Shown: positions 1-64,000 of the stretch, piece after piece
How the letters are laid out: every line of letters begins with the position of its first letter
How positions within the stretch are numbered: position 1 is the first letter of the stretch
NCBI RefSeq assembly: GCF_014695975.1
Contig: NZ_JACJPI010000058.1
Span: forward strand, 496,001 to 560,000
Reading direction: 5' to 3'
Length of the DNA stretch: 64,000 nucleotides
DNA from: Leptolyngbya sp. FACHB-321
GTDB taxonomy: Bacteria; Cyanobacteriota; Cyanobacteriia; Leptolyngbyales; Leptolyngbyaceae
Made by a program: the position numbers and the translations under genes
The notes under the pieces: model-generated
What the model was told of the DNA's origin: nothing
Databases searched by the model: none
Seen by the model: the letters and a program-made list of their open reading frames with translations, nothing else

Positions 1-610
1 CTATCGGATCACTACGCGAACCACGTACCTGTAACAGCAAAATAAGTTGAATGATGCCGACTACCGGTATGGTCAACTCTAGAAAAAATAACCCCAGGCT
101 AAAAACGCCATTGAGCCAAGTACTGAGGTTGAGCGTTGAGAGCGATCGCCAGAGTAAATAACGCATTGTTAGCACAGCCAGAATACTGATCACTAAAGTT
201 CTTGACTAGGGGGCTGGACGTGGGGCGACCTGCATGATCACCAATGCTACCAATAGGAGCGCAACCGCCTAAAACAGCAGGTAGCCCTCAACTATCATGG
301 GCGCTTCTATCCCCATCGGTGACTGTTCCTGCAACTGGTTTAAATGTTGAAAAATCTGGCTGGTTGTCCCTTCTTTAGCAAACCATGCCGCTACGATCGC
401 CCCAGCTAAAGCCACACCACTCAACATCACGGCATTAGCAAGCTGAACACGAGAAACTTGTTGCAAAAACAGTTGAGGAGAAAGCCTAGCAGCAGGCTGA
501 GAGTTTATCATCACTTTGCCCGTAATCTTTTTTATAACTGAAGCATAGACAAGGCATACCGTTAGCAGTTTTGCCATTTGTCGCAGTATCCACTGACGTT
601 GCAGGTTCAA
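1..610 (-). pseudogene. Cellulose-synthase-like GT2 glycosyltransferase, N-terminal part with two in-frame TAG stops; runs off left edge
   Basis: Reading the minus strand from an ATG at 610, a single frame continues to base 1 but is interrupted by TAG at 271-269 and TAG at 208-206. Between and after the stops the translation still looks like one protein: a hydrophobic run (AVALLLVALVIMQV), then RYLLWRSLSTLN and NGVFSLGLFFLE. That combination is the N-terminal membrane region of cyanobacterial family-2 glycosyltransferases related to cellulose synthase. The catalytic domain would lie to the left of the window. From family memory the second stop falls where a Trp is usual before Ser-Arg, so TGG to TAG would explain it. 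Translation could restart at GTG 193 or ATG 166 and still keep a helix. A decayed gene is the simplest reading; other genes here (cpcA, secA) end in TAG, so TAG is a normal stop in this genome. Confidence 0.65.
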
Positions 611-823
611 GATGAGGATAACCTGAGAACTTTCTGAGATAACGTTGTAAATTAGACAAACAGGTCTGATTAGCGTTTAATGCCGACTATGTGAGTAGTT
701 AGGGGTAAATTATTTAGAAGCCGCATTTCGTCTTTGCGTTCGGCTGAGAGTCCTATGCATCGCTGGGTTGAGCGTAGTCGCAACCCGGTCTCTAAGTAGA
801 GCTTAACTTAACCCTTCTACTTC

Positions 824-918
824 CTATAGCAGTCCTAAATCAGTTGTGAGATTGAGAGACTTTGTGAGAAAGGATTCCACTGGAATCCTTTCTCACAATC
901 TAGATAGGATCGCTATAG
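824..918. mobile_element. MITE-like palindromic element
   Basis: About 95 bp. The ends are imperfect inverted repeats: ctatagcagtccta at 824-837 and taggatcgctatag at 905-918. Inside is a near-perfect palindrome with 18-bp arms at 862-879 and 881-898 around a single C. Nested terminal inverted repeats in a short non-coding element are typical of miniature inverted-repeat elements, and ends of the ctatagcagtccta kind recur in cyanobacterial genomes. There is no coding capacity. Its position just upstream of the gene starting at 943 means it could influence that gene's transcript, or serve as a terminator-like hairpin. No parent transposase is in the window. Confidence 0.6.
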
Positions 919-942
919 TTAATTTCTAACTGATAGAACATT

Positions 943-2247
943 ATGAAATGTATTCGCTGTAGCACTGACAATACATTAAAAGATCGAACCGACAATCAAG
1001 GTCGCTGCAAAAATTGTCAGCATCCGTTTGCCTTTGAACCAACGGCAATGGGAACAGTTAAAGTGACAGACCCCATGTTCGCCAAAGCGATCGCCGATCT
1101 TTCAGCAAACAATACGCTCTTTTTCACACCCAAACAGTTTTTATACTTTTTTGACAAACGACTACGAACCAAGAATTTGTTGTCTGCTAAAGGCTGTTTG
1201 CTTCTCTACCTTGTAGTAACCACATTTATGACGCTGGTGGTGGGTTCTAATCTCTTTACTCATACGGTTAGTGTCTTAATGGCATCCCTCCCTGCAATTG
1301 CTATTAGCCTTGTTGCTATTGTCATTTTGGCTTCTACCAGCCAATCTAGAAAAACAAGCAATAAGGCACGTCAGAGTAGTGCGAAAGCACTGCAAATTAT
1401 TGGAGGCGTTATCTTAGCGGCTGGAATAGGTGTAAGCATTATAGGCAACTCTTTTCCGCTTTTTGCTATTAGTGTTCTTTTAGGCGTTGGGTCGTTTTAT
1501 TATGGCAGGCGGCAGAGTCGTCAAATGTTGATTCATCAGCAGCTAATAGTTGATGCTGCTCTCTTTCAGGGATGGCTCGATCGCTGGCAGCAAATCAATG
1601 GTTTCGCAGCGAATATGCTGCCGCCTGCTCGTGAAGACCGCACGCCTGCTACCGTCAATTCAGACATCACTGCGTATAGCTTTGATCGCTTAGTCGTTTG
1701 TAGCAGCGCTGCGATCGCCCAAATTTTGATTGCCAATAATTTTCATTTTGAAAATAACTGCGCGATTCTTAGCATTACAGGTTATCCGCAAAGCATTTTT
1801 GACACCACTATGGGAATGTTGCGCCGCAATCCTGAACTAAAAGTGTACGCCTTTCATGATTGCAGTGCTAGAGGTGTAGGCTTGGTTCATCAACTAAGAA
1901 GCAGTGCTAAATGGTTCCAGAATAGCAGTGTTGAAATCTTTGACGTAGGCTTATTGCCACGACAGATTTTCCCTAGCAAATCTATGTTTATTCAAAATAC
2001 AGCCGATGCGGTTGAAGCAGCGAAACAAATGTCTCCTGAGGTGCGATCGAGCTTATCAGAAGATGAGATTATCTGGTTGGAAGCAGGCAACGTAGTTGAG
2101 CTGGAATCCTTTACGCCTCAGCAGCTTATTCATATTCTCAATCGTGGCACTGTTAGCAGCCGAGAACTAGGGAGCGATGACAGCAGCCTTATTTCCATTG
2201 ACAGTAGCTATGGCAATTCTTACTACGCGGTTGAAAGTTTTGGCTAA
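943..2247 (+). CDS. Zinc-ribbon membrane protein of unknown function
   Basis: A 434-residue protein. The N-terminus has two CxxC pairs (CIRC at about residues 3-6 and CKNC at 22-25), a short zinc-ribbon. Residues about 85-190 hold roughly four hydrophobic helices with a basic cytoplasmic-looking loop between them. The C-terminal 200 residues are soluble and contain the strand/turn patterns FDRLVVCSS, ILSITGYPQ and VYAFHDCSARG. This alternation of strands and an Asp after a strand vaguely recalls a TOPRIM-like fold, but the normal catalytic acidic set is not evident, so this is only a suggestion. The gene ends 25 bp before the end of the convergent AAA+ ATPase gene. No clear ribosome-binding site precedes the ATG. 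I do not recognise a named family. Confidence 0.75.
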   Translation: MKCIRCSTDNTLKDRTDNQGRCKNCQHPFAFEPTAMGTVKVTDPMFAKAIADLSANNTLFFTPKQFLYFFDKRLRTKNLLSAKGCLLLYLVVTTFMTLVVGSNLFTHTVSVLMASLPAIAISLVAIVILASTSQSRKTSNKARQSSAKALQIIGGVILAAGIGVSIIGNSFPLFAISVLLGVGSFYYGRRQSRQMLIHQQLIVDAALFQGWLDRWQQINGFAANMLPPAREDRTPATVNSDITAYSFDRLVVCSSAAIAQILIANNFHFENNCAILSITGYPQSIFDTTMGMLRRNPELKVYAFHDCSARGVGLVHQLRSSAKWFQNSSVEIFDVGLLPRQIFPSKSMFIQNTADAVEAAKQMSPEVRSSLSEDEIIWLEAGNVVELESFTPQQLIHILNRGTVSSRELGSDDSSLISIDSSYGNSYYAVESFG

Positions 2248-2272
2248 TTCTAATTATGGAAGTCGGCAACGG

Positions 2273-3988
2273 TTATACCGTTAACTCTTGACTCCAGGCA
2301 GGAAACTCAGCTCCTGGTTGGCGACCATACAGTTGCACCTGCGTAATAAAACTGGGCTTCAGGCGTGGCAGCATTCCGTTTACGAAGTCAACCATTTGTT
2401 GTTCGCTAGGCGCTGTTTCTGCTTCAAACAAAATCTGCAAACTGTGATCCTTCAGGTTCGCTTTAGCGGTAATACCATCTGGCTGTAGTGCCTGGTTAAT
2501 CAGCGTGGTTAGCTGCTGAATGCCATCTTGAGGCAGCGGTTCATCGGGTACTGACGTTGCATTCAGATTAATCGCCCCTTGCATGGTCGGTTCGCGATCG
2601 CTTTGCCGTGGCAGTAAGACCTCCAGCGGCGGGATATCTTCTGGCTGTATTGTTGTCAGCACTTCATCTGTCAGTGTTGAAATAACAGCGAGTCGGTTTG
2701 CTTGTTGTTCAATAGTTTTCTCAAACAAATTTCGTACCAGTCGAGCATTGCCAAACGTTCGATCGCGGTGATCGTAGAGTGTATTAAGTAAAGCACGGAG
2801 CGTTTGATTAGCAGCCTCAGTCGGCTTAAAATGGCTATCTTTGCAAAGTTTATTGAAAATGGCAACGAGTTCGTCTGGTGTGTAATCTTTAAAGTAAAAG
2901 TAACGATTAAAGCGTGATTTTAGACCCGGATTAGATTCCACAAACGTTACCATTTCGTCTGTATAACCAGCAACGATGACAACTAACCGATTGCGGTAAT
3001 CTTCCATACGCTTAATCAGCACATCGATCGCCTCTTGCCCAAAATCCTGGGTTGAATTGAGTGGTTTCAAGGCATAGGCTTCATCAATAAACAGCACACC
3101 ATCTAACGCAGATTTAACCAGTGCATCAACCTTCTCCGCCGTGCCGCCAATGTGAGAGGCAACCATACCAGCACGATCGGTTTCTACTAGATGACCTTTT
3201 GCCAAAAAGCCTAGCTCTTTAAAGATTTTCCCCATCAAGCGAGCAACCGTTGTTTTGCCAGTTCCCGGTGGTCCAGAGAAGACAGCATGAAGTGAGGTCG
3301 GTGTTTTTGCCATGCCACGCTGCGATCGCGCTTGCTGCACTCGCAGAAAATTGGTCAGCGTTCTCACTTCAGTTTTAATATTCTCCATGCCCACCAGCTT
3401 GTTCAGTTCAGCTAATACATTGTCAACATTCTGAACGGGTAGCGAGAAGTTTTCAGGAGCAATCGCTTGAGCGTACGTTTCAGCACTATTGTAAGAGTGC
3501 AGCAATTGCCAGATCTGGGATAATGCTTCCATTTCTTGCATTGTCACTTTGCCATCTGCTTTAACAATGACTTGAGCAAAGCGGTAAAGTGCGTTAACAA
3601 CTTTATCTAAATAATTAGCACCTTTTTCTTCGTCAAACTTGTTCAAAACCGATGGTAGCGCTAACTGCTCAATCTGGTTTGTGCTATTAGTTAATTCCAG
3701 GAGCAGCCTTAGCATCTCTTTCTCAGTGTTTCGCCTCACTTCACTGGAGGTATCCCATAAGTCGATCGCAATATGCAGCTTTTCTGTATCCCGCTTAATT
3801 AACGCAAAGACAACTAGAAAAGCGAGTAACTCATTGGATGTTAGCTCACCGTGACTGCGCCCACAGATTTGCAAAATTTTTGCCAAATCGGTTAAGACTA
3901 ACCGCTCAAAGTTGCCTCCTTTTTCCAATAACGGTAAGACAGCTTTGTATAAAAGGTTAGATTCTTTTTTAATCTCCCGATGGTTCAT
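2273..3988 (-). CDS. TerB-like/AAA+ ATPase of the SpoVK-CbbX type
   Basis: A 571-residue cytoplasmic AAA+ ATPase. The N-terminal 200 residues are helical; about 130-165 ([15 protein letters not shown]) resembles the acidic core of TerB-like domains. The ATPase domain follows: Walker [10 protein letters not shown] at 239-247, Walker B VLFIDEAY at about 298-305, a sensor region VIVAGY, and GLKSRFN with a candidate arginine finger. The arrangement matches the SpoVK/CbbX group, hexameric remodelling ATPases; CbbX is a Rubisco activase, but nothing here ties this protein to Rubisco. The last 80 residues (ending [19 protein letters not shown]) form a separate alpha/beta segment that I associate with multidomain cyanobacterial proteins. 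A good AGGAG lies upstream of the ATG. The substrate is unknown. Confidence 0.85.
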
Positions 3989-4285
3989 AGATGTCTCCTA
4001 TAAGAATTGAAAGTGGCAAACCGAAAGGCAGGGCGCGACTGTCGCTATTCTACCTGACTCAAAAAATGTCGCCTGTGGCGCTAGGTACACCTATACCTAT
4101 CGCTTCAGGATGATGGATAGGCGTGAGAATTTTTGCTGAATAATTCGCATCTAGCTGCCCATGCCAAAAGCCTCAGTCCAGATGCTTGTAGTTTTGGCAA
4201 CTAAACCCCAGCTACAGAGATGCTAGCGCAGTCATGCTTAACGAGCTAGAAACTGCCGCCGCAGGTTGTAAAACCCTTGCCTGCG

Positions 4286-4336
4286 GTAGTCCGTGTCAGC
4301 GGACTTTGTTGATGTAGTCGCGGTTTTAACCGCCAG
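4286..4336. repeat. Interspersed double-hairpin repeat
   Basis: Two adjacent short palindromes: gtccgtgtcagcggac at 4289-4304 and gcggttttaaccgc at 4320-4333. The pair matches a type of small interspersed repeat common between genes in filamentous cyanobacteria, in which a 'gtccgc...gcggac' hairpin is followed by 'gcggtt...aaccgc'. It is not coding. Confidence 0.55.
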
Positions 4337-4433
4337 ACCCTTTTCAAACAACCTCTTAGATCGATTTAGCGTATGGGTTTAAGCGCCAGTAGTGAGGCTT
4401 CAACGTAAGTGTGCAGCTAAACTGATCGGCGGT

Positions 4434-4523
4434 CAGAATGACTCAATTCAGAATGGCTCAACTCAGAATGGCTCAACTCAGAATGGCTCAACTCAGAATG
4501 GCTCAACTCAGAATGGCTCAACA
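4434..4523. repeat. 15-bp tandem repeat, six copies
   Basis: Unit cagaatggctcaact, six copies in register. The first copy has two changes and the last one. As 15 is a multiple of three, the plus strand reads an uninterrupted QNGST pentapeptide array in the small frame 4392-4628. That frame has no ribosome-binding site, no signal peptide and no known domain, so it is recorded as a DNA repeat and not as a gene. Confidence 0.9.
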
Positions 4524-5218
4524 TCAAGCGCCTTGATTTTTAGCGTTGTCTCAAGGAACTGCCTGTTATGGTTTACGCATTTTAAGAGAAGGCTGGTGCA
4601 GTTAGCGTTGCTGTACTCAGTAATTTGACGGAGTGACACCTCATGGAGCGTCTCTAGGGCTAGCTCAAGTCTTGTGAGTGTATTCCCCTTAACAAAAAGC
4701 AATTGCCCACTCTCGCCTCTAGTACCCAAAACGACTGAATCGGTTTCTAGAGCCTTCAACGAGGACTGGCTGACCCTGTACCCGCAGTAATCAAGTCAGT
4801 TTTGATTGATCAGACTGCTTCAACAAGGCGTCAGGTAGCCTGATCAAGATTTGCTATCATAGCGTTTTCGTAATTTATTCTGTTCTCGCCGTGCTTGCTT
4901 AAAGGAGATTGTAAGTCCGGTCGCCCTTAACTGCTAGACCAATGCTTTCAACAATGACGTTCATCACTAGCTTTCTAGAATCGCTGTGCGATCGCGAAAC
5001 AAGGAGAGATAGCTGATGAAAGTGATCCTCTAGTTTTACCAAACAAAAAACACGCTAGTTCTCTTTACACCAGCAAGCATTAAGGTCTCTACGCTCTGGA
5101 TTAAGAAATGGTGTCAAGTCCAAAGATCATCATTTCTTCTGATTCCCTTTAGTTCGGTGCGGGATGAGAATGGTGTTGTCTTAGTTTGCTCTGTCTGCCA
5201 GGAGTAGCAGCCTCACAT

Positions 5219-8200
5219 ATGGCAAGAATTTTAATTGTTGAAGATGAGATTGTGGCTGCCTTAATGATTCGAGCTTTTTTGGAGCATTCGGAACATACGG
5301 TTGTAGGAAGTGTGACATCAGGAACGGAAGCCGTTCGACTGGCAGCCGAAACACAACCTGATCTCGTTCTTATGGATATTTCGCTTGAGGGTGGGCTGGA
5401 TGGCATTGCTGCCGCGACTCAAATTCATGAGCAGTTGGGCATTCCTATCATCTACCTCACAGCAAATGCCGAAGACCAAACACTTCAGCGTGCGGTGGCT
5501 ACGGAGCCCTTTGGCTATCTCGTTAAACCCTTTAATCAGGTTGGGCTGCATACAACTATCAATATTGCGCTGCGTCGCTACCAGTTGGAGCAACAGCTTG
5601 AGCAAGCCGAACAATGGTTGGCAACGACATTAGCCAGTATTGGTGATGGCACGATCGCCACGGATGAGTATGGCTGCATCACGTTTATGAATGCAGTTGC
5701 AGAGCACCTTACTGGCTGGCAGCAGTCAGAAGCATTAGGTGCCTCTGCTGAATTGGTATTGCGTCTAATCCATGCAGAGACACGAGAAACGATCGAAAAC
5801 CCGCTTTTGCAGGCAATCCGTCAGGGAGCCAGTGTCAGTATCTCTGAGCATTGTTTGCTGCAAACCAAGAATGGCTTAGAACGAGCGATCGGTGACACGG
5901 CTGCACCTATTCGCAATGACAAGGGTGAAATTACGGGTGGTGTCTTGATTTTTCAAGATGTAACCGAACGGCGGCAAGCCGAAGCGCTCTTACACCGTCG
6001 CCAGGAAGAATTTAGGGCACTGGTGGAAAACTCTCCCGATATTGTGGTGCGCTTTGATCGGGAGTTTCGCCACGTTTACGTCAATCCGGCAGTCGAGGTG
6101 GCAACTGGCATTGCTGTAGAAGCCTTTATTGGACGCACCAACGCCGAGATGGGAATGCCCACCGAGTTAGTGGAATCTTGGCGTGAGACGCTGCAAGCCG
6201 TGCTAGATACGAGTCAGGAGCAAATTATTGAGTTTCAGTTTTCGACCCCCTCTGGTTTAAGGGTTTATCAAGCGCGGATTGTGCCGGAGTTCAGCCAGGA
6301 TGGCAGCGTCGACTTTTTGCTATGTGTCAGTCGCGACATTACGGAGTACAAGCGGGCAGAAGCCCTTTTACGCCAGCAGGCTGAACGGGAGCGCCTATTG
6401 GTAGCGATCGCGCAACGGGTACGTCAGTCGCTTGAGTTGGATGAGATTCTCAACACAACAGTTACAGAGGTACGCCAACTGCTCCAGACCGATCGCGTGA
6501 TCATTTATCGGTTCGAGCCAGATTGGAGTGGCTTTGTCATTGTGGAATCAGTCGGAGATGGCTGGATTCCCATGCTGGGGCGACGCCTTTTTGACCCCTG
6601 TTTGGCGATGGCGGACTGTTTGATCCCTTATGCAAACGGCAACATTAGTAGCATTGATGATCTAGAAAATGCGGGGTTAGCTGAGTGCTATGTTGGTCTA
6701 CTCAGGCAATTTCAGGTAAAAGCAAATCTAGTTATTCCAGTGCTGCTGCCTCCAAGTCAAGTGAACCGGAATGAAGATGGGCTAGGGCATCTGTGGGGCT
6801 TACTAGCGGTGCAGCAATGTGCGGCACCCCGCCAGTGGGATGAGTTAGAGATTGACCTACTCAAAAAGCTGTCGGCTCAGGTTGCGGTCGCCATCCACCA
6901 AAGCTACCTCTATCAGCAAACGCAGCAGCAGGCAAGGCAAGAACAAGCGCTGAGTCGAGTCATTCAGGCAATTCGCAACTCACTAGATCTCACGACAATT
7001 TTCCAAACAGCTGTTATGGAAATGGGAAGTTTGCTTCAGGTTGAACAAGCAAACATTTTGCAATATTTACCAGAGCAAGGTGTTTGGGTCCATCAAGCTA
7101 GCTATCGCCAAAGCCCAGATCTTGCACCCGTTGGCTTAGATGTAGTGGGGCTAGAAATTCCTGATGAGGGCAACCCCATTACGGCACGGTTAAAACAACT
7201 GGAAATTGTGCGGCTCGATGATGCCAGCACGATCGCTCATGAAATGACTCAAATTCTAGCGCAAACCTTTCCGGGCGCATGGCTGGCAGTGCCCTTGCAG
7301 ATGAACGGTGCCGTCTGGGGCAACATCACACTGATTCATGGACCAGAACCCTTTGTTTGGCAAGACTGGCAAATTGAGCTCACCCGTGCCGTTGGGGATC
7401 AGTTGGCGATCGCCATTCAGCAGTCGCAGCTTTATCAACAAGTGCAGCAACTCAATGCCCGTTTGGAAGAGCAGGTGCAGGAACGCACTCTCCTCTTGCA
7501 ACAAGCCTTTAGCTTTGAAGCAACGTTAAAGCGGATTGCTGAGCGGGTGCGTGACAGCTTGGACGAAGACCAAATTTTACGGGCAGTCGTAGAAGAACTC
7601 GCTGTCACACTGGCTATAAGCCGATGTAGCGTAGCTGTTTACGATCTACCTCAGCGCGCAGTGAATGTGCGCTACGAATATACGACGGCGGTAGAGAGCC
7701 TTCAAGGTCGCCTGATTCCCATGTCGCAGTTTCCAGAAGTTTACCAGCAGCTACTAGAGGGACAGCATTTTCAGTACTGTAATGTGGATGCGCGACCGAT
7801 TCAAGAACACGTAGTACGGTTAGCGTGTCCTATCGTTGATGATCAGTCTGTGTTAGGAGATTTGCGACTCGTCAACTATGCGGGTTACGTTTTTTCGGAG
7901 CAGGAAGTCCGCCTGGTGCAGCAGGTCGCCAATCAGTGTGCGATCGCCCTGCGGCAGTCACGTCTCTATCAAGCAGCACAAGCGCAAGTCGATGAACTAG
8001 AACGGCTCAATCAGCTCAAAGACGACTTTGTGAGCACCGTTTCGCACGAACTGCGTACACCGATGTCCAGTATCAGAATGGCGATTCAAATGCTAGAAGT
8101 TGTGCTGTTGCAAACTGAAGACGGGCGATCGCGCAATGCCGCAGATCCATCTTCACTAGTGTTGCAGCCAGAGTCTTTTCAACGTGCAGCCCGCTATGTT

Positions 8201-8791
8201 CAGGTCTTGCGTGACGAATGCCAGCGCGAAACCATGTTAATCGACGACCTGCTCGATCTATCTCGTTTGGAGCACCAGGCTGAACCGCTCAACCCCAGCA
8301 CACGGGATCTTCAAGTCTGGCTGGCTCCGCTTTTAGCGCCTTTTGTCGATCGTCTTAGCAGCCAGCAGCAACGCCTGGAAACTCGTGTGGCAGTGCCCCT
8401 GCCTCCCTTAACAACCGATTATTCCTATCTGGAACGCATTCTTAACGAACTGTTGCAAAATGCTTGTAAATACACTCCAGCAGGCGAAACCATTGTTGTG
8501 TCGCTGCAATCGGTGGAGCGATCGTCCACTCTGGCGCGATCGCACATTCAGATTAGCGTCAGCAATTCTGGAGTTGAAATTGCGGCTGACGAGCTAAACC
8601 GAGTGTTCGACAAGTTTTATCGCATTCCCAGCCTTAATCCCTGGCAGCACCGGGGTACAGGGTTAGGTCTGGCACTCGTCAAGCGACTGATTGAGCCGCT
8701 TCGAGGAGTCGTTGAGGCTTCCAGTGCCGATGGCTGGACAACCTTCACCGTCAGGATACCGCTAGAGTTTGACGAGCAAGAGAGTGGTTGA
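5219..8791 (+). CDS. Receiver-PAS-PAS-GAF-GAF-GAF sensor histidine kinase with candidate bilin-binding GAF
   Basis: A protein of about 1190 residues starting at ATG 5219 (MARILIVEDE), with AGGAG at 5200-5204; an in-frame ATG at 5186 gives a less likely longer form. Domains in order: receiver (phospho-acceptor Asp53 in VLMDISLEG, Lys103 in LVKPF), PAS about 130-254, PAS about 261-384, GAF about 394-564, GAF about 579-739, GAF about 769-919, HisKA with His943 in STVSHELRTPM, and a C-terminal HATPase (GTGLGLALVKRL). The first GAF has DPCL (Cys461) and ECY (Cys490), 29 residues apart, close to the two-cysteine layout of DXCF cyanobacteriochromes but with Leu and Tyr in place of Phe and His. Chromophore binding is therefore possible, not shown. 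It lies upstream of the cpc operon on the same strand, separated by a terminator. An N-terminal receiver suggests it acts inside a phosphorelay. Confidence 0.9.
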   Translation: MARILIVEDEIVAALMIRAFLEHSEHTVVGSVTSGTEAVRLAAETQPDLVLMDISLEGGLDGIAAATQIHEQLGIPIIYLTANAEDQTLQRAVATEPFGYLVKPFNQVGLHTTINIALRRYQLEQQLEQAEQWLATTLASIGDGTIATDEYGCITFMNAVAEHLTGWQQSEALGASAELVLRLIHAETRETIENPLLQAIRQGASVSISEHCLLQTKNGLERAIGDTAAPIRNDKGEITGGVLIFQDVTERRQAEALLHRRQEEFRALVENSPDIVVRFDREFRHVYVNPAVEVATGIAVEAFIGRTNAEMGMPTELVESWRETLQAVLDTSQEQIIEFQFSTPSGLRVYQARIVPEFSQDGSVDFLLCVSRDITEYKRAEALLRQQAERERLLVAIAQRVRQSLELDEILNTTVTEVRQLLQTDRVIIYRFEPDWSGFVIVESVGDGWIPMLGRRLFDPCLAMADCLIPYANGNISSIDDLENAGLAECYVGLLRQFQVKANLVIPVLLPPSQVNRNEDGLGHLWGLLAVQQCAAPRQWDELEIDLLKKLSAQVAVAIHQSYLYQQTQQQARQEQALSRVIQAIRNSLDLTTIFQTAVMEMGSLLQVEQANILQYLPEQGVWVHQASYRQSPDLAPVGLDVVGLEIPDEGNPITARLKQLEIVRLDDASTIAHEMTQILAQTFPGAWLAVPLQMNGAVWGNITLIHGPEPFVWQDWQIELTRAVGDQLAIAIQQSQLYQQVQQLNARLEEQVQERTLLLQQAFSFEATLKRIAERVRDSLDEDQILRAVVEELAVTLAISRCSVAVYDLPQRAVNVRYEYTTAVESLQGRLIPMSQFPEVYQQLLEGQHFQYCNVDARPIQEHVVRLACPIVDDQSVLGDLRLVNYAGYVFSEQEVRLVQQVANQCAIALRQSRLYQAAQAQVDELERLNQLKDDFVSTVSHELRTPMSSIRMAIQMLEVVLLQTEDGRSRNAADPSSLVLQPESFQRAARYVQVLRDECQRETMLIDDLLDLSRLEHQAEPLNPSTRDLQVWLAPLLAPFVDRLSSQQQRLETRVAVPLPPLTTDYSYLERILNELLQNACKYTPAGETIVVSLQSVERSSTLARSHIQISVSNSGVEIAADELNRVFDKFYRIPSLNPWQHRGTGLGLALVKRLIEPLRGVVEASSADGWTTFTVRIPLEFDEQESG

Positions 8792-8989
8792 TGTCTCGCC
8801 AATGCCTTTCACGCGAGCGCCATGACCTGGAAACCAGGACAAAGAGTAAGGTGAGATCGTGCGTCCTGCTCGATCATCAATGGCATATGCAAATTAAGCT
8901 GAATCGTCTTGTTCCTTCTTTCTCGCCAACACAGTAGTTTGCAGTCAGCAGCACTATCTACAGAAATTAGGCTGAAACCTAACTAGTAG

Positions 8990-9032
8990 AGGTGGATAGC
9001 AACATCTGGCGATCGCCAGCTCCACCTTTTTA
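8990..9032 (+). terminator. Terminator downstream of the histidine kinase
   Basis: Arms aggtgga (8990-8996) and tccacct (9021-9027) enclose a second perfect palindrome ctggcgatcgccag (9006-9019), followed by a T run. It would separate kinase transcription from the cpc operon. Confidence 0.7.
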
Positions 9033-9674
9033 TATTTAGTTATTTGAACAAGTGTAAACAAGCGTAACAATAAGCTCAGACAAACTAAGAAAGCAAAGAA
9101 TCTAGAAGCCTTGACACACAAGGGATGCAGCGCTTCTTAATATTTTGTAACTGCTTATACGAACACTCGTTTTAATTTTGCACAAATTTTGCACATTAGG
9201 CTTGCTTTAATCAATGTCAAGTTCAAGAAGCACAGCAACCGTTGATTCCTAACTGAATTAAGGTTCGCCTTCCTAAAAATTCATTGCATACCATTCCGTT
9301 GGTTTGATGGTCTACTTAAACCGTTTTGAGCGGTAGAAAAAACCTTTAAAACGCTCTTTAAACCCACTTTAAAAATTCGAGGAATACTTGAATAAATTGG
9401 GTTAGACTACGCATGGATTTTGGAAGACTGTTTTGCGATATTTACCGTATTGATTGACGCACCGTTGGTTGGCTGCAACCAAGCATCTCTATTAGAATTA
9501 TTTCTGAATTTTGTTACATAAACTTTGTTTGCAAACACGCAAGGTTTATGGGCAAAGGAGAGCTTGTTTCTTCAGCCTAGCAGTTTCGTTGCCCAATTGT
9601 AGGGAATAGGTTTGCAGACAGTAAGGCTTTAAGAATTTGTGTTTTTAATGTCAAAAATACTAGGAGAAGCTGAA
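9033..9674 (+). promoter_or_regulatory. Upstream/leader region of the cpc operon, with candidate promoter at 9111-9140
   Basis: About 640 bp of AT-rich, non-coding DNA before cpcB. TTGACA at 9111-9116 is followed about 17-18 bp later by ttctta/tcttaa, with an AT-rich stretch (taatatttt) just downstream, giving a possible sigma-70 promoter. If that is the start, the leader is about 530 nt, which agrees with the long cpc leaders known in other cyanobacteria. A small inverted repeat, ggttggctgcaacc, sits at 9467-9480. AGGAG at 9662-9666 is the cpcB ribosome-binding site. The exact promoter is uncertain; more than one may exist. Confidence 0.45.
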
Positions 9675-10193
9675 ATGCTCGACGCTTTTACAAAAGTAGT
9701 CTCTCAAGCAGATACTCGTGGCGCTTACGCTAGCAATGCTGAAATCGATGCCTTGAAGGCTATGGTCGATGCTGGTACCAAGCGCATGGATGTCGTTAAC
9801 CGCATTACTGGCAACGCATCCACGATCGTTGCAAATGCAGCCCGCTCCTTGTTTGAAGAGCAGCCCCAATTGATTCAACCCGGTGGCAATGCTTACACCA
9901 ACCGTCGCATGGCAGCTTGCTTGCGTGACATGGAAATCATCCTGCGTTACGTGACCTACGCTGTGTTCACTGGCGATGCTAGCGTCCTCAACGATCGCTG
10001 CCTCAATGGCTTGCGCGAAACCTACCAAGCGCTAGGCGTTCCTGGTGGTTCCGTTGCAGCTGGTGTGCAAAAAATGAAAGAAGCGGCGATCGCGATTGCA
10101 AACGACCCCAACAACGTTACCCGTGGCGATTGCAGCGCTCTAGTGTCTGAATTAGGCAGCTACTTTGATCAAGCTGCTGCTGCCGTCGGTTAA
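9675..10193 (+). CDS. cpcB: C-phycocyanin beta subunit
   Basis: Beta chain of C-phycocyanin, the main rod biliprotein of the phycobilisome on the stromal face of thylakoids. It starts at ATG 9675 (MLDAFTKVV), eight bases after AGGAG, giving 172 residues, the family length. Both phycocyanobilin-binding cysteines are present: Cys82 ([14 protein letters not shown]) and Cys153 ([14 protein letters not shown]). Asn72 in GGNAYTNRR is the residue methylated in beta phycobiliproteins. The sequence is closer to CpcB than to PecB or CpeB, since it keeps the [17 protein letters not shown] stretch. First gene of the cpc operon; cpcA follows after 110 bp. An in-frame ATG at 9639 lies upstream of the ribosome-binding site and is not the start. 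Confidence 0.98.
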
Positions 10194-10303
10194 TGCTTTA
10201 ACCACTAGTCATTAGTCATGGGTCATGTTGTACAAGACACATGATGGATGGCACCCTTCTTTTAACGTCAACTTGCAAAATCATTGAAGAGGAAGAATTC
10301 AGC

Positions 10304-10792
10304 ATGAAAACCCCTTTAACCGAAGCCGTCGCAACCGCCGATTCTCAAGGACGGTTTCTTAGCTCTACCGAAATCCAAGTCGCTTTTGGACGCTTTCGTC
10401 AAGCGGCTGCCAGTCTTGATGCTGCAAAAGCATTGAGCAGCAAGGCACAGAGCTTGGCTGAAGGTGCAGCGAATGCAGTGTACCAAAAGTTTCCCTACAC
10501 CACCCAAATGCAGGGTCCTAACTACGCATCTGATGCTCGCGGCAAGGCAAAGTGCGTCCGAGACATCGGCTACTACCTCCGCATCATCACCTACTGCCTC
10601 ATTGCAGGTGGTACAGGTCCTCTAGATGAATATTTGATCGGTGGCTTGGCAGAAATCAACCGCACCTTTGACTTGTCCCCAAGCTGGTATGTTGAAGCGC
10701 TGAAGCACGTGCGGGCAAACCACGGTCTGAGTGGTGATCCTGCTGTTGAAGCAAATTCCTACATTGACTACGCTATCAATGCACTGAGCTAG
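10304..10792 (+). CDS. cpcA: C-phycocyanin alpha subunit
   Basis: Alpha chain partner of CpcB; the two form the alpha-beta monomer that assembles into rod hexamers. It starts at ATG 10304 (MKTPLTEAV) behind a purine-rich gaagaggaag, giving the standard 162 residues. Cys84 in [17 protein letters not shown] carries the single phycocyanobilin. The C-terminus [10 protein letters not shown] is the standard ending. Position directly after cpcB and before the linkers is the usual order. A strong hairpin follows the stop and probably limits read-through into the linker genes. Confidence 0.98.
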
Positions 10793-10800
10793 TTTCTTGC

Positions 10801-10876
10801 TGCCCAGAACAACGAAAGATTGTTACTGCTGGGGGTCTGGCATGAACAGTTTTTGGGGTTCTGGGCATGATTTTTC
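10801..10876 (+). terminator. Hairpin/attenuator between cpcA and cpcC2
   Basis: Perfect 10-bp arms tgcccagaac (10801-10810) and gttctgggca (10858-10867) followed by tgattttt. This is likely the partial terminator that makes the cpcBA message more abundant than the linker messages, as reported for cpc operons generally. Confidence 0.75.
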
Positions 10877-10909
10877 TGCTTAAAATTTCATTGAGATTAA
10901 GGAGAAGTC

Positions 10910-11725
10910 ATGACTAGTCTGGTAGCTAGACAGTTAGGAATTGAGCCCTTTGTAGGAAACGTACCAACAGAACTACGGGCAAATTGGACAGAAGAAGATG
11001 TGCAAGCCGTCATTCGCGCTGCTTATCGGCAGGTGTTTGGCAATGATCACTTGATGCAGAGTGAACGCTTGACTAGCGCCGAATCACTCTTGCGTCAGGG
11101 TGACATTCGGGTTCGAGATTTTGTGCGTCTTTTAGCACAGTCGGAGTTATATCGACAAAAGTTTTTTTACTCCACGCCTCAGGTTCGCTTTATTGAGTTG
11201 AATTATAAACATCTACTGGGTCGTGCGCCCTATGATGAAGCAGAGATTGCCTACCACGTTGATCTCTACACTCAAAAAGGCTATGAGGCTGAGATCAACT
11301 CCTATCTTGATTCACCAGAATATCAAACCAATTTTGGAGAAGCGATCGTCCCCTATTACCGGGGCTTTGCTACACAGCAGGGACAAAAAACGGTAGGCTT
11401 CAGCCGGATGTTTCAGGTTTACCGGGGTTATGCCAATAGCGATCGCGCTCAAGGCAAAAACAAGTCTGCCTGGTTAACCCAAGATCTCGCACGTAATCAG
11501 GCTACACCTATTCAAACAGCGTCCTTTGGTCGGGGTTTAGCAGGTGCGGCAGGCGACGATCGTGGTCAGCTATACCGGGTGCGCTTTACACAGGCTAATC
11601 GGGGACGGGCTCCCCAGATCCGGCGTAGCGTGAGCGCCTGCCTCGTCACTTACGATCAACTCTCACCCACTCTGCAACGGCTTAACCAGCGGGGTAGCAA
11701 AGTTGTGAGTCTAACGATCGCGTAA
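10910..11725 (+). CDS. cpcC2: Phycobilisome rod linker, distal type
   Basis: A 271-residue rod linker. An N-terminal phycobilisome linker domain (about 15-150, with [38 protein letters not shown] and VPYYRG) is followed by the conserved [20 protein letters not shown] and a C-terminal CpcD-type domain (about 215-270, QLYRVRF ... VVSLTIA). Such linkers sit inside phycocyanin hexamers and join one hexamer to the next. The order BA-C2-C1-D and the length just over 270 match CpcC2 of Synechocystis and CpcH of Synechococcus elongatus, hence the symbol. ATG 10910 is preceded by AAGGAG. A hairpin separates it from the next linker. Confidence 0.93.
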
Positions 11726-11769
11726 TTTGAAAGACGTGAATCGGTAGAAAGGATTGATAGAAAAGTGGA

Positions 11770-11839
11770 TGGGTAGGAGAGCCAGTACGTGGATGAGTGG
11801 GTTTCCCCATCAACCCATCGGCTCATCTACCCAATTTTT
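11770..11839 (+). terminator. Hairpin between the two rod-linker genes
   Basis: Arms tgggtaggagagcc (11770-11783) and ggctcatctaccca (11820-11833) pair with few mismatches and are followed by attttt. A smaller hairpin can form inside the loop. Likely an attenuator or RNA-processing site. Confidence 0.6.
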
Positions 11840-11869
11840 CATAGTACCAAAGCATTAAGGAGCGTCATC

Positions 11870-12742
11870 GTGCCAATTACAACCGCAGCCTCTCGTCTAG
11901 GAACCGCTGCTTTTAATGAAACACGCCCAGTTGAATTGCGTGCAAGCTGGACTGCGGACGAAGCCAAGACAATTATTCAGGCAATCTATCGGCAGGTCTT
12001 GGGAAACGATTATTTGATGCAGTCGGAACGTCTAACTGGCTTAGAGTCGTTGTTTATAAATGGTCAACTGACCGTGCGGGATTTTGTCCGAGCAGTGGCT
12101 AAATCAGAACTCTACAAGACCAAGTTTCTGTATCCCCACTTTCAAACACGAGTGATTGAATTGAACTTCAAGCATCTACTGGGACGCGCTCCTTATGATG
12201 AATCTGAAGTGATTGAGCATCTTGATCGCTACCAAAATGAAGGCTTTGAAGCAGATATCGATTCTTACATCGACTCTGAAGAATACACCACCTATTTTGG
12301 TGAAGCCGTTGTGCCCTACTACCGTGATTTGGTGACAACAGGTGTGGGTCAAAGAACAGTCGGCTTTACCCGTATGTTCCGCCTGTACCGTGGTTATGCC
12401 AATAGCGATCGCGCCCAGCTTGGTGGTCCTGATTCTCGGTTGGCAACCGATCTAGCAAGAAATAGTGCATCTCACATCACGGCTCCATCTGGTAGCGGTG
12501 AGGGGTGGGCTTACCAACCATCGAAGCAGGGCACAGCACCCAGTCGATCGTTTGGTAGATCCTCGCAGGGGGCTACATCCCGGCTCTATCGGATTGAGGT
12601 TGCAGGTATTAACCTACCTCGCTATCCCAAAGTCCGCCGTAGTAACAAAGAGTTTATTGTCCCCTACGAGCAACTGACAAGTACACTCCAGCAAATCAAC
12701 AAGCTGGGGGGAAGAGTCGCCAGCGTTACCCTCGCGCAATAG
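11870..12742 (+). CDS. cpcC1: Phycobilisome rod linker, core-proximal type
   Basis: A second rod linker. The best start is GTG 11870, with AGGAG just before it, giving a 290-residue protein beginning (M)[14 protein letters not shown], the classical start of CpcC. The linker domain (about 20-155: [41 protein letters not shown]) is followed by [20 protein letters not shown], a Ser/Gly-rich spacer, and a C-terminal CpcD-type domain (LYRIEV ... VASVTLAQ). It is clearly a paralogue of the preceding gene. In the Synechocystis scheme this 33-kDa type joins the core-proximal and middle hexamers and CpcC2 joins the distal one, implying rods of up to three hexamers. An in-frame GTG at 11789 lies in the intergenic hairpin and is unlikely. 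Confidence 0.93.
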
Positions 12743-12753
12743 TGTTTGGTCAA

Positions 12754-12800
12754 GGTGCGTTGAATGGGTCAAAAATGCTTAAGACTCAACCCAACGCACC
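12754..12800 (+). promoter_or_regulatory. Hairpin between cpcC1 and cpcD
   Basis: Arms ggtgcgttg (12754-12762) and caacgcacc (12792-12800) form a perfect 9-bp stem. No T run follows, so it is more likely an RNA-stability or processing element than a terminator. Confidence 0.55.
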
Positions 12801-12859
12801 CTTCACTGTTGTCGCTGCACGTTAGTAATTTGACTCATTCATTAGGAGAAAGAAGCACC

Positions 12860-13117
12860 ATGTCGGGACAGCCCACCTTAATCAACGCGTCTGTTTCAAA
12901 TGCGGACAATCGCGTTTTTATCTATGAAGTCGAAGGCTTACGGCAGAACTCACAAACGCAGAACCAGAGCTATCCGGTTCGTAACAGCAGCACTATCCTG
13001 CTTCAGGTGCCCTACAGTCGCATGAATGACGAGATGCGTCGCATTACTCGTCTGGGTGGCAAGATTGTGAATATCCGCCCCCTGACTGCATCGACATCGT
13101 CGTCTCACGCAGAGTAA
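12860..13117 (+). CDS. cpcD: Rod-capping linker
   Basis: Small rod-terminating linker that caps the outer phycocyanin hexamer. ATG 12860 (MSGQPTLINAS) follows aggagaaagaag, giving 85 residues, the usual size of CpcD. The whole protein is one CpcD domain: VFIYEVEGLRQN, a Ser/Thr-rich turn, ILLQVPYSRMNDEMRRI and GGKIVNIRPL. It is the last gene of the operon here. The chromophore lyase genes cpcE and cpcF, often next, are absent; a gene of the opposite strand follows. Confidence 0.96.
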   Translation: MSGQPTLINASVSNADNRVFIYEVEGLRQNSQTQNQSYPVRNSSTILLQVPYSRMNDEMRRITRLGGKIVNIRPLTASTSSSHAE

Positions 13118-13461
13118 GCGCCACTATACGGTTGACCGCGATCGCGGGTTAGGCAAGCTGAGGCACGAATTTGCCTGGTCACACCATTAGCCCGGCATCT
13201 GGTTTAACCCTTACGTCGCACTTTTTTATTCATTCTCTAAACATCAAGTAGCCCTTGAGTTCAACGGTGTAGGAAGCTAAAACTTCTTGCACCTTTTTTT
13301 TGAATGGGTAGTTGCAGAGCCTTACTCTAGTCATCCTTAGAAGATTTCTGAGAAAGAATGTACCGCTTGTATGGGGCAAGTTTTGCCAGAAGCTTTGCGA
13401 ATAGCTGACCACGCTGGTATCAAACCTGCCCCTACAGGTATTTTGTTTGCTGGAAATCTCC
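13118..13461. other. Convergent intergenic region after cpcD
   Basis: About 340 bp between cpcD and the end of nagA. The only structure seen is an extended HIP1 palindrome, accgcgatcgcggg, near 13135-13148, which could also fold as a small hairpin. No supported gene. Confidence 0.6.
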
Positions 13462-14619
13462 TTAAAGGCGCTGCCATGAAAGTTCGCCATAGTCTGACTG
13501 GTGCCATTGGAGCAGATTAGCAGGCTGCCCAATCAGGTTCGTTGGCAAGCCGATCGCCCGACGAGGCGCAATAGTAGCAAGGGCGATCGCTGTTTCAACA
13601 TCACAAGTGCCCATCTTCACCAGGTTTTGTGCCCCTACCAACAGCGATAAAGTCGTTCCCGATAAGGTGCCATCTGGCAAGCGAGCTGTACCGTTTTTGA
13701 CTTCAATCTGACGAGTGTCCCAGGGGTAAATGCCATCAGGTAAGCCCAACGGTGAGAGCGCATCACTGACCAGAAAAACACCACGATCGTACTGACTGGC
13801 TCGCAGCAAAAGATCCATCATGATGGGCGAAACGTGCTGACCATCGGCAATGAGACCACAATACACCTGGGGATGAACGATCGCCGCACCTAATAGTCCT
13901 GGTTCCCGATGGTGAAGTCCCGGCATGGCGTTGAAAGCATGTGTCACCATCGTCGCACCCTGGTCAAACGCTTGCTGTGCCTGACTTGCCGTTGCTTGAG
14001 AATGCCCCAGACTAACGGTAATACCCAGCGATCGCAAGTAAGGAATCACCCTGCCTGTTGGGTCCAATTCGGGCGCGAGGGTCATTACTTTGACAACGCT
14101 GGCATAGTCACCAAGAAGGCGTTTAATGGTGTTGATCGTCAGTGGCAGCAAATATTCGGCGGGATGTGCGCCCCGTTTGTCAGGGTTCAGGCAAGGACCT
14201 TCGAGGTGAACGCCGAGGATTTGGGAAATGGGGGAGTGAGGAGTAGGGAGTGGGGAGTGGGAGGAAAGAAGGGCGAGCGATCGCTGGATGTTTTCAATTG
14301 AGGTGGTGACGATCGTGGGTAGAAAGCCATCAACGCCTTGATTCCAGAGGAACTGGCTGATGGCATGGAGTTTGTCGCTATTGTCGTCACTGAGATCGGG
14401 AAATGCTAGCCCAAGTGCGCCGTTAATTTGCAGGTCGATGCCGCCCAGGGAAAGCCAATCGCCTTCCATATCCACTTGCTGTACATCCAGCGACGGCAAG
14501 CAAGTGGCTGCACTCATAGGCGCGATCGCTCGAATCGTGTGCTGCTCGATCGCAAGTCGCTGTAGCCCTTCATAGCCAGGCAGACGAGCATTGATCAGTT
14601 CCAGCGTTGGGTGAGCCAT
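13462..14619 (-). CDS. nagA: N-acetylglucosamine-6-phosphate deacetylase
   Basis: A 385-residue amidohydrolase-superfamily enzyme that removes acetate from GlcNAc-6-phosphate in amino-sugar and cell-wall recycling. Visible signatures: GGIDLQINGALG near the N-terminus, the metal/substrate motif HLEGPCLNPDKRGAHP, SLGHSQAT, VTHAFNAMPGLHHREPG, LIADGQHVSP and the catalytic LVSDALSPLGLPDG. The length is normal. A low-complexity segment (LLSSHSPLPTPHSPIS, encoded around 14225-14275) lies just before ILGVHLEGP and is read from a tandem G-rich repeat, apparently an in-frame insertion. No nagB is adjacent. It converges on the cpc operon. Confidence 0.9.
   Translation of the reverse strand: MAHPTLELINARLPGYEGLQRLAIEQHTIRAIAPMSAATCLPSLDVQQVDMEGDWLSLGGIDLQINGALGLAFPDLSDDNSDKLHAISQFLWNQGVDGFLPTIVTTSIENIQRSLALLSSHSPLPTPHSPISQILGVHLEGPCLNPDKRGAHPAEYLLPLTINTIKRLLGDYASVVKVMTLAPELDPTGRVIPYLRSLGITVSLGHSQATASQAQQAFDQGATMVTHAFNAMPGLHHREPGLLGAAIVHPQVYCGLIADGQHVSPIMMDLLLRASQYDRGVFLVSDALSPLGLPDGIYPWDTRQIEVKNGTARLPDGTLSGTTLSLLVGAQNLVKMGTCDVETAIALATIAPRRAIGLPTNLIGQPANLLQWHQSDYGELSWQRL
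14231..14264. repeat. STRR-like short tandem repeat inside nagA
   Basis: Degenerate repeats of the form ggggagtg/ggagtaggga on the plus strand. Such G-rich short tandem repeats are common between genes in cyanobacteria; here they are within the coding frame. Confidence 0.6.
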
Positions 14620-14685
14620 GAGAAGGCAGTGATAGCAGGTTAAGCAATAGGGTGCCTGATCGTCTGCAACGATGTCAATAATTGT

Positions 14686-14717
14686 TTGACATTAAACAGT
14701 TTGCAATGCAATAATAA
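14686..14717 (+). promoter_or_regulatory. Candidate promoter for the small secreted protein
   Basis: TTGACA at 14686-14691 with AT-rich -10 candidates aataat (18-bp spacing) or taataa (20-bp spacing), about 75 bp upstream of the start at 14792. Confidence 0.45.
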
Positions 14718-14791
14718 ATTCATCGACAGTTCAGGTGAGTACTAAACGAACGCCGATAATCTTAGTTCTAACCACTATTGGGAGGTTGACC

Positions 14792-15142
14792 ATGAAACGC
14801 TTCATTCTTGCTGGTTTAACCACACTCACGCTCTGTACTGCTATGGTTTCGACTGCAAACGCTGATCCAACGGCTTATAATCCCTATCCTGCCGTCAGTA
14901 TTGCGAACGATCGCATCGCGCCCTCTGACCTTGTGACGATCGCGCAACGCGGTGGGCTAAAGTCACAAGGGGTTCCAGGCTACTTAGGCTTGGCTTCGGC
15001 GTATACGCTGGGTCAGATTGGTGCCAAAGAAGTGGTACAAGGTGCCGTCAATGCCCAATTGTTACCAGTGACAGCCGTAAGCGATCAGGCATATTTGAAC
15101 CTGGTGGATGCCCAACTGCAAACGCAGGTAAGAGTCCGCTAA
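14792..15142 (+). CDS. Small secreted protein of unknown function
   Basis: A 116-residue protein starting at ATG 14792 with gggagg eight bases upstream; an upstream in-frame start at 14735 would bury the signal peptide. The N-terminus MKRFILAGLTTLTLCTAMVSTANA is a clear Sec signal peptide with cleavage after ANA. The mature part of about 92 residues has no cysteine. It reads as a hydrophobic/polar alternation with IAPSDLVTIAQRG, VPGYLGLASAY and VTAVSDQAYLNLVDAQLQ. I do not recognise a family. It stands alone with its own promoter and terminator, so it is probably a monocistronic envelope or periplasmic protein. Confidence 0.75.
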   Translation: MKRFILAGLTTLTLCTAMVSTANADPTAYNPYPAVSIANDRIAPSDLVTIAQRGGLKSQGVPGYLGLASAYTLGQIGAKEVVQGAVNAQLLPVTAVSDQAYLNLVDAQLQTQVRVR

Positions 15143-15173
15143 TTGCAGCAGACTGCCAATTTCTTTCATTTAG

Positions 15174-15205
15174 ATCCCTGGCTTCTTAAAGAAGCCGGGG
15201 ATTTA
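15174..15205 (+). terminator. Terminator / repeat-type hairpin
   Basis: Arms atccctggcttctt (15174-15187) and aagaagccggggat (15189-15202) pair over 14 bp with one G-T pair. The 'atcccyggcttctt' hairpin is also a frequent interspersed element in cyanobacteria. It follows the small secreted protein and is well placed as its terminator. Confidence 0.75.
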
Positions 15206-15335
15206 GTCGTGCTTTGATAGGCTGATTGATTCCCCTCAATCTCCTAACTAAGGAAAAAGCCGCAGGCAAGGGCTTTTGGTTTGTAACGTATAAAAAGGAA
15301 TTGGTCTAACGTGTTGCGATCGACCTGAAAGTGTC

Positions 15336-17516
15336 TTGCAGCTATCTGTAAAAAAGCGCGTTTTGCTGGTTGGTGCGATCGCCCTTTTCGTTCTGATCTG
15401 TCACTATGGACAAAGTTGCTCCATATCCGCCGCCATGACAGAACCCAACCAATTCTCCAGCCAAACATTCGTCTATCCTCAGCCTCATCAGGCAAATCAG
15501 GTTGACGACTACCACGGTACGCAGGTTGCCGACCCGTATCGCTGGCTTGAAGATCCGGATTCTGACGAGACAAAAGCCTGGATTGAGGCAGAGAACAAGC
15601 TAACGTTTGGGCTACTGGAAACGATTCCAGCGCGCGATCGCCTCAAACAACGCCTTACCCAACTGTGGAACTACGAAAAGTACGGCATTCCCTTTAAACA
15701 GGGTGAACGTTATTTCTATTTCAAAAATGATGGTTTGCAAAACCAGAGCGTCCTCTACACGCTAAAGGCTCTGGAGGATGAACCTGTTGTCTTGCTTGAC
15801 CCCAATACCCTTTCGGAAGACGGTACCGTGGCGCTATCGGGACTCTCCATTAGCGAAGATGGGCAGCACCTTGCCTATGGGTTGTCCATATCTGGCTCCG
15901 ACTGGCAAGAGTGGAAAGTGCGAGCGGTGGAAACCGGAACGGATACAGACGATCGCGTGCAGTGGGTGAAATTCTCTGGTGCCTCCTGGACGCATGACGG
16001 TAAGGGTTTTTTCTACTCTCGCTACGACGAACCAGACGAAAAGTCTAAGCTTGAAGCCGTTAACTATTACCAGAAGCTTTATTACCATCGTCTCGGCACA
16101 CCGCAGAGCGATGATACTCTCATTTATGAACGTCCTGACCAGAAAGACTGGGGCTTTGGTGGTGGTGTGAGTGAAGATGGGCGTTTTCTCATCATCTCCG
16201 TTTGGCTAGGCACCGATCCGCGCAATCTGGTGTTCTACAAGGATTTGACGATCGCCAATGCACCGATTGTCGAACTCATCAACACCTTTGAAGCTAGCTA
16301 TAGTTTCATTGACAATGATGGCGATCGGTTCTGGTTTAGCACCGATCTAGAGGCACCGCGCAGTCGTGTGGTGGCGATCGATACCACCAATCCCGATCGT
16401 GCCCACTGGCAAGAAGTTATTCCTCAAGCCGCAGAAACGCTCGAAGGCGTAGGCATTCTCAACAATCAGTTCGTTGCCTCCTACCTGAAAGATGCTCATA
16501 GTCAGGTAAAGCTCTTTGACCTGAACGGCACTCCCATACGTGACGTTGAGTTTCCTGGGCTTGGCTCCGTCGGTGGCTTTGGCGGCAAACGCCACGATAC
16601 CGAAACCTTCTACAGCTTCACCAGTTTCACTACACCAGCCACGATCTACCGTTACGACCTGGTGAAAAACGAAAGCCGCGTGTTTCGCCAACCAAACGTA
16701 GATTTCAACCCTGACGACTACGAAACGAAACAAGTCTTTTACTCCAGCAAAGACGGCACGCAAATTCCCATGTTCATCGTCCACAAAAAAGGACTGGTGC
16801 TGGATGGCACGAATCCCACCTTCCTTTATGGCTATGGTGGCTTTGGGGTTTCTCTCACGCCCAGCTTCTCCGTCAGCACACTGGTTTGGTTAGAGATGGG
16901 CGGCATTCTTGCAGAACCCAGTCTGCGCGGTGGTGGCGAATATGGCGAAGACTGGCATCAGGCAGGCACCAAACTGAAAAAGCAGAACGTGTTTGATGAT
17001 TTCATTGCCGCTGCAGAATGGCTGATTGACCACAAATACACGTCACCCAAAAAGCTGGCGATCGCAGGCGGCAGTAACGGCGGCTTACTCGTCGGTGCCT
17101 GCATGACGCAACGCCCTAAACTCTTTGGTGCGGCGCTACCAGCCGTTGGCGTGATGGATATGCTGCGGTTCCACAAATTTACGATCGGCTGGGCATGGAT
17201 CTCGGAATACGGCACACCCGAAAATGCCGACGAATTCAAAGCACTCTACGCCTACTCACCACTGCACAACCTCAAAGCTGGGGCTTCCTATCCTGCAACG
17301 CTGATTACCACTGCCGACCACGACGATCGCGTGGTGCCTGCCCACAGCTTCAAATTTGCCGCTGCCCTCCAAGCTGCTCACAAAGGCGATGCACCTGTCA
17401 TGATTCGCATTGAAACAAAAGCAGGACACGGCGCAGGCAAACCAACCGCCAAAATCATTGAAGAAAGCGCTGATAAATGGGCATTTTTGGTGAAGGTGTT
17501 GGCGATCGAAAGCTAG
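15336..17516 (+). CDS. Prolyl oligopeptidase family serine peptidase (S9A)
   Basis: A two-domain peptidase cleaving short peptides after proline. The N-terminal part (YPQPHQANQVDDYHG ... DPYRWLED) and the beta-propeller region are followed by an alpha/beta-hydrolase domain with the nucleophile in AGGSNGGLL, the acid in TTADHDDRVVPAHSFKF and the histidine in KAGHGAGKP. YGYGGFGVSLTPSF and EPSLRGGGEYGEDWH are S9A signatures. The start is uncertain. TTG 15336 gives 726 residues and an N-terminal hydrophobic export/anchor segment (KKRVLLVGAIALFVLICHYG). ATG 15435 (MTEPNQF) gives 693 residues and a cytoplasmic enzyme. Neither has a good ribosome-binding site. Confidence 0.93.
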   Translation: MQLSVKKRVLLVGAIALFVLICHYGQSCSISAAMTEPNQFSSQTFVYPQPHQANQVDDYHGTQVADPYRWLEDPDSDETKAWIEAENKLTFGLLETIPARDRLKQRLTQLWNYEKYGIPFKQGERYFYFKNDGLQNQSVLYTLKALEDEPVVLLDPNTLSEDGTVALSGLSISEDGQHLAYGLSISGSDWQEWKVRAVETGTDTDDRVQWVKFSGASWTHDGKGFFYSRYDEPDEKSKLEAVNYYQKLYYHRLGTPQSDDTLIYERPDQKDWGFGGGVSEDGRFLIISVWLGTDPRNLVFYKDLTIANAPIVELINTFEASYSFIDNDGDRFWFSTDLEAPRSRVVAIDTTNPDRAHWQEVIPQAAETLEGVGILNNQFVASYLKDAHSQVKLFDLNGTPIRDVEFPGLGSVGGFGGKRHDTETFYSFTSFTTPATIYRYDLVKNESRVFRQPNVDFNPDDYETKQVFYSSKDGTQIPMFIVHKKGLVLDGTNPTFLYGYGGFGVSLTPSFSVSTLVWLEMGGILAEPSLRGGGEYGEDWHQAGTKLKKQNVFDDFIAAAEWLIDHKYTSPKKLAIAGGSNGGLLVGACMTQRPKLFGAALPAVGVMDMLRFHKFTIGWAWISEYGTPENADEFKALYAYSPLHNLKAGASYPATLITTADHDDRVVPAHSFKFAAALQAAHKGDAPVMIRIETKAGHGAGKPTAKIIEESADKWAFLVKVLAIES

Positions 17517-17593
17517 TTGTCGGAGTGCATCGGTTTTATGATGAAAGTGTAGCGATCGCGCTATCATGCTGTGTTTAGAGCAGGCATCAAATA

Positions 17594-17881
17594 ATGAGTG
17601 ACTCATATTTGGCAGACTTTGATGCGTGGATTACTCAAACCACACAGTTGTTACGGGAGCATCGCTGGCACGAAATTGACGACAAAAGTGGAACTATAAG
17701 ACGACAAGGAACGATGTCAATAAGTGCGCTACAAACGAACTGTTCCGTCAGACTGCCAGATTATCAGGAGCTCGCCCATTCGCTGCTGAAGATCTGTATC
17801 GTCCTTCACTGTGTCATTCCAAGCCTCAACGCTATCACAAACATCATTGCAGAAGTTATCGACCTGCAACTGAAGCCTTGA
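17594..17881 (+). pseudogene. DUF29-family fragment
   Basis: The first 30 or so residues (MSDSYLADFDAWITQTTQLLREHRWHEID) match the start of DUF29 proteins, which are about 150 residues and abundant in cyanobacteria. After that the frame continues for about 65 residues with no resemblance to DUF29, and this tail is antisense to the convergent gene at 17729-18247. The simplest explanation is a DUF29 gene truncated by insertion or rearrangement that brought in the neighbouring gene. DUF29 function is unknown. Confidence 0.55.
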
Positions 17882-18247
17882 GTTCCTTTGGTTACAGTGA
17901 GCGGAATTGCCACCAGGTGGTGGAGGGGTGGTGAAGAAGAACGATTCGAGCGCCTGCCGAGCGCGTTGGCGGACTATTTCATTAGTACCTTCATGGAGAA
18001 ACGCGCATCGCAGCGCATAGCAGTCCTCTCCGCTAAGGAATACGTGTTTAAAAGCCCCAGCACCAACCGAACTTGTGTACTTGGGCACAAGAAAGCGATT
18101 ACACCATGCAACATATCGTTGCTTAGAACCGAACGTTGGTGACTCAAGAAATCCACAAATGTCAGGTAAGGTTAGCGCTAAACCGAGAGATGCGTACCAG
18201 TTTTGCTCAGTCAGCCCTTTCCTAATCGAACTGACTAAGTGATCCAT
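17729..18247 (-). CDS. Conserved hypothetical protein (172 residues)
   Basis: A single-domain soluble protein with no signal peptide or membrane segment. Features: MDHLVSSIRKGL, LALALTLPDICG-type helix, YVAWCNRFL, FLSGEDCYALRCAFLHEGTNEI, and near the C-terminus LQLQVDNFCNDVCDSVEAW. I recall this pattern from a family of unannotated proteins scattered among many bacteria, which suggests horizontal mobility, but I cannot name a function. The conserved ALRC-x3-HEG segment is the most motif-like part. It overlaps the 3' part of the DUF29 fragment in antiparallel orientation, so its arrival may be what broke that gene. Confidence 0.7.
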   Translation of the reverse strand: MDHLVSSIRKGLTEQNWYASLGLALTLPDICGFLESPTFGSKQRYVAWCNRFLVPKYTSSVGAGAFKHVFLSGEDCYALRCAFLHEGTNEIVRQRARQALESFFFTTPPPPGGNSAHCNQRNSRLQLQVDNFCNDVCDSVEAWNDTVKDDTDLQQRMGELLIIWQSDGTVRL

Positions 18248-18672
18248 ATGTCCATACTTGTATGTGGATGCAGCTTACTAATTAGCTAGATGCTATACCT
18301 ACTTTAAGGCACCTCGAATATAGAAGGACGCGAAGCCAAGAAAAATTTTGAACACAACAGAAATTAAGTATTATGCTTCTATGACCGAGCCACATCGCTG
18401 GACTAGATTTGGCAAACATCACCGTTCAGTTCTAGTCTGCAACGCTTATTCTCTCGTTCCTATGGACTCCTAAGCACAAGCTGGAATAACGATTCTTCCA
18501 CTGTTAGCTAGCTTTGAATGACAGCAACAGTTCCTATATTTATAAGCATTTAACATAAGCAATATTCTGTTAGATGGAGTTGCTAGCAGAAAATCTAACG
18601 TTAATCTTTTTGAAATACTACCGTTGTGTGATCGCCTTTACATCTTTTACCATTCAAAAGTTATGCGACCGC
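18248..18672. other. Gap without recognised features
   Basis: About 425 AT-rich bases between the hypothetical gene and the GAF protein. I see no coding frame, strong hairpin or repeat. Confidence 0.6.
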
Positions 18673-19323
18673 TCAATAACTAATGTCGTATTGTAATGAT
18701 TGGGCTTGCTTACTACCGAGAAGCATTTTAACGAGCTGGTAATATTTACCTTTCCAACTATTACAGGCTGCTTGGCTATAGTAACGTTGGTCAAAATTAT
18801 AAACTCCTGCGTTAGCTATAACTGGTTGAAGCAGGTTAACAACTAGCTGTAGCTGCTGAATATCTCGTTCATTAAATTTGCGAGGCTGAAACGTGCCAAC
18901 GTGCAGCACGCCTACAACGCTATGTACAAGCTGCAACGGCACCCCAACCATAGATTGCAAACCTTTGTTTCGCAAAACTGGGCTAACAACTTCTACTGCT
19001 GCTAAGTTTTCAACAACTACTGGTAATTTGTTTTCAGCAATATTACCTGCAAAACCTTTCCCGATCGGAATAAAAATTTGTTGGCTTATCTCTTCTTCTA
19101 GCCCAATAGTAGACCGCACGGTTAGATCCTGGTTGCCTGAGTCCGGCAGCAGGAGGGTAACAGTATCCACAGCCATGTGCACTTGCAGCCACTGAAATAG
19201 CTTTTTACAGAATTTATCAAGCTCCGATGGTGTGTTGATTTTGCTTGTGTCTGCTAGCACTTTCCAACCTCTGTAAGAGCTTGGCTCACCTGTGTGATCA
19301 CCCCAAAAGACCATAGTTAACAC
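18673..19323 (-). CDS. GAF-domain protein
   Basis: About 216 residues with a single GAF domain (about 30-170). The core shows VDTVTLLLPDSGNQDLTVRSTIG, IPIGKGFAGNIAENKLPVVVENL, LQSMVGVPLQ and VVGVLHVG, the standard GAF strand pattern. The canonical bilin Cys-His pair is absent, so small-molecule or redox sensing, or simple dimerisation, is more likely. The C-terminal 45 residues are helical and contain no kinase or phosphatase domain. Start is GTG 19323 or ATG 19314. No partner gene is adjacent. It may act as a stand-alone regulator. Confidence 0.82.
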   Translation of the reverse strand: MLTMVFWGDHTGEPSSYRGWKVLADTSKINTPSELDKFCKKLFQWLQVHMAVDTVTLLLPDSGNQDLTVRSTIGLEEEISQQIFIPIGKGFAGNIAENKLPVVVENLAAVEVVSPVLRNKGLQSMVGVPLQLVHSVVGVLHVGTFQPRKFNERDIQQLQLVVNLLQPVIANAGVYNFDQRYYSQAACNSWKGKYYQLVKMLLGSKQAQSLQYDISY

Positions 19324-19661
19324 CCATACACTAAAGTGAATTTTGCGAACATAGCTTACGAAAGCTTGAACCGCTCTTTGTCTCCGAGTCTAGCATCTAT
19401 AGTTCGATCGCTATTTTACAGCTTGCATTGGTATTGAAAAGCTCACTATCAGCTTTTGAACACTTTGGACGATCGGTTGAAACACAGGCATCCTGAAGCT
19501 TGCAGGAGCAGTCTTGTTTGAGCAAGCTGCCTCAGCAGCGCTAGCTGCCAGAATGGTTACAAAGCTACATATAACAGCCGCCAAACCTGGTATTCTAGGG
19601 CGGCATAAGCTCGCTGCCTTGCAACGCATGGAGAAACCGAGCAACGTCGCCAGGATTGCTT
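19324..19661. other. Gap without recognised features
   Basis: About 340 bp between the divergent GAF protein and the amidohydrolase. An antisense frame here (19411-19644) has one hydrophobic run but no ribosome-binding site or family signature; I do not call it. Confidence 0.5.
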
Positions 19662-21083
19662 GTGACTTATACCCTTCGTTCTGCTCTCATTCCTGTTGAG
19701 GACGGCTACGCTACGGTCGATGTCCAAATTGAGGACGATCGCATCGCGGCGATCGGAGCCAGTTTGCCAATAGTGGGAACGGCGATCAATGCTGAAAACA
19801 AGCTGTTGCTGCCCGGCTTCGTCAATGGGCATACCCATTCACCCCAATTCTGGCAGCGCGGATTGATTCCCCAACTGCCTCTAGAGCTATGGCTAGCAGA
19901 TGTTTTTGATACATCGCCAACACAGGTAGAGCAGGCATACCTGGGCGCGTTGGGCACCGCCATCAACACCCTCATGTCGGGTGGCACCTGCGTAATGGAT
20001 CATCTGTATCTCATTGCGGGACACGAACTCGAAAGCGTCGCTGCCGCCGCCCGTGCTTACAAAGAAATTGGCATTCGTGCCTTTATTGCACCGTTGATTC
20101 AAGATTTGCCCTTTGTTGCGGGCTATCCTAAAGGGCTAAAAACACTGCCCCACAAGCCTTTTCATCAATCCACCACTGAAATTCTGGCACTAATGGAAGC
20201 GATCGTCGCTCAATTTCACGAACCAGACGCGGGCATTCAGATTGCAGTGGGACCCACAGGCTTTCATCGCTGTTCGGATGCACTGTTTAAGGGGTGTCGA
20301 GACTTGAGCGATCGCCATAATCTTTGCCGTCATTCGCATCTGCTTGAAACAAAAGCACAAAAAATGCTGGCACAGGAGCGCTACGGTGGCAGTGGCGTTA
20401 AACATCTCCAGCAACTTGGCTTTTTGGATCACCGTACGTCGCTTGCCCATTCCATTTGGCTAGAGGACTCAGATATAGCAATTCTGGCAGAAACCAAGTC
20501 AACCGTTGTACACAATGCCCCCAGCAACCTGCGTCTGGGCAGCGGCATTGCGCCCGTGCTGAAGTATCTGCAAGCTGGAGTCAACGTTACGTTTGGTTGT
20601 GATGGAGCCGCCAGCAATGATGGTCAAGATTTGCTCGAAGCGATCAAGCTTGGTTCCCTACTCCATAACGTCACCGATCTAGATTACAAGCACTGGATTA
20701 CGCCCCACAAAGCTGTTGAAATGGCTGCGATCGGTGGTTTCACAGGGGTCAATTTAGCCGACCAAGCTGGTTCCCTCACGGTGGGTAAGCAGGCTGACCT
20801 GGTATTGTATGATCTCAAAAATCTGTCTCTGCTGCCGCGCACTGATCTGGTGAAGCTGCTCGTTCTCGGTAGACCCAACGGCGTAGTCGATAGCGTCTGG
20901 GTGCGTGGTCAGCGAGTGGTCGCTGGTGGCACCTTGCAAACGGTCAATGCAAACGATTTTGCACAAACGGTCTTTAACTGTCAGATCGCCAGCAAGCCCC
21001 ACTACCAAACAATCCACACCGTCGAAGCGCATTATCGTCGTGTGATGGGTTTGCCTGAATGTGGCGATTTAGTAGCAGAGTGA
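19662..21083 (+). CDS. Amidohydrolase of the ATZ/TRZ (guanine/cytosine/SAH deaminase) type
   Basis: About 473 residues. A metal-dependent deaminase or hydrolase: GHTHSPQF provides the first HxH, RHSHLLETKAQ the central His, SLAHSIWL the next, and TVVHNAPSNLRLGSG with FGCDGAASNDGQDLLEA supplies the catalytic Asp region typical of the S-adenosylhomocysteine/methylthioadenosine deaminase and atrazine-hydrolase group. The C-terminal KQADLVLYDL closes the composite beta-sandwich. The substrate cannot be read from sequence. GTG 19662 is favoured because AGG lies seven bases upstream; TTG 19656 is possible. It is not in an operon with purine genes. Confidence 0.85.
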   Translation: MTYTLRSALIPVEDGYATVDVQIEDDRIAAIGASLPIVGTAINAENKLLLPGFVNGHTHSPQFWQRGLIPQLPLELWLADVFDTSPTQVEQAYLGALGTAINTLMSGGTCVMDHLYLIAGHELESVAAAARAYKEIGIRAFIAPLIQDLPFVAGYPKGLKTLPHKPFHQSTTEILALMEAIVAQFHEPDAGIQIAVGPTGFHRCSDALFKGCRDLSDRHNLCRHSHLLETKAQKMLAQERYGGSGVKHLQQLGFLDHRTSLAHSIWLEDSDIAILAETKSTVVHNAPSNLRLGSGIAPVLKYLQAGVNVTFGCDGAASNDGQDLLEAIKLGSLLHNVTDLDYKHWITPHKAVEMAAIGGFTGVNLADQAGSLTVGKQADLVLYDLKNLSLLPRTDLVKLLVLGRPNGVVDSVWVRGQRVVAGGTLQTVNANDFAQTVFNCQIASKPHYQTIHTVEAHYRRVMGLPECGDLVAE

Positions 21084-21150
21084 GTGATGGTGAGCCTGGA
21101 AGCAGCATGGATCTAAGCGATCGCACCCTTCCATCTGTAAAAAGGATGTT

Positions 21151-22362
21151 TCAGCCAGCGCCCAGGATGTAAGAGGCAAGACCGATCGCTCCACCTGCCA
21201 GCACTAACCAGGCAGAATTAACCCTAAAGCGAAAAACTGCGACCGCGCTCAACACTGCCAAAACGACGGTCAGCCCATCAGTTAAGGTAGTTTGTCCCAG
21301 AGTATAAGCAACCCCTGCCATAAGTCCAAGTGAGGCAGCATTCACACCATCAAGAAAGCCACTTGCCCAGCGTGATTGACGCAGCTTTGGCACAAAAGGA
21401 TTTACCAACCAAACCAGCAAAAAAGCTGGCAAAAAAATGCCAAGGGTGCCCGCGATCGCTCCAGCATTGCCAGCCAGTAAATAGCCAATAAAGGTAGCAG
21501 TAGTAAATATAGGACCCGGTGTTAATTGCCCGATCGCCACAGCATCTAAAAGTTGCTGAGACGTTAACCACTGATTGCGCTCTACTAAATCTTGCTGTAG
21601 AAACGCTAACAACACATAGCCGCTACCATACAGCACACACCCAATTTTAAGAAAAAACAAAAAGACACTGACCCAACCGACTGAGGCTGTGGTGATCGCG
21701 GTGCCCCCAGTCTGTGACAAAACCCCAGAAAAGGGTAGTAAAAATGCGCCAGTGGTCGTGCCGTGTCGCTGCCACTTCGCCAGCATGACCGCAAGCCCCA
21801 AAAGCAACAGCAGCAGCACTTCATTTAAGCCAGCAAAATAACCGGCAACTGCTGCCAGCCCAGCAAGGATAGTCGGCACATCTTTTGCTGCTTTTTGACC
21901 CAGATTCCAAAGTGCCTGAAGCACGATCGCTATCATGACAGGCTTGATCCCATACAGCAGCCATTGGAGTTGGGGAACGGCTTGGTAACGAACATAGAGC
22001 GCTGCCAACCCCCAGACAATCAGCATCGCAGGCAAAATAAAACAGCTTCCTGCAATGAATAAGCCACGCCATCCGGCTCGTTCATAACCAATATGAATCG
22101 CGAGTTCAGTCGAGCTGGGACCAGGAAGTAGGTTTGTGACTCCAAGCAAATCCAAAAGCTTTTCTCGGCTCATCCACTGCCGCTGCTTCACCACCGCCTC
22201 ATCCATCATGGCAATATGAGCCGCCGGACCCCCAAAGGCGATCGTGCCCAGGCGCAAAAATACGGTCGCCAGTTCTGTTAAACGCTGGTGCTGTTGGGTC
22301 GCTGACAACGTAGCATAAGCGACTGACTCTGGCTCCCGTTGCAAATCCTCCGCCTCTAACAC
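21151..22362 (-). CDS. chrA: Chromate-transporter family protein, two-domain (long-chain ChrA type)
   Basis: About 403 residues of integral membrane protein made of two homologous CHR halves. The first half has FLRLGTIAFGGPAAHIAMM and GVTNLLPGPSSTELAIHIGY. The second has KIGCVLYGSGYVLLAFL and DAVAIGQLTPGPIFTTATFIGY. These GGP and PGP motifs define the family. Known members export chromate, using sulfate-like specificity, across the inner membrane, but many cyanobacterial members are unassayed. The GTG at 22362 is chosen as start because AAAGGAGA lies upstream of it; the frame can extend to GTG 22398 but without such a site. It is divergent from the DUF442 gene. Confidence 0.88.
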   Translation of the reverse strand: MLEAEDLQREPESVAYATLSATQQHQRLTELATVFLRLGTIAFGGPAAHIAMMDEAVVKQRQWMSREKLLDLLGVTNLLPGPSSTELAIHIGYERAGWRGLFIAGSCFILPAMLIVWGLAALYVRYQAVPQLQWLLYGIKPVMIAIVLQALWNLGQKAAKDVPTILAGLAAVAGYFAGLNEVLLLLLLGLAVMLAKWQRHGTTTGAFLLPFSGVLSQTGGTAITTASVGWVSVFLFFLKIGCVLYGSGYVLLAFLQQDLVERNQWLTSQQLLDAVAIGQLTPGPIFTTATFIGYLLAGNAGAIAGTLGIFLPAFLLVWLVNPFVPKLRQSRWASGFLDGVNAASLGLMAGVAYTLGQTTLTDGLTVVLAVLSAVAVFRFRVNSAWLVLAGGAIGLASYILGAG

Positions 22363-22502
22363 GAATGCTCTCCTTTGGCTGCCAGTGATCAACCGCACGA
22401 CTATTAAACTTCAATCACGCCACTCTACACTGACAAAGCAAGTTTTGCTATGATGCCGTCAAGCAAAAAACCGGTAAGTCAATCGTAATTTAGGAGTATT
22501 GT

Positions 22503-22928
22503 ATGACGGATGTTAAAAAAATCAGCGATGAGTTTTCAGCCGGAGGGCAACCGACCCCAGTAGACCTGAAACAGCTTGCGGATCAAGGCTTTAAGTCAGT
22601 GGTAAATCTACGTTCGCCTGATGAAGTGGGCGCGTTGGCGGATGAACAACAACAGGCTGAAAATGTTGGTCTGCAATATGTTAATGTGCCACTGCAACCT
22701 ACAGAAGCGAACACCAACCTGACAGCAACAGTGCTTGCAGCCGTTGAGCCATTACCAACCCCCGTGTTTTTTCATTGTGGTGCTGGTGGGCGAGCTAGCG
22801 CCGCTGCCTTAATTACCTTCGCCACGCAGCAGAAATTAAGTCGCAAAGCTGTTTTAGAAAAAGCCGCCGCCTTGGGCATTAATCCAGAGCAGCCCCAGTT
22901 ACAACAATTCTTAGATCATCTTGTGTAA
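22503..22928 (+). CDS. DUF442 / Blh-type tyrosine phosphatase-like protein
   Basis: 141 residues with a dual-specificity-phosphatase fold. The N-terminus KISDEFSAGGQPTPVDLKQLADQGFKSVVNLR is the standard opening of the DUF442 (beta-lactamase-hydrolase-like phosphatase) family. The active-site loop is HCGAGGRAS, with Cys92 and Arg97 spaced as in the family (C-x4-R). In some bacteria this domain is fused to a persulfide dioxygenase and linked to sulfide metabolism; here it stands alone. AGGAG-like taggag precedes the ATG. Substrate unknown. Confidence 0.85.
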   Translation: MTDVKKISDEFSAGGQPTPVDLKQLADQGFKSVVNLRSPDEVGALADEQQQAENVGLQYVNVPLQPTEANTNLTATVLAAVEPLPTPVFFHCGAGGRASAAALITFATQQKLSRKAVLEKAAALGINPEQPQLQQFLDHLV

Positions 22929-23078
22929 GTAAATCCAGCCTTCTTCAAACCGTTTATACAATCCGTATCAAGCCTCTGCAAAACCAAAAAAACGGAACAT
23001 TATTTCGAGTCAGCAAGAGGTTGACAGCAGAAGGAGGGATTGATTCTTTCAACGTTCTTAACCACACCACAACCAACT

Positions 23079-24287
23079 TTAGCGGCAGTACTGCTCGACG
23101 CAGCGAACAAAAATTTCAACGCCCATACCCAACGCTGTTTCGTCGAAGTTAAATCGGGGATGGTGATGCGGATATGCCAGATCGCGATCGGCGTTTGCAG
23201 AACCGAGGAAGAAATAACAACCGGGAACTTCTTGAAGGAAGAACGACATATCTTCACCCCCCATTGTTTGGCATTCGGGCACAATACCGAGCGGCGATTC
23301 GATGACCGTTTCAGCGATCGATCGTACGAGGCTGGCAATGCGCTCATCGTTGATCACAGGCGGATACAGGCTGTAGTACTCCAACTCATAGCTAGCACCG
23401 TGGCTCTGGCAGATGCCGCCTACAACTTGTTCAATTCGCTGCTTAAAAAAGCCGTCAAACTGAGGATTGAAGTACCGCACGGTGCCACTCATCTTGGCGG
23501 TGGCTGCAATGACATTATGAGCAGTGCCAGCGTTGAGTTTACCCACTGTCACCACGGCTGATTCGGTCGGGTCTACATTCCGTGCCACGATCGTTTGTAG
23601 CGCGGTGACAACTTGCGATGCCACCACAATCGAGTCGATCGTTTGTTGGGGAATGGCACCATGTCCGCCTTTACCAATGATGGTGCAGTTAAATAGCTCT
23701 ACCGCTGCCATCAGCGCACCACTACGCACGCCGATCGTGCCCAGTGGTAGGTTGTTCCACAAATGCAAGCCAATGATGGCATCCACATCTGGATTTTTAA
23801 GGACACCTGCTTCAATCATTGGTTTCGCGCCGCCGGGTCCTTCTTCAGCAGGCTGGAAGATGATTTTGACCGTGCCAGCAAAGTCCCGGTGTTGCGACAG
23901 GTAGTAAGCAGTGCCGAGGGCGATCGTCACGTGCCCATCGTGACCGCAAGCGTGCATCACACCATCATGCTGAGATTTGTAAGGCACATCGTTTTCTTCC
24001 TGGATCGGGAGTGCATCCATATCCGCACGAATACCCAGCACACTACCGGACCGATCGCCCTGAATGATAGCGACAATGCCCGTTTGCGCGATCCCTGTTT
24101 GGTGCTTAATACCCCATTCGTCTAATTTTTGAGCAATAAAGGTGGCAGTTAATTGCTCACGAAATCCTAGCTCAGGTTTTTGGTGTAGCTGTCTGCGCCA
24201 CTCAACAAGCTCTGGCTGCAACGCTTGAATGGCAGCGCGAATACGGGATGTATCAACAGGGTATGGGGATAATGAAGTTGCAACCAT
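23079..24287 (-). CDS. M20-family amidohydrolase / aminoacylase
   Basis: About 402 residues from ATG 24287; a longer frame begins at 24323. Cytoplasmic metallopeptidase of the hippurate hydrolase / IAA-amino-acid hydrolase group. Motifs: WRRQLHQKPELGF, GIRADMDALPI, MHACGHDGHVTIALG, FQPAEEGPGGAKPM, GLHLWNNLPLG and GGEDMSFFLQEVPGCYFFLG, which together supply the two-metal ligands. A dimerisation domain lies in the middle (VELFNCTIIGKGGHGA). Usually these release amino acids from N-acyl or N-aryl conjugates. It is alone; no transport or amino-acid genes are adjacent. Confidence 0.92.
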   Translation of the reverse strand: MVATSLSPYPVDTSRIRAAIQALQPELVEWRRQLHQKPELGFREQLTATFIAQKLDEWGIKHQTGIAQTGIVAIIQGDRSGSVLGIRADMDALPIQEENDVPYKSQHDGVMHACGHDGHVTIALGTAYYLSQHRDFAGTVKIIFQPAEEGPGGAKPMIEAGVLKNPDVDAIIGLHLWNNLPLGTIGVRSGALMAAVELFNCTIIGKGGHGAIPQQTIDSIVVASQVVTALQTIVARNVDPTESAVVTVGKLNAGTAHNVIAATAKMSGTVRYFNPQFDGFFKQRIEQVVGGICQSHGASYELEYYSLYPPVINDERIASLVRSIAETVIESPLGIVPECQTMGGEDMSFFLQEVPGCYFFLGSANADRDLAYPHHHPRFNFDETALGMGVEIFVRCVEQYCR

Positions 24288-24401
24288 AGTGCTCGCCGTG
24301 CCTCTCAATAAAACCTTGGGCACCCTGAAAGGGATTGCCGATTCAATCTTCCTACTTTAACGACTTTAAGCAGGTGATTTGGTTTTTACCGTTGTTTTTC
24401 T

Positions 24402-25046
24402 ATGACTCAGCCTTTTTCCGAAAGACCTCAGTGTCTTACCCGTCCGGCTCAAGCAGGCGATCGCAGCGTTGTCGAGCGGCTCGTCAGCCAGTTTCACCAG
24501 TCGCTTCAGCTTCCTTATGTCACAAAACCAAAGCTTTTGTCTCGTCAGATTTTAGGGATGATCGTTCTTGCGATCGGCACATTACTCCTCTTGCTAACGC
24601 TGCATGGCTTTTACTCGCACGCCTTAGCCTTAACAGTACTGTCTCTGCTGACGCTAAAGGATTATTGGCAGGTGTCCCAATCACCCACAAATTTTTGGGT
24701 TGTAGAGTGTGATGGAGAAGTGCTTGGTTGTGCCAAACTGTTGCGTTACAAAACCCATTCTGAGGCATATTTGGTCTGTGTGGATGCAGCCTCGCAAGGA
24801 CAAGGCTATGGGTCATTTTTGATGCAGCGACTGAAGGAAGAGGCAACCCTACCGCTCTATCTAGCAAGCCAACCGCATCGAGTAAAGTTCTATCGGCAGC
24901 TAGGCTTTGTAACAGTGCCTTCAGACACATTGCCAACGCCAATCCGTAGCCGCTTAGGCGTCGATCTCTATCAAGCATACGGGCTAGTGGCAATGGTGTT
25001 TGGGCGATCGATAACAGAAAGCGATAACCAAACAGCAAACGGCTGA
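24402..25046 (+). CDS. GNAT acetyltransferase with a hydrophobic insertion
   Basis: 214 residues. The start (LTRPAQAGDRSVVERLVSQF) is the first strand and helices of a GNAT fold. Residues about 48-85 are strongly hydrophobic (ILGMIVLAIGTLLLLLTL, then ALALTVLSLL), enough for one membrane hairpin. The catalytic half follows: FWVVECDGEVLGCAKL, the acetyl-CoA loop SQGQGYGSFLMQRL, and KFYRQLGF. The membrane hairpin would place the enzyme on the inner face of a membrane. The substrate is unknown. No operon partner. Confidence 0.83.
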   Translation: MTQPFSERPQCLTRPAQAGDRSVVERLVSQFHQSLQLPYVTKPKLLSRQILGMIVLAIGTLLLLLTLHGFYSHALALTVLSLLTLKDYWQVSQSPTNFWVVECDGEVLGCAKLLRYKTHSEAYLVCVDAASQGQGYGSFLMQRLKEEATLPLYLASQPHRVKFYRQLGFVTVPSDTLPTPIRSRLGVDLYQAYGLVAMVFGRSITESDNQTANG

Positions 25047-25118
25047 AACCAAAGACTAGAGACGTAGAGCAGGTCAGCAGCCAGCAAGAGAAGGCAAACA
25101 GAGGGAGACAGAGAAATT

Positions 25119-25160
25119 CATCCCTCATCCTTCATTTTCTATCCCTCATCCCTCATTCCC
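25119..25160. repeat. STRR-like tandem repeat (tccctcatcc type)
   Basis: Four or five degenerate copies of tccctcat/tccttcat between two convergent genes. Repeats of this kind are frequent between cyanobacterial genes. Confidence 0.6.
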
Positions 25161-25175
25161 CGTCCTCCCAAACTG

Positions 25176-25898
25176 TTAAGCGATACCAGAAAGCAGACTT
25201 GCTAACGGCAGCAGGCTCTCTAAATCAAGGTCTGAAGCAATTTGAGCCAGTGCGCTTAAATTAGTCGGATCTGGTAAGTGAGGCATTAGCCCCAAAACTG
25301 GGATACTGGTCAGCGATCGTATCAAGTCAGCCGGTGCCCAGTTAGCAATTTCTTGCTCTGTACAAGGCTGAACACAGTTGAGCACAATGCCTTTGAGATG
25401 AACGCGAGTTTGGCGGGCAAGCGCAACGTTAGCGACCGCTTGCCCGATCGCGCCCAGCTTCACGGGCACCACTAACACGGCTGGCACATGCCAATCCCAC
25501 GCCAGATCTGCCACAGTTGTTTCATTGGTAACGGGTGAACCAAGCCCGCCTAAGCCTTCCACTAGCACCCAGTCGTATTTCTGACGCATGGCTTCAAATG
25601 CCTGCCACAGTTTATCTAACTCAATGCGGCGACCTTCTTGGGCGGCAGCGATCGGTGGTGCTAGTGGCGCTACAAACGGTAGGGGTGTTACTTCGTTAGG
25701 GTCAAGCTTAAACAAACGGCTGTAAAGTGCGCGATCGCTCTCAGCTACCCCACCCAAACCGCTATCACCTGTTTGAATGGGCTTTAGAATGCCCAGGGTC
25801 TGAGCCGTACAATAAGTTTGCCAATATGCTGCCAGCGCTGTTGTCAGAACAGTCTTGCCTGCGTCTGTGTCGGTTCCAGTAATTAATAAAGCGTTCAA
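25176..25898 (-). CDS. bioD: Dethiobiotin synthase
   Basis: About 241 residues. The ATP-dependent carboxylase that closes the ureido ring of dethiobiotin in biotin synthesis. Motifs: GTDTDAGKTVLTTALAAYW (P-loop), KPIQTGD, VEGLGGLGSPV and VPVKLGAIGQAV. TTG 25898 gives (M)NALLITGTD, the normal family start; a longer frame begins with another TTG at 25961. Neither has a convincing ribosome-binding site. No other bio gene is nearby, which is common in cyanobacteria. Confidence 0.92.
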   Translation of the reverse strand: MNALLITGTDTDAGKTVLTTALAAYWQTYCTAQTLGILKPIQTGDSGLGGVAESDRALYSRLFKLDPNEVTPLPFVAPLAPPIAAAQEGRRIELDKLWQAFEAMRQKYDWVLVEGLGGLGSPVTNETTVADLAWDWHVPAVLVVPVKLGAIGQAVANVALARQTRVHLKGIVLNCVQPCTEQEIANWAPADLIRSLTSIPVLGLMPHLPDPTNLSALAQIASDLDLESLLPLASLLSGIA

Positions 25899-26052
25899 GA
25901 GAATAGCGTGTAGTGGTTGGTTGCTGATGATGGATAACCCATAACAAATATACTGGCTCAATGGAACGTGTCTAGCTGTAACTGGTTGTTTAACATCGAG
26001 CGATCGCCCTTAAAAAACGCAGCACCGCTACTAGTTTGAGCCAGAATCTATT

Positions 26053-27936
26053 CTAGTCCCGCACACTAATGTCCAGGCTAAAGTCTGTATCCTGAGCGGC
26101 AATGACATCAATTTGATAGGTGCCACTCAGGGGCAGTTGTTCTTCCCATGACAAAACGTTTGCGGCAGCTTGAATCAGTTGCCCATCAGGGGCAGTGATA
26201 TTGAGGGTAATAGAGCCATCACGCACGGCAGCTTTAAAGATTTGTCCCTCGCTTGCTCGTACTAAATAACGATGAACAACCTGTGGGCTACCACGATCGC
26301 TAACTGTCGTTGACGTTTGACCCGTTTCAAACTGCACACGATGAATTTGAATGCTGGGGGCTGATGGCGATGGGCTGGGAGGCGGTGTCGTTGGGGTTGA
26401 CGTAGGACTAGGTACAACGGCACTTCTGAGGTTTACATCCAGCCGATAATCGCTCTTATCCAACCCTTTAACGGGGCTGAGCCGAATCGAGTAGCTACCT
26501 GTATAAGGCAACGTGCCCTGCCAAAGCGACACGCGATTAGACTGTCCACTAAGAGGCTGTTGATCAGGACCTAGCAACGTCATCAGTACTCCTTCGCCCG
26601 AAAGCACAGCACTCAACTGCTGACCCTGTTCACCTGCGAGAATGTAGTTAACCGTTTCGTTCGATCGCAGAGTGCCCGTCTTCGATACCTTGCCACCATC
26701 AGGGCTAAGGTCTAGATTTTGGCTATAGGCGATCGGCTCATTCGTTGGTTTAGACGTAGGTGTAGGCTCAAGCGATGGGGTTGGGCTAAACGATGTTGTA
26801 ATCGTCGGTGTCAGTGTGGGTGTTGGCTGGTTATTCAGAAATGCCCGCACGACTGCCCAAGTGCCAACGCCAGTCAGCACGACTAGCCCTAGACCGATCG
26901 CCACTACTGCCAGCGGGTCATCCCACACTGAGCTTCGGGGTGCAGGCACGGTCGGTACTGCACGATTAGAAGTCGCAGCCACGGGTGCTGGGTCTACTCG
27001 TCGACCCACTGCCATCGTTGCCATCTGCGACATATCGGGCTGCGGTGCTGCAGTCGGTACTGGGGGTTGGTAGGGTGGCGGCACCGTAGCGGCAGTAACC
27101 AGGGGCGACTGAAGCGCCTGCGCCACTTCGGCAACAGACTGAAAGCGATCGCCCGGACGATAGCTCAACATCTTGTTCAACACCTGAGCAAAACCCGGAC
27201 TGACCGTTACCCAGCGCTGCCAATACCAGGTCATCGTCGTATCGTCCAGCAAGGTCTGTGGATCTCGTCCAGTCAGCAGCACTACTGCTGTCACTGCCAG
27301 CGAGTACAAATCGCTGCTGGGATATGCTCGCCCCGACTGCATCTGTTCGCTAGGCGCAAACCCTGGTTTACCAACGGTTGTATTTTGCGCGGTCATCGTT
27401 GGCGACTGAAACCGAGTTGCCAGTTCCTTCACTACACCAAAATCAATCAAGACAGGTTTGCCATCTTGCTGCCGCAATATGATGTTGTCTGGCGCAATAT
27501 CGCGGTGAATAATGCCTTTGCTATGAATATGAGCTAGCACAGGCAAAAGCTGCCGCATGAGCTGTAAAATCTCTGCTTCCGAAAACGCTATTCCTTGCAC
27601 CTGCCGCTGTTCCAGCAAGGCGCGATACGTCTGTCCTTCGACATAATCCTGCACTAAGAACAGGCGCTGGTCTTCCTCAAAGGTTGCCCGAAACTGAGGA
27701 ATCTGCGGATGCTGAATCTGGTACAGAATTTGTGCCTCTCGCTGAAACAGTTCTTTCGACTTGTCCAGTGCATAGGCGCTTCCCTGAGCTGGAATCAGTT
27801 CCTTAAGGGCACAAAGTTCGTTAAACCGCCCCTGATCTTCTGACAGATAGGTGCGACCAAACCCTCCCTGACCCAACACGCTTAGGACACGGTAGCGGTT
27901 TTGTAACGTAATGCCAATGGGGATCGGTGGGCGCAT
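26053..27936 (-). CDS. Membrane-anchored Ser/Thr protein kinase with C-terminal beta-sandwich domains
   Basis: 627 residues. Hanks-type kinase domain at about 14-275: GQGGFGRTY glycine loop, Lys45 in CALKEL, HRDIAPDNI (Asp146 catalytic) and DFG at 165-167. A Pro-rich linker leads to one membrane helix (about 342-364). Then follow a Thr/Pro-rich stalk and two beta-rich segments (about 400-510 and 530-627, each with the pattern LSGTYQIDV or YTGSYSIRL) that resemble pre-peptidase C-terminal domains. The kinase would be cytoplasmic and the beta domains periplasmic, a plausible sensor. No cognate phosphatase is adjacent. Confidence 0.92.
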   Translation of the reverse strand: MRPPIPIGITLQNRYRVLSVLGQGGFGRTYLSEDQGRFNELCALKELIPAQGSAYALDKSKELFQREAQILYQIQHPQIPQFRATFEEDQRLFLVQDYVEGQTYRALLEQRQVQGIAFSEAEILQLMRQLLPVLAHIHSKGIIHRDIAPDNIILRQQDGKPVLIDFGVVKELATRFQSPTMTAQNTTVGKPGFAPSEQMQSGRAYPSSDLYSLAVTAVVLLTGRDPQTLLDDTTMTWYWQRWVTVSPGFAQVLNKMLSYRPGDRFQSVAEVAQALQSPLVTAATVPPPYQPPVPTAAPQPDMSQMATMAVGRRVDPAPVAATSNRAVPTVPAPRSSVWDDPLAVVAIGLGLVVLTGVGTWAVVRAFLNNQPTPTLTPTITTSFSPTPSLEPTPTSKPTNEPIAYSQNLDLSPDGGKVSKTGTLRSNETVNYILAGEQGQQLSAVLSGEGVLMTLLGPDQQPLSGQSNRVSLWQGTLPYTGSYSIRLSPVKGLDKSDYRLDVNLRSAVVPSPTSTPTTPPPSPSPSAPSIQIHRVQFETGQTSTTVSDRGSPQVVHRYLVRASEGQIFKAAVRDGSITLNITAPDGQLIQAAANVLSWEEQLPLSGTYQIDVIAAQDTDFSLDISVRD

Positions 27937-28174
27937 AACAGAGTGGGGACGGGGTAAGGGGTGAAGAAAGAGTGTTACTGCTGAAGCGATCGAGGTATTT
28001 AGGTCACTAGGCTGTCTGCTGTCTCTTCAGACACTCCTATTCTGGCAGAGGGATGCCCTGTCTTTGAGGCTGCTACGAAGTTAAGGGCTATAGCACGATC
28101 GCAGTTTCCTTCCAGCAAAGCATAAGCAAGACGAAACGAAGCCCGTGAACGGGTCAGTCGATCGCCTCTTTGCC

Positions 28175-28633
28175 CTATTTACTCAGTTTTGCTTTCACCA
28201 GATCCTGTACTTTCTTACCATCTGCCTTACCTTTAAGCTGCTGCATAGCGGGTCCCATCACCTTACCCATATCTTTGGCAGCGGTGGCACCGACTTGAGC
28301 AATAATATGGTCGATCGCACGCTCGATCTCTTCATCCGAGAGTTGCTGAGGTAGATACTCCTCCAGAATTGCCAATTCCTGAGCTTCCTGAGCGGCTAAA
28401 TCATCACGATTAGCCTGTTGATATTGAGTGATCGAATCTCGTCGCTGCTTCGCCAACTGCACCAGCAACTCAATTTCCTGCGCTTCGGTTAAATTTTCTT
28501 GACCAGAAGGACGAACGCTAGATTCTTTCTCTAAAATTGCCTTTTTAATACTACGAACCGTTTCTAACCGAATTTTGTCCCTTGCTTTCATAGCGCTTTT
28601 AATCGCTTCACTAACGCGATCGTTCAAACTCAT
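28175..28633 (-). CDS. GatB/YqeY domain protein
   Basis: 152 residues, a stand-alone version of the helical YqeY domain found at the end of the amidotransferase GatB. ATG 28633 (MSLNDRVSEAIKSAMKARD) follows aaagga at the right distance; the frame extends upstream without a better start. Family marks: RLETVRSIKKAILEKE, LAKQRRDSI, ILEEYLPQQLSDEEI and MGKVMGPAMQQLKGKADG. The domain in GatB binds tRNA, but the free protein's job is unsettled. Confidence 0.93.
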   Translation of the reverse strand: MSLNDRVSEAIKSAMKARDKIRLETVRSIKKAILEKESSVRPSGQENLTEAQEIELLVQLAKQRRDSITQYQQANRDDLAAQEAQELAILEEYLPQQLSDEEIERAIDHIIAQVGATAAKDMGKVMGPAMQQLKGKADGKKVQDLVKAKLSK

Positions 28634-29225
28634 AGCGTTATCCTTTATTGCGTCGAGTACGTTGCGTTCCAAACTATGACATGGACTCGGTGAAGTTAGA
28701 CATCTAGCGTAAAGTCTAGAGCTGACTGCTGACTGCTCAAAGCTGTCCACCAGCCCAAGATGATGAGTCCAGGCTAAGGTTCACCCATCCAAGAGACTTA
28801 CTACACAAAGGTAGAGGTCAAATGGAATAGGATTGTCATAGTAGTTTCTGTAGATTCACTGATTTGTTTTTTTAGAATCACGGGAAAATGAGTAGTGAAG
28901 GACAATCATAAATGAGATTAGCAAGTAGCTGGACGGCATTGAACGAAAAGCGAGATAGCGGCAGTTTAGCCTTCGGTGGCGATACTGCTTATACCATCGC
29001 TTTGCCCCACTGAGCCTTTATTTGATTGATGTTCTCAATGCCTCAAACTGCATTAATTAGCGATCGCCAAGATGCAATCGTTGGAAGCGATAATGTGGAT
29101 GCTAAAGGCACTCGCTCGTTTTTCATCTTTCGCGATCGCGTTACGATCGCTCCAAGGGATATATCCTGAGGGCTGATTTCAAACCTGAATGGTACTATTG
29201 CGATGACTACGATTGAGGGTACGCC
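28634..29225. other. Intergenic region upstream of prs
   Basis: About 590 bp between the divergent YqeY gene and prs. It contains several HIP1 sites (gcgatcgcc, gcgatcgcg) and AT-rich stretches but no clear gene, tRNA or strong hairpin. Promoters for both genes must lie here, but I cannot pick one. Confidence 0.5.
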
Positions 29226-30218
29226 GTGATCCGCTCTGCAACTCTTACTCCTAAAGCTGCGCTGTCGCCCCTGAACGACCAAAATCGACTGCGGCTGCTT
29301 TCTGGGTCAGCCAACCCGCTGCTCGCTCAGGAAGTTGCGCGTTATCTGGGCATGGATCTCAGCCCTATGGTGCGGAAACGGTTTGCCGATGGTGAACTTT
29401 ACATTCAAATTCAAGAATCGATTCGGGGCTGCGATGTCTATTTACTTCAGCCCTCATGCCGTCCGGTGAATGACAACCTGATGGAACTGCTGATTATGGT
29501 CGATGCCTGTCGTCGGGCTTCCGCACGGCAGATCACAGCAGTCATGCCCTATTACGGTTACGCCAGAGCCGATCGCAAAACTGCTGGGCGAGAGTCAATT
29601 AGTGCCAAATTGGTAGCCAACCTGATCACTCAGGCAGGTGCGAATCGTGTGCTGGCAATGGATTTGCATTCAGCGCAAATTCAGGGCTACTTTGATATTC
29701 CGCTTGATCATGTGTACGGTTCGCCAACGCTGATAGATTATCTCTCCAGCAAGCAATTATCGGATTTAGTTGTTGTTTCACCTGATGTCGGTGGTGTCGC
29801 ACGCGCACGTGCCTTTGCCAAAAAGCTGGGTGATGCACCGTTAGCAATCATTGACAAACGACGACAGGCGCACAACGTGGCAGAAGTCATGAACCTGATT
29901 GGCGATGTAAAAGGCAAAACTGCTGTTTTAGTCGATGACATGATCGATACGGCAGGCACTATCATTGAGGGCGCACGGCTGCTAAAGCAGGAAGGCGCGC
30001 GACAAGTTTATGCTTGCGCGACCCATGCTGTCTTTTCACCACCAGCGATCGAACGGCTCTCTAGCGGTTTGTTTGAGGAAGTGATTGTAACCAACACTAT
30101 TCCAATTCCAGAGAGCGATCAGTTCCCACAACTGACCATTCTTTCCGTCGCGAATCTGCTTGGTGAAACAATCTGGCGCATCCACGAAGATACCTCCGTA
30201 AGCAGCATGTTTCGCTAG
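29226..30218 (+). CDS. prs: Ribose-phosphate pyrophosphokinase
   Basis: 330 residues. It makes PRPP from ribose 5-phosphate and ATP for purine, pyrimidine, His and Trp synthesis. Diagnostic motifs: RFADGELYIQIQESIRG, MPYYGYARADRK (flexible-loop region), MDLHSAQIQGYFDIP (metal-binding), DVGGVARARAFAKKL and the PRPP-binding VLVDDMIDTAGTI. The GTG start at 29226 gives an N-terminal extension of about 20 residues before LRLLSGSANP, as in other cyanobacterial enzymes. The cytoplasmic hexamer is essential. DUF4112 follows on the same strand after 95 bp. Confidence 0.97.
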   Translation: MIRSATLTPKAALSPLNDQNRLRLLSGSANPLLAQEVARYLGMDLSPMVRKRFADGELYIQIQESIRGCDVYLLQPSCRPVNDNLMELLIMVDACRRASARQITAVMPYYGYARADRKTAGRESISAKLVANLITQAGANRVLAMDLHSAQIQGYFDIPLDHVYGSPTLIDYLSSKQLSDLVVVSPDVGGVARARAFAKKLGDAPLAIIDKRRQAHNVAEVMNLIGDVKGKTAVLVDDMIDTAGTIIEGARLLKQEGARQVYACATHAVFSPPAIERLSSGLFEEVIVTNTIPIPESDQFPQLTILSVANLLGETIWRIHEDTSVSSMFR

Positions 30219-30313
30219 AGAACTGTAGGGCAACGCTGCTTAAATCTCTCGATCGTCATAGGGCAATAGTACGTAAGGCAGGTATTCTAAAAGAAATCTT
30301 CCTGGCTCTGTCC

Positions 30314-30802
30314 ATGCACAATAGCCCTTTAAAAGTTACGCCGAACCATCCAGCATTGCGGCGGGTTCGTACGGTAAGCCGTCTTCTAGACAACGCGATC
30401 CCGATCCCTGGCACTCGTTTTCGGTTAGGGCTTGATCCCGTTTTAGGACTCTTGCCCGGTGCAGGCGATTTTGTAGGGGCAGCGCTTTCTGTTTACATCG
30501 TGATTGAGGCAGTTCGCTTTGGCTTGCCGCGAAAAACGTTGGTGCAAATGGTTACTAATCTAGTGCTGGATTCTGTGGGTGGCTCGGTGCCTATACTGGG
30601 TGATGTCTTTGATGCCACGTGGAAAGCCAACAGTCGTAATCTGGCACTTTTAGAAGCGCACGTTGCAACGCCTGAGCCAGCAAAAGCAGCCGATCGCCGC
30701 TTCGTCATTTTTATTGTTCTGGCGCTGCTGCTACTGCTCATCGGCATTGGTGTCGTTGCCACGCTCTTGATTAGTTGGGTGGTGCGGACGCTTGCTGGGT
30801 AG
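30314..30802 (+). CDS. DUF4112 membrane protein
   Basis: 162 residues. The central block (LDNAIPIPGTRFRLGLDPVLGLLPGAGD, then VLDSVGGSVPILGDVFDATWKAN) is the DUF4112 signature, probably embedded or re-entrant in the membrane. A C-terminal helix (FIVLALLLLLIGIGVVATLLIS) is transmembrane. Function is unknown. Its last 32 bp overlap the 3' end of the convergent acetyltransferase gene. Confidence 0.9.
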   Translation: MHNSPLKVTPNHPALRRVRTVSRLLDNAIPIPGTRFRLGLDPVLGLLPGAGDFVGAALSVYIVIEAVRFGLPRKTLVQMVTNLVLDSVGGSVPILGDVFDATWKANSRNLALLEAHVATPEPAKAADRRFVIFIVLALLLLLIGIGVVATLLISWVVRTLAG

Positions 30803-31277
30803 CAACTAAAGTGGCTCGCGGTGCATCGATCGGTCGGTTGTGTAGCACCATTGTTGTGCTCTCATTTGGCTCAAAGCCAATACGCTGGTAGAACGACTGC
30901 TGATGGGTTGTCATCAAGTAGATGCGTTCAACACGGCTCATCTTAGGATGGCTTAAAACCGTCTCTACTAACTTCCGACCTAACCCAGCACCCTGGTAAT
31001 TGGGGTGAATGACCACATCCCAAACAGTTGCCCGATAGATGCCATCAGAGGTGGCTCTGGCAAAGCCAATCATTAAATCGTGATCCCAGGCAGTCACAAC
31101 TGGATCGCTGTTGGCGACCGCGATCGCTAAATCTTCAGCGCTACGATCCATCGCCCAGAACGCTGCTGTCTGAAACAACGCTTGCAGTTGCAGCAGGTCT
31201 ACAATCTTCTGGTCAGAGAACCGAATATGACGACCATCCATCCCAACATCGTATGTAAAGGTTTGCATCTTTAACAT
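30771..31277 (-). CDS. GNAT acetyltransferase (Ycf52-like)
   Basis: 168 residues. Complete GNAT fold: IGFARATSDGIYRATVWDVVIHP (beta4-beta5), acetyl-CoA loop YQGAGLGRKLVE, and FYQRIGFEPN at the end. The pattern HPNYQGAGLGRKL plus the terminal FYQRIGF recalls the family containing plastid Ycf52/NSI, acetyltransferases in cyanobacteria and plastids. The exact substrate cannot be assigned. A second in-frame ATG lies at 31268. It overlaps the DUF4112 gene tail to tail. Confidence 0.85.
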   Translation of the reverse strand: MLKMQTFTYDVGMDGRHIRFSDQKIVDLLQLQALFQTAAFWAMDRSAEDLAIAVANSDPVVTAWDHDLMIGFARATSDGIYRATVWDVVIHPNYQGAGLGRKLVETVLSHPKMSRVERIYLMTTHQQSFYQRIGFEPNESTTMVLHNRPIDAPRATLVATQQASAPPN

Positions 31278-31477
31278 AATTCAACTTCATCAAGTGTCAA
31301 TGCCTCTGTTCAGGAGGAACACATTGGCTTAATTTTGCTTCTCATGATGAAAGCTGACCTCTGCCAGCTAAAATACATACAGTAGCGCTCAGTGTTTAGC
31401 TTTGCCCTCGCTTCACTGCATTCAAAGCATCTGCATTCAACGCAAAACACTGATGGCTCAGACTCTCTAGCATCCTT

Positions 31478-32155
31478 ATGTCCCATCCCGTCAGACAAAA
31501 TTTGCGCCGCATCCTAATCGCAAGTGGCGATCGACATCGTTCGCGTAAGCGAGGGCGATCAGTTGTTGTTTTGCTGCTGCTGTTGCTGATCTGGAGCCTT
31601 TGTTTGGGGTGGGGCTTGGCACAAGCCAAGGAGCCACGATCAATGGGCGCGATCGCACAGATACCGCCCGCACAACGCCCTTCAAGTCCGGCACCTGTAC
31701 GCCCAACACCTGTAAATCAAACAACGCCAGCCTCAAGTGCGTTACAGCCAGCCGCGATCGGCACAGTTGATGTTGTGCCGCCTGGTTTAAAACTGGGTCA
31801 AGAGCTTTACCTGGAAAACTGTGCAAGTTGCCATCTTGGTTTGCCACCTCAGATCTTGCCAACTGAAACTTGGCGGCAGCTTATACAAGACTCCCAGCAC
31901 TACGGCGCACAGCTTCAGCCCCTGGTTGGACCGAACTTGCAAATAATTTGGCAATACCTCCGCACCTTTTCGCGCCCTCAGGCGGCAGAAGAAGAAATTC
32001 CGTATCGCATCTACCAGTCGCGCTACTTCAAAGTTTTGCATCCCAAAGTCAAGCTGCCAACGCGAGTAGGTCTGTCTAGCTGCGTCTCTTGCCATCCTGG
32101 TGGTGACAAATACGACTTCCGCACCCTTAGTGCTGAGTGGCAGAATGCACCCTAA
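31478..32155 (+). CDS. Membrane-anchored dihaem cytochrome c
   Basis: 225 residues. A basic N-terminus and one hydrophobic helix (about 29-48) serve as signal or anchor, followed by a Pro-rich linker. Two haem-attachment sites are present: CASCH (Cys115, Cys118, His119) and CVSCH (Cys202, Cys205, His206). Distal Met or His ligands are not obvious. The spacing between haems matches a diheme cytochrome c of cyanobacteria rather than cytochrome c6, and the mature domain would sit in the lumen or periplasm. Electron partners are unknown. A strong terminator follows. Confidence 0.9.
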   Translation: MSHPVRQNLRRILIASGDRHRSRKRGRSVVVLLLLLLIWSLCLGWGLAQAKEPRSMGAIAQIPPAQRPSSPAPVRPTPVNQTTPASSALQPAAIGTVDVVPPGLKLGQELYLENCASCHLGLPPQILPTETWRQLIQDSQHYGAQLQPLVGPNLQIIWQYLRTFSRPQAAEEEIPYRIYQSRYFKVLHPKVKLPTRVGLSSCVSCHPGGDKYDFRTLSAEWQNAP

Positions 32156-32164
32156 GAAAGGCTG

Positions 32165-32224
32165 AAGGCTAAAGGCTTAAGTATGAAGAATTGAGCCTTT
32201 ATACTTAAGCTTTTAGCCTTTTTC
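32165..32224 (+). terminator. Strong rho-independent terminator
   Basis: Arms aaggctaaaggcttaagtat (32165-32184) and atacttaagcttttagcctt (32201-32220) pair over about 20 bp, followed by tttctc. It ends the cytochrome gene. The ggctaaa/tttagcc unit recurs elsewhere in the window (44660-44705, 53341-53356, 55800-55812). Confidence 0.85.
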
Positions 32225-32383
32225 TCTAGCCCCCTCGCTGCTAGTTGCAGTGATAGGATGGGGGCACAGCTATGGTTTTTGCTTAGAAGTATGCCCTGGC
32301 GCTTGAGGGTCTTACTGAGGCAGTTTGAAGCGCTTAAAAGTTTTGTTCGCACCCATTTGATTAGGAACGTTTATACTCCTGCC

Positions 32384-35218
32384 ATGTTTAAGACTCTGCT
32401 GGGCGATCCCAACGCACGCAAACTCAAAAAATATCAACCGCTAATTACTGAGGTTGCTTTGCTGGAAGCAGAAGTGCAGCCTCTAAGTGATCATGAATTG
32501 CAAGGTAAAACAGCAGAATTTAGGCAGCGCATTGAAAAAGGTGAGAGTTTGGACGATTTGCTGCCTGAAGCGTTTGCCGTTGTAAGAGAGGCGGCACGAC
32601 GCGTTTTAGGGATGCGTCACTTTGATGTTCAAGTTTTGGGCGGCATTCTTCTGCACGATAACGAAGGTGGACGGGTAAAAGGGCACCTCGCCGAGATGAA
32701 AACGGGAGAGGGGAAAACTCTAGTTTCGACACTGCCTGCCTACCTGAACGCGATCGCAGGTAAAGGCGTTCACGTTGTGACAGTGAACGATTATCTGGCA
32801 CGACGTGATGCTGAGTGGATGGGGCAGGTACACCGCTTTTTGGGCTTGAGTGTAGGGCTAATTCAGCAAAGCATGAACCCAACCGATCGCAAGCGTAATT
32901 ACGAGTGCGACATCACCTACGCCACGAATAGCGAACTTGGCTTCGACTACCTGCGCGACAATATGGCAACGGCGATGGTAGATGTAGTGCAGCGCCCGTT
33001 TAACTACTGCATTATTGACGAGGTAGATTCGGTTCTTATTGATGAAGCCCGCACACCGCTCATTATTTCAGGACAAGTAGAGCGTCCTAGTGAGAAGTAT
33101 ATGAGAGCTGCTGAAGTGGCTGCATCCCTCACCCGCAAAGTGGATGAAGACGACTCGAATGGTCACTACGAGGTAGACGAAAAACAGCGCAATGTGATTC
33201 TTGCAGATGAAGGTTTTATCGCGGCAGAGCAATTTCTAGGCGTAACAGATCTCTTTGACCCGCAAGATCCCTGGGCACATTACATTTTTAATGCGATCAA
33301 GGCAAAAGAACTGTTTATCAACGATGTGAACTACATCGTTCGCAATGACGAAATTGTGATTGTGGATGAGTTTACAGGTCGGGTGATGCCAGGTCGCCGC
33401 TGGAGCGATGGATTACACCAAGCGATCGAAGCGAAAGAGCGCGTCGAAATTCAACCCGAAACGCAAACTCTGGCAACCATTACCTACCAAAACTTCTTCC
33501 TACTGTATCCCAAGCTGGCAGGCATGACTGGGACGGCAAAAACTGAAGAAGCAGAATTCGGCAAAATCTATAACCTGGAAGTTGCCACTATTCCGACGAA
33601 TCGCCCAACGGGACGGCGCGATCTATCCGACGTGGTCTATAAAACCGAAGACGCTAAATGGAACGCGATCGCTGAAGAATGCGCCCAAATGCATGAAGTC
33701 GGTCGTCCCGTCCTCGTTGGCACTACTAGTGTTGAAAAGTCTGAACTGCTGGCAAGGCTGCTACAAGACCGTAATATTCCCTTTAATCTACTTAACGCGA
33801 AACCAGAGAACGTTGAACGGGAGTCTGAGATTATCGCGCAAGCGGGACGCAAAGGTGCAGTCACGATCGCCACTAACATGGCAGGTCGTGGAACAGACAT
33901 TATTCTTGGTGGTAACGCTGATTACATGGCACGCTTGAAGGTACGTGAGTACTTTATGCCTCGGATTGTGCAGCCAGAGGATGAAGATACCTTTGGTGTC
34001 ACCGATGTCCCAGCGCTAGGTGGCGGTCGTGGAGGCGGTCAAGGCTTTGTCCCTGGTAAGAAAGTTAAATCCTGGAAAGCCTCGCCCCAGATCTACCCGA
34101 CTCAACTCTCTAAAGAGGCGGAACAACAGTTAAAAGCTGCTGTAGACGTTGGTGTGCAGCAATACGGTGAGCGATCGCTGCCTGAACTCGAAGCAGAAGA
34201 TCGGGTGGCTGTTGCGTCTGAAAAAGCGCCAACTAACGATCCAGTCATTCAAAAGCTGCGCGAGATTTACAACCTGATCCGCCAGGAATATGAAGCGTTT
34301 ACTAGCCGTGAACACGATGATGTCGTGCAATTAGGCGGGTTACATGTCATTGGAACAGAACGACATGAATCGCGCCGCATTGACAACCAGCTAAGGGGTC
34401 GAGCCGGACGGCAAGGTGACCCTGGCTCTACCAAGTTTTTCCTCAGCTTGCAAGACAACTTGCTGCGGATTTTTGGTGGCGATCGCGTGGCAGGCCTGAT
34501 GAATGCCTTCCGTGTCGAAGAAGATATGCCGATCGAGTCGGGGATGCTGACGCGCTCGCTCGAAGGTGCCCAGCGTAAAGTAGAAACCTACTACTACGAC
34601 ATTCGGAAACAGGTCTTCGAGTACGACGAAGTGATGAACAACCAGCGTCGTGCGATCTATGCTGAGCGTCGCCGTGTGTTGGAAGGGCAAGACTTGAAAG
34701 AACAAGTCGTAAAATATGCCGAGCGCACAATGGACGATATTGTTGATGCCAAGGTGAACCCTGATTTGCCCTCGGAAGAGTGGGATTTCAAAAGCCTGGT
34801 TAGCAAAGTCCAGGAATTTGTTTACCTGCTGGCTGACCTGGAGCCAGATCACCTCACTGACATGACGATCGGTGAAATCAAAACCTTCTTGCACGAGCAA
34901 GTCCGTATTGCTTACGATCTTAAAGAAGCTCAGATTGACCAAATTCAACCCGGTTTAATGCGTCAGGCTGAACGCTTTTTCATCCTCCAGCGCATTGATA
35001 CCCTCTGGCGCGAACATCTACAGCAGATGGATGCCCTGCGTGAATCGGTTGGGCTACGCGGCTATGGTCAGAAAGACCCACTGATTGAATATAAGAGCGA
35101 AGGGTACGAAATTTTCCTCGAAATGATGACCGAAATCCGCCGCGATGTGGTCTACTCGGTCTTCCAGTTCCAACCGCAGGCACAGCCTACTGCTGCCGTT
35201 GCTTCAGAAACGATTTAG
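32384..35218 (+). CDS. secA: Preprotein translocase ATPase
   Basis: 944 residues from ATG 32384 ([10 protein letters not shown]), the standard cyanobacterial start; the frame extends upstream into non-coding DNA. SecA drives Sec-dependent export across plasma and thylakoid membranes. Motifs: Walker A GEGKT at 108-112, [35 protein letters not shown] (DEAD-like), [17 protein letters not shown], and [19 protein letters not shown] of the scaffold helix. The C-terminus ends with a short tail and lacks the zinc-binding CxC-x8-CH domain seen in E. coli SecA, which is normal in cyanobacteria. Monocistronic with its own terminator. Confidence 0.98.
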
Positions 35219-35222
35219 AGCA

Positions 35223-35260
35223 GTTTGGAGGGGCGATCGCGACCGCCCCTCCAAACCTCT
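35223..35260 (+). terminator. secA terminator
   Basis: Arms gtttggaggggcg (35223-35235) and cgcccctccaaac (35244-35256) pair perfectly around a HIP1-containing loop, followed by ctctta. Five bases after the secA stop. Confidence 0.8.
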
Positions 35261-36062
35261 TATAGACTTGAACCCAGTGTATGAGGAAGTCGCTAAAAAC
35301 GTGGTTGTGATGAATTAAGGGTTCACAAAGTTTGCAGTACTGCCTAACCCTTGAAAAATCTGGTGCGTTTAAGTTCAATCGTTACCAAATCCCGCAGTAC
35401 AGTTTTTGCCCCTCATTGAGACGTTTAACTGACAATATTTACTTGACAAGGCTAGAAGGTGTTTCGTACGCTTTTGACAAACGAACGCTTTTAGGGCAAT
35501 CGTTACTTAGATGAAATACACTTACACCTAACCTTATAAGCAATACTGCAATTATCTAAAAGGCGCTATACGTTTTACGCCTTGGTGCTTATAGTGACGT
35601 TGCACAGACGTTGTATCAACAAGAACTGTCTTGACATGTCTTAAAGGTTACAGCTTCCAAGTTTACGGCTTGAAGCTGAATGAGCGATCGCCAAGTCATC
35701 AATTGAAGAAAGCCTTTGCTGGCGATTGAGCCTCTTCAAAAGCGCTGGATAGTCCTAATCACAGAGATTTTGGTACACTTGAACCAAAGTTGCACAAAAA
35801 TATTCTCTAGTCCAAAAGTTTGAAATCCTCCGATCGGGCGACTTGAACAGGTGAAGCCTGCTGTATGCTCTTGCGATAATCTAGCCACATTAATACTCCA
35901 CACCTACCTGAGAAAATTTGCATTCTATGCAGCCCTAATCACTCCAATGCGCTGCCTAAACGTTGAGTGCTTGACTCTATACGGCTTGTATTTGTCTGAA
36001 GCGGCGTGTCTAAAGCATCCGGTTACGCTTTGTCAGTTCTTTAAAGTGAGTGGACAACCCCT
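35261..36062. other. Intergenic region before the RND operon
   Basis: About 800 AT-rich bases. A 71-codon plus-strand frame ends at 36066 but has no family signature. No repeat, operator or regulator gene was recognised, so control of the pump cannot be read from the local sequence. Confidence 0.5.
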
Positions 36063-37514
36063 ATGAATGTCGAAGGGACAAGCAAAAATCACAATAGCCA
36101 ACCGTTTCCAAAGGAAAGAGGTGGGTTAAAGCAGGAAGGAGACTCCGAGCGAGATCCTCAACCGCCACGTAAAGGGTGGCGGCGCTTTTTAGTGCCTGCC
36201 CTCATTGTGGCGGCAATTTTAGGGGGCGTTGGCTGGATTGTGTTCAATCGGTTCATCATGCCAATACTGATCTTCAGCAGCATGAAACCACAGCTAACTG
36301 AGGTCGAGTTATCGTTGCCAAGGACAGCATCGATCGCGGATAGCTCAGACTATGCAGCTAACCTTGATTCACGACAGTCTGTCACTTTGCAGCCACGGGT
36401 ATCTGGTCAGATTGCAGCCATCTATGTCAAAGCTGGCGATCGCGTTGAGGCAGGCACACCCATTATTCAAATTGATGCCGCTCAACAGCGTGCCCAAGTT
36501 GCCGGTCGTGATGCCGCAGTAGAGTCAGCCGCAACTGACATCACTGCGGCGCAGGCGGAGGTCGTTAGTGCTAGAGAAACGCTGCGATCGTTACAGGCAA
36601 GACGGATCGCAAATTTGTCTGACGTTCAGTTGAACCAGAGCGAATATCAGCGCTACCAGGATCTATTTACTCAAGGAGCCAGCAGCAAGCAAGTGCTTGA
36701 CCAAAGGCTAAATGCGCTGCAAACCGCGCGGGCAAACCTCAGCCAAACAGAGGCAGATATCCAGGCGCAGCAGTCAATCATTTCGCGATCGCAGGCAACT
36801 GTTGCAAAAAACCAGCGTGCCTTACAGCAAGCACAGGCAAATGTGACCGAAGGGCAGGCAGAGCTTCAGTACTACACCATCAAAGCTCCTTTTTCGGGAG
36901 TAGTTGGAAACATTCCTGTTAAGGTAGGCGATTTCGTCGATAATGCATCCCCACTGCTCCGCATTACGCAGAATGAGCAGCTTGAGGTGCAAATGCAAAT
37001 TCCTCTAGAACGGTCTTCTGCTCTACGCTTGGGGTTGCCTGTGCAATTACTGGATGAGAAAGGTAAGGTGTTGCAAACCGGTAAGCTATCTTTTATTGCG
37101 CCCGATGTTGACGCATCTACACAGTCTGTACAAGCAAAAGCGGTGTTTAACAATTCGAGCGGCGCACTGCGAACCTCACAGTTTGCTCGCGTCAGGGTTG
37201 TTTGGGCAACTCGTCCAGGCGTTTTAGTACCAACGACTGCCATTTCGCGCTTAGCCGGTAAGAATTTTGTGTTTGTTGGTACGCCGTTCAAGGCATCGGG
37301 CTGCAAAGCCGCCTCGGCAGGAGAGGGGGCACCGCCACCGACCAATGTTGACCCTAACCAACTGGTCATAGCTCAAAAGCCAGTGCAGCTAGGCAGGATT
37401 GTTGGCAACGACCAGGAAGTGCTAGACGGTCTTAGTGCCAGCGATCGCATTGCCACTTCCGGCATCCTGAGCCTGCAAAATTGTTTGCTCATCCAAGCGG
37501 CAGCACCAAAGTAA
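36063..37514 (+). CDS. RND efflux periplasmic adaptor (membrane fusion protein)
   Basis: 483 residues. The cytoplasmic N-terminus is followed by one membrane helix (about 41-70) and no lipobox, so it is anchored by a helix. The lipoyl half-motif VSGQIAAIYVKAGDRVEAGTPI, a long coiled-coil hairpin (about 145-265, rich in Gln/Ala), the second lipoyl half (LQYYTIKAPFSGVVGNIPVKVGD) and a beta-barrel with RLGLPVQL follow. This is the HlyD/AcrA layout. It pairs with the RND pump 103 bp downstream on the same strand. The outer-membrane TolC partner is not in the window. Confidence 0.93.
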   Translation: MNVEGTSKNHNSQPFPKERGGLKQEGDSERDPQPPRKGWRRFLVPALIVAAILGGVGWIVFNRFIMPILIFSSMKPQLTEVELSLPRTASIADSSDYAANLDSRQSVTLQPRVSGQIAAIYVKAGDRVEAGTPIIQIDAAQQRAQVAGRDAAVESAATDITAAQAEVVSARETLRSLQARRIANLSDVQLNQSEYQRYQDLFTQGASSKQVLDQRLNALQTARANLSQTEADIQAQQSIISRSQATVAKNQRALQQAQANVTEGQAELQYYTIKAPFSGVVGNIPVKVGDFVDNASPLLRITQNEQLEVQMQIPLERSSALRLGLPVQLLDEKGKVLQTGKLSFIAPDVDASTQSVQAKAVFNNSSGALRTSQFARVRVVWATRPGVLVPTTAISRLAGKNFVFVGTPFKASGCKAASAGEGAPPPTNVDPNQLVIAQKPVQLGRIVGNDQEVLDGLSASDRIATSGILSLQNCLLIQAAAPK

Positions 37515-37617
37515 TGTTTACGGTTTAACCTGATTGGGCTAGCAGGCAGTCGCCTTTCTGTAGTCCATAATCTCTCACCTCTGACAGCGGGCAGTTTCCT
37601 CAGGACACCTGTGCTTT

Positions 37618-40600
37618 ATGATTCTCTCCATTTCAACCTTTTTTATTCGTCGTCCTATCTTTGCGACGGTTTGCTCGATCGTGGTGACGCTCTTAGGGAT
37701 TGCGTGTATTCCAACACTGCCGATCGCTCAGTATCCCGATATTGCGCCGCCACAGGTAACGGTTACGTCTAACTACATTGGTGCTAGCGCGGAAACGGTC
37801 GAATCAACCGTGACCAATATCCTAGAGCGAGAACTAAACGGCATCAGTGACTTGCGGTATATCAAGTCTACAAGTGCTAACGACGGTACCAGCATCATCA
37901 ACCTGACGTTTGGACTCGGTCGCAACCAGGATCTAGCAGCGGTAGATGTGCAGAATAAGGTGTCGACGGTGCAATCGCGCTTACCGGGTCCTGTGACCCA
38001 AACAGGTGTCCAGGTAGCAAAAGCGAACAGCAACTTCTTGCTAGCGATCGGAATTTATTCCGATCGGGACGAAAAAACAGGACAGGACGTCTACGACAGT
38101 ACCTACCTCAGCAATTACGCCGATCTCTATTTAGTAGATGCACTCAAGCGGATTAAAGGTGTAGGGGGTGTGCAAACGTTTGGCGAACGGAAATACGCCA
38201 TGCGTCTTTGGGTTGACCCAGAGCGCCTCGCCAGTCGTGGACTGACAGCCCAGGATGTCATCACAGCACTGCAACAGCAAAACCTCCAGGTTGGTGCAGG
38301 GCAAATCGGGCAACCACCTGTTGATGATGGACAGCAATATCAGTATGCCGTCACCGCTCAGGGGCGCTTTAAGAATGCGGAGGAATTCAACGATCTGGTT
38401 GTAAAAACAACCGAAACCGGCACTCTGGTCAAACTGCGGGATGTGGGTCGAGCCGAACTAGGGGCTGAAAACTATGGGTCTCTCCTGCGCTTCACCCCTA
38501 AAGATCGCATTACACACCAGGGCATTGGGCTTGGTATTACTCAACAATTTGGCAGTAATGCGCTGGATGCTGCTCAGGCTGTCAAAGATGAAATGAAGCG
38601 TCTAGAGGCAAGCTTTCCACCTGGAATGCGTTACGCTGTTGCCTTTGACACTACGACATTTATTGAAGCGGGCGCAGAAGAGGTTGTTGTTTCGCTAATC
38701 CTGTCGATTGGGTTAGTGGTACTCATTATCTTTATCTTCTTGCAGAGCTGGAGATCGGCGCTCATTGCCTCAATTACTATTCCAGTCGGTTTGCTCGGCA
38801 CCTTTGTCTTTGTGAAGCTGTTTGGTTTCTCCATCAACACACTGACTCTCTTTGCCTTAACGCTAGCAACTGGGTTGGTGGTGGATGATGCGATCGTTAT
38901 TGTGGAAGACATTACTCGACGCATTCAGGAGGATGGAATGCGACCGCTAGATGCGGCAATTGCCTCTATGGACGCGTTGACGGGTGCCGTGATTGCCACC
39001 TCCATTGTGCTTATGACGGTTTTTGTGCCCGTTGCCTTTTTCCCTGGCACTACAGGGCAGCTTTACAAGCAGTTTGCGTTGACGATCGCCTTTTCAGTTG
39101 GTGTTTCATCCTTTAGCGCCATCATCCTTACACCAACTCTGTCGGCGCTTTTGCTACGACGCGGACAGATGCCCGATAACTGGTTCTTTAATCGAATTAA
39201 CTCAGCTATTGACAGCACTCGGCATCGTTACATTCGTTCACTGGATGGTCTCACACGACGTAAAGGGCTGGTCGTTGGACTGTTTGCAGGCGCATTGGCA
39301 CTAACGTACTGGGTCTATACGATCGTGCCAGGAGGGTTTATCCCCGATGAAGATCAGGGCTATTTCATCACGATTGTCCAGGCACCTGAAGGCGTGTCGC
39401 TCAATTACACCCGTGATGTACTGGAGAAAGCTGAGGCGATCTTGAAGCAGCAGCCAGAAATTGAAAATATTTTTGCGGTCGGCGGCTTTAGCTTCAGTGG
39501 TTCAACCCCAAACAACGGCTTGATTTTTACAACCCTCAAACCTTGGGGCGAACGCAAACAAGCCGAGCAATCGGTGAAGTCTATTATTGGCGGCTTTTTC
39601 CCAAAACCATCGGGGCTGTTCCCCCAGATGCTAGGTATCAAAGAAGCAATAGTCATTCCGGTCGCGCCGCCAGCCTTACAGGGTGTAGGGAATTTTGGTG
39701 GCTTCGATTTTCAACTGCAAGATCGCACTGGGCTAGGGTTTGATGTGCTGGGTGAGAACCTCAACAAGTTTATGGGTCGTGCTGCGACCTATCCTTCAGC
39801 AGACAAACCCCTGCTGGCTGGCTTACGCCCCACCTTTAATGCAAACACGCCGCAAATCTCGGTGGAGGTCGATCGTACGCGGGCAAACCAACTTCAGGTG
39901 CCGCTACAGGATATTTTCAACACGCTGCAAACGTCGTTGGGTTCAACGTACGTTAATGACTTCAACCAGTTTGAACGCACCTATCGAGTGTATGTGCAGG
40001 CTGACCAGCAGTTTCGCTCAAACCCTGAAGATATTAAGCGGCTGTATGTGCGATCGCAGACGGGCAGGATGATTCCGCTTAGTAACTTGGTGACCATTAC
40101 TCAGACGATCGGTCCGTCTATCATCACCCACTACAATCTGTATCGCTCCGTTGAAATTACTGGTGCCGGTGCACCGGGCGTTAGTTCAGGGCAGGCGCTA
40201 CAAGCAATGGAAGCGGTGGCAAAAGAAACACTACCTAGAGGCTTCGGTTATCAATGGTCTGGGTTATCGCTGGAAGAAATTGAGTCTGGCGGCAGTGCCA
40301 TCTTTATCTTTGCGCTGGGGGTTGTCTTCGTTTACCTCACCCTGGCAGCTCAGTACGAAAGCTACATTGATCCTTTCATTATTCTGCTGACGGTGCCGCT
40401 GGCAATTCTGGGCGCGTTGGTTGCAATTTTGCTGAACGGCACGGCTAACGATGTTTACACCCAGATTGGCTTTGTCATGCTGATCGGGATGGCAAGTAAA
40501 AACGGTATTCTCATCGTGGAATTTGCGAATCAGCTCTATGAGGAAGGATGGAGCATTACAAAAGCAGCAGTGGAAGCATCGCAAGAGCGACTACGACCAA

Positions 40601-40881
40601 TTTTGATGACTGCCATCTCTGCGATCGTGGGTGCCGTGCCCCTTCTCATTGCAACGGGTGCAGGTGCTGCCGCTCGTCGATCGTTGGGCGCAGCAACCGT
40701 CGGTGGGATGTGCGTTGCTACAGTGCTCAGCCTGTTTGTCGTACCTATCCTTTACATCGTCATTAAAACAGCTGAAGCGCGTTACCGTCGTGGACCTTAT
40801 AAACCCGCGAGCGCAAGCGGTCCCGATACGGAACCTGATAGTTCGACCCCTACCAGTAAGGAAGCTACCTCTAAGCGTTAG
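37618..40881 (+). CDS. RND efflux pump inner-membrane subunit (HAE1 family)
   Basis: 1087 residues, typical for AcrB-type proton-driven pumps. It opens with FFIRRPIFATVCSIVVTLLGI and has the two large periplasmic loops. TM4 carries GLVVDDAIVIVED with the paired aspartates needed for proton relay. The second half has FIPDEDQGYF, VEVDRTRANQLQVPLQDIF, LTLAAQYESYIDPFIILLTVPLAILGAL and GMASKNGILIVEFANQL. The substrate is unclear; HAE1 members export hydrophobic and amphiphilic compounds. The C-terminal tail of about 30 residues is Ser/Thr/Glu-rich and likely disordered. Confidence 0.96.
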   Translation: MILSISTFFIRRPIFATVCSIVVTLLGIACIPTLPIAQYPDIAPPQVTVTSNYIGASAETVESTVTNILERELNGISDLRYIKSTSANDGTSIINLTFGLGRNQDLAAVDVQNKVSTVQSRLPGPVTQTGVQVAKANSNFLLAIGIYSDRDEKTGQDVYDSTYLSNYADLYLVDALKRIKGVGGVQTFGERKYAMRLWVDPERLASRGLTAQDVITALQQQNLQVGAGQIGQPPVDDGQQYQYAVTAQGRFKNAEEFNDLVVKTTETGTLVKLRDVGRAELGAENYGSLLRFTPKDRITHQGIGLGITQQFGSNALDAAQAVKDEMKRLEASFPPGMRYAVAFDTTTFIEAGAEEVVVSLILSIGLVVLIIFIFLQSWRSALIASITIPVGLLGTFVFVKLFGFSINTLTLFALTLATGLVVDDAIVIVEDITRRIQEDGMRPLDAAIASMDALTGAVIATSIVLMTVFVPVAFFPGTTGQLYKQFALTIAFSVGVSSFSAIILTPTLSALLLRRGQMPDNWFFNRINSAIDSTRHRYIRSLDGLTRRKGLVVGLFAGALALTYWVYTIVPGGFIPDEDQGYFITIVQAPEGVSLNYTRDVLEKAEAILKQQPEIENIFAVGGFSFSGSTPNNGLIFTTLKPWGERKQAEQSVKSIIGGFFPKPSGLFPQMLGIKEAIVIPVAPPALQGVGNFGGFDFQLQDRTGLGFDVLGENLNKFMGRAATYPSADKPLLAGLRPTFNANTPQISVEVDRTRANQLQVPLQDIFNTLQTSLGSTYVNDFNQFERTYRVYVQADQQFRSNPEDIKRLYVRSQTGRMIPLSNLVTITQTIGPSIITHYNLYRSVEITGAGAPGVSSGQALQAMEAVAKETLPRGFGYQWSGLSLEEIESGGSAIFIFALGVVFVYLTLAAQYESYIDPFIILLTVPLAILGALVAILLNGTANDVYTQIGFVMLIGMASKNGILIVEFANQLYEEGWSITKAAVEASQERLRPILMTAISAIVGAVPLLIATGAGAAARRSLGAATVGGMCVATVLSLFVVPILYIVIKTAEARYRRGPYKPASASGPDTEPDSSTPTSKEATSKR

Positions 40882-40903
40882 ACAGATAACGTTAAGCAGA
40901 CAG

Positions 40904-40958
40904 CCCTACAGCGATTGCCCTGAACCCTATTGGTGGCGCTGTAGGGTTCTGTTCTTTT
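40904..40958 (+). terminator. Terminator of the RND operon
   Basis: Arms ccctacagcg (40904-40913) and cgctgtaggg (40937-40946), perfect 10-bp stem, followed by ttctgttctttt. Confidence 0.75.
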
Positions 40959-41127
40959 AAACGGTATGAAGCTCTGGCAATGCTACGCGGTCTTGGCAGT
41001 CAGCGATGTGAAACTCTCTTAAAGCGGGGCTGTAGAATCCTGATAGCGATCACTTTTTCTGTAGAAAGAAGTGGCAGCTAGAGTAAGGTACAGGTAAACC
41101 GAAGACCCTTAGGGGGGTGAGCGATCG

Positions 41128-41880
41128 GTGAGTCACGGTAGCTCTGTGCTGCTGATCGTGTTCACGAATGCAAAAATGATTGACAAAAAGGATTCTCCTC
41201 CAGCAAGGTGCTTTTTCCAACCGTTTTCCATTACAAGAGTTTTCACACTTGTCCAAACGAATAATGTTAGACGCAGCCTGTTACCAGCGACCGTCCTGGT
41301 TATGCTTGCCGCGACTCTACCCGTACAGGCACAATGCACCACCTCCTACGAACCTGGAGCACAGCCACAGCGGGTTACTACGGGTTTGTTTGATGGCAGA
41401 GTGGGACGCATCAAGGTGATTAACAACACCGAAAACGCAACGCTCATCTCGCTCTACCATCCTGATGCGCCAAAGCGAGTCTTTAGATATTGGTATGCGG
41501 AGCCTGGCGAGGGCTATCTGCTAGGCACTGATAACTACAGCAGCGATTGGGGCATTCAAGTTGATGAAGGTCCAATCTGCATTGTGGGACGAGTTGCCAG
41601 TTGGGATGGCAGCACCTTTACAACCTTTCCTAGCCGCCTCTTTATTACAGAGGCAACGCCCAGCATCAAGGGAACCGTCAGTGGAAGTCCAGTAGCGCTA
41701 CCATCCCTACCACAACTCCCAACCGACTACGAGACAATTGCTCGCAAACAACTAACTGAAGGCGACATCCGAGGCAGTCTTCTTTCCTTGCTGCGGGCTG
41801 CCGATCTTTACAAGGCAAGTGGACAAATTGCAGACGAAAAGCGGGTTCGCGATCGCATTAATCAGATCCGTGGCAACTAG
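41128..41880 (+). CDS. Secreted protein of unknown function
   Basis: The reading frame starts at GTG 41128, with a G-rich aggggggtg upstream, and encodes 250 residues; ATG 41176 is an alternative. A hydrophobic signal segment (SLLPATVLVMLAATLPVQAQ) lies unusually far in, at about residues 49-68, so the true start may be downstream and non-ATG. The mature part contains FDGRVGRIKVINNTENATLISLYHPDAPKRVFRYWYAEPGEGYLLG, a beta-rich domain I have seen in unannotated cyanobacterial proteins, then a Pro-rich linker and a helical C-terminus (QLTEGDIRGSLLSLLRAADLYKASG) like a TPR-type pair. Function not recognised. Confidence 0.75.
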   Translation: MSHGSSVLLIVFTNAKMIDKKDSPPARCFFQPFSITRVFTLVQTNNVRRSLLPATVLVMLAATLPVQAQCTTSYEPGAQPQRVTTGLFDGRVGRIKVINNTENATLISLYHPDAPKRVFRYWYAEPGEGYLLGTDNYSSDWGIQVDEGPICIVGRVASWDGSTFTTFPSRLFITEATPSIKGTVSGSPVALPSLPQLPTDYETIARKQLTEGDIRGSLLSLLRAADLYKASGQIADEKRVRDRINQIRGN

Positions 41881-41971
41881 GTGGTAGCTATAGACTGTAG
41901 GATTCTTAAGACTTTTTTCCTACGGCTTAAGAATGACTGGAAAAAAATAAAGGGTCGTCTACAATAAAAGT

Positions 41972-42045
41972 AGCGGAGACGCAAGTTTCCGTTCACTCCT
42001 CACACCACATTCCGCCTGAACGTTTGTTCGGGCGGTTCCTTTTTG
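41972..42045 (+). ncRNA. yfr1: Yfr1 small RNA
   Basis: The region has the complete Yfr1 layout. A 5' hairpin cggagac-gcaa-gtttccg (41974-41990) is followed by the single-stranded core actcctcacaccac (41995-42008), identical to the ultraconserved Yfr1 motif. A terminator hairpin ccgcctgaac-gttt-gttcgggcgg (42012-42035) with cctttttg closes it. A -10 box tacaat lies at 41960-41965, placing the start near 41972, so the RNA is about 70 nt. Location directly upstream of trxA is the known conserved context in many cyanobacteria. Yfr1 is a trans-acting RNA that pairs through its CU-rich core, with outer-membrane porin mRNAs among reported targets. Confidence 0.93.
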
Positions 42046-42162
42046 AGGCGCTACTGACGAAACATCAAAAATTATGTCTAAATGAGTGGGCAGTTGTATC
42101 GAAAGCACCAGTTATCGCTATGGTAGAATTTCGGGATAACGATGTAGGCAAGGATTCCTAGA

Positions 42163-42486
42163 ATGGCAGCAGCAGTGCAAGTGACGGATTCTTCTTTTAA
42201 ACAAGATGTTCTTGAGAGCGAGATTCCAGTTTTAGTCGATTTTTGGGCACCCTGGTGCGGTCCTTGTCGTATGGTGGCTCCGATCGTCGACGAAATCGCT
42301 GCTCAGTATGATGGTCAGGTAAAGGTCGTAAAGCTCAATACTGACGAAAATCCTAGCGTTGCTAGCCAGTATGGCATCCGCAGCATTCCGACGCTGATGA
42401 TCTTTAAGGGCGGACAGCGCGTTGATATGGTGGTTGGTGCAGTACCAAAAACCACTCTGTCCAATACGTTAGAAAAATACCTTTAA
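42163..42486 (+). CDS. trxA: Thioredoxin
   Basis: 107 residues, a classical thioredoxin with active site WCGPC (Cys32, Cys35), the buried Asp in [17 protein letters not shown], and the cis-proline in [13 protein letters not shown]. It reduces disulfides of target enzymes using electrons from ferredoxin- or NADPH-dependent reductases. The m-type/E. coli-like sequence is the housekeeping form. AGGA lies eleven bases upstream of ATG 42163. It has its own promoter region after the Yfr1 terminator and a terminator at 42670. Confidence 0.97.
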
Positions 42487-42669
42487 TTTGGATAGGCAAA
42501 GCCCTAGTTGAATCTGGATATAGGGACATGATCACTCATGGACAACCATTTCAGATTCTAAATGCGGTCATCTCTTATTTCTAAGCTCTGATTGCTTGGC
42601 AATAAGCGTCTAGTGAATAACTAGGATTTACTTCACTAAGTAGCGATCGGTCATCAAGCATATTGCATT

Positions 42670-42708
42670 AACGCCGCAGAAAATAGATTCTTGCGGCGTT
42701 TTTAGTTT
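42670..42708 (+). terminator. Terminator downstream of trxA
   Basis: Perfect arms aacgccgca (42670-42678) and tgcggcgtt (42692-42700) followed by tttagttt. It lies about 180 nt after the trxA stop, leaving a long 3' UTR or room for a short separate RNA. Confidence 0.8.
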
Positions 42709-42770
42709 ATTTACTGAACGAGGGTCGCTGTAATCTCGATAGAATAGGATGCTGGCTGTTGGAGGAATTC

Positions 42771-43838
42771 ATGGCTTCATCTCTGTCATCAAACCCATCT
42801 GAATCGCTTCATGCTGATGTGCTGCGTTTGCTCGATCGTTTACCAAATTCACAGCATGGAGAACTGATTCAGCTTGTGTTGGCAACGATCGTCAGAATGG
42901 CGGAGAGTGATATTGACCGTCTGGACTGGAAGATTTGCGCTGCCTCGCTTCAAGATATGGAACGAGCCTTTAAGACGTTCTACCCCTATCGGCACGTGCG
43001 GAAGATTGCTATCTTTGGCTCCGCCCGTATTATGCCCGATACACCTGAGTATGCTCTGGCAGCAGAGTTTGCACATCGTGTGACACAGGATGGCTTTATG
43101 GTCATTACGGGGGCAGGCGGCGGCATTATGCAAGCGGGTAATGAAGGAGCCGGACGCGAAAAGTCCTTTGGTCTTAACATTCAGCTACCGTTTGAGCAGG
43201 GCGCAAATCCGTTTATTGAAGGCGATCCAAAACTCGTTCCGTTCAAGTACTTCTTTACACGCAAACTTTTTTTCTTACGTGAAAGCGATGCGCTAGCGCT
43301 ATTTCCCGGTGGTTTTGGTACTCAGGACGAAGCCTTTGAGTGCATTACGCTGACCCAAACGGGAAAATCATCGCCAGTACCGTTAGTGTTGATTGATAAA
43401 CCTGGTGGCAATTATTGGCATGACTGGCACGACTATATTCAGAAGCAACTGCTCAAGCGTGGTTTGATCAGTGCTGATGATCCTAGCCTGTACACTATTA
43501 CCGATCGCCTGGATGTTGCGTGTGAGGCGATCGCCAACTTCTACCGCGTTTTTCACTCCTGCCGCTACTTTGGCAATCGGCTTGTCATTCGTCTCAATTC
43601 GGAACTATCGGATGCTGATGTCGAGCAGTTGAATGAAAACTTCAACGATATCTTAGTAAAAGGTCGCATCGAAAAAAGTCAACCTTTACCTCAAGAAAAG
43701 CAGGATATGGCTGATGGCTACTCTCATTTGGTGATGTATTTCAACCAGCGCGACCTGGGGCGGTTGTATCAATTTATCGCTGCACTCAATCAATTTGGCG
43801 CACCGACAGAAGAACGTACTCACCCAGAACGGAAGTAG
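42771..43838 (+). CDS. LOG/TIGR00730-type Rossmann-fold protein
   Basis: 355 residues from ATG 42771, which has ggaggaa just upstream; the TTG at 42759 overlaps that site and is rejected. The central domain has IAIFGSAR, VITGAGGGIMQAGNEGA and the active-site PGGFGTQDEAFE, the PGGxGTxxE signature of the LOG lysine-decarboxylase-like group. Those enzymes split cytokinin-type nucleotides or other AMP derivatives. This is a longer cyanobacterial form with about 75 extra N-terminal and 100 C-terminal residues of unknown role. Actual substrate unknown. Confidence 0.87.
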   Translation: MASSLSSNPSESLHADVLRLLDRLPNSQHGELIQLVLATIVRMAESDIDRLDWKICAASLQDMERAFKTFYPYRHVRKIAIFGSARIMPDTPEYALAAEFAHRVTQDGFMVITGAGGGIMQAGNEGAGREKSFGLNIQLPFEQGANPFIEGDPKLVPFKYFFTRKLFFLRESDALALFPGGFGTQDEAFECITLTQTGKSSPVPLVLIDKPGGNYWHDWHDYIQKQLLKRGLISADDPSLYTITDRLDVACEAIANFYRVFHSCRYFGNRLVIRLNSELSDADVEQLNENFNDILVKGRIEKSQPLPQEKQDMADGYSHLVMYFNQRDLGRLYQFIAALNQFGAPTEERTHPERK

Positions 43839-43848
43839 GTACTGCTGG

Positions 43849-43896
43849 GGAGAAGAGGAGAAGAGGTAAGAGGTGAAGGAGTGAAGAAGTAAAGAG
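43849..43896. repeat. STRR-like purine-rich tandem repeat
   Basis: Degenerate gaagag/gtgaag repeats directly after the LOG-family gene. Comparable tracts occur at 53272-53338 and 55217-55265. Confidence 0.5.
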
Positions 43897-44054
43897 AAAC
43901 GGCGTGGGCGATCGTCAATGGCTGTAAGGTCAAGGTGTGTTTGATCTGAGTGAGAACTGCCGTATACCGCAAAGAATGTGGTTAAAATACCGCATCGAGG
44001 AAAGAAGTTGGCTATTCTAGGGGCTAGTAAACAGTCAACAATGAAGCCCTTGCT

Positions 44055-44654
44055 ATGCTTTCGCAAATTGTGCGTCCGATGGTTCAAACCCAGATTCGAC
44101 TGCTGGCAAATAGTCGTGCCATGCGCCCCACAATGGTCTCGACAGTTGCTCACTGGCTTGGCTTTTTGGGAGTCCGGGCTCAGGTAACGCATCTTGATGC
44201 GGGTGCTGGCAAAATTCACATTTCCCTTTCGGTTGATAAGCCTGAAGGGTGTGATGCTCATGACTGGCAGCAAATTCTTCACAATTTGAATACGGCTCGA
44301 ACAGAGGCAGAGGTCGTCTCTATCAATCCGGTAGAGTTTACGCCGCAACAGCAAAGCAAGATGCAACGCTTGCTAGCCTACCTCATTCAGGTGGGCGCAC
44401 CGGATAGCTCTGTTGATTGGGAAAGCCTCCAGCCTCAATTACAGGCATTAGGGCTGAGTGAACCAATGGTGCTTGGCATTCGATCGGCGTTGAAGGTGCC
44501 GCAAGCGCTTGATGATTTGCTAGATGGTTTAGATTCTGATGTAGCGGCTGTAGCATTGCCGAAAGCGGTTAGCATTGCGATGCTCGATCGCCAGGTGAAT
44601 GCTTCTGAAGATCAAGCTTTAGTGGCGTTATTAAAGGCAATGAAGCATCAATGA
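44055..44654 (+). CDS. Conserved hypothetical protein (199 residues)
   Basis: Soluble, without signal peptide or membrane helix. The N-terminal 100 residues form an alpha/beta unit (THLDAGAGKIHISLSVDKPEG); the C-terminal half is helical (QQQSKMQRLLAYLIQVG, LDDLLDGLDSDVAAVALPKAVSIAMLDRQVNASEDQALVALLKAM) and slightly resembles a TerB-like helical bundle. I do not recognise a named family. It is alone on its strand and ends next to a terminator. Confidence 0.7.
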   Translation: MLSQIVRPMVQTQIRLLANSRAMRPTMVSTVAHWLGFLGVRAQVTHLDAGAGKIHISLSVDKPEGCDAHDWQQILHNLNTARTEAEVVSINPVEFTPQQQSKMQRLLAYLIQVGAPDSSVDWESLQPQLQALGLSEPMVLGIRSALKVPQALDDLLDGLDSDVAAVALPKAVSIAMLDRQVNASEDQALVALLKAMKHQ

Positions 44655-44659
44655 AAAAT

Positions 44660-44705
44660 ATGAAAGCTAAGGGCTAAAGGCTAAGTAGCATTTTTTAGCC
44701 TTAAG
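44660..44705. terminator. Bidirectional terminator candidate with ggctaaa repeats
   Basis: A stem formed by aaggcta and tagcctt around a short AT-rich loop, with ggctaaa heptamers, lies between two convergent genes. It is the same repeat unit as the strong terminator at 32165-32224. Confidence 0.5.
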
Positions 44706-44708
44706 ACT

Positions 44709-45587
44709 TTATCCCTCATCTTTTACAGGAACGAACTCTAGTCGATACCGATAAAGTGCTACCGGACGATCGCTTGCCTTGAAGTAATCTTCATCCTGCG
44801 GCGAGAGATAAATTGCTGTGACTTGATCTGCCGTGATTGCTGGCTGTCCTGTAGTAACGACCTCGGCTGCTAGGTGGTGATAAGCTGTAGTCGTTTCGAC
44901 TTGGTTCAAGTAAGGATTGGGTACACCGCGAAAGACCTGCTGAAACAACTCGCTTGTAAGAAAGTCGTCAGCAGCAGGCGTTTCGATAGCACGAGCAGTC
45001 ACAACAGAAATAAGTTGTCGTCCACCTTGCATCAGTGTGATCTGGCGGTTGGGCGATCGCGGATCAACGGTAACAGCCAGCACGCTATCGCCCAAATAAG
45101 CTTTTGCTAAGTTGAAGCCGTTAAAGGCACGATCGGACACCACAGCATCTTTAACAAGCCCTTTCAACGGCAGTAACGAGAACACAGTAGAATTCGTTGA
45201 CAGTGAACGAGACGGCACAAAGCGAACGTTACAGGCGATCGCCTGATTCAAATATTTTTGATTGCTGTCAAAACCTGGTGTGACGATCGCAGGTGCTAAG
45301 GGTGCCGCTAGTTCCACCAATGTACTGGTCATTTTCCAGGTGCCAGCCAGCCAGTCGGGGTACTCCAAATCGCCGTTAGCTGTCTGTACGACTGGTTTAT
45401 CGTCCCAATGTGGGAAAGCAGCAAGGCGGTCAGCGAGCAATCCAGCTTGAGCGTTACTACTCAACCACAGCCAGCAGACCAAGGTGCAACAGACAACCTG
45501 CAAAAGTGGCTGGAGTGAAGGAAAACGGCACTTAACGTTGCTGCATAGTGCTAGGCTTCGTACGCTTTGTACTGCCTTAACCCGCAC
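44709..45587 (-). CDS. DUF6816-like secreted protein
   Basis: GTG 45587 is chosen as start because tctcctg on the plus strand gives CAGGAGA ten bases before it; the frame extends to 45770 without such a site and would overlap the divergent kinase region. The resulting 292 residues begin with a long signal region ending WLWLSSNAQAG. The mature part has FPHWDDKPVVQTANGDLEYPDWLAGTW, STLVELAAPLAPAIVTPGFD and YLNQAIACNVRF, which I recognise as the cyanobacterial/plastid family DUF6816. Several plant homologues are lumenal, so a lumen or periplasm location is likely. Function unknown. Confidence 0.8.
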   Translation of the reverse strand: MRVKAVQSVRSLALCSNVKCRFPSLQPLLQVVCCTLVCWLWLSSNAQAGLLADRLAAFPHWDDKPVVQTANGDLEYPDWLAGTWKMTSTLVELAAPLAPAIVTPGFDSNQKYLNQAIACNVRFVPSRSLSTNSTVFSLLPLKGLVKDAVVSDRAFNGFNLAKAYLGDSVLAVTVDPRSPNRQITLMQGGRQLISVVTARAIETPAADDFLTSELFQQVFRGVPNPYLNQVETTTAYHHLAAEVVTTGQPAITADQVTAIYLSPQDEDYFKASDRPVALYRYRLEFVPVKDEG

Positions 45588-46049
45588 CCCAGCGTTCTCC
45601 TGCAGGAAAAGAGATAAGCGCTTCAACACCCGTCTTTCAATGTAGGACAGTTGGAACGGTGAATAAGATGACGCTTCCAGCAATGCCCTCAATTTAACGT
45701 GTTGCCACCTTTTCTTCATGCTGCCTGCTGCTGCGATCATTCTTAATCGTATCAAGGGTTGCGCCAGCATACGGGCAAAAGTGCAGATAGGCTTAAAAAC
45801 TTTAACTCAATCACACACCGTGCGACATTGCTTAAATGCCTGTCCAGACAGTTCCTCTATGAAAGCAGAGATCCAGTAAAAGTGCGGAGCGATTTCAGCG
45901 TTTTCTGCGAGAGTTTTTTTATGGTGATTGTCAACACTAACAAGAGCAAAGGAAGCAGCGAGCAGTTTTGGTTAGCTGTAAAACCGTTTAGAAATTGCTT
46001 CATACAACAATTAATTAGAAGAAGTTCACATACAGAGAGAGTAGAACGG

Positions 46050-48245
46050 ATGCTAAACGCACTGATGATGGTCTCAAATGCCTTCATCTCGTTAAGTTAT
46101 TTCATCATTGCTTCCTTACTACTGCTGCCCTTCTTGAAGGGAAAGCAAAAGACATCACTGGTATTAGTCACGATTCTGGTGTTTTTTAGTTGCGCTTTGG
46201 GGCATGGTGGACACGTCTTGCTCATGCTAGAGCAGGGGCATCAAACTCGTACCTCGCTCTTGCTGCCACTTCAAGTAGGAATTGATCTAAGCACCGCCAT
46301 GCTTGCGGGAATCTATATTGCATTACGGCACTCTTATGCCTTCTTAATTGATGGACCTTTGCTGTTGACGCAGACTCAAGACCAATTAACAGAAACGCTA
46401 GACGTACTAGCGCATATGAATGACAATTTAGAGTCAATGGTTCAAACCCGCACAACGGCACTGTCTAAGGCGAATGAGCAATTAGAATACGAGATTGCGA
46501 AACGCAAGCAAGCAGAGACGGCTTCGCAGCAGCTTTTAGAGCAGTCCGAACAACAAGCGCAACTCCTGCGTACCGTGATCGACTCAACCCCTGACTGGAT
46601 CTTTGCTAAAGACCACAACTTTCGCTACATCTTTGTTAACCAGGGGTATGCGTCTGCACTCAATCAAACACCAGAGATGATGCTGGGTAAGGATGACCTG
46701 GAGTTGGGTTTTCCTGAAGAACTAGTTTTAGGGAATCTTGAGCAAGGCAGAGAAGGTTTTCGGGCGGATGACCAGCGTGTCTTAGCCGGTCAAATCATTC
46801 ATAATCCCCATGATCCAGCGACTGATGCTAATGGTTTCTTACATATTTTTGATACTCAAAAATTTCCCTTATTTGATGCCAAAGGTCAGATTTTTGCAGT
46901 TCTGGGTTTCGCTCGCGATATCACCAGGCACAAGCAGGCAGAAAAGGCACTTCAGGAAAGTGAGGGTCGACTACAGGCAATTTTAGATAACTCGCCTGCC
47001 GTGATTTACTTGAAAGACACTGAAGGGCGCTTCCTCTCAGCCAATCGGCAATTCCAAACCATCTTTCGCTTGAGCCAGACTGAAATTGTTGGGAAGAGCA
47101 ACTACGATATTTTTCCGCCTGCTTTAGCCGCCGCCTTTCATGCGAATGACCAAAGTGTCCTGCAAGCAGGCGCCGCGATTCAGTGGGAAGAAGAGGCTCT
47201 ACAGGAAGATGGCTTGCACACTTACCTATCACTAAAATTTCCCCTGTTTGATGCCGACGGGAATGCCTATGCAGTTTGCGGTATGTCTACTGATATTACA
47301 GAGCGCAAGCAAACAGAGGTGGCGTTGCAACAATCGGAAGCGCAACTGCGAGAAAAAGCACGGCAACTTGAACAAACCTTGCTGGAATTGCGGCGGACTC
47401 AAACGCAACTCGTACAGACTGAAAAGATGTCTAGCTTAGGGCAACTTGTTGCTGGCGTAGCCCACGAGATTAATAATCCGGTCAACTTTATTTATGGCAA
47501 TCTGATTCCTGCGGGTGACTATATTCAGGACTTACTTCAACTGTTGGCACTTTATCAGCAGCATTACCCAAAGCCGCTGCCAATGATCGAAGCTGAGATT
47601 GCGGCGATCGACCTTAACTTTATTGTTGCTGACCTGCCCAAACTGCTGTCATCAATGAAAATAGGTGCAGAGCGTATTCGCCAAATTGTGCTGACTTTAC
47701 GCAACTTCTCACGCTTAGATGAGGCTGAACGTAAGACAGTGAACCTTCATGAAGGGATTGATAGCACCCTGCTCCTGCTGCAACATCGGTTTAAAGCCAA
47801 ACCAGACCAGATAAAAATTACAGTGCTTAAAGACTATGCTGACCTGCCTTTAGTTGAATGCTATGCTGGACAGCTCAATCAGGTATTGATGAATCTGCTG
47901 ACCAATGCGATTGATGCATTGGAAGAAAAATACGCTGAAGAGCCGACTCAAATCGCTCTCCCAACCATTCATATTCAAACGGAACTGTTGAATTCAGAGT
48001 GGGTTCGCATTCAAATAGCAGACAATGGTGCAGGTATCCCAGAAGCTATTCAACCACGTTTATTTGACCCGTTCTTTACAACAAAAGCGATCGGTCAAGG
48101 TACAGGGTTAGGGCTATCAATTAGCTATCAGATCGTGACTGAAACGCATGGAGGTAAGCTGCAATATCAGTCTACACCGCAGCAAGGAACAACCTTTATG
48201 ATTGATCTGCCTCTTAGACATTTGCACAAAAGTCATGAAAAGTAA
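46050..48245 (+). CDS. Sensor histidine kinase with ethylene-receptor-like three-helix domain, PAS-PAS
   Basis: About 731 residues from ATG 46050; the frame opens at 45759 and another ATG lies at 45921, so the start is uncertain. Three membrane helices lie near residues 5-100, followed by a coiled coil, PAS about 170-295, PAS about 300-420, HisKA with His472 in GVAHEINNPVNF, and an HATPase with DNGAGIPEAIQ and GTGLGLSISYQI. In the first two helices the spacing Asn10-x6-Tyr17 and Cys48-x3-His52 follows the Asp25/Tyr32 and Cys65/His69 pattern of plant ETR1, with Asn replacing Asp and similar surrounding residues (SNAFISLSYF). It is therefore a divergent ethylene-binding-like sensor, or a related redox/metal membrane sensor. 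No response regulator is adjacent. Confidence 0.88.
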   Translation: MLNALMMVSNAFISLSYFIIASLLLLPFLKGKQKTSLVLVTILVFFSCALGHGGHVLLMLEQGHQTRTSLLLPLQVGIDLSTAMLAGIYIALRHSYAFLIDGPLLLTQTQDQLTETLDVLAHMNDNLESMVQTRTTALSKANEQLEYEIAKRKQAETASQQLLEQSEQQAQLLRTVIDSTPDWIFAKDHNFRYIFVNQGYASALNQTPEMMLGKDDLELGFPEELVLGNLEQGREGFRADDQRVLAGQIIHNPHDPATDANGFLHIFDTQKFPLFDAKGQIFAVLGFARDITRHKQAEKALQESEGRLQAILDNSPAVIYLKDTEGRFLSANRQFQTIFRLSQTEIVGKSNYDIFPPALAAAFHANDQSVLQAGAAIQWEEEALQEDGLHTYLSLKFPLFDADGNAYAVCGMSTDITERKQTEVALQQSEAQLREKARQLEQTLLELRRTQTQLVQTEKMSSLGQLVAGVAHEINNPVNFIYGNLIPAGDYIQDLLQLLALYQQHYPKPLPMIEAEIAAIDLNFIVADLPKLLSSMKIGAERIRQIVLTLRNFSRLDEAERKTVNLHEGIDSTLLLLQHRFKAKPDQIKITVLKDYADLPLVECYAGQLNQVLMNLLTNAIDALEEKYAEEPTQIALPTIHIQTELLNSEWVRIQIADNGAGIPEAIQPRLFDPFFTTKAIGQGTGLGLSISYQIVTETHGGKLQYQSTPQQGTTFMIDLPLRHLHKSHEK

Positions 48246-48471
48246 GTGCTGGTCACAGCGCGATCGCCAGATGGCGCGTTGAGTGCTGTTGTTACTTAGT
48301 TACACCTGCCCCGCGAATGCTATCTGTCTCCTGTTTAACCCTCGATCGCTTGAAGAGTATGACTTGGACCTTGCGGTAAGTACATCTATAGTCAGAACTA
48401 ACTGTTTGAATTAGCGACTCAGGGGCACTCTAAGCTAGGCAACTTAAACACTTTCGTGGATCAAGTCTTAT

Positions 48472-51318
48472 ATGCTGTCACAACAAGACGCTACACTACC
48501 TCTTACTCAGGAAGCGTTACTCCACCGTATTGCCAATCGCATTCGCCAATCCTTAGAGCTTGAGACGATCTTAAGTACGACAGCAGCAGAAGTTCGCGCT
48601 TACTTGGGCACCGATCGAGTCAAAATTTATCAATTCCGACCAGATGAGCACGGGGTTGTTGTAGCAGAGTCACTGCAAGGCGATCGCTTGCCATCGCTTT
48701 TAGGGCTGCACTTTCCCGCAGACGATATTCCACGTTACGCCCGTGAACTGTTTATACGCGCGCGGCAGCGTTCGATCGTGGATCTTGGTAGCCATGAGAT
48801 TGGTATTAGTCCACTCAACTGTCCCGAAACCGGAGAAGCGATCACCACGGCTGATATTCGGTACCGTCCCGTTGATCCGTGCCATCGCGAGTACCTGACA
48901 GCGATGGGAGTCAAATCCTCTGTCGTGGTGCCGATCGTGCTTGAAGGCGAAGCTGCTGGATCGTACAACCTGCCTTCACTCCAGTCTTCCAAGCAACTTT
49001 GGGGGCTTTTAGTCTCACATCACGCTAATCCTCGTGTTGTCACAGAAGCAGAGCTGCAATTTATTCAGGCAGTAGTAGACCAGGTAGCGGTTGCCATTGC
49101 TCAATCGGTTTTGCTGGAGCAGGTGCGTGCTCAGGCACGCCAAGAAGCCAATATGAATCAAGTTACGGCACAGCTACAAATGTCTCCGACGGTCAATTGG
49201 CAGGATGCACTTGAAGCAGCTTCGGACACCCTTAGTGCAGGTGGTCGGTTGTATCTCTTTGGAGATAGTTGTTCACCAAAAGAAATTTACACTAATGGGG
49301 AGCAGCCCGCTCTCATTGATCCCGCCCAGAACCGTTCAATTGAAGAGAACTTGCTATGGCAGCAATATCTACACTCTGCCTTGGAGCAGCCTTCGGATGA
49401 AACAGGGCATAAACCCTGGTCGGTTGAGTGGATGCGAGCCGTCTACGAACTGGCAGACCCTGCTCATAACTTCAAGCCGATCGCGTCATCTTGGGCAGTG
49501 AATGATCTTTATAAAGAGCCTTTATGCCGCACCCTTGCTCCCTTCTTTGATGGCACAAGCATTCGCAGCGCTCTCATTATTCCTCTTAAGCACGGTGCCC
49601 AAATCATTGGCTGCTTAACCTTCTTCCGTAGCGAAATACAGACAGAAACTCAGTGGGCTGGGTACCACGATCCAGATACACGTCAGTTGATGCCGCGTCA
49701 ATCCTTTGAAGGCTGGCGGCAACTTAAGAAAGGACAGGCACAGCACTGGACAGAAGAAGAGATCAAGTATGCTCAGGCTCTCGGAGAACGCTTTGCGGCA
49801 ACAATCAAACAGTATCGGCTGTATCAGCAGGTGCAAGCGCTCAACACCAACTTAGAACGACAAGTAGAAGAGCGAACAGAAGCACTCAAACAGCAATCTG
49901 GGCAACTTCAGCAGTCCAATACCGAGCTAGAACGGGTAGTGGAACGGCAAATGACACTGTCTCGAATCGTTGCCAAAATTCGTGAATCCCTAGACATCGA
50001 CACAATCTTTCAAACTGCCACGCAGGAACTAAATACTGTCCTCAAGGCAGAGCGCGTTGCCGTTTATCGCTTTAATGCCGATTGGGGAGGAGAGTTTGTC
50101 AGCAATTACGAAGCCGTTGCACCTGAATGGCAAAGCAATGGACAGCTTGGGGTAAATACCGTTTGGAACGATACACACCTACAAGACACTCAAGGCGGTC
50201 GATACCGCACAGGTGCTAACTCAGTTGTACATGACATTTACCAGCAGGGTTACGCTCAGTGTCATCTTGACCTCCTTGAACAGTTCCAAGTGAGGGCATT
50301 TATGGCTATTCCCATCTTTGCCGGTCAAACGCTGTGGGGCTTACTGGGTGTTTACCAACACTCTGCGACTCGTCAATGGAGAACGTCTGAAATTAAGTTT
50401 GTCAGCCACATTGCAGAACAATTGGGAGTTGCCCTGCAACATGCAGAGTTGCTAGCTCAGACACGACATCAGGCTGACCAATTGGCACAGACCTTGAATG
50501 ATTTGAAGCAAACACAAGTGCAGTTATTCCATAGTGAGAAGATGTCTAGCCTGGGACAATTAGTTGCTGGAATTGCCCATGAGGTGAATAATCCCATCAA
50601 CTTTATTGGTGGCAATCTAACTCACATCCATGAGTATACTCACACTTTATTGAAGCTGCTCCAGGCTTACCAGCAACAGATACCAACCCCATCACCAGAT
50701 TTGCTTCAGCTTTTGGAAGACAGCGATTTAGCTTATATTGAAGAAGATTTTCCTAAGCTCTGCGCCTCAATGCGGATGGGAACTGAGCGCATTCGAGAGA
50801 TTGTTCAATCGTTGCGGAATTTTTCACGGGTAGATGAAGCGGAGGTAAAAGCGGTAGACCTGCATGAGGGTCTAGAAAGTACGCTCTTGATCTTGCAGCA
50901 TCGCTTGAAATTAGTTTCGGGTACACCGATCGAGATTGAAAAGCACTACGAAACCTTACCTCCAGTTCATTGTCATGCAGGGCAACTCAATCAGGTGTTT
51001 ATGAATTTGATTGGTAATGCGATCGATGAATTAGAGACCACTGAAAAAGACCACCCAGTTTCCAGAGTAGTGACTGTTTCAACCCGTTGTGCTGAGGCTG
51101 GCTGGGTAGAGGTCTCGATTAAGGATAATGGTCGCGGCATAGCAGAAGATATTCAAGCCAAGCTGTTTGATCCTTTCTTTACCACCAAGCCGATGGGAAA
51201 AGGCACCGGGTTGGGCTTATTCATTAGCTACCAAATCATTGAAAAGCATGGGGGACAGTTAATCTGTCAGTCCCAACCAGAGCAGGGGACCGAGTTTATC
51301 ATTAAATTGCCTTGTTAA
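48472..51318 (+). CDS. GAF-GAF-GAF histidine kinase with two candidate bilin-binding GAFs
   Basis: 948 residues, soluble. GAF1 (about 15-215) is phytochrome-like without an N-terminal PAS: PADDIP at 82-87 and RPVDPCHREYL with Cys137-His138. GAF2 (about 235-455) contains a long insert and no canonical Cys. A coiled coil leads to GAF3 (about 495-665) with VWNDTHLQDTQGGRYR (Trp565, Asp567) and QCHLDLLEQFQVRAF (Cys597-His598). The 32-residue Trp-Cys spacing equals that of the red/green cyanobacteriochrome AnPixJ GAF2. HisKA has His703 in GIAHEVNNPINF; the HATPase ends with GTGLGLFISYQI. Light sensing, probably red/green plus red or far-red, is a strong inference. It lies 226 bp after another kinase on the same strand. 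Confidence 0.93.
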   Translation: MLSQQDATLPLTQEALLHRIANRIRQSLELETILSTTAAEVRAYLGTDRVKIYQFRPDEHGVVVAESLQGDRLPSLLGLHFPADDIPRYARELFIRARQRSIVDLGSHEIGISPLNCPETGEAITTADIRYRPVDPCHREYLTAMGVKSSVVVPIVLEGEAAGSYNLPSLQSSKQLWGLLVSHHANPRVVTEAELQFIQAVVDQVAVAIAQSVLLEQVRAQARQEANMNQVTAQLQMSPTVNWQDALEAASDTLSAGGRLYLFGDSCSPKEIYTNGEQPALIDPAQNRSIEENLLWQQYLHSALEQPSDETGHKPWSVEWMRAVYELADPAHNFKPIASSWAVNDLYKEPLCRTLAPFFDGTSIRSALIIPLKHGAQIIGCLTFFRSEIQTETQWAGYHDPDTRQLMPRQSFEGWRQLKKGQAQHWTEEEIKYAQALGERFAATIKQYRLYQQVQALNTNLERQVEERTEALKQQSGQLQQSNTELERVVERQMTLSRIVAKIRESLDIDTIFQTATQELNTVLKAERVAVYRFNADWGGEFVSNYEAVAPEWQSNGQLGVNTVWNDTHLQDTQGGRYRTGANSVVHDIYQQGYAQCHLDLLEQFQVRAFMAIPIFAGQTLWGLLGVYQHSATRQWRTSEIKFVSHIAEQLGVALQHAELLAQTRHQADQLAQTLNDLKQTQVQLFHSEKMSSLGQLVAGIAHEVNNPINFIGGNLTHIHEYTHTLLKLLQAYQQQIPTPSPDLLQLLEDSDLAYIEEDFPKLCASMRMGTERIREIVQSLRNFSRVDEAEVKAVDLHEGLESTLLILQHRLKLVSGTPIEIEKHYETLPPVHCHAGQLNQVFMNLIGNAIDELETTEKDHPVSRVVTVSTRCAEAGWVEVSIKDNGRGIAEDIQAKLFDPFFTTKPMGKGTGLGLFISYQIIEKHGGQLICQSQPEQGTEFIIKLPC

Positions 51319-51345
51319 GTGAAGAGCAACTAGGGGTTGAAGCTA

Positions 51346-53271
51346 CTAGAGATTGTCGATCGCCACAGGTTCCACCGTATCTGCCATCGTGAAACCAAAC
51401 ACCCTGGAATAAAAGTAAAACTCACCATCCAGCGTCCGTTTGATGTTTTCGGCTTTGCGAAAGCCGTGTTGCTCGCCTGCAAAAAGAACGTATGCCACGG
51501 GAAGTTTTTTGGCGCGGAGGGCATTGACCATCATTTCTGCCTGGTTGGGTGGCACAACTTTATCTTCGTCTCCCTGGAAAAAGATCACGGGACAGGAGAG
51601 GCGATCGGTGGCATAGAGGGGCGATCGCTCTCGGTACAGTGCTTCAGCTTCGGGGTAGGGACCAATCAACCCATCCAGATAACGGGCTTCAAATTTGTGG
51701 GTGTCTTTTGCTAACGCTGCGAGATCGCTCACGCCATAGAAGCTAGCGCCCGCCTTAAAGACCTTGCGAAAAGTCAGTGCTGCTAGCGTTGTATAACCAC
51801 CCGCGCTGCCACCGTCGATGACCAGGCGATCGCCATCGACTCTACCAGCGTCAGCGAGATACTTGGCACCATTAGCGCAGTCATCCACATCCACGATGCC
51901 CCACTGACCTTTCAAGCGCTCGCGATAGGCGCGTCCATAGCCTGTACTTCCGCCATAGTTGACATCCAGCACCGCAAACCCGCGACTCGTCCAGTATTGG
52001 ATCTTCAAGTTAAAAACGGTTGAGGTTGAACCAGTCGGACCACCGTGGCTTTTCACTAAGAGCGGCGGACGTTCATTGGTAGGCGCGGTGTAGTCTTGAT
52101 TGGTCGGCGGGTAGAAAAAACCGTAAGCAATTAAGCCGTTTTCGGTGGGAAAGGCGATCGGCTCTGGTACAGAGAGATAGCCTGGATCGATCGTTAAACT
52201 GCTGGAGCGACGAAGAATCTCAAGTTTCTGGGTTGCCAGATCCAGTTGGGCAATCACTCCTGGTTCTGTTGCCGAACCAGCATTAAACAGCACTCGACCC
52301 ACAGCCACATGAATACCGCCAATTTCGGTGTAGGGTGTGGTGATCGTCTCCAATTGCTTCGTCTGTGTATCCAAACTGGCAAGATACGAAATACCATCCT
52401 TGCTGTAAGTACAAATCAAACGGATTGCAGACTCAAAGGCATAGTTGGAGATGCCAAAGACCCAATGGGGCAAACCAAATTCGGCTTCCATCGGGCAAAG
52501 CGCCTCGGTTTCTGCCTGCCAACGGTATAGATTCCACCAGCCAGAGCGATCGCTGATAAAGTACAGCACCCCATCAGGCGACCACTTTGGTTCTAGCACC
52601 GACTCGTCCCTGCCACCCGCAATTTTTTGAGGTTCCTCTAGCGTCCCGTCGGCTGCGATGGCTGCTACCCACAGCTCAGTACTATCCCAGGGCATATTTG
52701 GGTGGTTCCAGTTAATCCACGCTAGTTGAGTACCATCGGGGCTAAGGCGTGGCGATGAGTAGAAGTCGCTGCCAGAAACGAGAATTTGTTGATCGGTGCT
52801 GCCATCTAGACTGAGGCTGACGATCGTATTCACTGCCTCGCCCTCGCCTGTATGGTCTTCTCGCACACAGATCAGTCGCTGCCGCTGGACATCAACCATA
52901 CCATCGGCATAGCGCCAGGCTGTTTCAGGCGTAATGGCGACAGGTTCAGCACCAATTTCCTGACGATACAAACGCTGATCGGCGAAGTTAGAAAAATAGA
53001 CAGTGCCTTGATTGACAAGATATGACCCGCCCCCATACTCATGCACCCGCGTCCGTACGTTTAGTGGGGCTGGTGTAATGTCTGCAATTTGACCATTCGA
53101 GCTGCGTTGCACCAGCACATTACGACCCGCTTCAGTTGGGCGCAACTCTGTCCAATACACATTTTCGCCATCCAGCCGGACGCTGCCCAACCCGATCGTG
53201 CCAGCCACAATCAAATCAGAAGAGATGGGAGATTTCCAGGAACCGTAAGAGTCAATGCGAGAAGAGGTCAT
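51346..53271 (-). CDS. S9 family prolyl/acylaminoacyl peptidase
   Basis: 641 residues from ATG 53271 ([10 protein letters not shown]). A beta-propeller (about 30-380, with repeated blades such as [12 protein letters not shown] and [12 protein letters not shown]) precedes an alpha/beta-hydrolase domain. The catalytic serine is in [14 protein letters not shown], the Asp in [15 protein letters not shown] and the His in [27 protein letters not shown] and [17 protein letters not shown] are S9C/dipeptidyl-peptidase signatures. It lacks a signal peptide, so is probably cytoplasmic. It may be co-transcribed with the N-formylglutamate amidohydrolase 107 bp upstream; a purine-rich tandem repeat lies between them. 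Confidence 0.93.
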
Positions 53272-53338
53272 AAGGTGGGGAGTGAGGGGAGAAGAGGGGC
53301 AAGGGGAGCTTTGAGGCAAGGGGAGCAAGGGGAGTTTG
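53272..53338. repeat. G-rich tandem repeat
   Basis: Degenerate aaggggag/caagggga units between two minus-strand genes; another STRR-like tract. Confidence 0.6.
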
Positions 53339-53378
53339 AGTCAGCCTTTAGCCTTTCAACTCCTGAGCCAGCCAGCAA

Positions 53379-54188
53379 CTATTGTAACGAGGTCTTCTTA
53401 ATACTGAGATCTTGAACGATCGCAGCAAAGATCTTATTGATCGTTTCTTTAGCGGCATGAAACTTTGGCACATTCCAGGCGGGTGGCTGCGATCGCTCCA
53501 GTTCATCATCGTTGAGATAGACGTGATAGCGAAGCTCAATTTGGAGCGCTTCTACGTCTGCTATCTGACCATAGTGTCCCGTAATGTAGCCACCATTGAA
53601 CACTTTGTTTTGTACCGTCTGATAGCCTTTGCTCAGAAAATGTTTTTCTACAGTTGTGATTAAAACGTCTGAACAGGTTTTGCCATTGCGGTTGCCCAAA
53701 CAAACGGACTCTGTCAATGGCACTCCAAAACTATGCAGATCCAGCAGGTAAACGTGACCAAACGCCGCAATACTTTCCTGAAGGAGTTCAGTTAATTTTT
53801 GATGGTATGGAAGGTAGAAGGTGTCGATGCGTTCCTGTAGTTGTTCAGGGCTGGGAAGCGTAGCATAAATTGGTTTGTCGAAGGCAGTTTTCTCCGGCAT
53901 CACCGCTGTCCAAAAGTTGCCAAAGATGGGATCTTGCAGTGGGCGGTTGAGGTCAACGACGTAGCGGCTATGAGTAGCTTGCAGAACTGTAATGCCTAAG
54001 GCCGGGAGCGATCGGTATAGTTGATCAAGATGCCAGTCTGTGTGGGGTAGCGCTTGGAGGTGTTCCGGTAGAAACTGAGCCGCGATCGCGTCGGGAACGA
54101 TCATCCCGCTATGCGGCAGATTCGCGACGATCGGCACTGCTTGCCCCGATGGTAAATGTAAAAGATAGGGCTTCATATGCTTCAGCAT
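53379..54188 (-). CDS. N-formylglutamate amidohydrolase
   Basis: 269 residues, the FGase fold (hutG-like). Signatures: VANLPHSGMIVPD at the N-terminus, HTDWHLDQLYR, ATHSRYVVDLNRP, YLLDLHSFGVPL, and FNGGYITGHYGQ with ALQIELRYHVYLNDDE near the end, which hold the zinc ligands. The enzyme converts N-formylglutamate to glutamate plus formate in one histidine-degradation route, but there are no hut genes here and cyanobacteria often keep only this enzyme, so its substrate may differ. Start at ATG 54188 or the ATG at 54176. Confidence 0.9.
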   Translation of the reverse strand: MLKHMKPYLLHLPSGQAVPIVANLPHSGMIVPDAIAAQFLPEHLQALPHTDWHLDQLYRSLPALGITVLQATHSRYVVDLNRPLQDPIFGNFWTAVMPEKTAFDKPIYATLPSPEQLQERIDTFYLPYHQKLTELLQESIAAFGHVYLLDLHSFGVPLTESVCLGNRNGKTCSDVLITTVEKHFLSKGYQTVQNKVFNGGYITGHYGQIADVEALQIELRYHVYLNDDELERSQPPAWNVPKFHAAKETINKIFAAIVQDLSIKKTSLQ

Positions 54189-54441
54189 AAGACGGATTGA
54201 AAACCAATGCCCCTTTTACACGCTACCAAGCAAGATTCCCCTGCCTACGGTTTCCCTTTTGATAAGGGAGATCAAGCGGAAGAATCTGTAATCAGCATTT
54301 GCCTTGGTCTAACGGCTTTAGACCGCCCATGCTTGAATCCAATGCTTGAAAAGAGCGGCAGTCTGAGACGAATCTAGAAACTTGGCGAACCATAACTACG
54401 ATCGTTTTGGTATAAGGGCTATATCCGTAGCATCTACAAAT

Positions 54442-55218
54442 GTGTTGAACTCTAAACCTGTCTGCGATCGCTGGTTTGCCACGCACCAAGTTAATCCCGG
54501 TCTTTATTGCATTGGCGAACTGCATTATTGGGAGTGGAATCGTGCGAACCTGTGGCTTATCAAAGGGCAAAAGCAGGATTTGTTGATTGACACTGGGTTG
54601 GGCGTGGCGAGCTTGCGCCAACATCTTGCGTCCTTGCTGGATAAACCACTGCTGGCGATCGCCTCTCACGTCCATTTTGACCATGCAGGCGGGTTGCATG
54701 AATTTGACCACAGAGCCATTCACGTGGCTGAAGCAGAGGCTTTACGAGCGGGCGACAACCACATGGCATTATGTGATCCCAAGTTTGGCTGGGTGCTGGA
54801 TGAGCATTTTGAGCAGTTGCCCTACGCAGGGTTTACCGCGATGGAATATACGCTCCATAGTGCCGAGCCAACGCAGCTTTTGCAGGAAGGCGACGTGCTA
54901 GATTTGGGCGATCGTGCGTTTGAAGTGTTGCATCTACCAGGGCATTCACCGGGTTGCATTGCGCTGTACGATGCCAAAAATCAAGAACTCTTTTCTGGCG
55001 ATGTAATTTATGATGGCGACTTGCTCGACCAACTACCAGGAAGCGACATTCCTACTTACATCGACACCTATGAGCGCTTGCAGAAGCTACCGATCGAAAC
55101 AGTCTATCCTGGTCACTACGCTACGTTTGGGCGCGATCGCTATCAGCAAATTATGGCAGAGTATCTGGAGGCAAAGCGGCAACCGGGATGTCCGGGAGAG
55201 GTAAGGGTAACGGCGTGA
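54442..55218 (+). CDS. MBL-fold metallohydrolase
   Basis: About 259 residues from GTG 54442; a TTG at 54445 and an upstream TTG at 54382 are also in frame and none has a clear ribosome-binding site. The metallo-beta-lactamase core is complete: LIDTGLGVASL, SHVHFDHAGGLHEF (HxHxDH), LPGHSPGCIALY, ELFSGDVIYDGD and VYPGHYATF. The overall pattern is that of glyoxalase II-like hydrolases, but specific residues for glutathione are not evident, so the substrate is open. The GAF protein starts 48 bp after it and may be co-transcribed. Confidence 0.85.
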   Translation: MLNSKPVCDRWFATHQVNPGLYCIGELHYWEWNRANLWLIKGQKQDLLIDTGLGVASLRQHLASLLDKPLLAIASHVHFDHAGGLHEFDHRAIHVAEAEALRAGDNHMALCDPKFGWVLDEHFEQLPYAGFTAMEYTLHSAEPTQLLQEGDVLDLGDRAFEVLHLPGHSPGCIALYDAKNQELFSGDVIYDGDLLDQLPGSDIPTYIDTYERLQKLPIETVYPGHYATFGRDRYQQIMAEYLEAKRQPGCPGEVRVTA

Positions 55219-55265
55219 AGGGGTGAAGGAGTGAAGAGGGATGGGGGAGAAAGGGAGCAGGGGGA
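55217..55265. repeat. Purine-rich tandem repeat
   Basis: gtgaaggggtgaaggagtga followed by G-rich units, between the hydrolase and the GAF protein. Its end supplies the ggggg that acts as ribosome-binding site of the latter. Confidence 0.5.
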
Positions 55266-55266
55266 A

Positions 55267-55791
55267 ATGGAGCATTTGCCGGATAGCTTGAGACGGTTGT
55301 TTGAGGAAGCGTTGGAGCCGGATGAGCTGTTTACGGCATTGATGCCAGCGTTGGGAGAGGTGTTGCCGTGCGATCGCTCTTTTCTCTATTTACGAGAGCC
55401 AGTCAAACAACATGGAATCATTACGCACTGCTGGGCACGTGATGGTCGGGCGGCGGATTGGCTGGGTGCCGATTGGTTAGAAGGTGCGAATGCCCCGCCA
55501 GATCCACTCATGACGCTCGCGCTACGTACCCCTATTGCTGTGTTTGTAGAAGATATTGAGACGGCGGGTAGTGATGTGGTCGATCGCGCCTATGAGCGAG
55601 AAACCTTTCGGCATCGCGCGTTGATTCATGCACCGCTTTATTTTGACGAGGCGCTGATTGGCATTCTGGAGTGCTCTGTGTTCGATACGCCGAGGGTATG
55701 GAGTGAAGACGATCGACAGCTAATCGCGCATCTGCAAGCCAAACTCATGATTCCCGCACAGGCGTATCAAGCCACCCTATTTAATATGTAA
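55267..55791 (+). CDS. Single GAF-domain protein
   Basis: 174 residues from ATG 55267 (MEHLPDSLRRLF), preceded by a G-rich ribosome-binding site; the frame extends 12 codons upstream. Nearly the whole protein is a GAF domain: LGEVLPCDRSFLYL, PLMTLALRTPIAVFVEDIE, RALIHAPLYFDEALIGILECSVFD and WSEDDRQLIAHLQAKL. There is no Cys-His pair, so bilin binding is unlikely. It probably senses a small molecule or mediates dimerisation. Not linked to a kinase here. Confidence 0.82.
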   Translation: MEHLPDSLRRLFEEALEPDELFTALMPALGEVLPCDRSFLYLREPVKQHGIITHCWARDGRAADWLGADWLEGANAPPDPLMTLALRTPIAVFVEDIETAGSDVVDRAYERETFRHRALIHAPLYFDEALIGILECSVFDTPRVWSEDDRQLIAHLQAKLMIPAQAYQATLFNM

Positions 55792-55851
55792 ATTCAGCTT
55801 TCAGCCTTTAGCGTCTAATCCTACGCTGATCGCTGAGCGCTGATAGCTCTA

Positions 55852-57327
55852 CTACTTGTGGCGAATACGATCGTAGATCTCTAAATAGTCCTTACCAGGG
55901 TAGTTCCACGAATAGTCACAGTTCATGCCTTGCCATTGAAACTGTTGAAATGCGCCAGGATTGTCGTACCAGAGATCCAGTGCTCGATCCATCGCTGATT
56001 CTAGTGCCACGTAATCAGTTTCGTAGAAGACATAACCGTTGCGCTCTTCGGGCAAATGGGTTTCATCGTAGTCGCGATCGAACACAGTATTGACCAGCCC
56101 ACCAACACCGCGCACGATCGGCACCGTACCATACCGCAGCCCAATCATCTGCGTCAAACCACACGGTTCATAATTGCTGGGCACAATAATAAAATCGGCT
56201 CCTGCATAGATTAAGTGAGATAGCTCTTCATCAAAACCCAGTTCCATATGGACGTCTGGATTGTCGTTGAGGAACTGCTTTTCGTGCCAGAAATGGTCGT
56301 TAATGCCTGCTTCAGTTGCAGAACCTAACAGTACAAATTGAGCACTACGGCTGAGAGCATGGTAAATGGCGTGATGTACCAGGTGTACGCCTTTTTGCTC
56401 GTCCAACCGCCCAATAAAACAGATGAGCGGTCGATCGCGATCACGCAGCAGCAACCGTTCTCGTAGCGCTTGCTTGTTTTTTGCCTTGCCCGTCAGATCA
56501 TCCTTGGTGTACGAGTGGGGCACATAGCGATCGTTCTCTGGATTCCATACATCATGGTCAATACCATTCAGTACGCCTGTAAACTTAGCTTGATGCAGAT
56601 GCAGCGTGTGCCCTAAACCATAGCCAATCTCAGTACAACGGGCTTCCCAGGCATGATGCGGTGAAACAGTAGTGACATAGTTTGAATAAACAATGCCCCC
56701 TTTCATAAAGTTGAGCGCAAAGGGATTGAAGTTATCGCGCAGGCGATCGTAGTGGAAGTAATACTCTTCTCGATTTAGCCCCGTTGCCCACAGTACATCA
56801 CTGCCACCCATGCCTTGATGCTTAAAGTTATGGATGGTGTAACACACGCGCTGGTTTTCCATCCCCTGATATTGATACATCTCAAACAGCAGGACGGGCA
56901 CTAAGCCAGTCTGCCAGTCGTGACAGTGAATGACATCCGGGCGCTTGTTGCTTTGTAGCAGAAACTCCAGCGCAGCTTTGCTAAAAAAGGCAAAACGAAT
57001 GTTGTCATCCACACAGCCGTAGTAGCGTCCCTGATTAAAAAATTTGTCTTGCGAATGAGGCTGAATGAAAAAACACAGCCGCCCATGTACCCAACCGCAA
57101 TAAACGGAGCAGTGGATAGCACCGCCATACCAGGGCACCCACAGGTCTTGATAGGCTATGTGCAAGCCCCAGATATGGTCGTAGCGCATACAGTCATACA
57201 TCGGCAAAATCAGCTCGATCGTATGACCACGAAGTTCTAACTCTCGACTAAGCCCATAGACAACATCTCCCAGCCCACCAGCTTTAATCACTGGGGCACA
57301 TTCAGAAGCGATCTGTACGATATACAT
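55852..57327 (-). CDS. glgA: Glycogen synthase, GlgA2 type
   Basis: 491 residues, family GT5 ADP-glucose:glucan glucosyltransferase. It starts MYIVQIASECAPVIKAGGLGDVVYGLSREL, where the KAGGLGD loop binds ADP-glucose, and has CHDWQTGLVPVLL, YTIHNFKHQG, LNGIDHDVWNPENDRY, FIGRLDEQKGVHL, and EPCGLTQMIGLRYGTVPIVRGVGGL with the catalytic Glu. The opening differs from the E. coli-like GlgA1 and matches the second cyanobacterial isoform (Synechocystis sll1393). It elongates storage glucan in the cytoplasm. GAGGAG precedes the ATG. Confidence 0.96.
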   Translation of the reverse strand: MYIVQIASECAPVIKAGGLGDVVYGLSRELELRGHTIELILPMYDCMRYDHIWGLHIAYQDLWVPWYGGAIHCSVYCGWVHGRLCFFIQPHSQDKFFNQGRYYGCVDDNIRFAFFSKAALEFLLQSNKRPDVIHCHDWQTGLVPVLLFEMYQYQGMENQRVCYTIHNFKHQGMGGSDVLWATGLNREEYYFHYDRLRDNFNPFALNFMKGGIVYSNYVTTVSPHHAWEARCTEIGYGLGHTLHLHQAKFTGVLNGIDHDVWNPENDRYVPHSYTKDDLTGKAKNKQALRERLLLRDRDRPLICFIGRLDEQKGVHLVHHAIYHALSRSAQFVLLGSATEAGINDHFWHEKQFLNDNPDVHMELGFDEELSHLIYAGADFIIVPSNYEPCGLTQMIGLRYGTVPIVRGVGGLVNTVFDRDYDETHLPEERNGYVFYETDYVALESAMDRALDLWYDNPGAFQQFQWQGMNCDYSWNYPGKDYLEIYDRIRHK

Positions 57328-57547
57328 AGTGGCTCCTCGCTCAAGGGAGAATAACTGTTTCTACGCTCACAAAAGTATAGAATTTCTAGCATACTCGCAA
57401 CCGAATCTATCGGCATCTCTACCCTCTGGCATATTGAGGGCTAGCTTAAGCGGTGGCACTCGCGCTGAACATTACTAACGTTAAACCACGAAGAGATGGA
57501 GCCGTTGCCGCGTTAAAGTTGTTTCGGTGCGCCTTTACTCAGTTTCT

Positions 57548-58195
57548 CTAGCGATCGTCAAAACGTTGAACAAGCGTTGAACCTGTACGACCTGTTGTCA
57601 GCCACAGAATTGCTCTCGCCCCATCGCGAATCGCTTTTGAAAGAGGTTCGGTTGCCTGGTTAGACGGCATCGGTACGGGCTTAAACTCAATCCCTCGACT
57701 GCCAAAAACAAGCTCACCAATAATGCGAGCGCGACGCATATGGTAGTCCGATGTAATCAAGTAAACGCTATGAATACCTCTGGCTTGAAACTTATCGACC
57801 AGCGTTGTGAAATTGGTGACGGTATCCACAGCATCTCGATCAACATAAAGGCGTGACAGGCTGATGCCAGCGTCTTCAAAAACGCTTTCTGTATACTCAG
57901 GTGGGCTACCGCCAGACACCCAGATGGGGATATCGGGATGCTGACGCGCAAACTCAGCCGCAAAATCTTCTCGCTGTGGCGTACCGCCCAAGACCAGTAT
58001 GGCTTGGGGTTTCAAGAAATAGCTTTTAACCTCGCGGTAGCCCAACCAAAGCAGTATTAAGACAAAAAACCAGAGCAATGATCGCGCCTTAAAACCTCGA
58101 CGTTTCGAGGTCCTGGTGCGTTTGTGCTTTAAGTCGAACCGTCCCCTCAGCCCCATAAGTGCATACATCGATCGCGTTACTGGGCAGGCTATCAT
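57548..58195 (-). CDS. YdcF/DUF218 family protein
   Basis: 215 residues. A basic N-terminus and one membrane helix (about 41-55, LLWFFVLILLWLGY) anchor a soluble DUF218 domain: AILVLGGTPQREDFAAEFA, IPIWVSGGSP, DRDAVDTVTNFTTLVDKF and VYLITSDYHMRRARII. The SGG, TxTNF and SDYHMxRA blocks are the family hallmarks. E. coli YdcF binds SAM and SanA/ElyC relatives act in envelope biogenesis; a role at the cell envelope is plausible but unproven. Confidence 0.9.
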   Translation of the reverse strand: MIACPVTRSMYALMGLRGRFDLKHKRTRTSKRRGFKARSLLWFFVLILLWLGYREVKSYFLKPQAILVLGGTPQREDFAAEFARQHPDIPIWVSGGSPPEYTESVFEDAGISLSRLYVDRDAVDTVTNFTTLVDKFQARGIHSVYLITSDYHMRRARIIGELVFGSRGIEFKPVPMPSNQATEPLSKAIRDGARAILWLTTGRTGSTLVQRFDDR

Positions 58196-58279
58196 GCTTT
58201 TGCTTCTGCGCCTGCCAAAAAAATGCTCTTTCTAAATCATAAGCAAGGCGTTAAGGTAACGCCCTACTGTTAGGTTGCT

Positions 58280-59167
58280 TTACTGCGGCATAGACTGAGG
58301 TTGTGACGGCCCTTTTTCTTGTGCCTGAGCGATCGTCGCTTTAATGCGAGGCGTTTCTAGAAATTTCTTGGTGTCGGCTAGCAGGCGATTACCCCAAAGG
58401 TTTTCTTTTAGAAACTTCAAATCGCTGTATCGGCTGTCAGTTTGAATCGCTGTTTCGCCTAGCTTCAAGCCTTGTTCGCGATCGCCCTTTGCGTAGAGCG
58501 CCACTGCCATTGCTAGCTGTGGCTCGGCAGCCTTCGCGTCAATAGCTACGGCTGCCCGCCAGCGACGAATAGCTTCATCCACATCTCCACTTTCATACTT
58601 CAGCAGCCCAATGTTGTTAATAGCAGGCCAGAAGGTTTTGTCTTGGGCAATTGCTTTCTCATACTGGGCGATCGCGTCCGGAGTCTGGTTCAACATAAGG
58701 TATGCATTCCCCAGATCAAACAAAGCACCCGGAACATTCGGTTTCAGCTTTAAGCCTGCTTTAAGATAGTCGATCGCGGTTGCATAGCTGCTTTTCTGAA
58801 AATAAGCTGACCCCAACGCAAAGAGCACCGCCGAACTTTTAGCGTCTAAAGTTTGTGCCGTTTTTAATGCTGTAATGCCGTTGTCAAGCTCATTCGTTTG
58901 CAGATACAGCCCGCCCAATAGCGACCAAACCTCTGGACTCTTCGGTGCAAGCTGGGTCGCAAGGCGTGCTCTGGGTAATGCCAACTCATACTGCTGAAAC
59001 TGTGCTAACTGGGCTGCTTCTTGAGCCAAATTAAGCCCCTGTCGCTCTAATTTTGTTGGGTCTAGTTGCACACTATGAGGCACCAAATGTTGTGCCAAAG
59101 TGGGTTGGGCGGACCCCCACAAACCAAGCAGAAACAGTAACGAAAGGAACGCATTACGATTGGGCAC
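58280..59167 (-). CDS. Secreted tetratricopeptide-repeat protein
   Basis: 295 residues. Start GTG 59167 (MPNRNAF) follows AGG by seven bases. A signal peptide (FLSLLFLLGLWGSAQPTLAQ) precedes about six TPR units from residue 45 to 240, clear in WSLLGGLYLQTNELDNGITALKTA, LFALGSAYFQKSSYATAIDYLKAGL, LFDLGNAYLMLNQTPDAIAQYEKAI and NIGLLKYESGDVDEAIRRWRAA. The tail is Gln/Pro-rich. Such proteins are protein-protein interaction scaffolds, here in the periplasm or lumen. No partner gene points to a specific complex. Confidence 0.9.
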   Translation of the reverse strand: MPNRNAFLSLLFLLGLWGSAQPTLAQHLVPHSVQLDPTKLERQGLNLAQEAAQLAQFQQYELALPRARLATQLAPKSPEVWSLLGGLYLQTNELDNGITALKTAQTLDAKSSAVLFALGSAYFQKSSYATAIDYLKAGLKLKPNVPGALFDLGNAYLMLNQTPDAIAQYEKAIAQDKTFWPAINNIGLLKYESGDVDEAIRRWRAAVAIDAKAAEPQLAMAVALYAKGDREQGLKLGETAIQTDSRYSDLKFLKENLWGNRLLADTKKFLETPRIKATIAQAQEKGPSQPQSMPQ

Positions 59168-59306
59168 GGGTCAGCCTTTGAACGTTGTAGTAAGTTGACA
59201 GATAGCTTAATTCATCTGCTGTCTATGGTGGCATAAAACTGTAAAAATGCCCCGAAAATGTCTCTCAGCCCTATTTCTCCAGCCGCTAAGAAGAGGGAGT
59301 TGGAGG

Positions 59307-60011
59307 CTACTGCGCTGCTGCCAGAATCAAGGCTCTAAAGAGCTTTTGGTGAGCGGGATCGTTAGGCGATAGTTCAGGATGCCACTGCACCCCGATCGCC
59401 CAGGAATGATGCTCACACTCGATCGCTTCTAGTAAACCATCGGTAGCTTGGGCAGCGACGCGCCAACCAGAAGGCAGCGTTTTGACCGCTTGATGATGCC
59501 AGGACATCACATCAATCTGAACGGCTTGCATGAGTGCAGCCAGTCGGCTGTTGGCTTCAAGCTGCAATGGGTGAGGCGTGGGGCGACGGGGAGTATCTAG
59601 GCGATGGGCGATCGCATCACCATAAACATCTGGCACATGGGGAATGAGCGCTGCACCGCTTGCTACACCTAATATCTGCATACCCCGACAGATGCCCAGA
59701 ACAGGGATTTGCTTTGCCAAAGCAGCCTTAGCTAGAGTGAGTTCAAAGGCGTCGCGTTCTGCGTCTACTGAATAAATGGTTGGATGAGGCGCGCCACCAT
59801 AAAGTGATGGATCAATATCGCCGCCGCCTGCAAGAATGAAGCCATCAATTTTTTCTAGAAGGCGTTCTAACGGTGCTTGATGGGGCGGCAGCAAGAGCGG
59901 CACTCCTCCTGCCCGCTGCACTGCGTCCAGGTAAGCTCCCGGTAAGGAGACATCCCCGACTTCATTACGACCGTAAGTTGTAATGCCGATAATAGGAGCA
60001 GGCTGGGACAT
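59307..60011 (-). CDS. puuD: Gamma-glutamyl-gamma-aminobutyrate hydrolase-like class I glutamine amidotransferase (C26)
   Basis: 234 residues from ATG 60011 (MSQPAPIIGITTYG); the frame extends to 60053. The PuuD-type C26 fold: GITTYGRNEVGDVSLPGAY, LAGGGDIDPSLYGG, RDAFELTLAKAAL, the nucleophile elbow GICRGMQILGVASGG-like (Cys in GICRGMQ), the oxyanion/His pair VQWHPELS, and VMSWHHQAVKTLP. In E. coli PuuD releases GABA from gamma-glutamyl-GABA. It is the last gene of the minus-strand cluster with a GS-like ligase and an aldehyde dehydrogenase, which supports this assignment. The symbol is by analogy. Confidence 0.82.
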   Translation of the reverse strand: MSQPAPIIGITTYGRNEVGDVSLPGAYLDAVQRAGGVPLLLPPHQAPLERLLEKIDGFILAGGGDIDPSLYGGAPHPTIYSVDAERDAFELTLAKAALAKQIPVLGICRGMQILGVASGAALIPHVPDVYGDAIAHRLDTPRRPTPHPLQLEANSRLAALMQAVQIDVMSWHHQAVKTLPSGWRVAAQATDGLLEAIECEHHSWAIGVQWHPELSPNDPAHQKLFRALILAAAQ

Positions 60012-60179
60012 GGGTAGGGAAGTGATCGCCTGATGCAGTTCTATAGCAGTCAAAGAGAACGTTAGGACAGACCTAAACCTTGAAACGTCCTTTAAGCAAG
60101 GGCTTCTATTTATCCCTCATCCTACCGCCGAGCGGAAGCAAGCTACATTCTTTATCCTTTTGCTATTACTTGTTGTAAC

Positions 60180-60953
60180 CTATTCGGGCGTGACATAGGC
60201 AGCCGTGATGCCACCATCCACTAGGAACGTAGAGCCATTAACAAAGGCAGACTCATCACTGGCAAGGAAGAGTGCCGCCTTGGCAATTTCGTCTGCCTGC
60301 GCGAACCGACCAGGGGGAATATGCACCAACCGTCGCTGTCGTCGTGCTGGATCAGCTAGCAATTCATCCAGTAGCGGCGTTTGCACTGGACCAGGACAAA
60401 GAGCATTCGCACGGATCTTTTGGCGGGCAAACTCTACAGCGATCTCGCGCGTGAGGGAGAGCACCCCACCTTTGCTGGCAGTGTAGGCAATTTGTGGAGT
60501 AGCAGCGCCCATCACTGCAACAAAGGAAGCGGTGTTGATAATGGAACCACCACTTGCACGTAGCAATGCTGGAATGCCGTATTTGCAGCCCCAAAACACC
60601 CCTTTCAGGTTGACATTTAGAGTCAAATCCCAGATCGCTTCTTCGGTGTCCAGGACAGAGCCGTCGGCAGCATGAAACATCCCAGCATTGTTAAACAGGA
60701 TGTTTAGATGCCCATAGGTCGTTTCGGCAGTCGCGATCGCAGCTTCCACATCCGCCCCCTTAGACACATCAGTTCTAACAAAAATGGCTTCGCCTCCCTG
60801 CGCCTGAATCTGCTGTACCGTCTCGGCGCCGGCTACCTCATTCACATCACTGACCACTACTTTTGCACCTTCTTTGGCAAAGAGCAGGGCAGATTCACGC
60901 CCAATACCGCTGGCGGCTCCGGTTATCAGGGCGACTTTATGGTCTAAACGCAT
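60180..60953 (-). CDS. Short-chain dehydrogenase/reductase
   Basis: 257 residues from ATG 60953, with aaagga eight bases upstream; GTG 60956 is adjacent. Classical SDR: cofactor motif TGAASGIGRE, acidic VSDVNE at the end of beta2 (NAD preference), NNAG, catalytic Ser in INTASFVAV, YTASK, and C-terminal NGSTFLVDGGITAAYVTPE. The cytoplasmic enzyme would oxidise an alcohol or reduce a ketone; substrate unknown. It lies inside the polyamine-type cluster between the GS-like ligase and the hydrolase, so it could act on an intermediate of that pathway, but this is only inferred from position. Confidence 0.92.
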   Translation of the reverse strand: MRLDHKVALITGAASGIGRESALLFAKEGAKVVVSDVNEVAGAETVQQIQAQGGEAIFVRTDVSKGADVEAAIATAETTYGHLNILFNNAGMFHAADGSVLDTEEAIWDLTLNVNLKGVFWGCKYGIPALLRASGGSIINTASFVAVMGAATPQIAYTASKGGVLSLTREIAVEFARQKIRANALCPGPVQTPLLDELLADPARRQRRLVHIPPGRFAQADEIAKAALFLASDESAFVNGSTFLVDGGITAAYVTPE

Positions 60954-61052
60954 CACTTATTCCTTTCAAATCGTTTGTTCAAAGCATTGGCGGAGCGGAA
61001 AATTTGATGGATCGCAAACCTTGCCCAGTCAGACCGTTTGCCCGGATGTGGC

Positions 61053-62441
61053 TTAAGCCCGCTCAAAGTAGCGCGATCGCTCCCAGCTTGTCACCACTTC
61101 ATCAAATTTTCGCTGCTCCGTGCGGAAAAAGTGGAGGTAGTGTTCCACCACATCCACTCCCAGAACATCCCGCGCCCAGGTACTTTTCTCGAGCTCGTGA
61201 ATGGATTCGTTCAGGCTAGAGGGCACCTGCGGCAACTCCTGGGCAGCGTAGACGTCACCCTCAAACATAGACGGCGGTTCGATCTGGTTGCGGATACCAT
61301 CCAGCCCAGCCGCAAGGGTGACGGCAAACGCCAGATAGGGGTTAGCATCGGCTCCGGGGGCACGGCATTCCAATCGTAGAGCCGCTCCATGCCCTAACAC
61401 ACGAAAGCCAGCGGTGCGGTTGTCGTAAGACCAGGCAATACCAGTGGGTGCAAAAGAGCCAGCGACATAACGCTTGTAGGAACTGGGGTAGGGCGCATAA
61501 AAGGCAAAAATTTCGCGGATGTGGGTCATCCAGCCGCCCAAAAACCAGCGAAAGAGCGGGGAGCTGTGAACAGAACCGAAGGACTCATCGCCTGGGAAGA
61601 GGGCTTTGCCCGCACTATCCCACAGGCTGGCATGGATATGCATACTGGAGCCTGCGTAGCGTTCGTCCCATTTCGCCATGAAGGTGACGGCAACATTGTT
61701 TTGCCATGCGATTTCTTTTGCCAAGTGTTTGTACAGCACATGACGATCGCACATTTCCAAGAAGTCGGTATAGCGCAGGTTAATTTCTTGCTGCCCCGGT
61801 CCCCACTCGCCTTTGGAAAACTCTACGGGAACGCCAGAGCGATCGAGATGTTTGCGAATGGCACCAATGACAAACTCTTCCTTGGTGCCCTGAAAGATGT
61901 GGTAGTCCTCAATGTAGGCACCGATCGGCTGCAAATCGTGATAATGCTTGCGACGCGCCTCTTCGTAAGAATCGGCAAAAACATACAGTTCTAATTCCGA
62001 TGCGCCCATAGCCGTATACCCCAAGGCTGCTGCTGCTTCCACTTGCTTTCGCAGAATGTTGCGCGGTGCCACACTGACGGGAACATTTTCTTCTTCATTC
62101 AATACGTCGCAGAGGACGATCGCGGTTTTCTCTAGCCAGGAGGCAAGACGCAGGGTTGTCAAGTCGGGAATCAGGCGAAAATCACCATAGCCACTTGCCC
62201 AACTGGTAAATTGATAGCCCGGTACGGGATCCATTTCCATATCGCAAGCAAGCAAATAGTCGCAGGCGTGAACGCCGTGAGGCAGCACATCATGGATGAA
62301 ATAGTCGCCCGTAATGCGCTTGCCGACTAGCCGCCCATAAAGGTCAGGAAACACAGTCAGCACCGTTTCGATCGCTTCCGTTTCGACCAGTTCCTTCAGG
62401 GCATCGACAGTAAGCAGCCCACGCACTTTGTGGTTTGTCAT
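61053..62441 (-). CDS. Glutamine synthetase-like ligase, probable gamma-glutamylpolyamine/amine synthetase (PuuA-like)
   Basis: 462 residues from ATG 62441 (MTNHKVRGLL); TTG 62486 would overlap the aldehyde dehydrogenase stop. GS-I fold features: FPDLYGRLVGKRI, GASELELYVF (metal Glu), SKGEWGPGQQEINLRYTDF, AGSSMHIHASLWD (catalytic His region), SYDNRTAGFRVLG and LECRAPGADANPYLAFA. It lacks the usual GS-I adenylylation-type loop and is a divergent paralogue. Such ligases glutamylate putrescine or other amines. Position next to aldehyde dehydrogenase and a PuuD-like hydrolase supports an amine substrate. True ammonia-assimilating GlnA is less likely. Confidence 0.85.
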   Translation of the reverse strand: MTNHKVRGLLTVDALKELVETEAIETVLTVFPDLYGRLVGKRITGDYFIHDVLPHGVHACDYLLACDMEMDPVPGYQFTSWASGYGDFRLIPDLTTLRLASWLEKTAIVLCDVLNEEENVPVSVAPRNILRKQVEAAAALGYTAMGASELELYVFADSYEEARRKHYHDLQPIGAYIEDYHIFQGTKEEFVIGAIRKHLDRSGVPVEFSKGEWGPGQQEINLRYTDFLEMCDRHVLYKHLAKEIAWQNNVAVTFMAKWDERYAGSSMHIHASLWDSAGKALFPGDESFGSVHSSPLFRWFLGGWMTHIREIFAFYAPYPSSYKRYVAGSFAPTGIAWSYDNRTAGFRVLGHGAALRLECRAPGADANPYLAFAVTLAAGLDGIRNQIEPPSMFEGDVYAAQELPQVPSSLNESIHELEKSTWARDVLGVDVVEHYLHFFRTEQRKFDEVVTSWERSRYFERA

Positions 62442-62475
62442 CGGTTTAGGGGGCGATGGTTTATGCGGTAATCGG

Positions 62476-63915
62476 TTATTCGGCAATGAAAATGCTTTTG
62501 TATTCGCTGTAGTGGTCTAAAACTGCCATGCCTAGCTCGCGACCTAAACCGCTACGCTTGACACCGCCGAAGGGCGCTTCTAAGTGAACGCTATGCCCTG
62601 TGTTGATGGAAAGCACACCGGTTTCGATCGCCTTTGCTACACGCAAGGCTCGACCAATATCCCGTGTCCAGATGGAACCGGATAAGCCATACAGACTATC
62701 GTTGGCGATCGCCACGGCTTCTGCTTCGGTATCAAATGGGATCACGCAAACCACAGGACCAAAAATCTCCTCTTTGGCAATCCGCATAGTCGGCTGCACA
62801 TCGGCAAAAATTGTGGGGGTGAGATAAGCTCCCTGAGCCAGTTGAGGATTGATGGGAATTGTGCCACCGTAGCGTAAGGTTGCGCCTTCCGCTTTACCAA
62901 GGTGAATGTAGTTCAGCACCCGATCGCGGTGGGCGGTGGAAATGAGGCAGCTAATCTGCGTCGCTTCATCCAGTGGCCCGCCAATGGTAAGAGACTCAAA
63001 ATGCTGGGTGAGTTTTTCCAGAAAGGTGTCGTAAACAGGGCGCTGTACCAAAAGGCGTGAGCGGGCACAGCAATCTTGTCCAGCATTGCCCAGCACACTC
63101 CACATGGCTTTTGGTGCCGCCAACTCTAGATCGGCATCGGCAAACACCAGATTGGCAGACTTGCCGCCCAACTCCAGCGTCACCTGCTTGATGTCATCTG
63201 CCGCCAGTTTCATCACCTGGGTGCCCACTTCCGTAGAGCCAGTAAAGGAAACCTTTCGCACCAGAGGATGACGCACCAGAGCATCACCCACCGTAGCGCC
63301 GCTGCCTGTCACCACGTTAAACACACCCGAAGGCACTCCGGCTTCCAGCGCCAGTTCTGCCAGTCGCAGCGCTGTCAATGGGGTTTGGGAGGCTGGCTTG
63401 AGGACAATCGTGTTGCCCATTGCCAACGCGGGGGCTACCTTCCAGGCGGTGATGGCGATGGGAAAATTCCACGGGGCAATCAATCCACAAACGCCGATCG
63501 GTTCCCGAAACGTCAGACAGGTGCCAGCAGCAGCAACGGGAATGGTTTGCCCACCTACTTTATTAATGGCTCCAGCATAGTATTCAAAGCAATCGGCGGC
63601 TAGATTAACTTCTTCCCGCGCTTCGCCAATGGGTTTACCCACGTTGCGGCTTTCTAGCTGTGCCAATGGCTCCAGATTAGTGCGAATTAACGCTGCTAAC
63701 CGGGTCAAAATCTGGGTGCGATCGCGTGAATTGACCTTGCGCCAGGCTACCCGTGATCGCTCTGCCACTTGCACTGCTGCATCCACATCCTGAGCATCAC
63801 CAGCGGCGATCGTTGCCCACTCGTCTCCCGTCGCCGGATCGATCAGCGTTGAGTATTGCCCAGCAATGGCAGGACGACGATCGCCATCAATCAGTAAATG
63901 CTCCGTTAACCCCAT
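62476..63915 (-). CDS. Aldehyde dehydrogenase (PuuC/betaine-aldehyde-type)
   Basis: 479 residues from ATG 63915; GTG 63924 is also in frame. NAD(P)-dependent ALDH with PWNFPIAITAWKVAPALAMGN, TGSTEVGTQV, catalytic Glu in VTLELGGKSANLVFADADL, catalytic Cys in GNAGQDCCARSRLLVQ, and EEIFGPVVCVIPF. Its closeness to the gene for a gamma-glutamylating ligase suggests oxidation of gamma-glutamyl-aminobutyraldehyde or a similar aminoaldehyde. It overlaps or abuts the ligase gene, so they are almost certainly co-transcribed. Cytoplasmic. Confidence 0.93.
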   Translation of the reverse strand: MGLTEHLLIDGDRRPAIAGQYSTLIDPATGDEWATIAAGDAQDVDAAVQVAERSRVAWRKVNSRDRTQILTRLAALIRTNLEPLAQLESRNVGKPIGEAREEVNLAADCFEYYAGAINKVGGQTIPVAAAGTCLTFREPIGVCGLIAPWNFPIAITAWKVAPALAMGNTIVLKPASQTPLTALRLAELALEAGVPSGVFNVVTGSGATVGDALVRHPLVRKVSFTGSTEVGTQVMKLAADDIKQVTLELGGKSANLVFADADLELAAPKAMWSVLGNAGQDCCARSRLLVQRPVYDTFLEKLTQHFESLTIGGPLDEATQISCLISTAHRDRVLNYIHLGKAEGATLRYGGTIPINPQLAQGAYLTPTIFADVQPTMRIAKEEIFGPVVCVIPFDTEAEAVAIANDSLYGLSGSIWTRDIGRALRVAKAIETGVLSINTGHSVHLEAPFGGVKRSGLGRELGMAVLDHYSEYKSIFIAE

Positions 63916-63935
63916 ACCATTCACACCAACCTAAA

Positions 63936-64000
63936 TTACCGTGGCAGCCCATCTGGCTGATCAATTTCCTGCAACGCATACGACAGCAGCGCGTTTTCCT
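63936..64000 (-). CDS. C-terminal end of an upstream gene (partial)
   Basis: The minus strand reads ENALLSYALQEIDQPDGLPR then TAA at 63938-63936, entering from beyond the right edge. It is only about 21 residues, too short to name a family. It ends 21 bp before the aldehyde dehydrogenase start on the same strand, so it is likely the preceding gene of the same operon. Confidence 0.5.
   Translation of the reverse strand, partial: ENALLSYALQEIDQPDGLPR

Follow-up and report, generated by a model that had tools for sequence, protein, structure and literature searches.

A cyanobacterial group of ethylene-receptor-like sensor kinases with a linked set of replaced residues, possibly sensing a ligand other than ethylene

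The 64,000-nucleotide stretch of Leptolyngbya sp. FACHB-321 DNA analyzed here (the window) contains a sensor kinase gene whose N-terminal helices resemble those of the plant ethylene receptor ETR1, with Asn in place of a key Asp. This raises the question of whether the protein is an ethylene receptor or whether the same fold serves another ligand. The initial annotation had left the choice between an ethylene-sensor variant and a membrane sensor branch for copper or another ligand. Homology to the ethylene-binding domain was established, and the evidence favors the second option, because the domain belongs to a separate group in which the residues equivalent to Asp25, Pro36, Ile62 and Lys91 of ETR1 are all replaced. 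The best explanation, to which we assign a probability of about 0.48, is an ETR1-fold sensor kinase with a site that probably binds Cu(I) and is tuned to a ligand or state other than ethylene.

The gene (Table 1) codes for three membrane helices followed by a coiled coil, two PAS domains and a HisKA/HATPase module. The ATG at 46050 is preferred as its start because Met was present at that place in all 11 close relatives aligned (ML(N/D) in nine of them); a longer frame from TTG 45759 did not have this support. The body is that of a PAS sensor histidine kinase, with scores of 144 bits for PAS_4 and 97.3 bits for HATPase_c and with the H-box AHEINNP, while HisKA scored 18.8 bits, below its Pfam cut-off of 26.9. 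Given that AHEINNP (His472), DNGAGIP and GTGLGLS are all present, the kinase looks active by its motifs. Two PAS stretches in place of the usual GAF domain, pointed out in the initial annotation, were indeed found; however, they do not set the protein apart, because a PAS domain following the ethylene-binding domain is not unusual in bacteria and is described for AzoEtr1 and GeiEtr2 (PMC11819568, PMC6682694).

Table 1. Positions of the sensor kinase gene, its domains and key residues, and the downstream kinase gene in the window
Feature	Position	Strand	Remarks
Sensor histidine kinase gene, 731 aa	46050..48245	+	ATG start at 46050
Helix 1, aa 2-29	46053..46136	+	AlphaFold2 model
Asn10, at ETR1 Asp25	46077..46079	+	Asn in 42/42 non-redundant group rows
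Tyr17, at ETR1 Tyr32	46098..46100	+	Kept
Ala21, at ETR1 Pro36	46110..46112	+	Pro in none of the group
Helix 2, aa 36-62	46155..46235	+	AlphaFold2 model
Phe45, at ETR1 Ile62	46182..46184	+	Phe in 42/42 group rows
Cys48, at ETR1 Cys65	46191..46193	+	Copper ligand in ETR1
His52, at ETR1 His69	46203..46205	+	Copper ligand in ETR1
His55, at ETR1 position 72	46212..46214	+	Added His; Glu/Asp in 37/45 canonical rows
Helix 3, running on into signaling helix, aa 71-115	46260..46394	+	AlphaFold2 model; less sure than helices 1 and 2
Gln75	46272..46274	+	Kept in 40/42 group rows
Asp79, at ETR1 Lys91	46284..46286	+	
First PAS domain	46563..46934	+	Limits by eye; two PAS_4 and two sensory-box stretches; STPDWIF at aa 179
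Second PAS domain, aa 312-421	46983..47312	+	PF08448
H-box AHEINNP, putative phospho-accepting His472	47460..47480	+	Motif; HisKA weak
HATPase_c catalytic domain, aa 608-723	47871..48218	+	PF02518, 97.3 bits; DNGAGIP and GTGLGLS motifs
Histidine kinase, two GAF domains and PHY region	48472-51318	+	No Pfam PAS match; DPCHREYL stretch

Against the Pfam model of the ethylene-binding domain (PF25487, ETR1_N; curated cut-off 27 bits), the window domain remained below the cut-off in all settings, scoring 16.3 bits in the whole protein, 20.9 bits in the genome search and 21.2 bits when scanned alone (E 3.5e-4). Taken alone, a match of this size would be weak: with E allowed up to 10, the model also matched 11 of the 14 genomes used as controls. 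When the window domain and 18 relatives were each scanned singly, 18 of the 19 matched ETR1_N at E up to 1 (best 6.1e-7), and the next family matched just two. Profile-profile comparison (hhalign) with 50 canonical domains gave a probability of 97% both for 26 group rows (E 2e-11) and for 62 (E 9e-11, score 61.9); when nine canonical rows (Asn-bearing, basal or divergent) were removed, the probability was 92.6% (E 5e-7). In controls, the best of 100 column-shuffled profiles scored 17.9 and the reversed profile 11.9 versus the real 61.9; circular shifts scored up to 56.9 and were uninformative, because most of the alignment stays intact in them. The margin over shuffles and the ETR1_N matches in 18 of 19 domains rule out chance or unrelated helices, and the profile comparison proposed earlier did not place the helices in an unrelated family. 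Thus, the window domain is homologous to the ethylene-binding domain. The profile of the relatives also found three loci detected by ETR1_N (G163, G052 and G214; E 1e-5 to 0.0024), whose scores were helped by the Asn that all three carry. Six domains of the host genome exceed the ETR1_N cut-off; a seventh match, that of the window gene, is weaker (E 0.0021 in the genome search).

Residues were placed by register to canonical bacterial domains, and ETR1 positions were assigned by residue number rather than by an alignment of the ETR1 sequence itself. This numbering is Asp25, Tyr32, Ile35, Pro36, Ile62, Cys65, His69, position 72 and Lys91, and the first seven are presumably the seven residues required for ethylene binding by ETR1. 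It agrees with residues named in several papers (PMC6586836, PMC11819568, PMC8879215 and PMC12643061); Y32, F61, I62, C65 and H69 are among the residues named. PMC6682694 gives the number of residues needed for ethylene binding as seven, PMC6586836 lists I35, P36, I62, C65 and H69 as essential, and PMC11819568 names D25 and C65.

In this register, Asn10 corresponds to Asp of canonical domains, Phe45 to Ile, Cys48 to Cys, His52 to His, His55 to Glu or Asp, and Asp79 to Lys. The pattern recognized in the initial annotation, SNAFISLSYF (residues 9-18, nucleotides 46074-46103) and CALGH (residues 48-52, nucleotides 46191-46205), is real, and its spacings of seven between Asn10 and Tyr17 and four between Cys48 and His52 were confirmed in frame. 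Conservation of Cys, His and Tyr and replacement of Asp25 by Asn were correctly seen; in addition, Ile20 is the equivalent of Ile35, so that four of the seven residues required in ETR1 remain in the window protein. What had been missed are the changes at the places of Pro36, Ile62, residue 72 (where the added His55 lies one turn past the His69 equivalent) and Lys91. Asn, the change noted previously, is one of a linked set, because Asp25, Pro36, Ile62 and Lys91 are all replaced in the group.

We examined the distribution of this domain in several ways. A single-domain scan of genomes of 84,980 species, which sees only places that match short exact peptides, yielded 17 loci, all in cyanobacterial records. 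Twelve of them, from Calothrix, Dulcicalothrix and a Leptolyngbyaceae bin, were 58-65% identical to the window domain, and five were at 30-37% identity. Within the order of the window, the single-sequence query matched one of 42 genomes (its own) and gave no match in the 41 others, six of the same genus included, at E up to 0.001. In the profile search, at least nine of 386 genomes of the phylum (Cyanobacteria, judging from the named relatives) matched below 1e-30, among at least 16 at E up to 0.01, and in the order of G131 at least 43 of 368 genomes matched at E up to 1e-6; the two genome sets overlap, and all these counts are lower bounds because no more than 12 candidates per genome were scored. 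Nine of the 16 genomes carry the group, four (G163, G052, G214 and G268) have Asn-bearing canonical-type domains, and the remaining three (G211, G150 and G170) had weak f31 matches. Small f31 genomes also accounted for 11 of the 21 genomes matched in one search and were treated as chance: ten of these matches sit in one multi-helix membrane protein of 365-388 residues without the motif, and the eleventh (L046) has stops. Another candidate, L033, was dropped because of stops. Queries with two of the domains found nothing on plasmids at E up to 0.01, and of the 20 stretches that fitted the pattern in viral contigs none was confirmed. GC content was 0.459 for the gene and 0.495 for the window, and composition gave no clear signal of recent acquisition.

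The group comprises 62 sequences of the same phylum, corresponding to 42 non-redundant rows. In a tree of 87 non-redundant rows and 117 columns, the 42 group rows split off at 100/100 branch support, although the tree is unrooted and based on few columns, and long branches meet at the group/canonical split (a program warning). The window domain therefore does not fall among canonical domains, and five Asn-bearing canonical rows are scattered on the canonical side. This tree indicates that Asn at the Asp25 place is no oddity of the window gene: a separate group shares it.

Residue counts were made on the 42 non-redundant group rows, with identical rows left out, and on 45 canonical rows, from which L025 (a member of the group), three fragments (L004, on the minus strand, L100 and L111) and the duplicate L087 had been dropped. 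Since 24 of the 62 group rows come from one genus, counts within the group are not independent events; the 62 also include two partial rows, L018, whose frame contains a stop, and L024, whose frame does not include helix 1, seen as two gaps at position 10. All group rows have Asn at position 10, where canonical domains have Asp (40) or Asn (5). Position 21 is Ala (23), Ser (11), Gly (7) or Thr (1) in the group versus Pro in 40 of 45 canonical rows, and position 45 is always Phe versus Ile in 41 of 45. In ETR1, Ile62Phe is the etr1-4 mutation, which reportedly abolishes binding. His55 is present in 38 of 42 group rows, where Glu (22) or Asp (15) prevails in canonical domains; Gln75 in 40 of 42, against canonical Ser (32) or Ala (7); and Asp79 in 38 of 42, against canonical Lys (42) or Arg (2). 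Compared to ETR1, a carboxylate has shifted from helix 1 to helix 3. At position 16, just before the conserved Tyr, Cys was found in 35 of 42 group rows and Ser in the window protein. Cys48 and His52 were kept in 38 and 40 of 42 group rows, versus 41 and 44 of 45 canonical rows, and both are invariant in a set of 19 domains whose identity falls to 28%, evidence in favor of a functional site.

Seven of the 62 group rows do not have at least one of Cys48, His52, His55 and Asp79, implying that the four-residue site is not required everywhere. L154 and L155 (genomes G497 and G508) have lost all four, yet retain the Asn and Tyr, and L154 also retains HisKA and HATPase_c; these are possible non-metal descendants. 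Cys is absent from L147 and L148 and falls in a gap in L150, whereas L152 and L153 lost His55 and Asp79. L147 and L150-L153 (family code f46) form a branch of motif decay, in which L151 still has all four residues. In addition, several group genes in Calothrix and Halomicronema records appear to be broken by a stop or frame change (L018 4375-4983, L015 5947-8130 and L024).

A domain outside the group was informative with regard to the linked changes. L099 (genome G057) has Asn, Ala, Phe and Asp at the places of residues 25, 36, 62 and 91 and is the only canonical row with Asp at the Lys91 place. L163, which is 61% identical to L099, has Asn, Pro, Ile and Arg at these places (register checked by alignment). 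The comparison, within a single lineage, suggests that Pro36, Ile62 and Lys91 may be exchanged jointly where Asn has already taken the place of Asp25.

AlphaFold2 modeling on 16 rows produced three helices (mean pLDDT 80.8, pTM 0.57). From residue 61 on, blocks have pLDDT of 61-85, and the model is less reliable for helix 3, which bears Asp79, than for the other helices. An N terminus on the outside is suggested by the basic loop 1 (KGKQK). Judged from this loop and the helix limits, Asn10, His55 and Asp79 lie 8, 7 and 8 residues from the outer helix ends, in one layer, and Cys48 and Tyr17 are deeper, at about 14-15 residues; contacts among these residues are predicted from helix positions only. 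Searches with the window protein, the group profile and the model (ETR1 was not a query) did not retrieve a solved structure for any domain of this type: profile comparison gave two weak GPCR matches only (E 0.17 and 0.29) and fold comparison no match under E 0.9.

PMC11819568 predicts that Asp25, the helix-1 carboxylate of ETR1, holds His69 in position and forms a bridge with Lys91 of helix 3. In the window protein, the helix-3 carboxylate Asp79 would face the amide of Asn10 and the added His55. Cys48 and His52 may still bind a metal in the buried site, most probably Cu(I), and His55 could serve as a third ligand, whereas the second shell and pocket appear to have been rebuilt for a ligand or state other than ethylene; with Phe45 present and the proline of helix 1 absent, the ethylene pocket would be filled or differently shaped. 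The sensed input could be copper itself or a different small molecule that is lipophilic or gaseous. Its binding would shift helix 3, a continuous helix towards the PAS pair and kinase, presumably in a dimer that acts on a partner protein. A sensor of this kind is suggested because the likely copper-binding residues are kept and several of those required for ethylene have been exchanged jointly. Against this reading, loss of Asp25 could weaken or abolish copper binding, given that the essential copper site of ETR1 includes Asp25 itself (PMC12643061). A broader proposal, which we put forward tentatively and consider somewhat less probable, is that the ethylene-receptor fold has a second class of ligand, sensed by this group through a membrane metal site of the form Cys-x3-His-x2-His with the carboxylate on helix 3 instead of helix 1, and that its pocket set arose again in L099.

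We favor this metal-bound, non-ethylene sensor over two other possibilities. The protein could be a true ethylene receptor with lower affinity or a faster off-rate, in which Cu(I) on Cys48 and His52 binds ethylene and Asn substitutes for Asp. Retention of Cys, His and the equivalents of Tyr32 and Ile35 is consistent with this idea, as is the occurrence of Asn in five of the 45 non-redundant canonical domains, three of which keep Pro36 and Ile62. Azhar et al. are also said to have reported in PNAS in 2023 that the D25N form of ETR1 still works at lower affinity and that Asn variants occur in nature, and Asn alone is therefore not new. However, of the seven residues that ETR1 presumably requires, three (Asp25, Pro36 and Ile62) have changed together, along with Lys91. 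Moreover, the tree does not unite the group with the Asn-bearing canonical domains, six other domains of the host genome already exceed the ETR1_N cut-off, and mutation of D25 eliminates binding by AtETR1 (PMC11819568). An ethylene receptor is thus unlikely.

Also unlikely, and ranked after it, is a cofactor-free membrane sensor, whose buried polar Asn-His-Gln-Asp network would respond to pH, membrane state or quinone and whose Cys and His would be structural remnants. It could account for the rows that have lost one or more of the four site residues and for preservation of Asn10 even in L154 and L155, which have lost Cys and His, but the retention of Cys48 and His52, almost as high as among canonical domains, speaks against it. 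Two strongly conserved histidines within a membrane helix might also point to haem bound through His52 or His55 of two protomers; this is highly improbable, considering that the homologous domain is a Cu(I) site and that the Cys is in register.

The gene neighborhood was analyzed as well. A divergent DUF6816 gene lies upstream, and 226 bases downstream, on the same strand, is a GAF-PHY-GAF histidine kinase whose DPCHREYL stretch resembles the bilin-binding site of phytochromes. No response regulator adjoins the window gene, and no metal-handling gene was found among its nine neighbors in the window or ten recurrent neighbors of the relatives. Clustering revealed no conserved neighborhood beyond neighbors common to near relatives; ten of these common families are glyoxalase, recombinase, CLC channel, mannosyltransferase, PBP, MscS, amine oxidase, AAA, pentapeptide and one unnamed. 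Elsewhere in the window (36063-40881, plus strand), two adjacent genes resemble, by eye, the membrane fusion protein and pump of an RND efflux system. In L148, a single receiver-domain protein (5382-5765, minus strand) directly precedes the group kinase and probably acts as its partner there. Just upstream of L157 and L160 (genomes G515 and G553, of one genus) are genes for ABC transporter components (solute-binding protein and permeases). Bodies of the relatives vary, with one PAS domain in L010, two in L012, no PAS match in L022 and L025, PAS and GAF in L148, and at least seven PAS stretches in L161, where the frame is cut by the end of the stretch. In L161 and other g31 genomes, the domain heads very long open frames of up to 2108 residues.

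A group that keeps the copper ligands and changes Asp25, Pro36, Ile62, residue 72 and Lys91 together offers a ready swap set, which bears on how ETR1 discriminates ethylene from other small molecules, and it may reveal another bacterial small-molecule sense. No description of a group with this linked residue set was found in the literature searched, which consisted of open-licence papers.

Like ETR1 of Arabidopsis, SynEtr1/UirS, GeiEtr1/2 and AzoEtr1, the window protein has three N-terminal helices ahead of a histidine kinase, with the equivalents of Tyr32, Ile35, Cys65 and His69 in register and that of Thr94 kept. Unlike these receptors, it has Asn for Asp25, Ala for Pro36, Phe for Ile62, His at position 72 and Asp for Lys91, scores under the Pfam cut-off, belongs to a separate tree group and has no adjacent response regulator that we could see. 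Four canonical-type domains (L071, L085, L088 and L090) share its Asn at position 25; in contrast to the window protein, all four keep Lys or Arg at position 91, and L071, L085 and L088 also keep Pro36 and Ile62. L099 differs from the window domain in scoring over the Pfam cut-off (73.5 bits), in having Asp at position 72 and in its place among canonical domains (weak support), but has the same Asn, Ala, Phe and Asp at positions 25, 36, 62 and 91.
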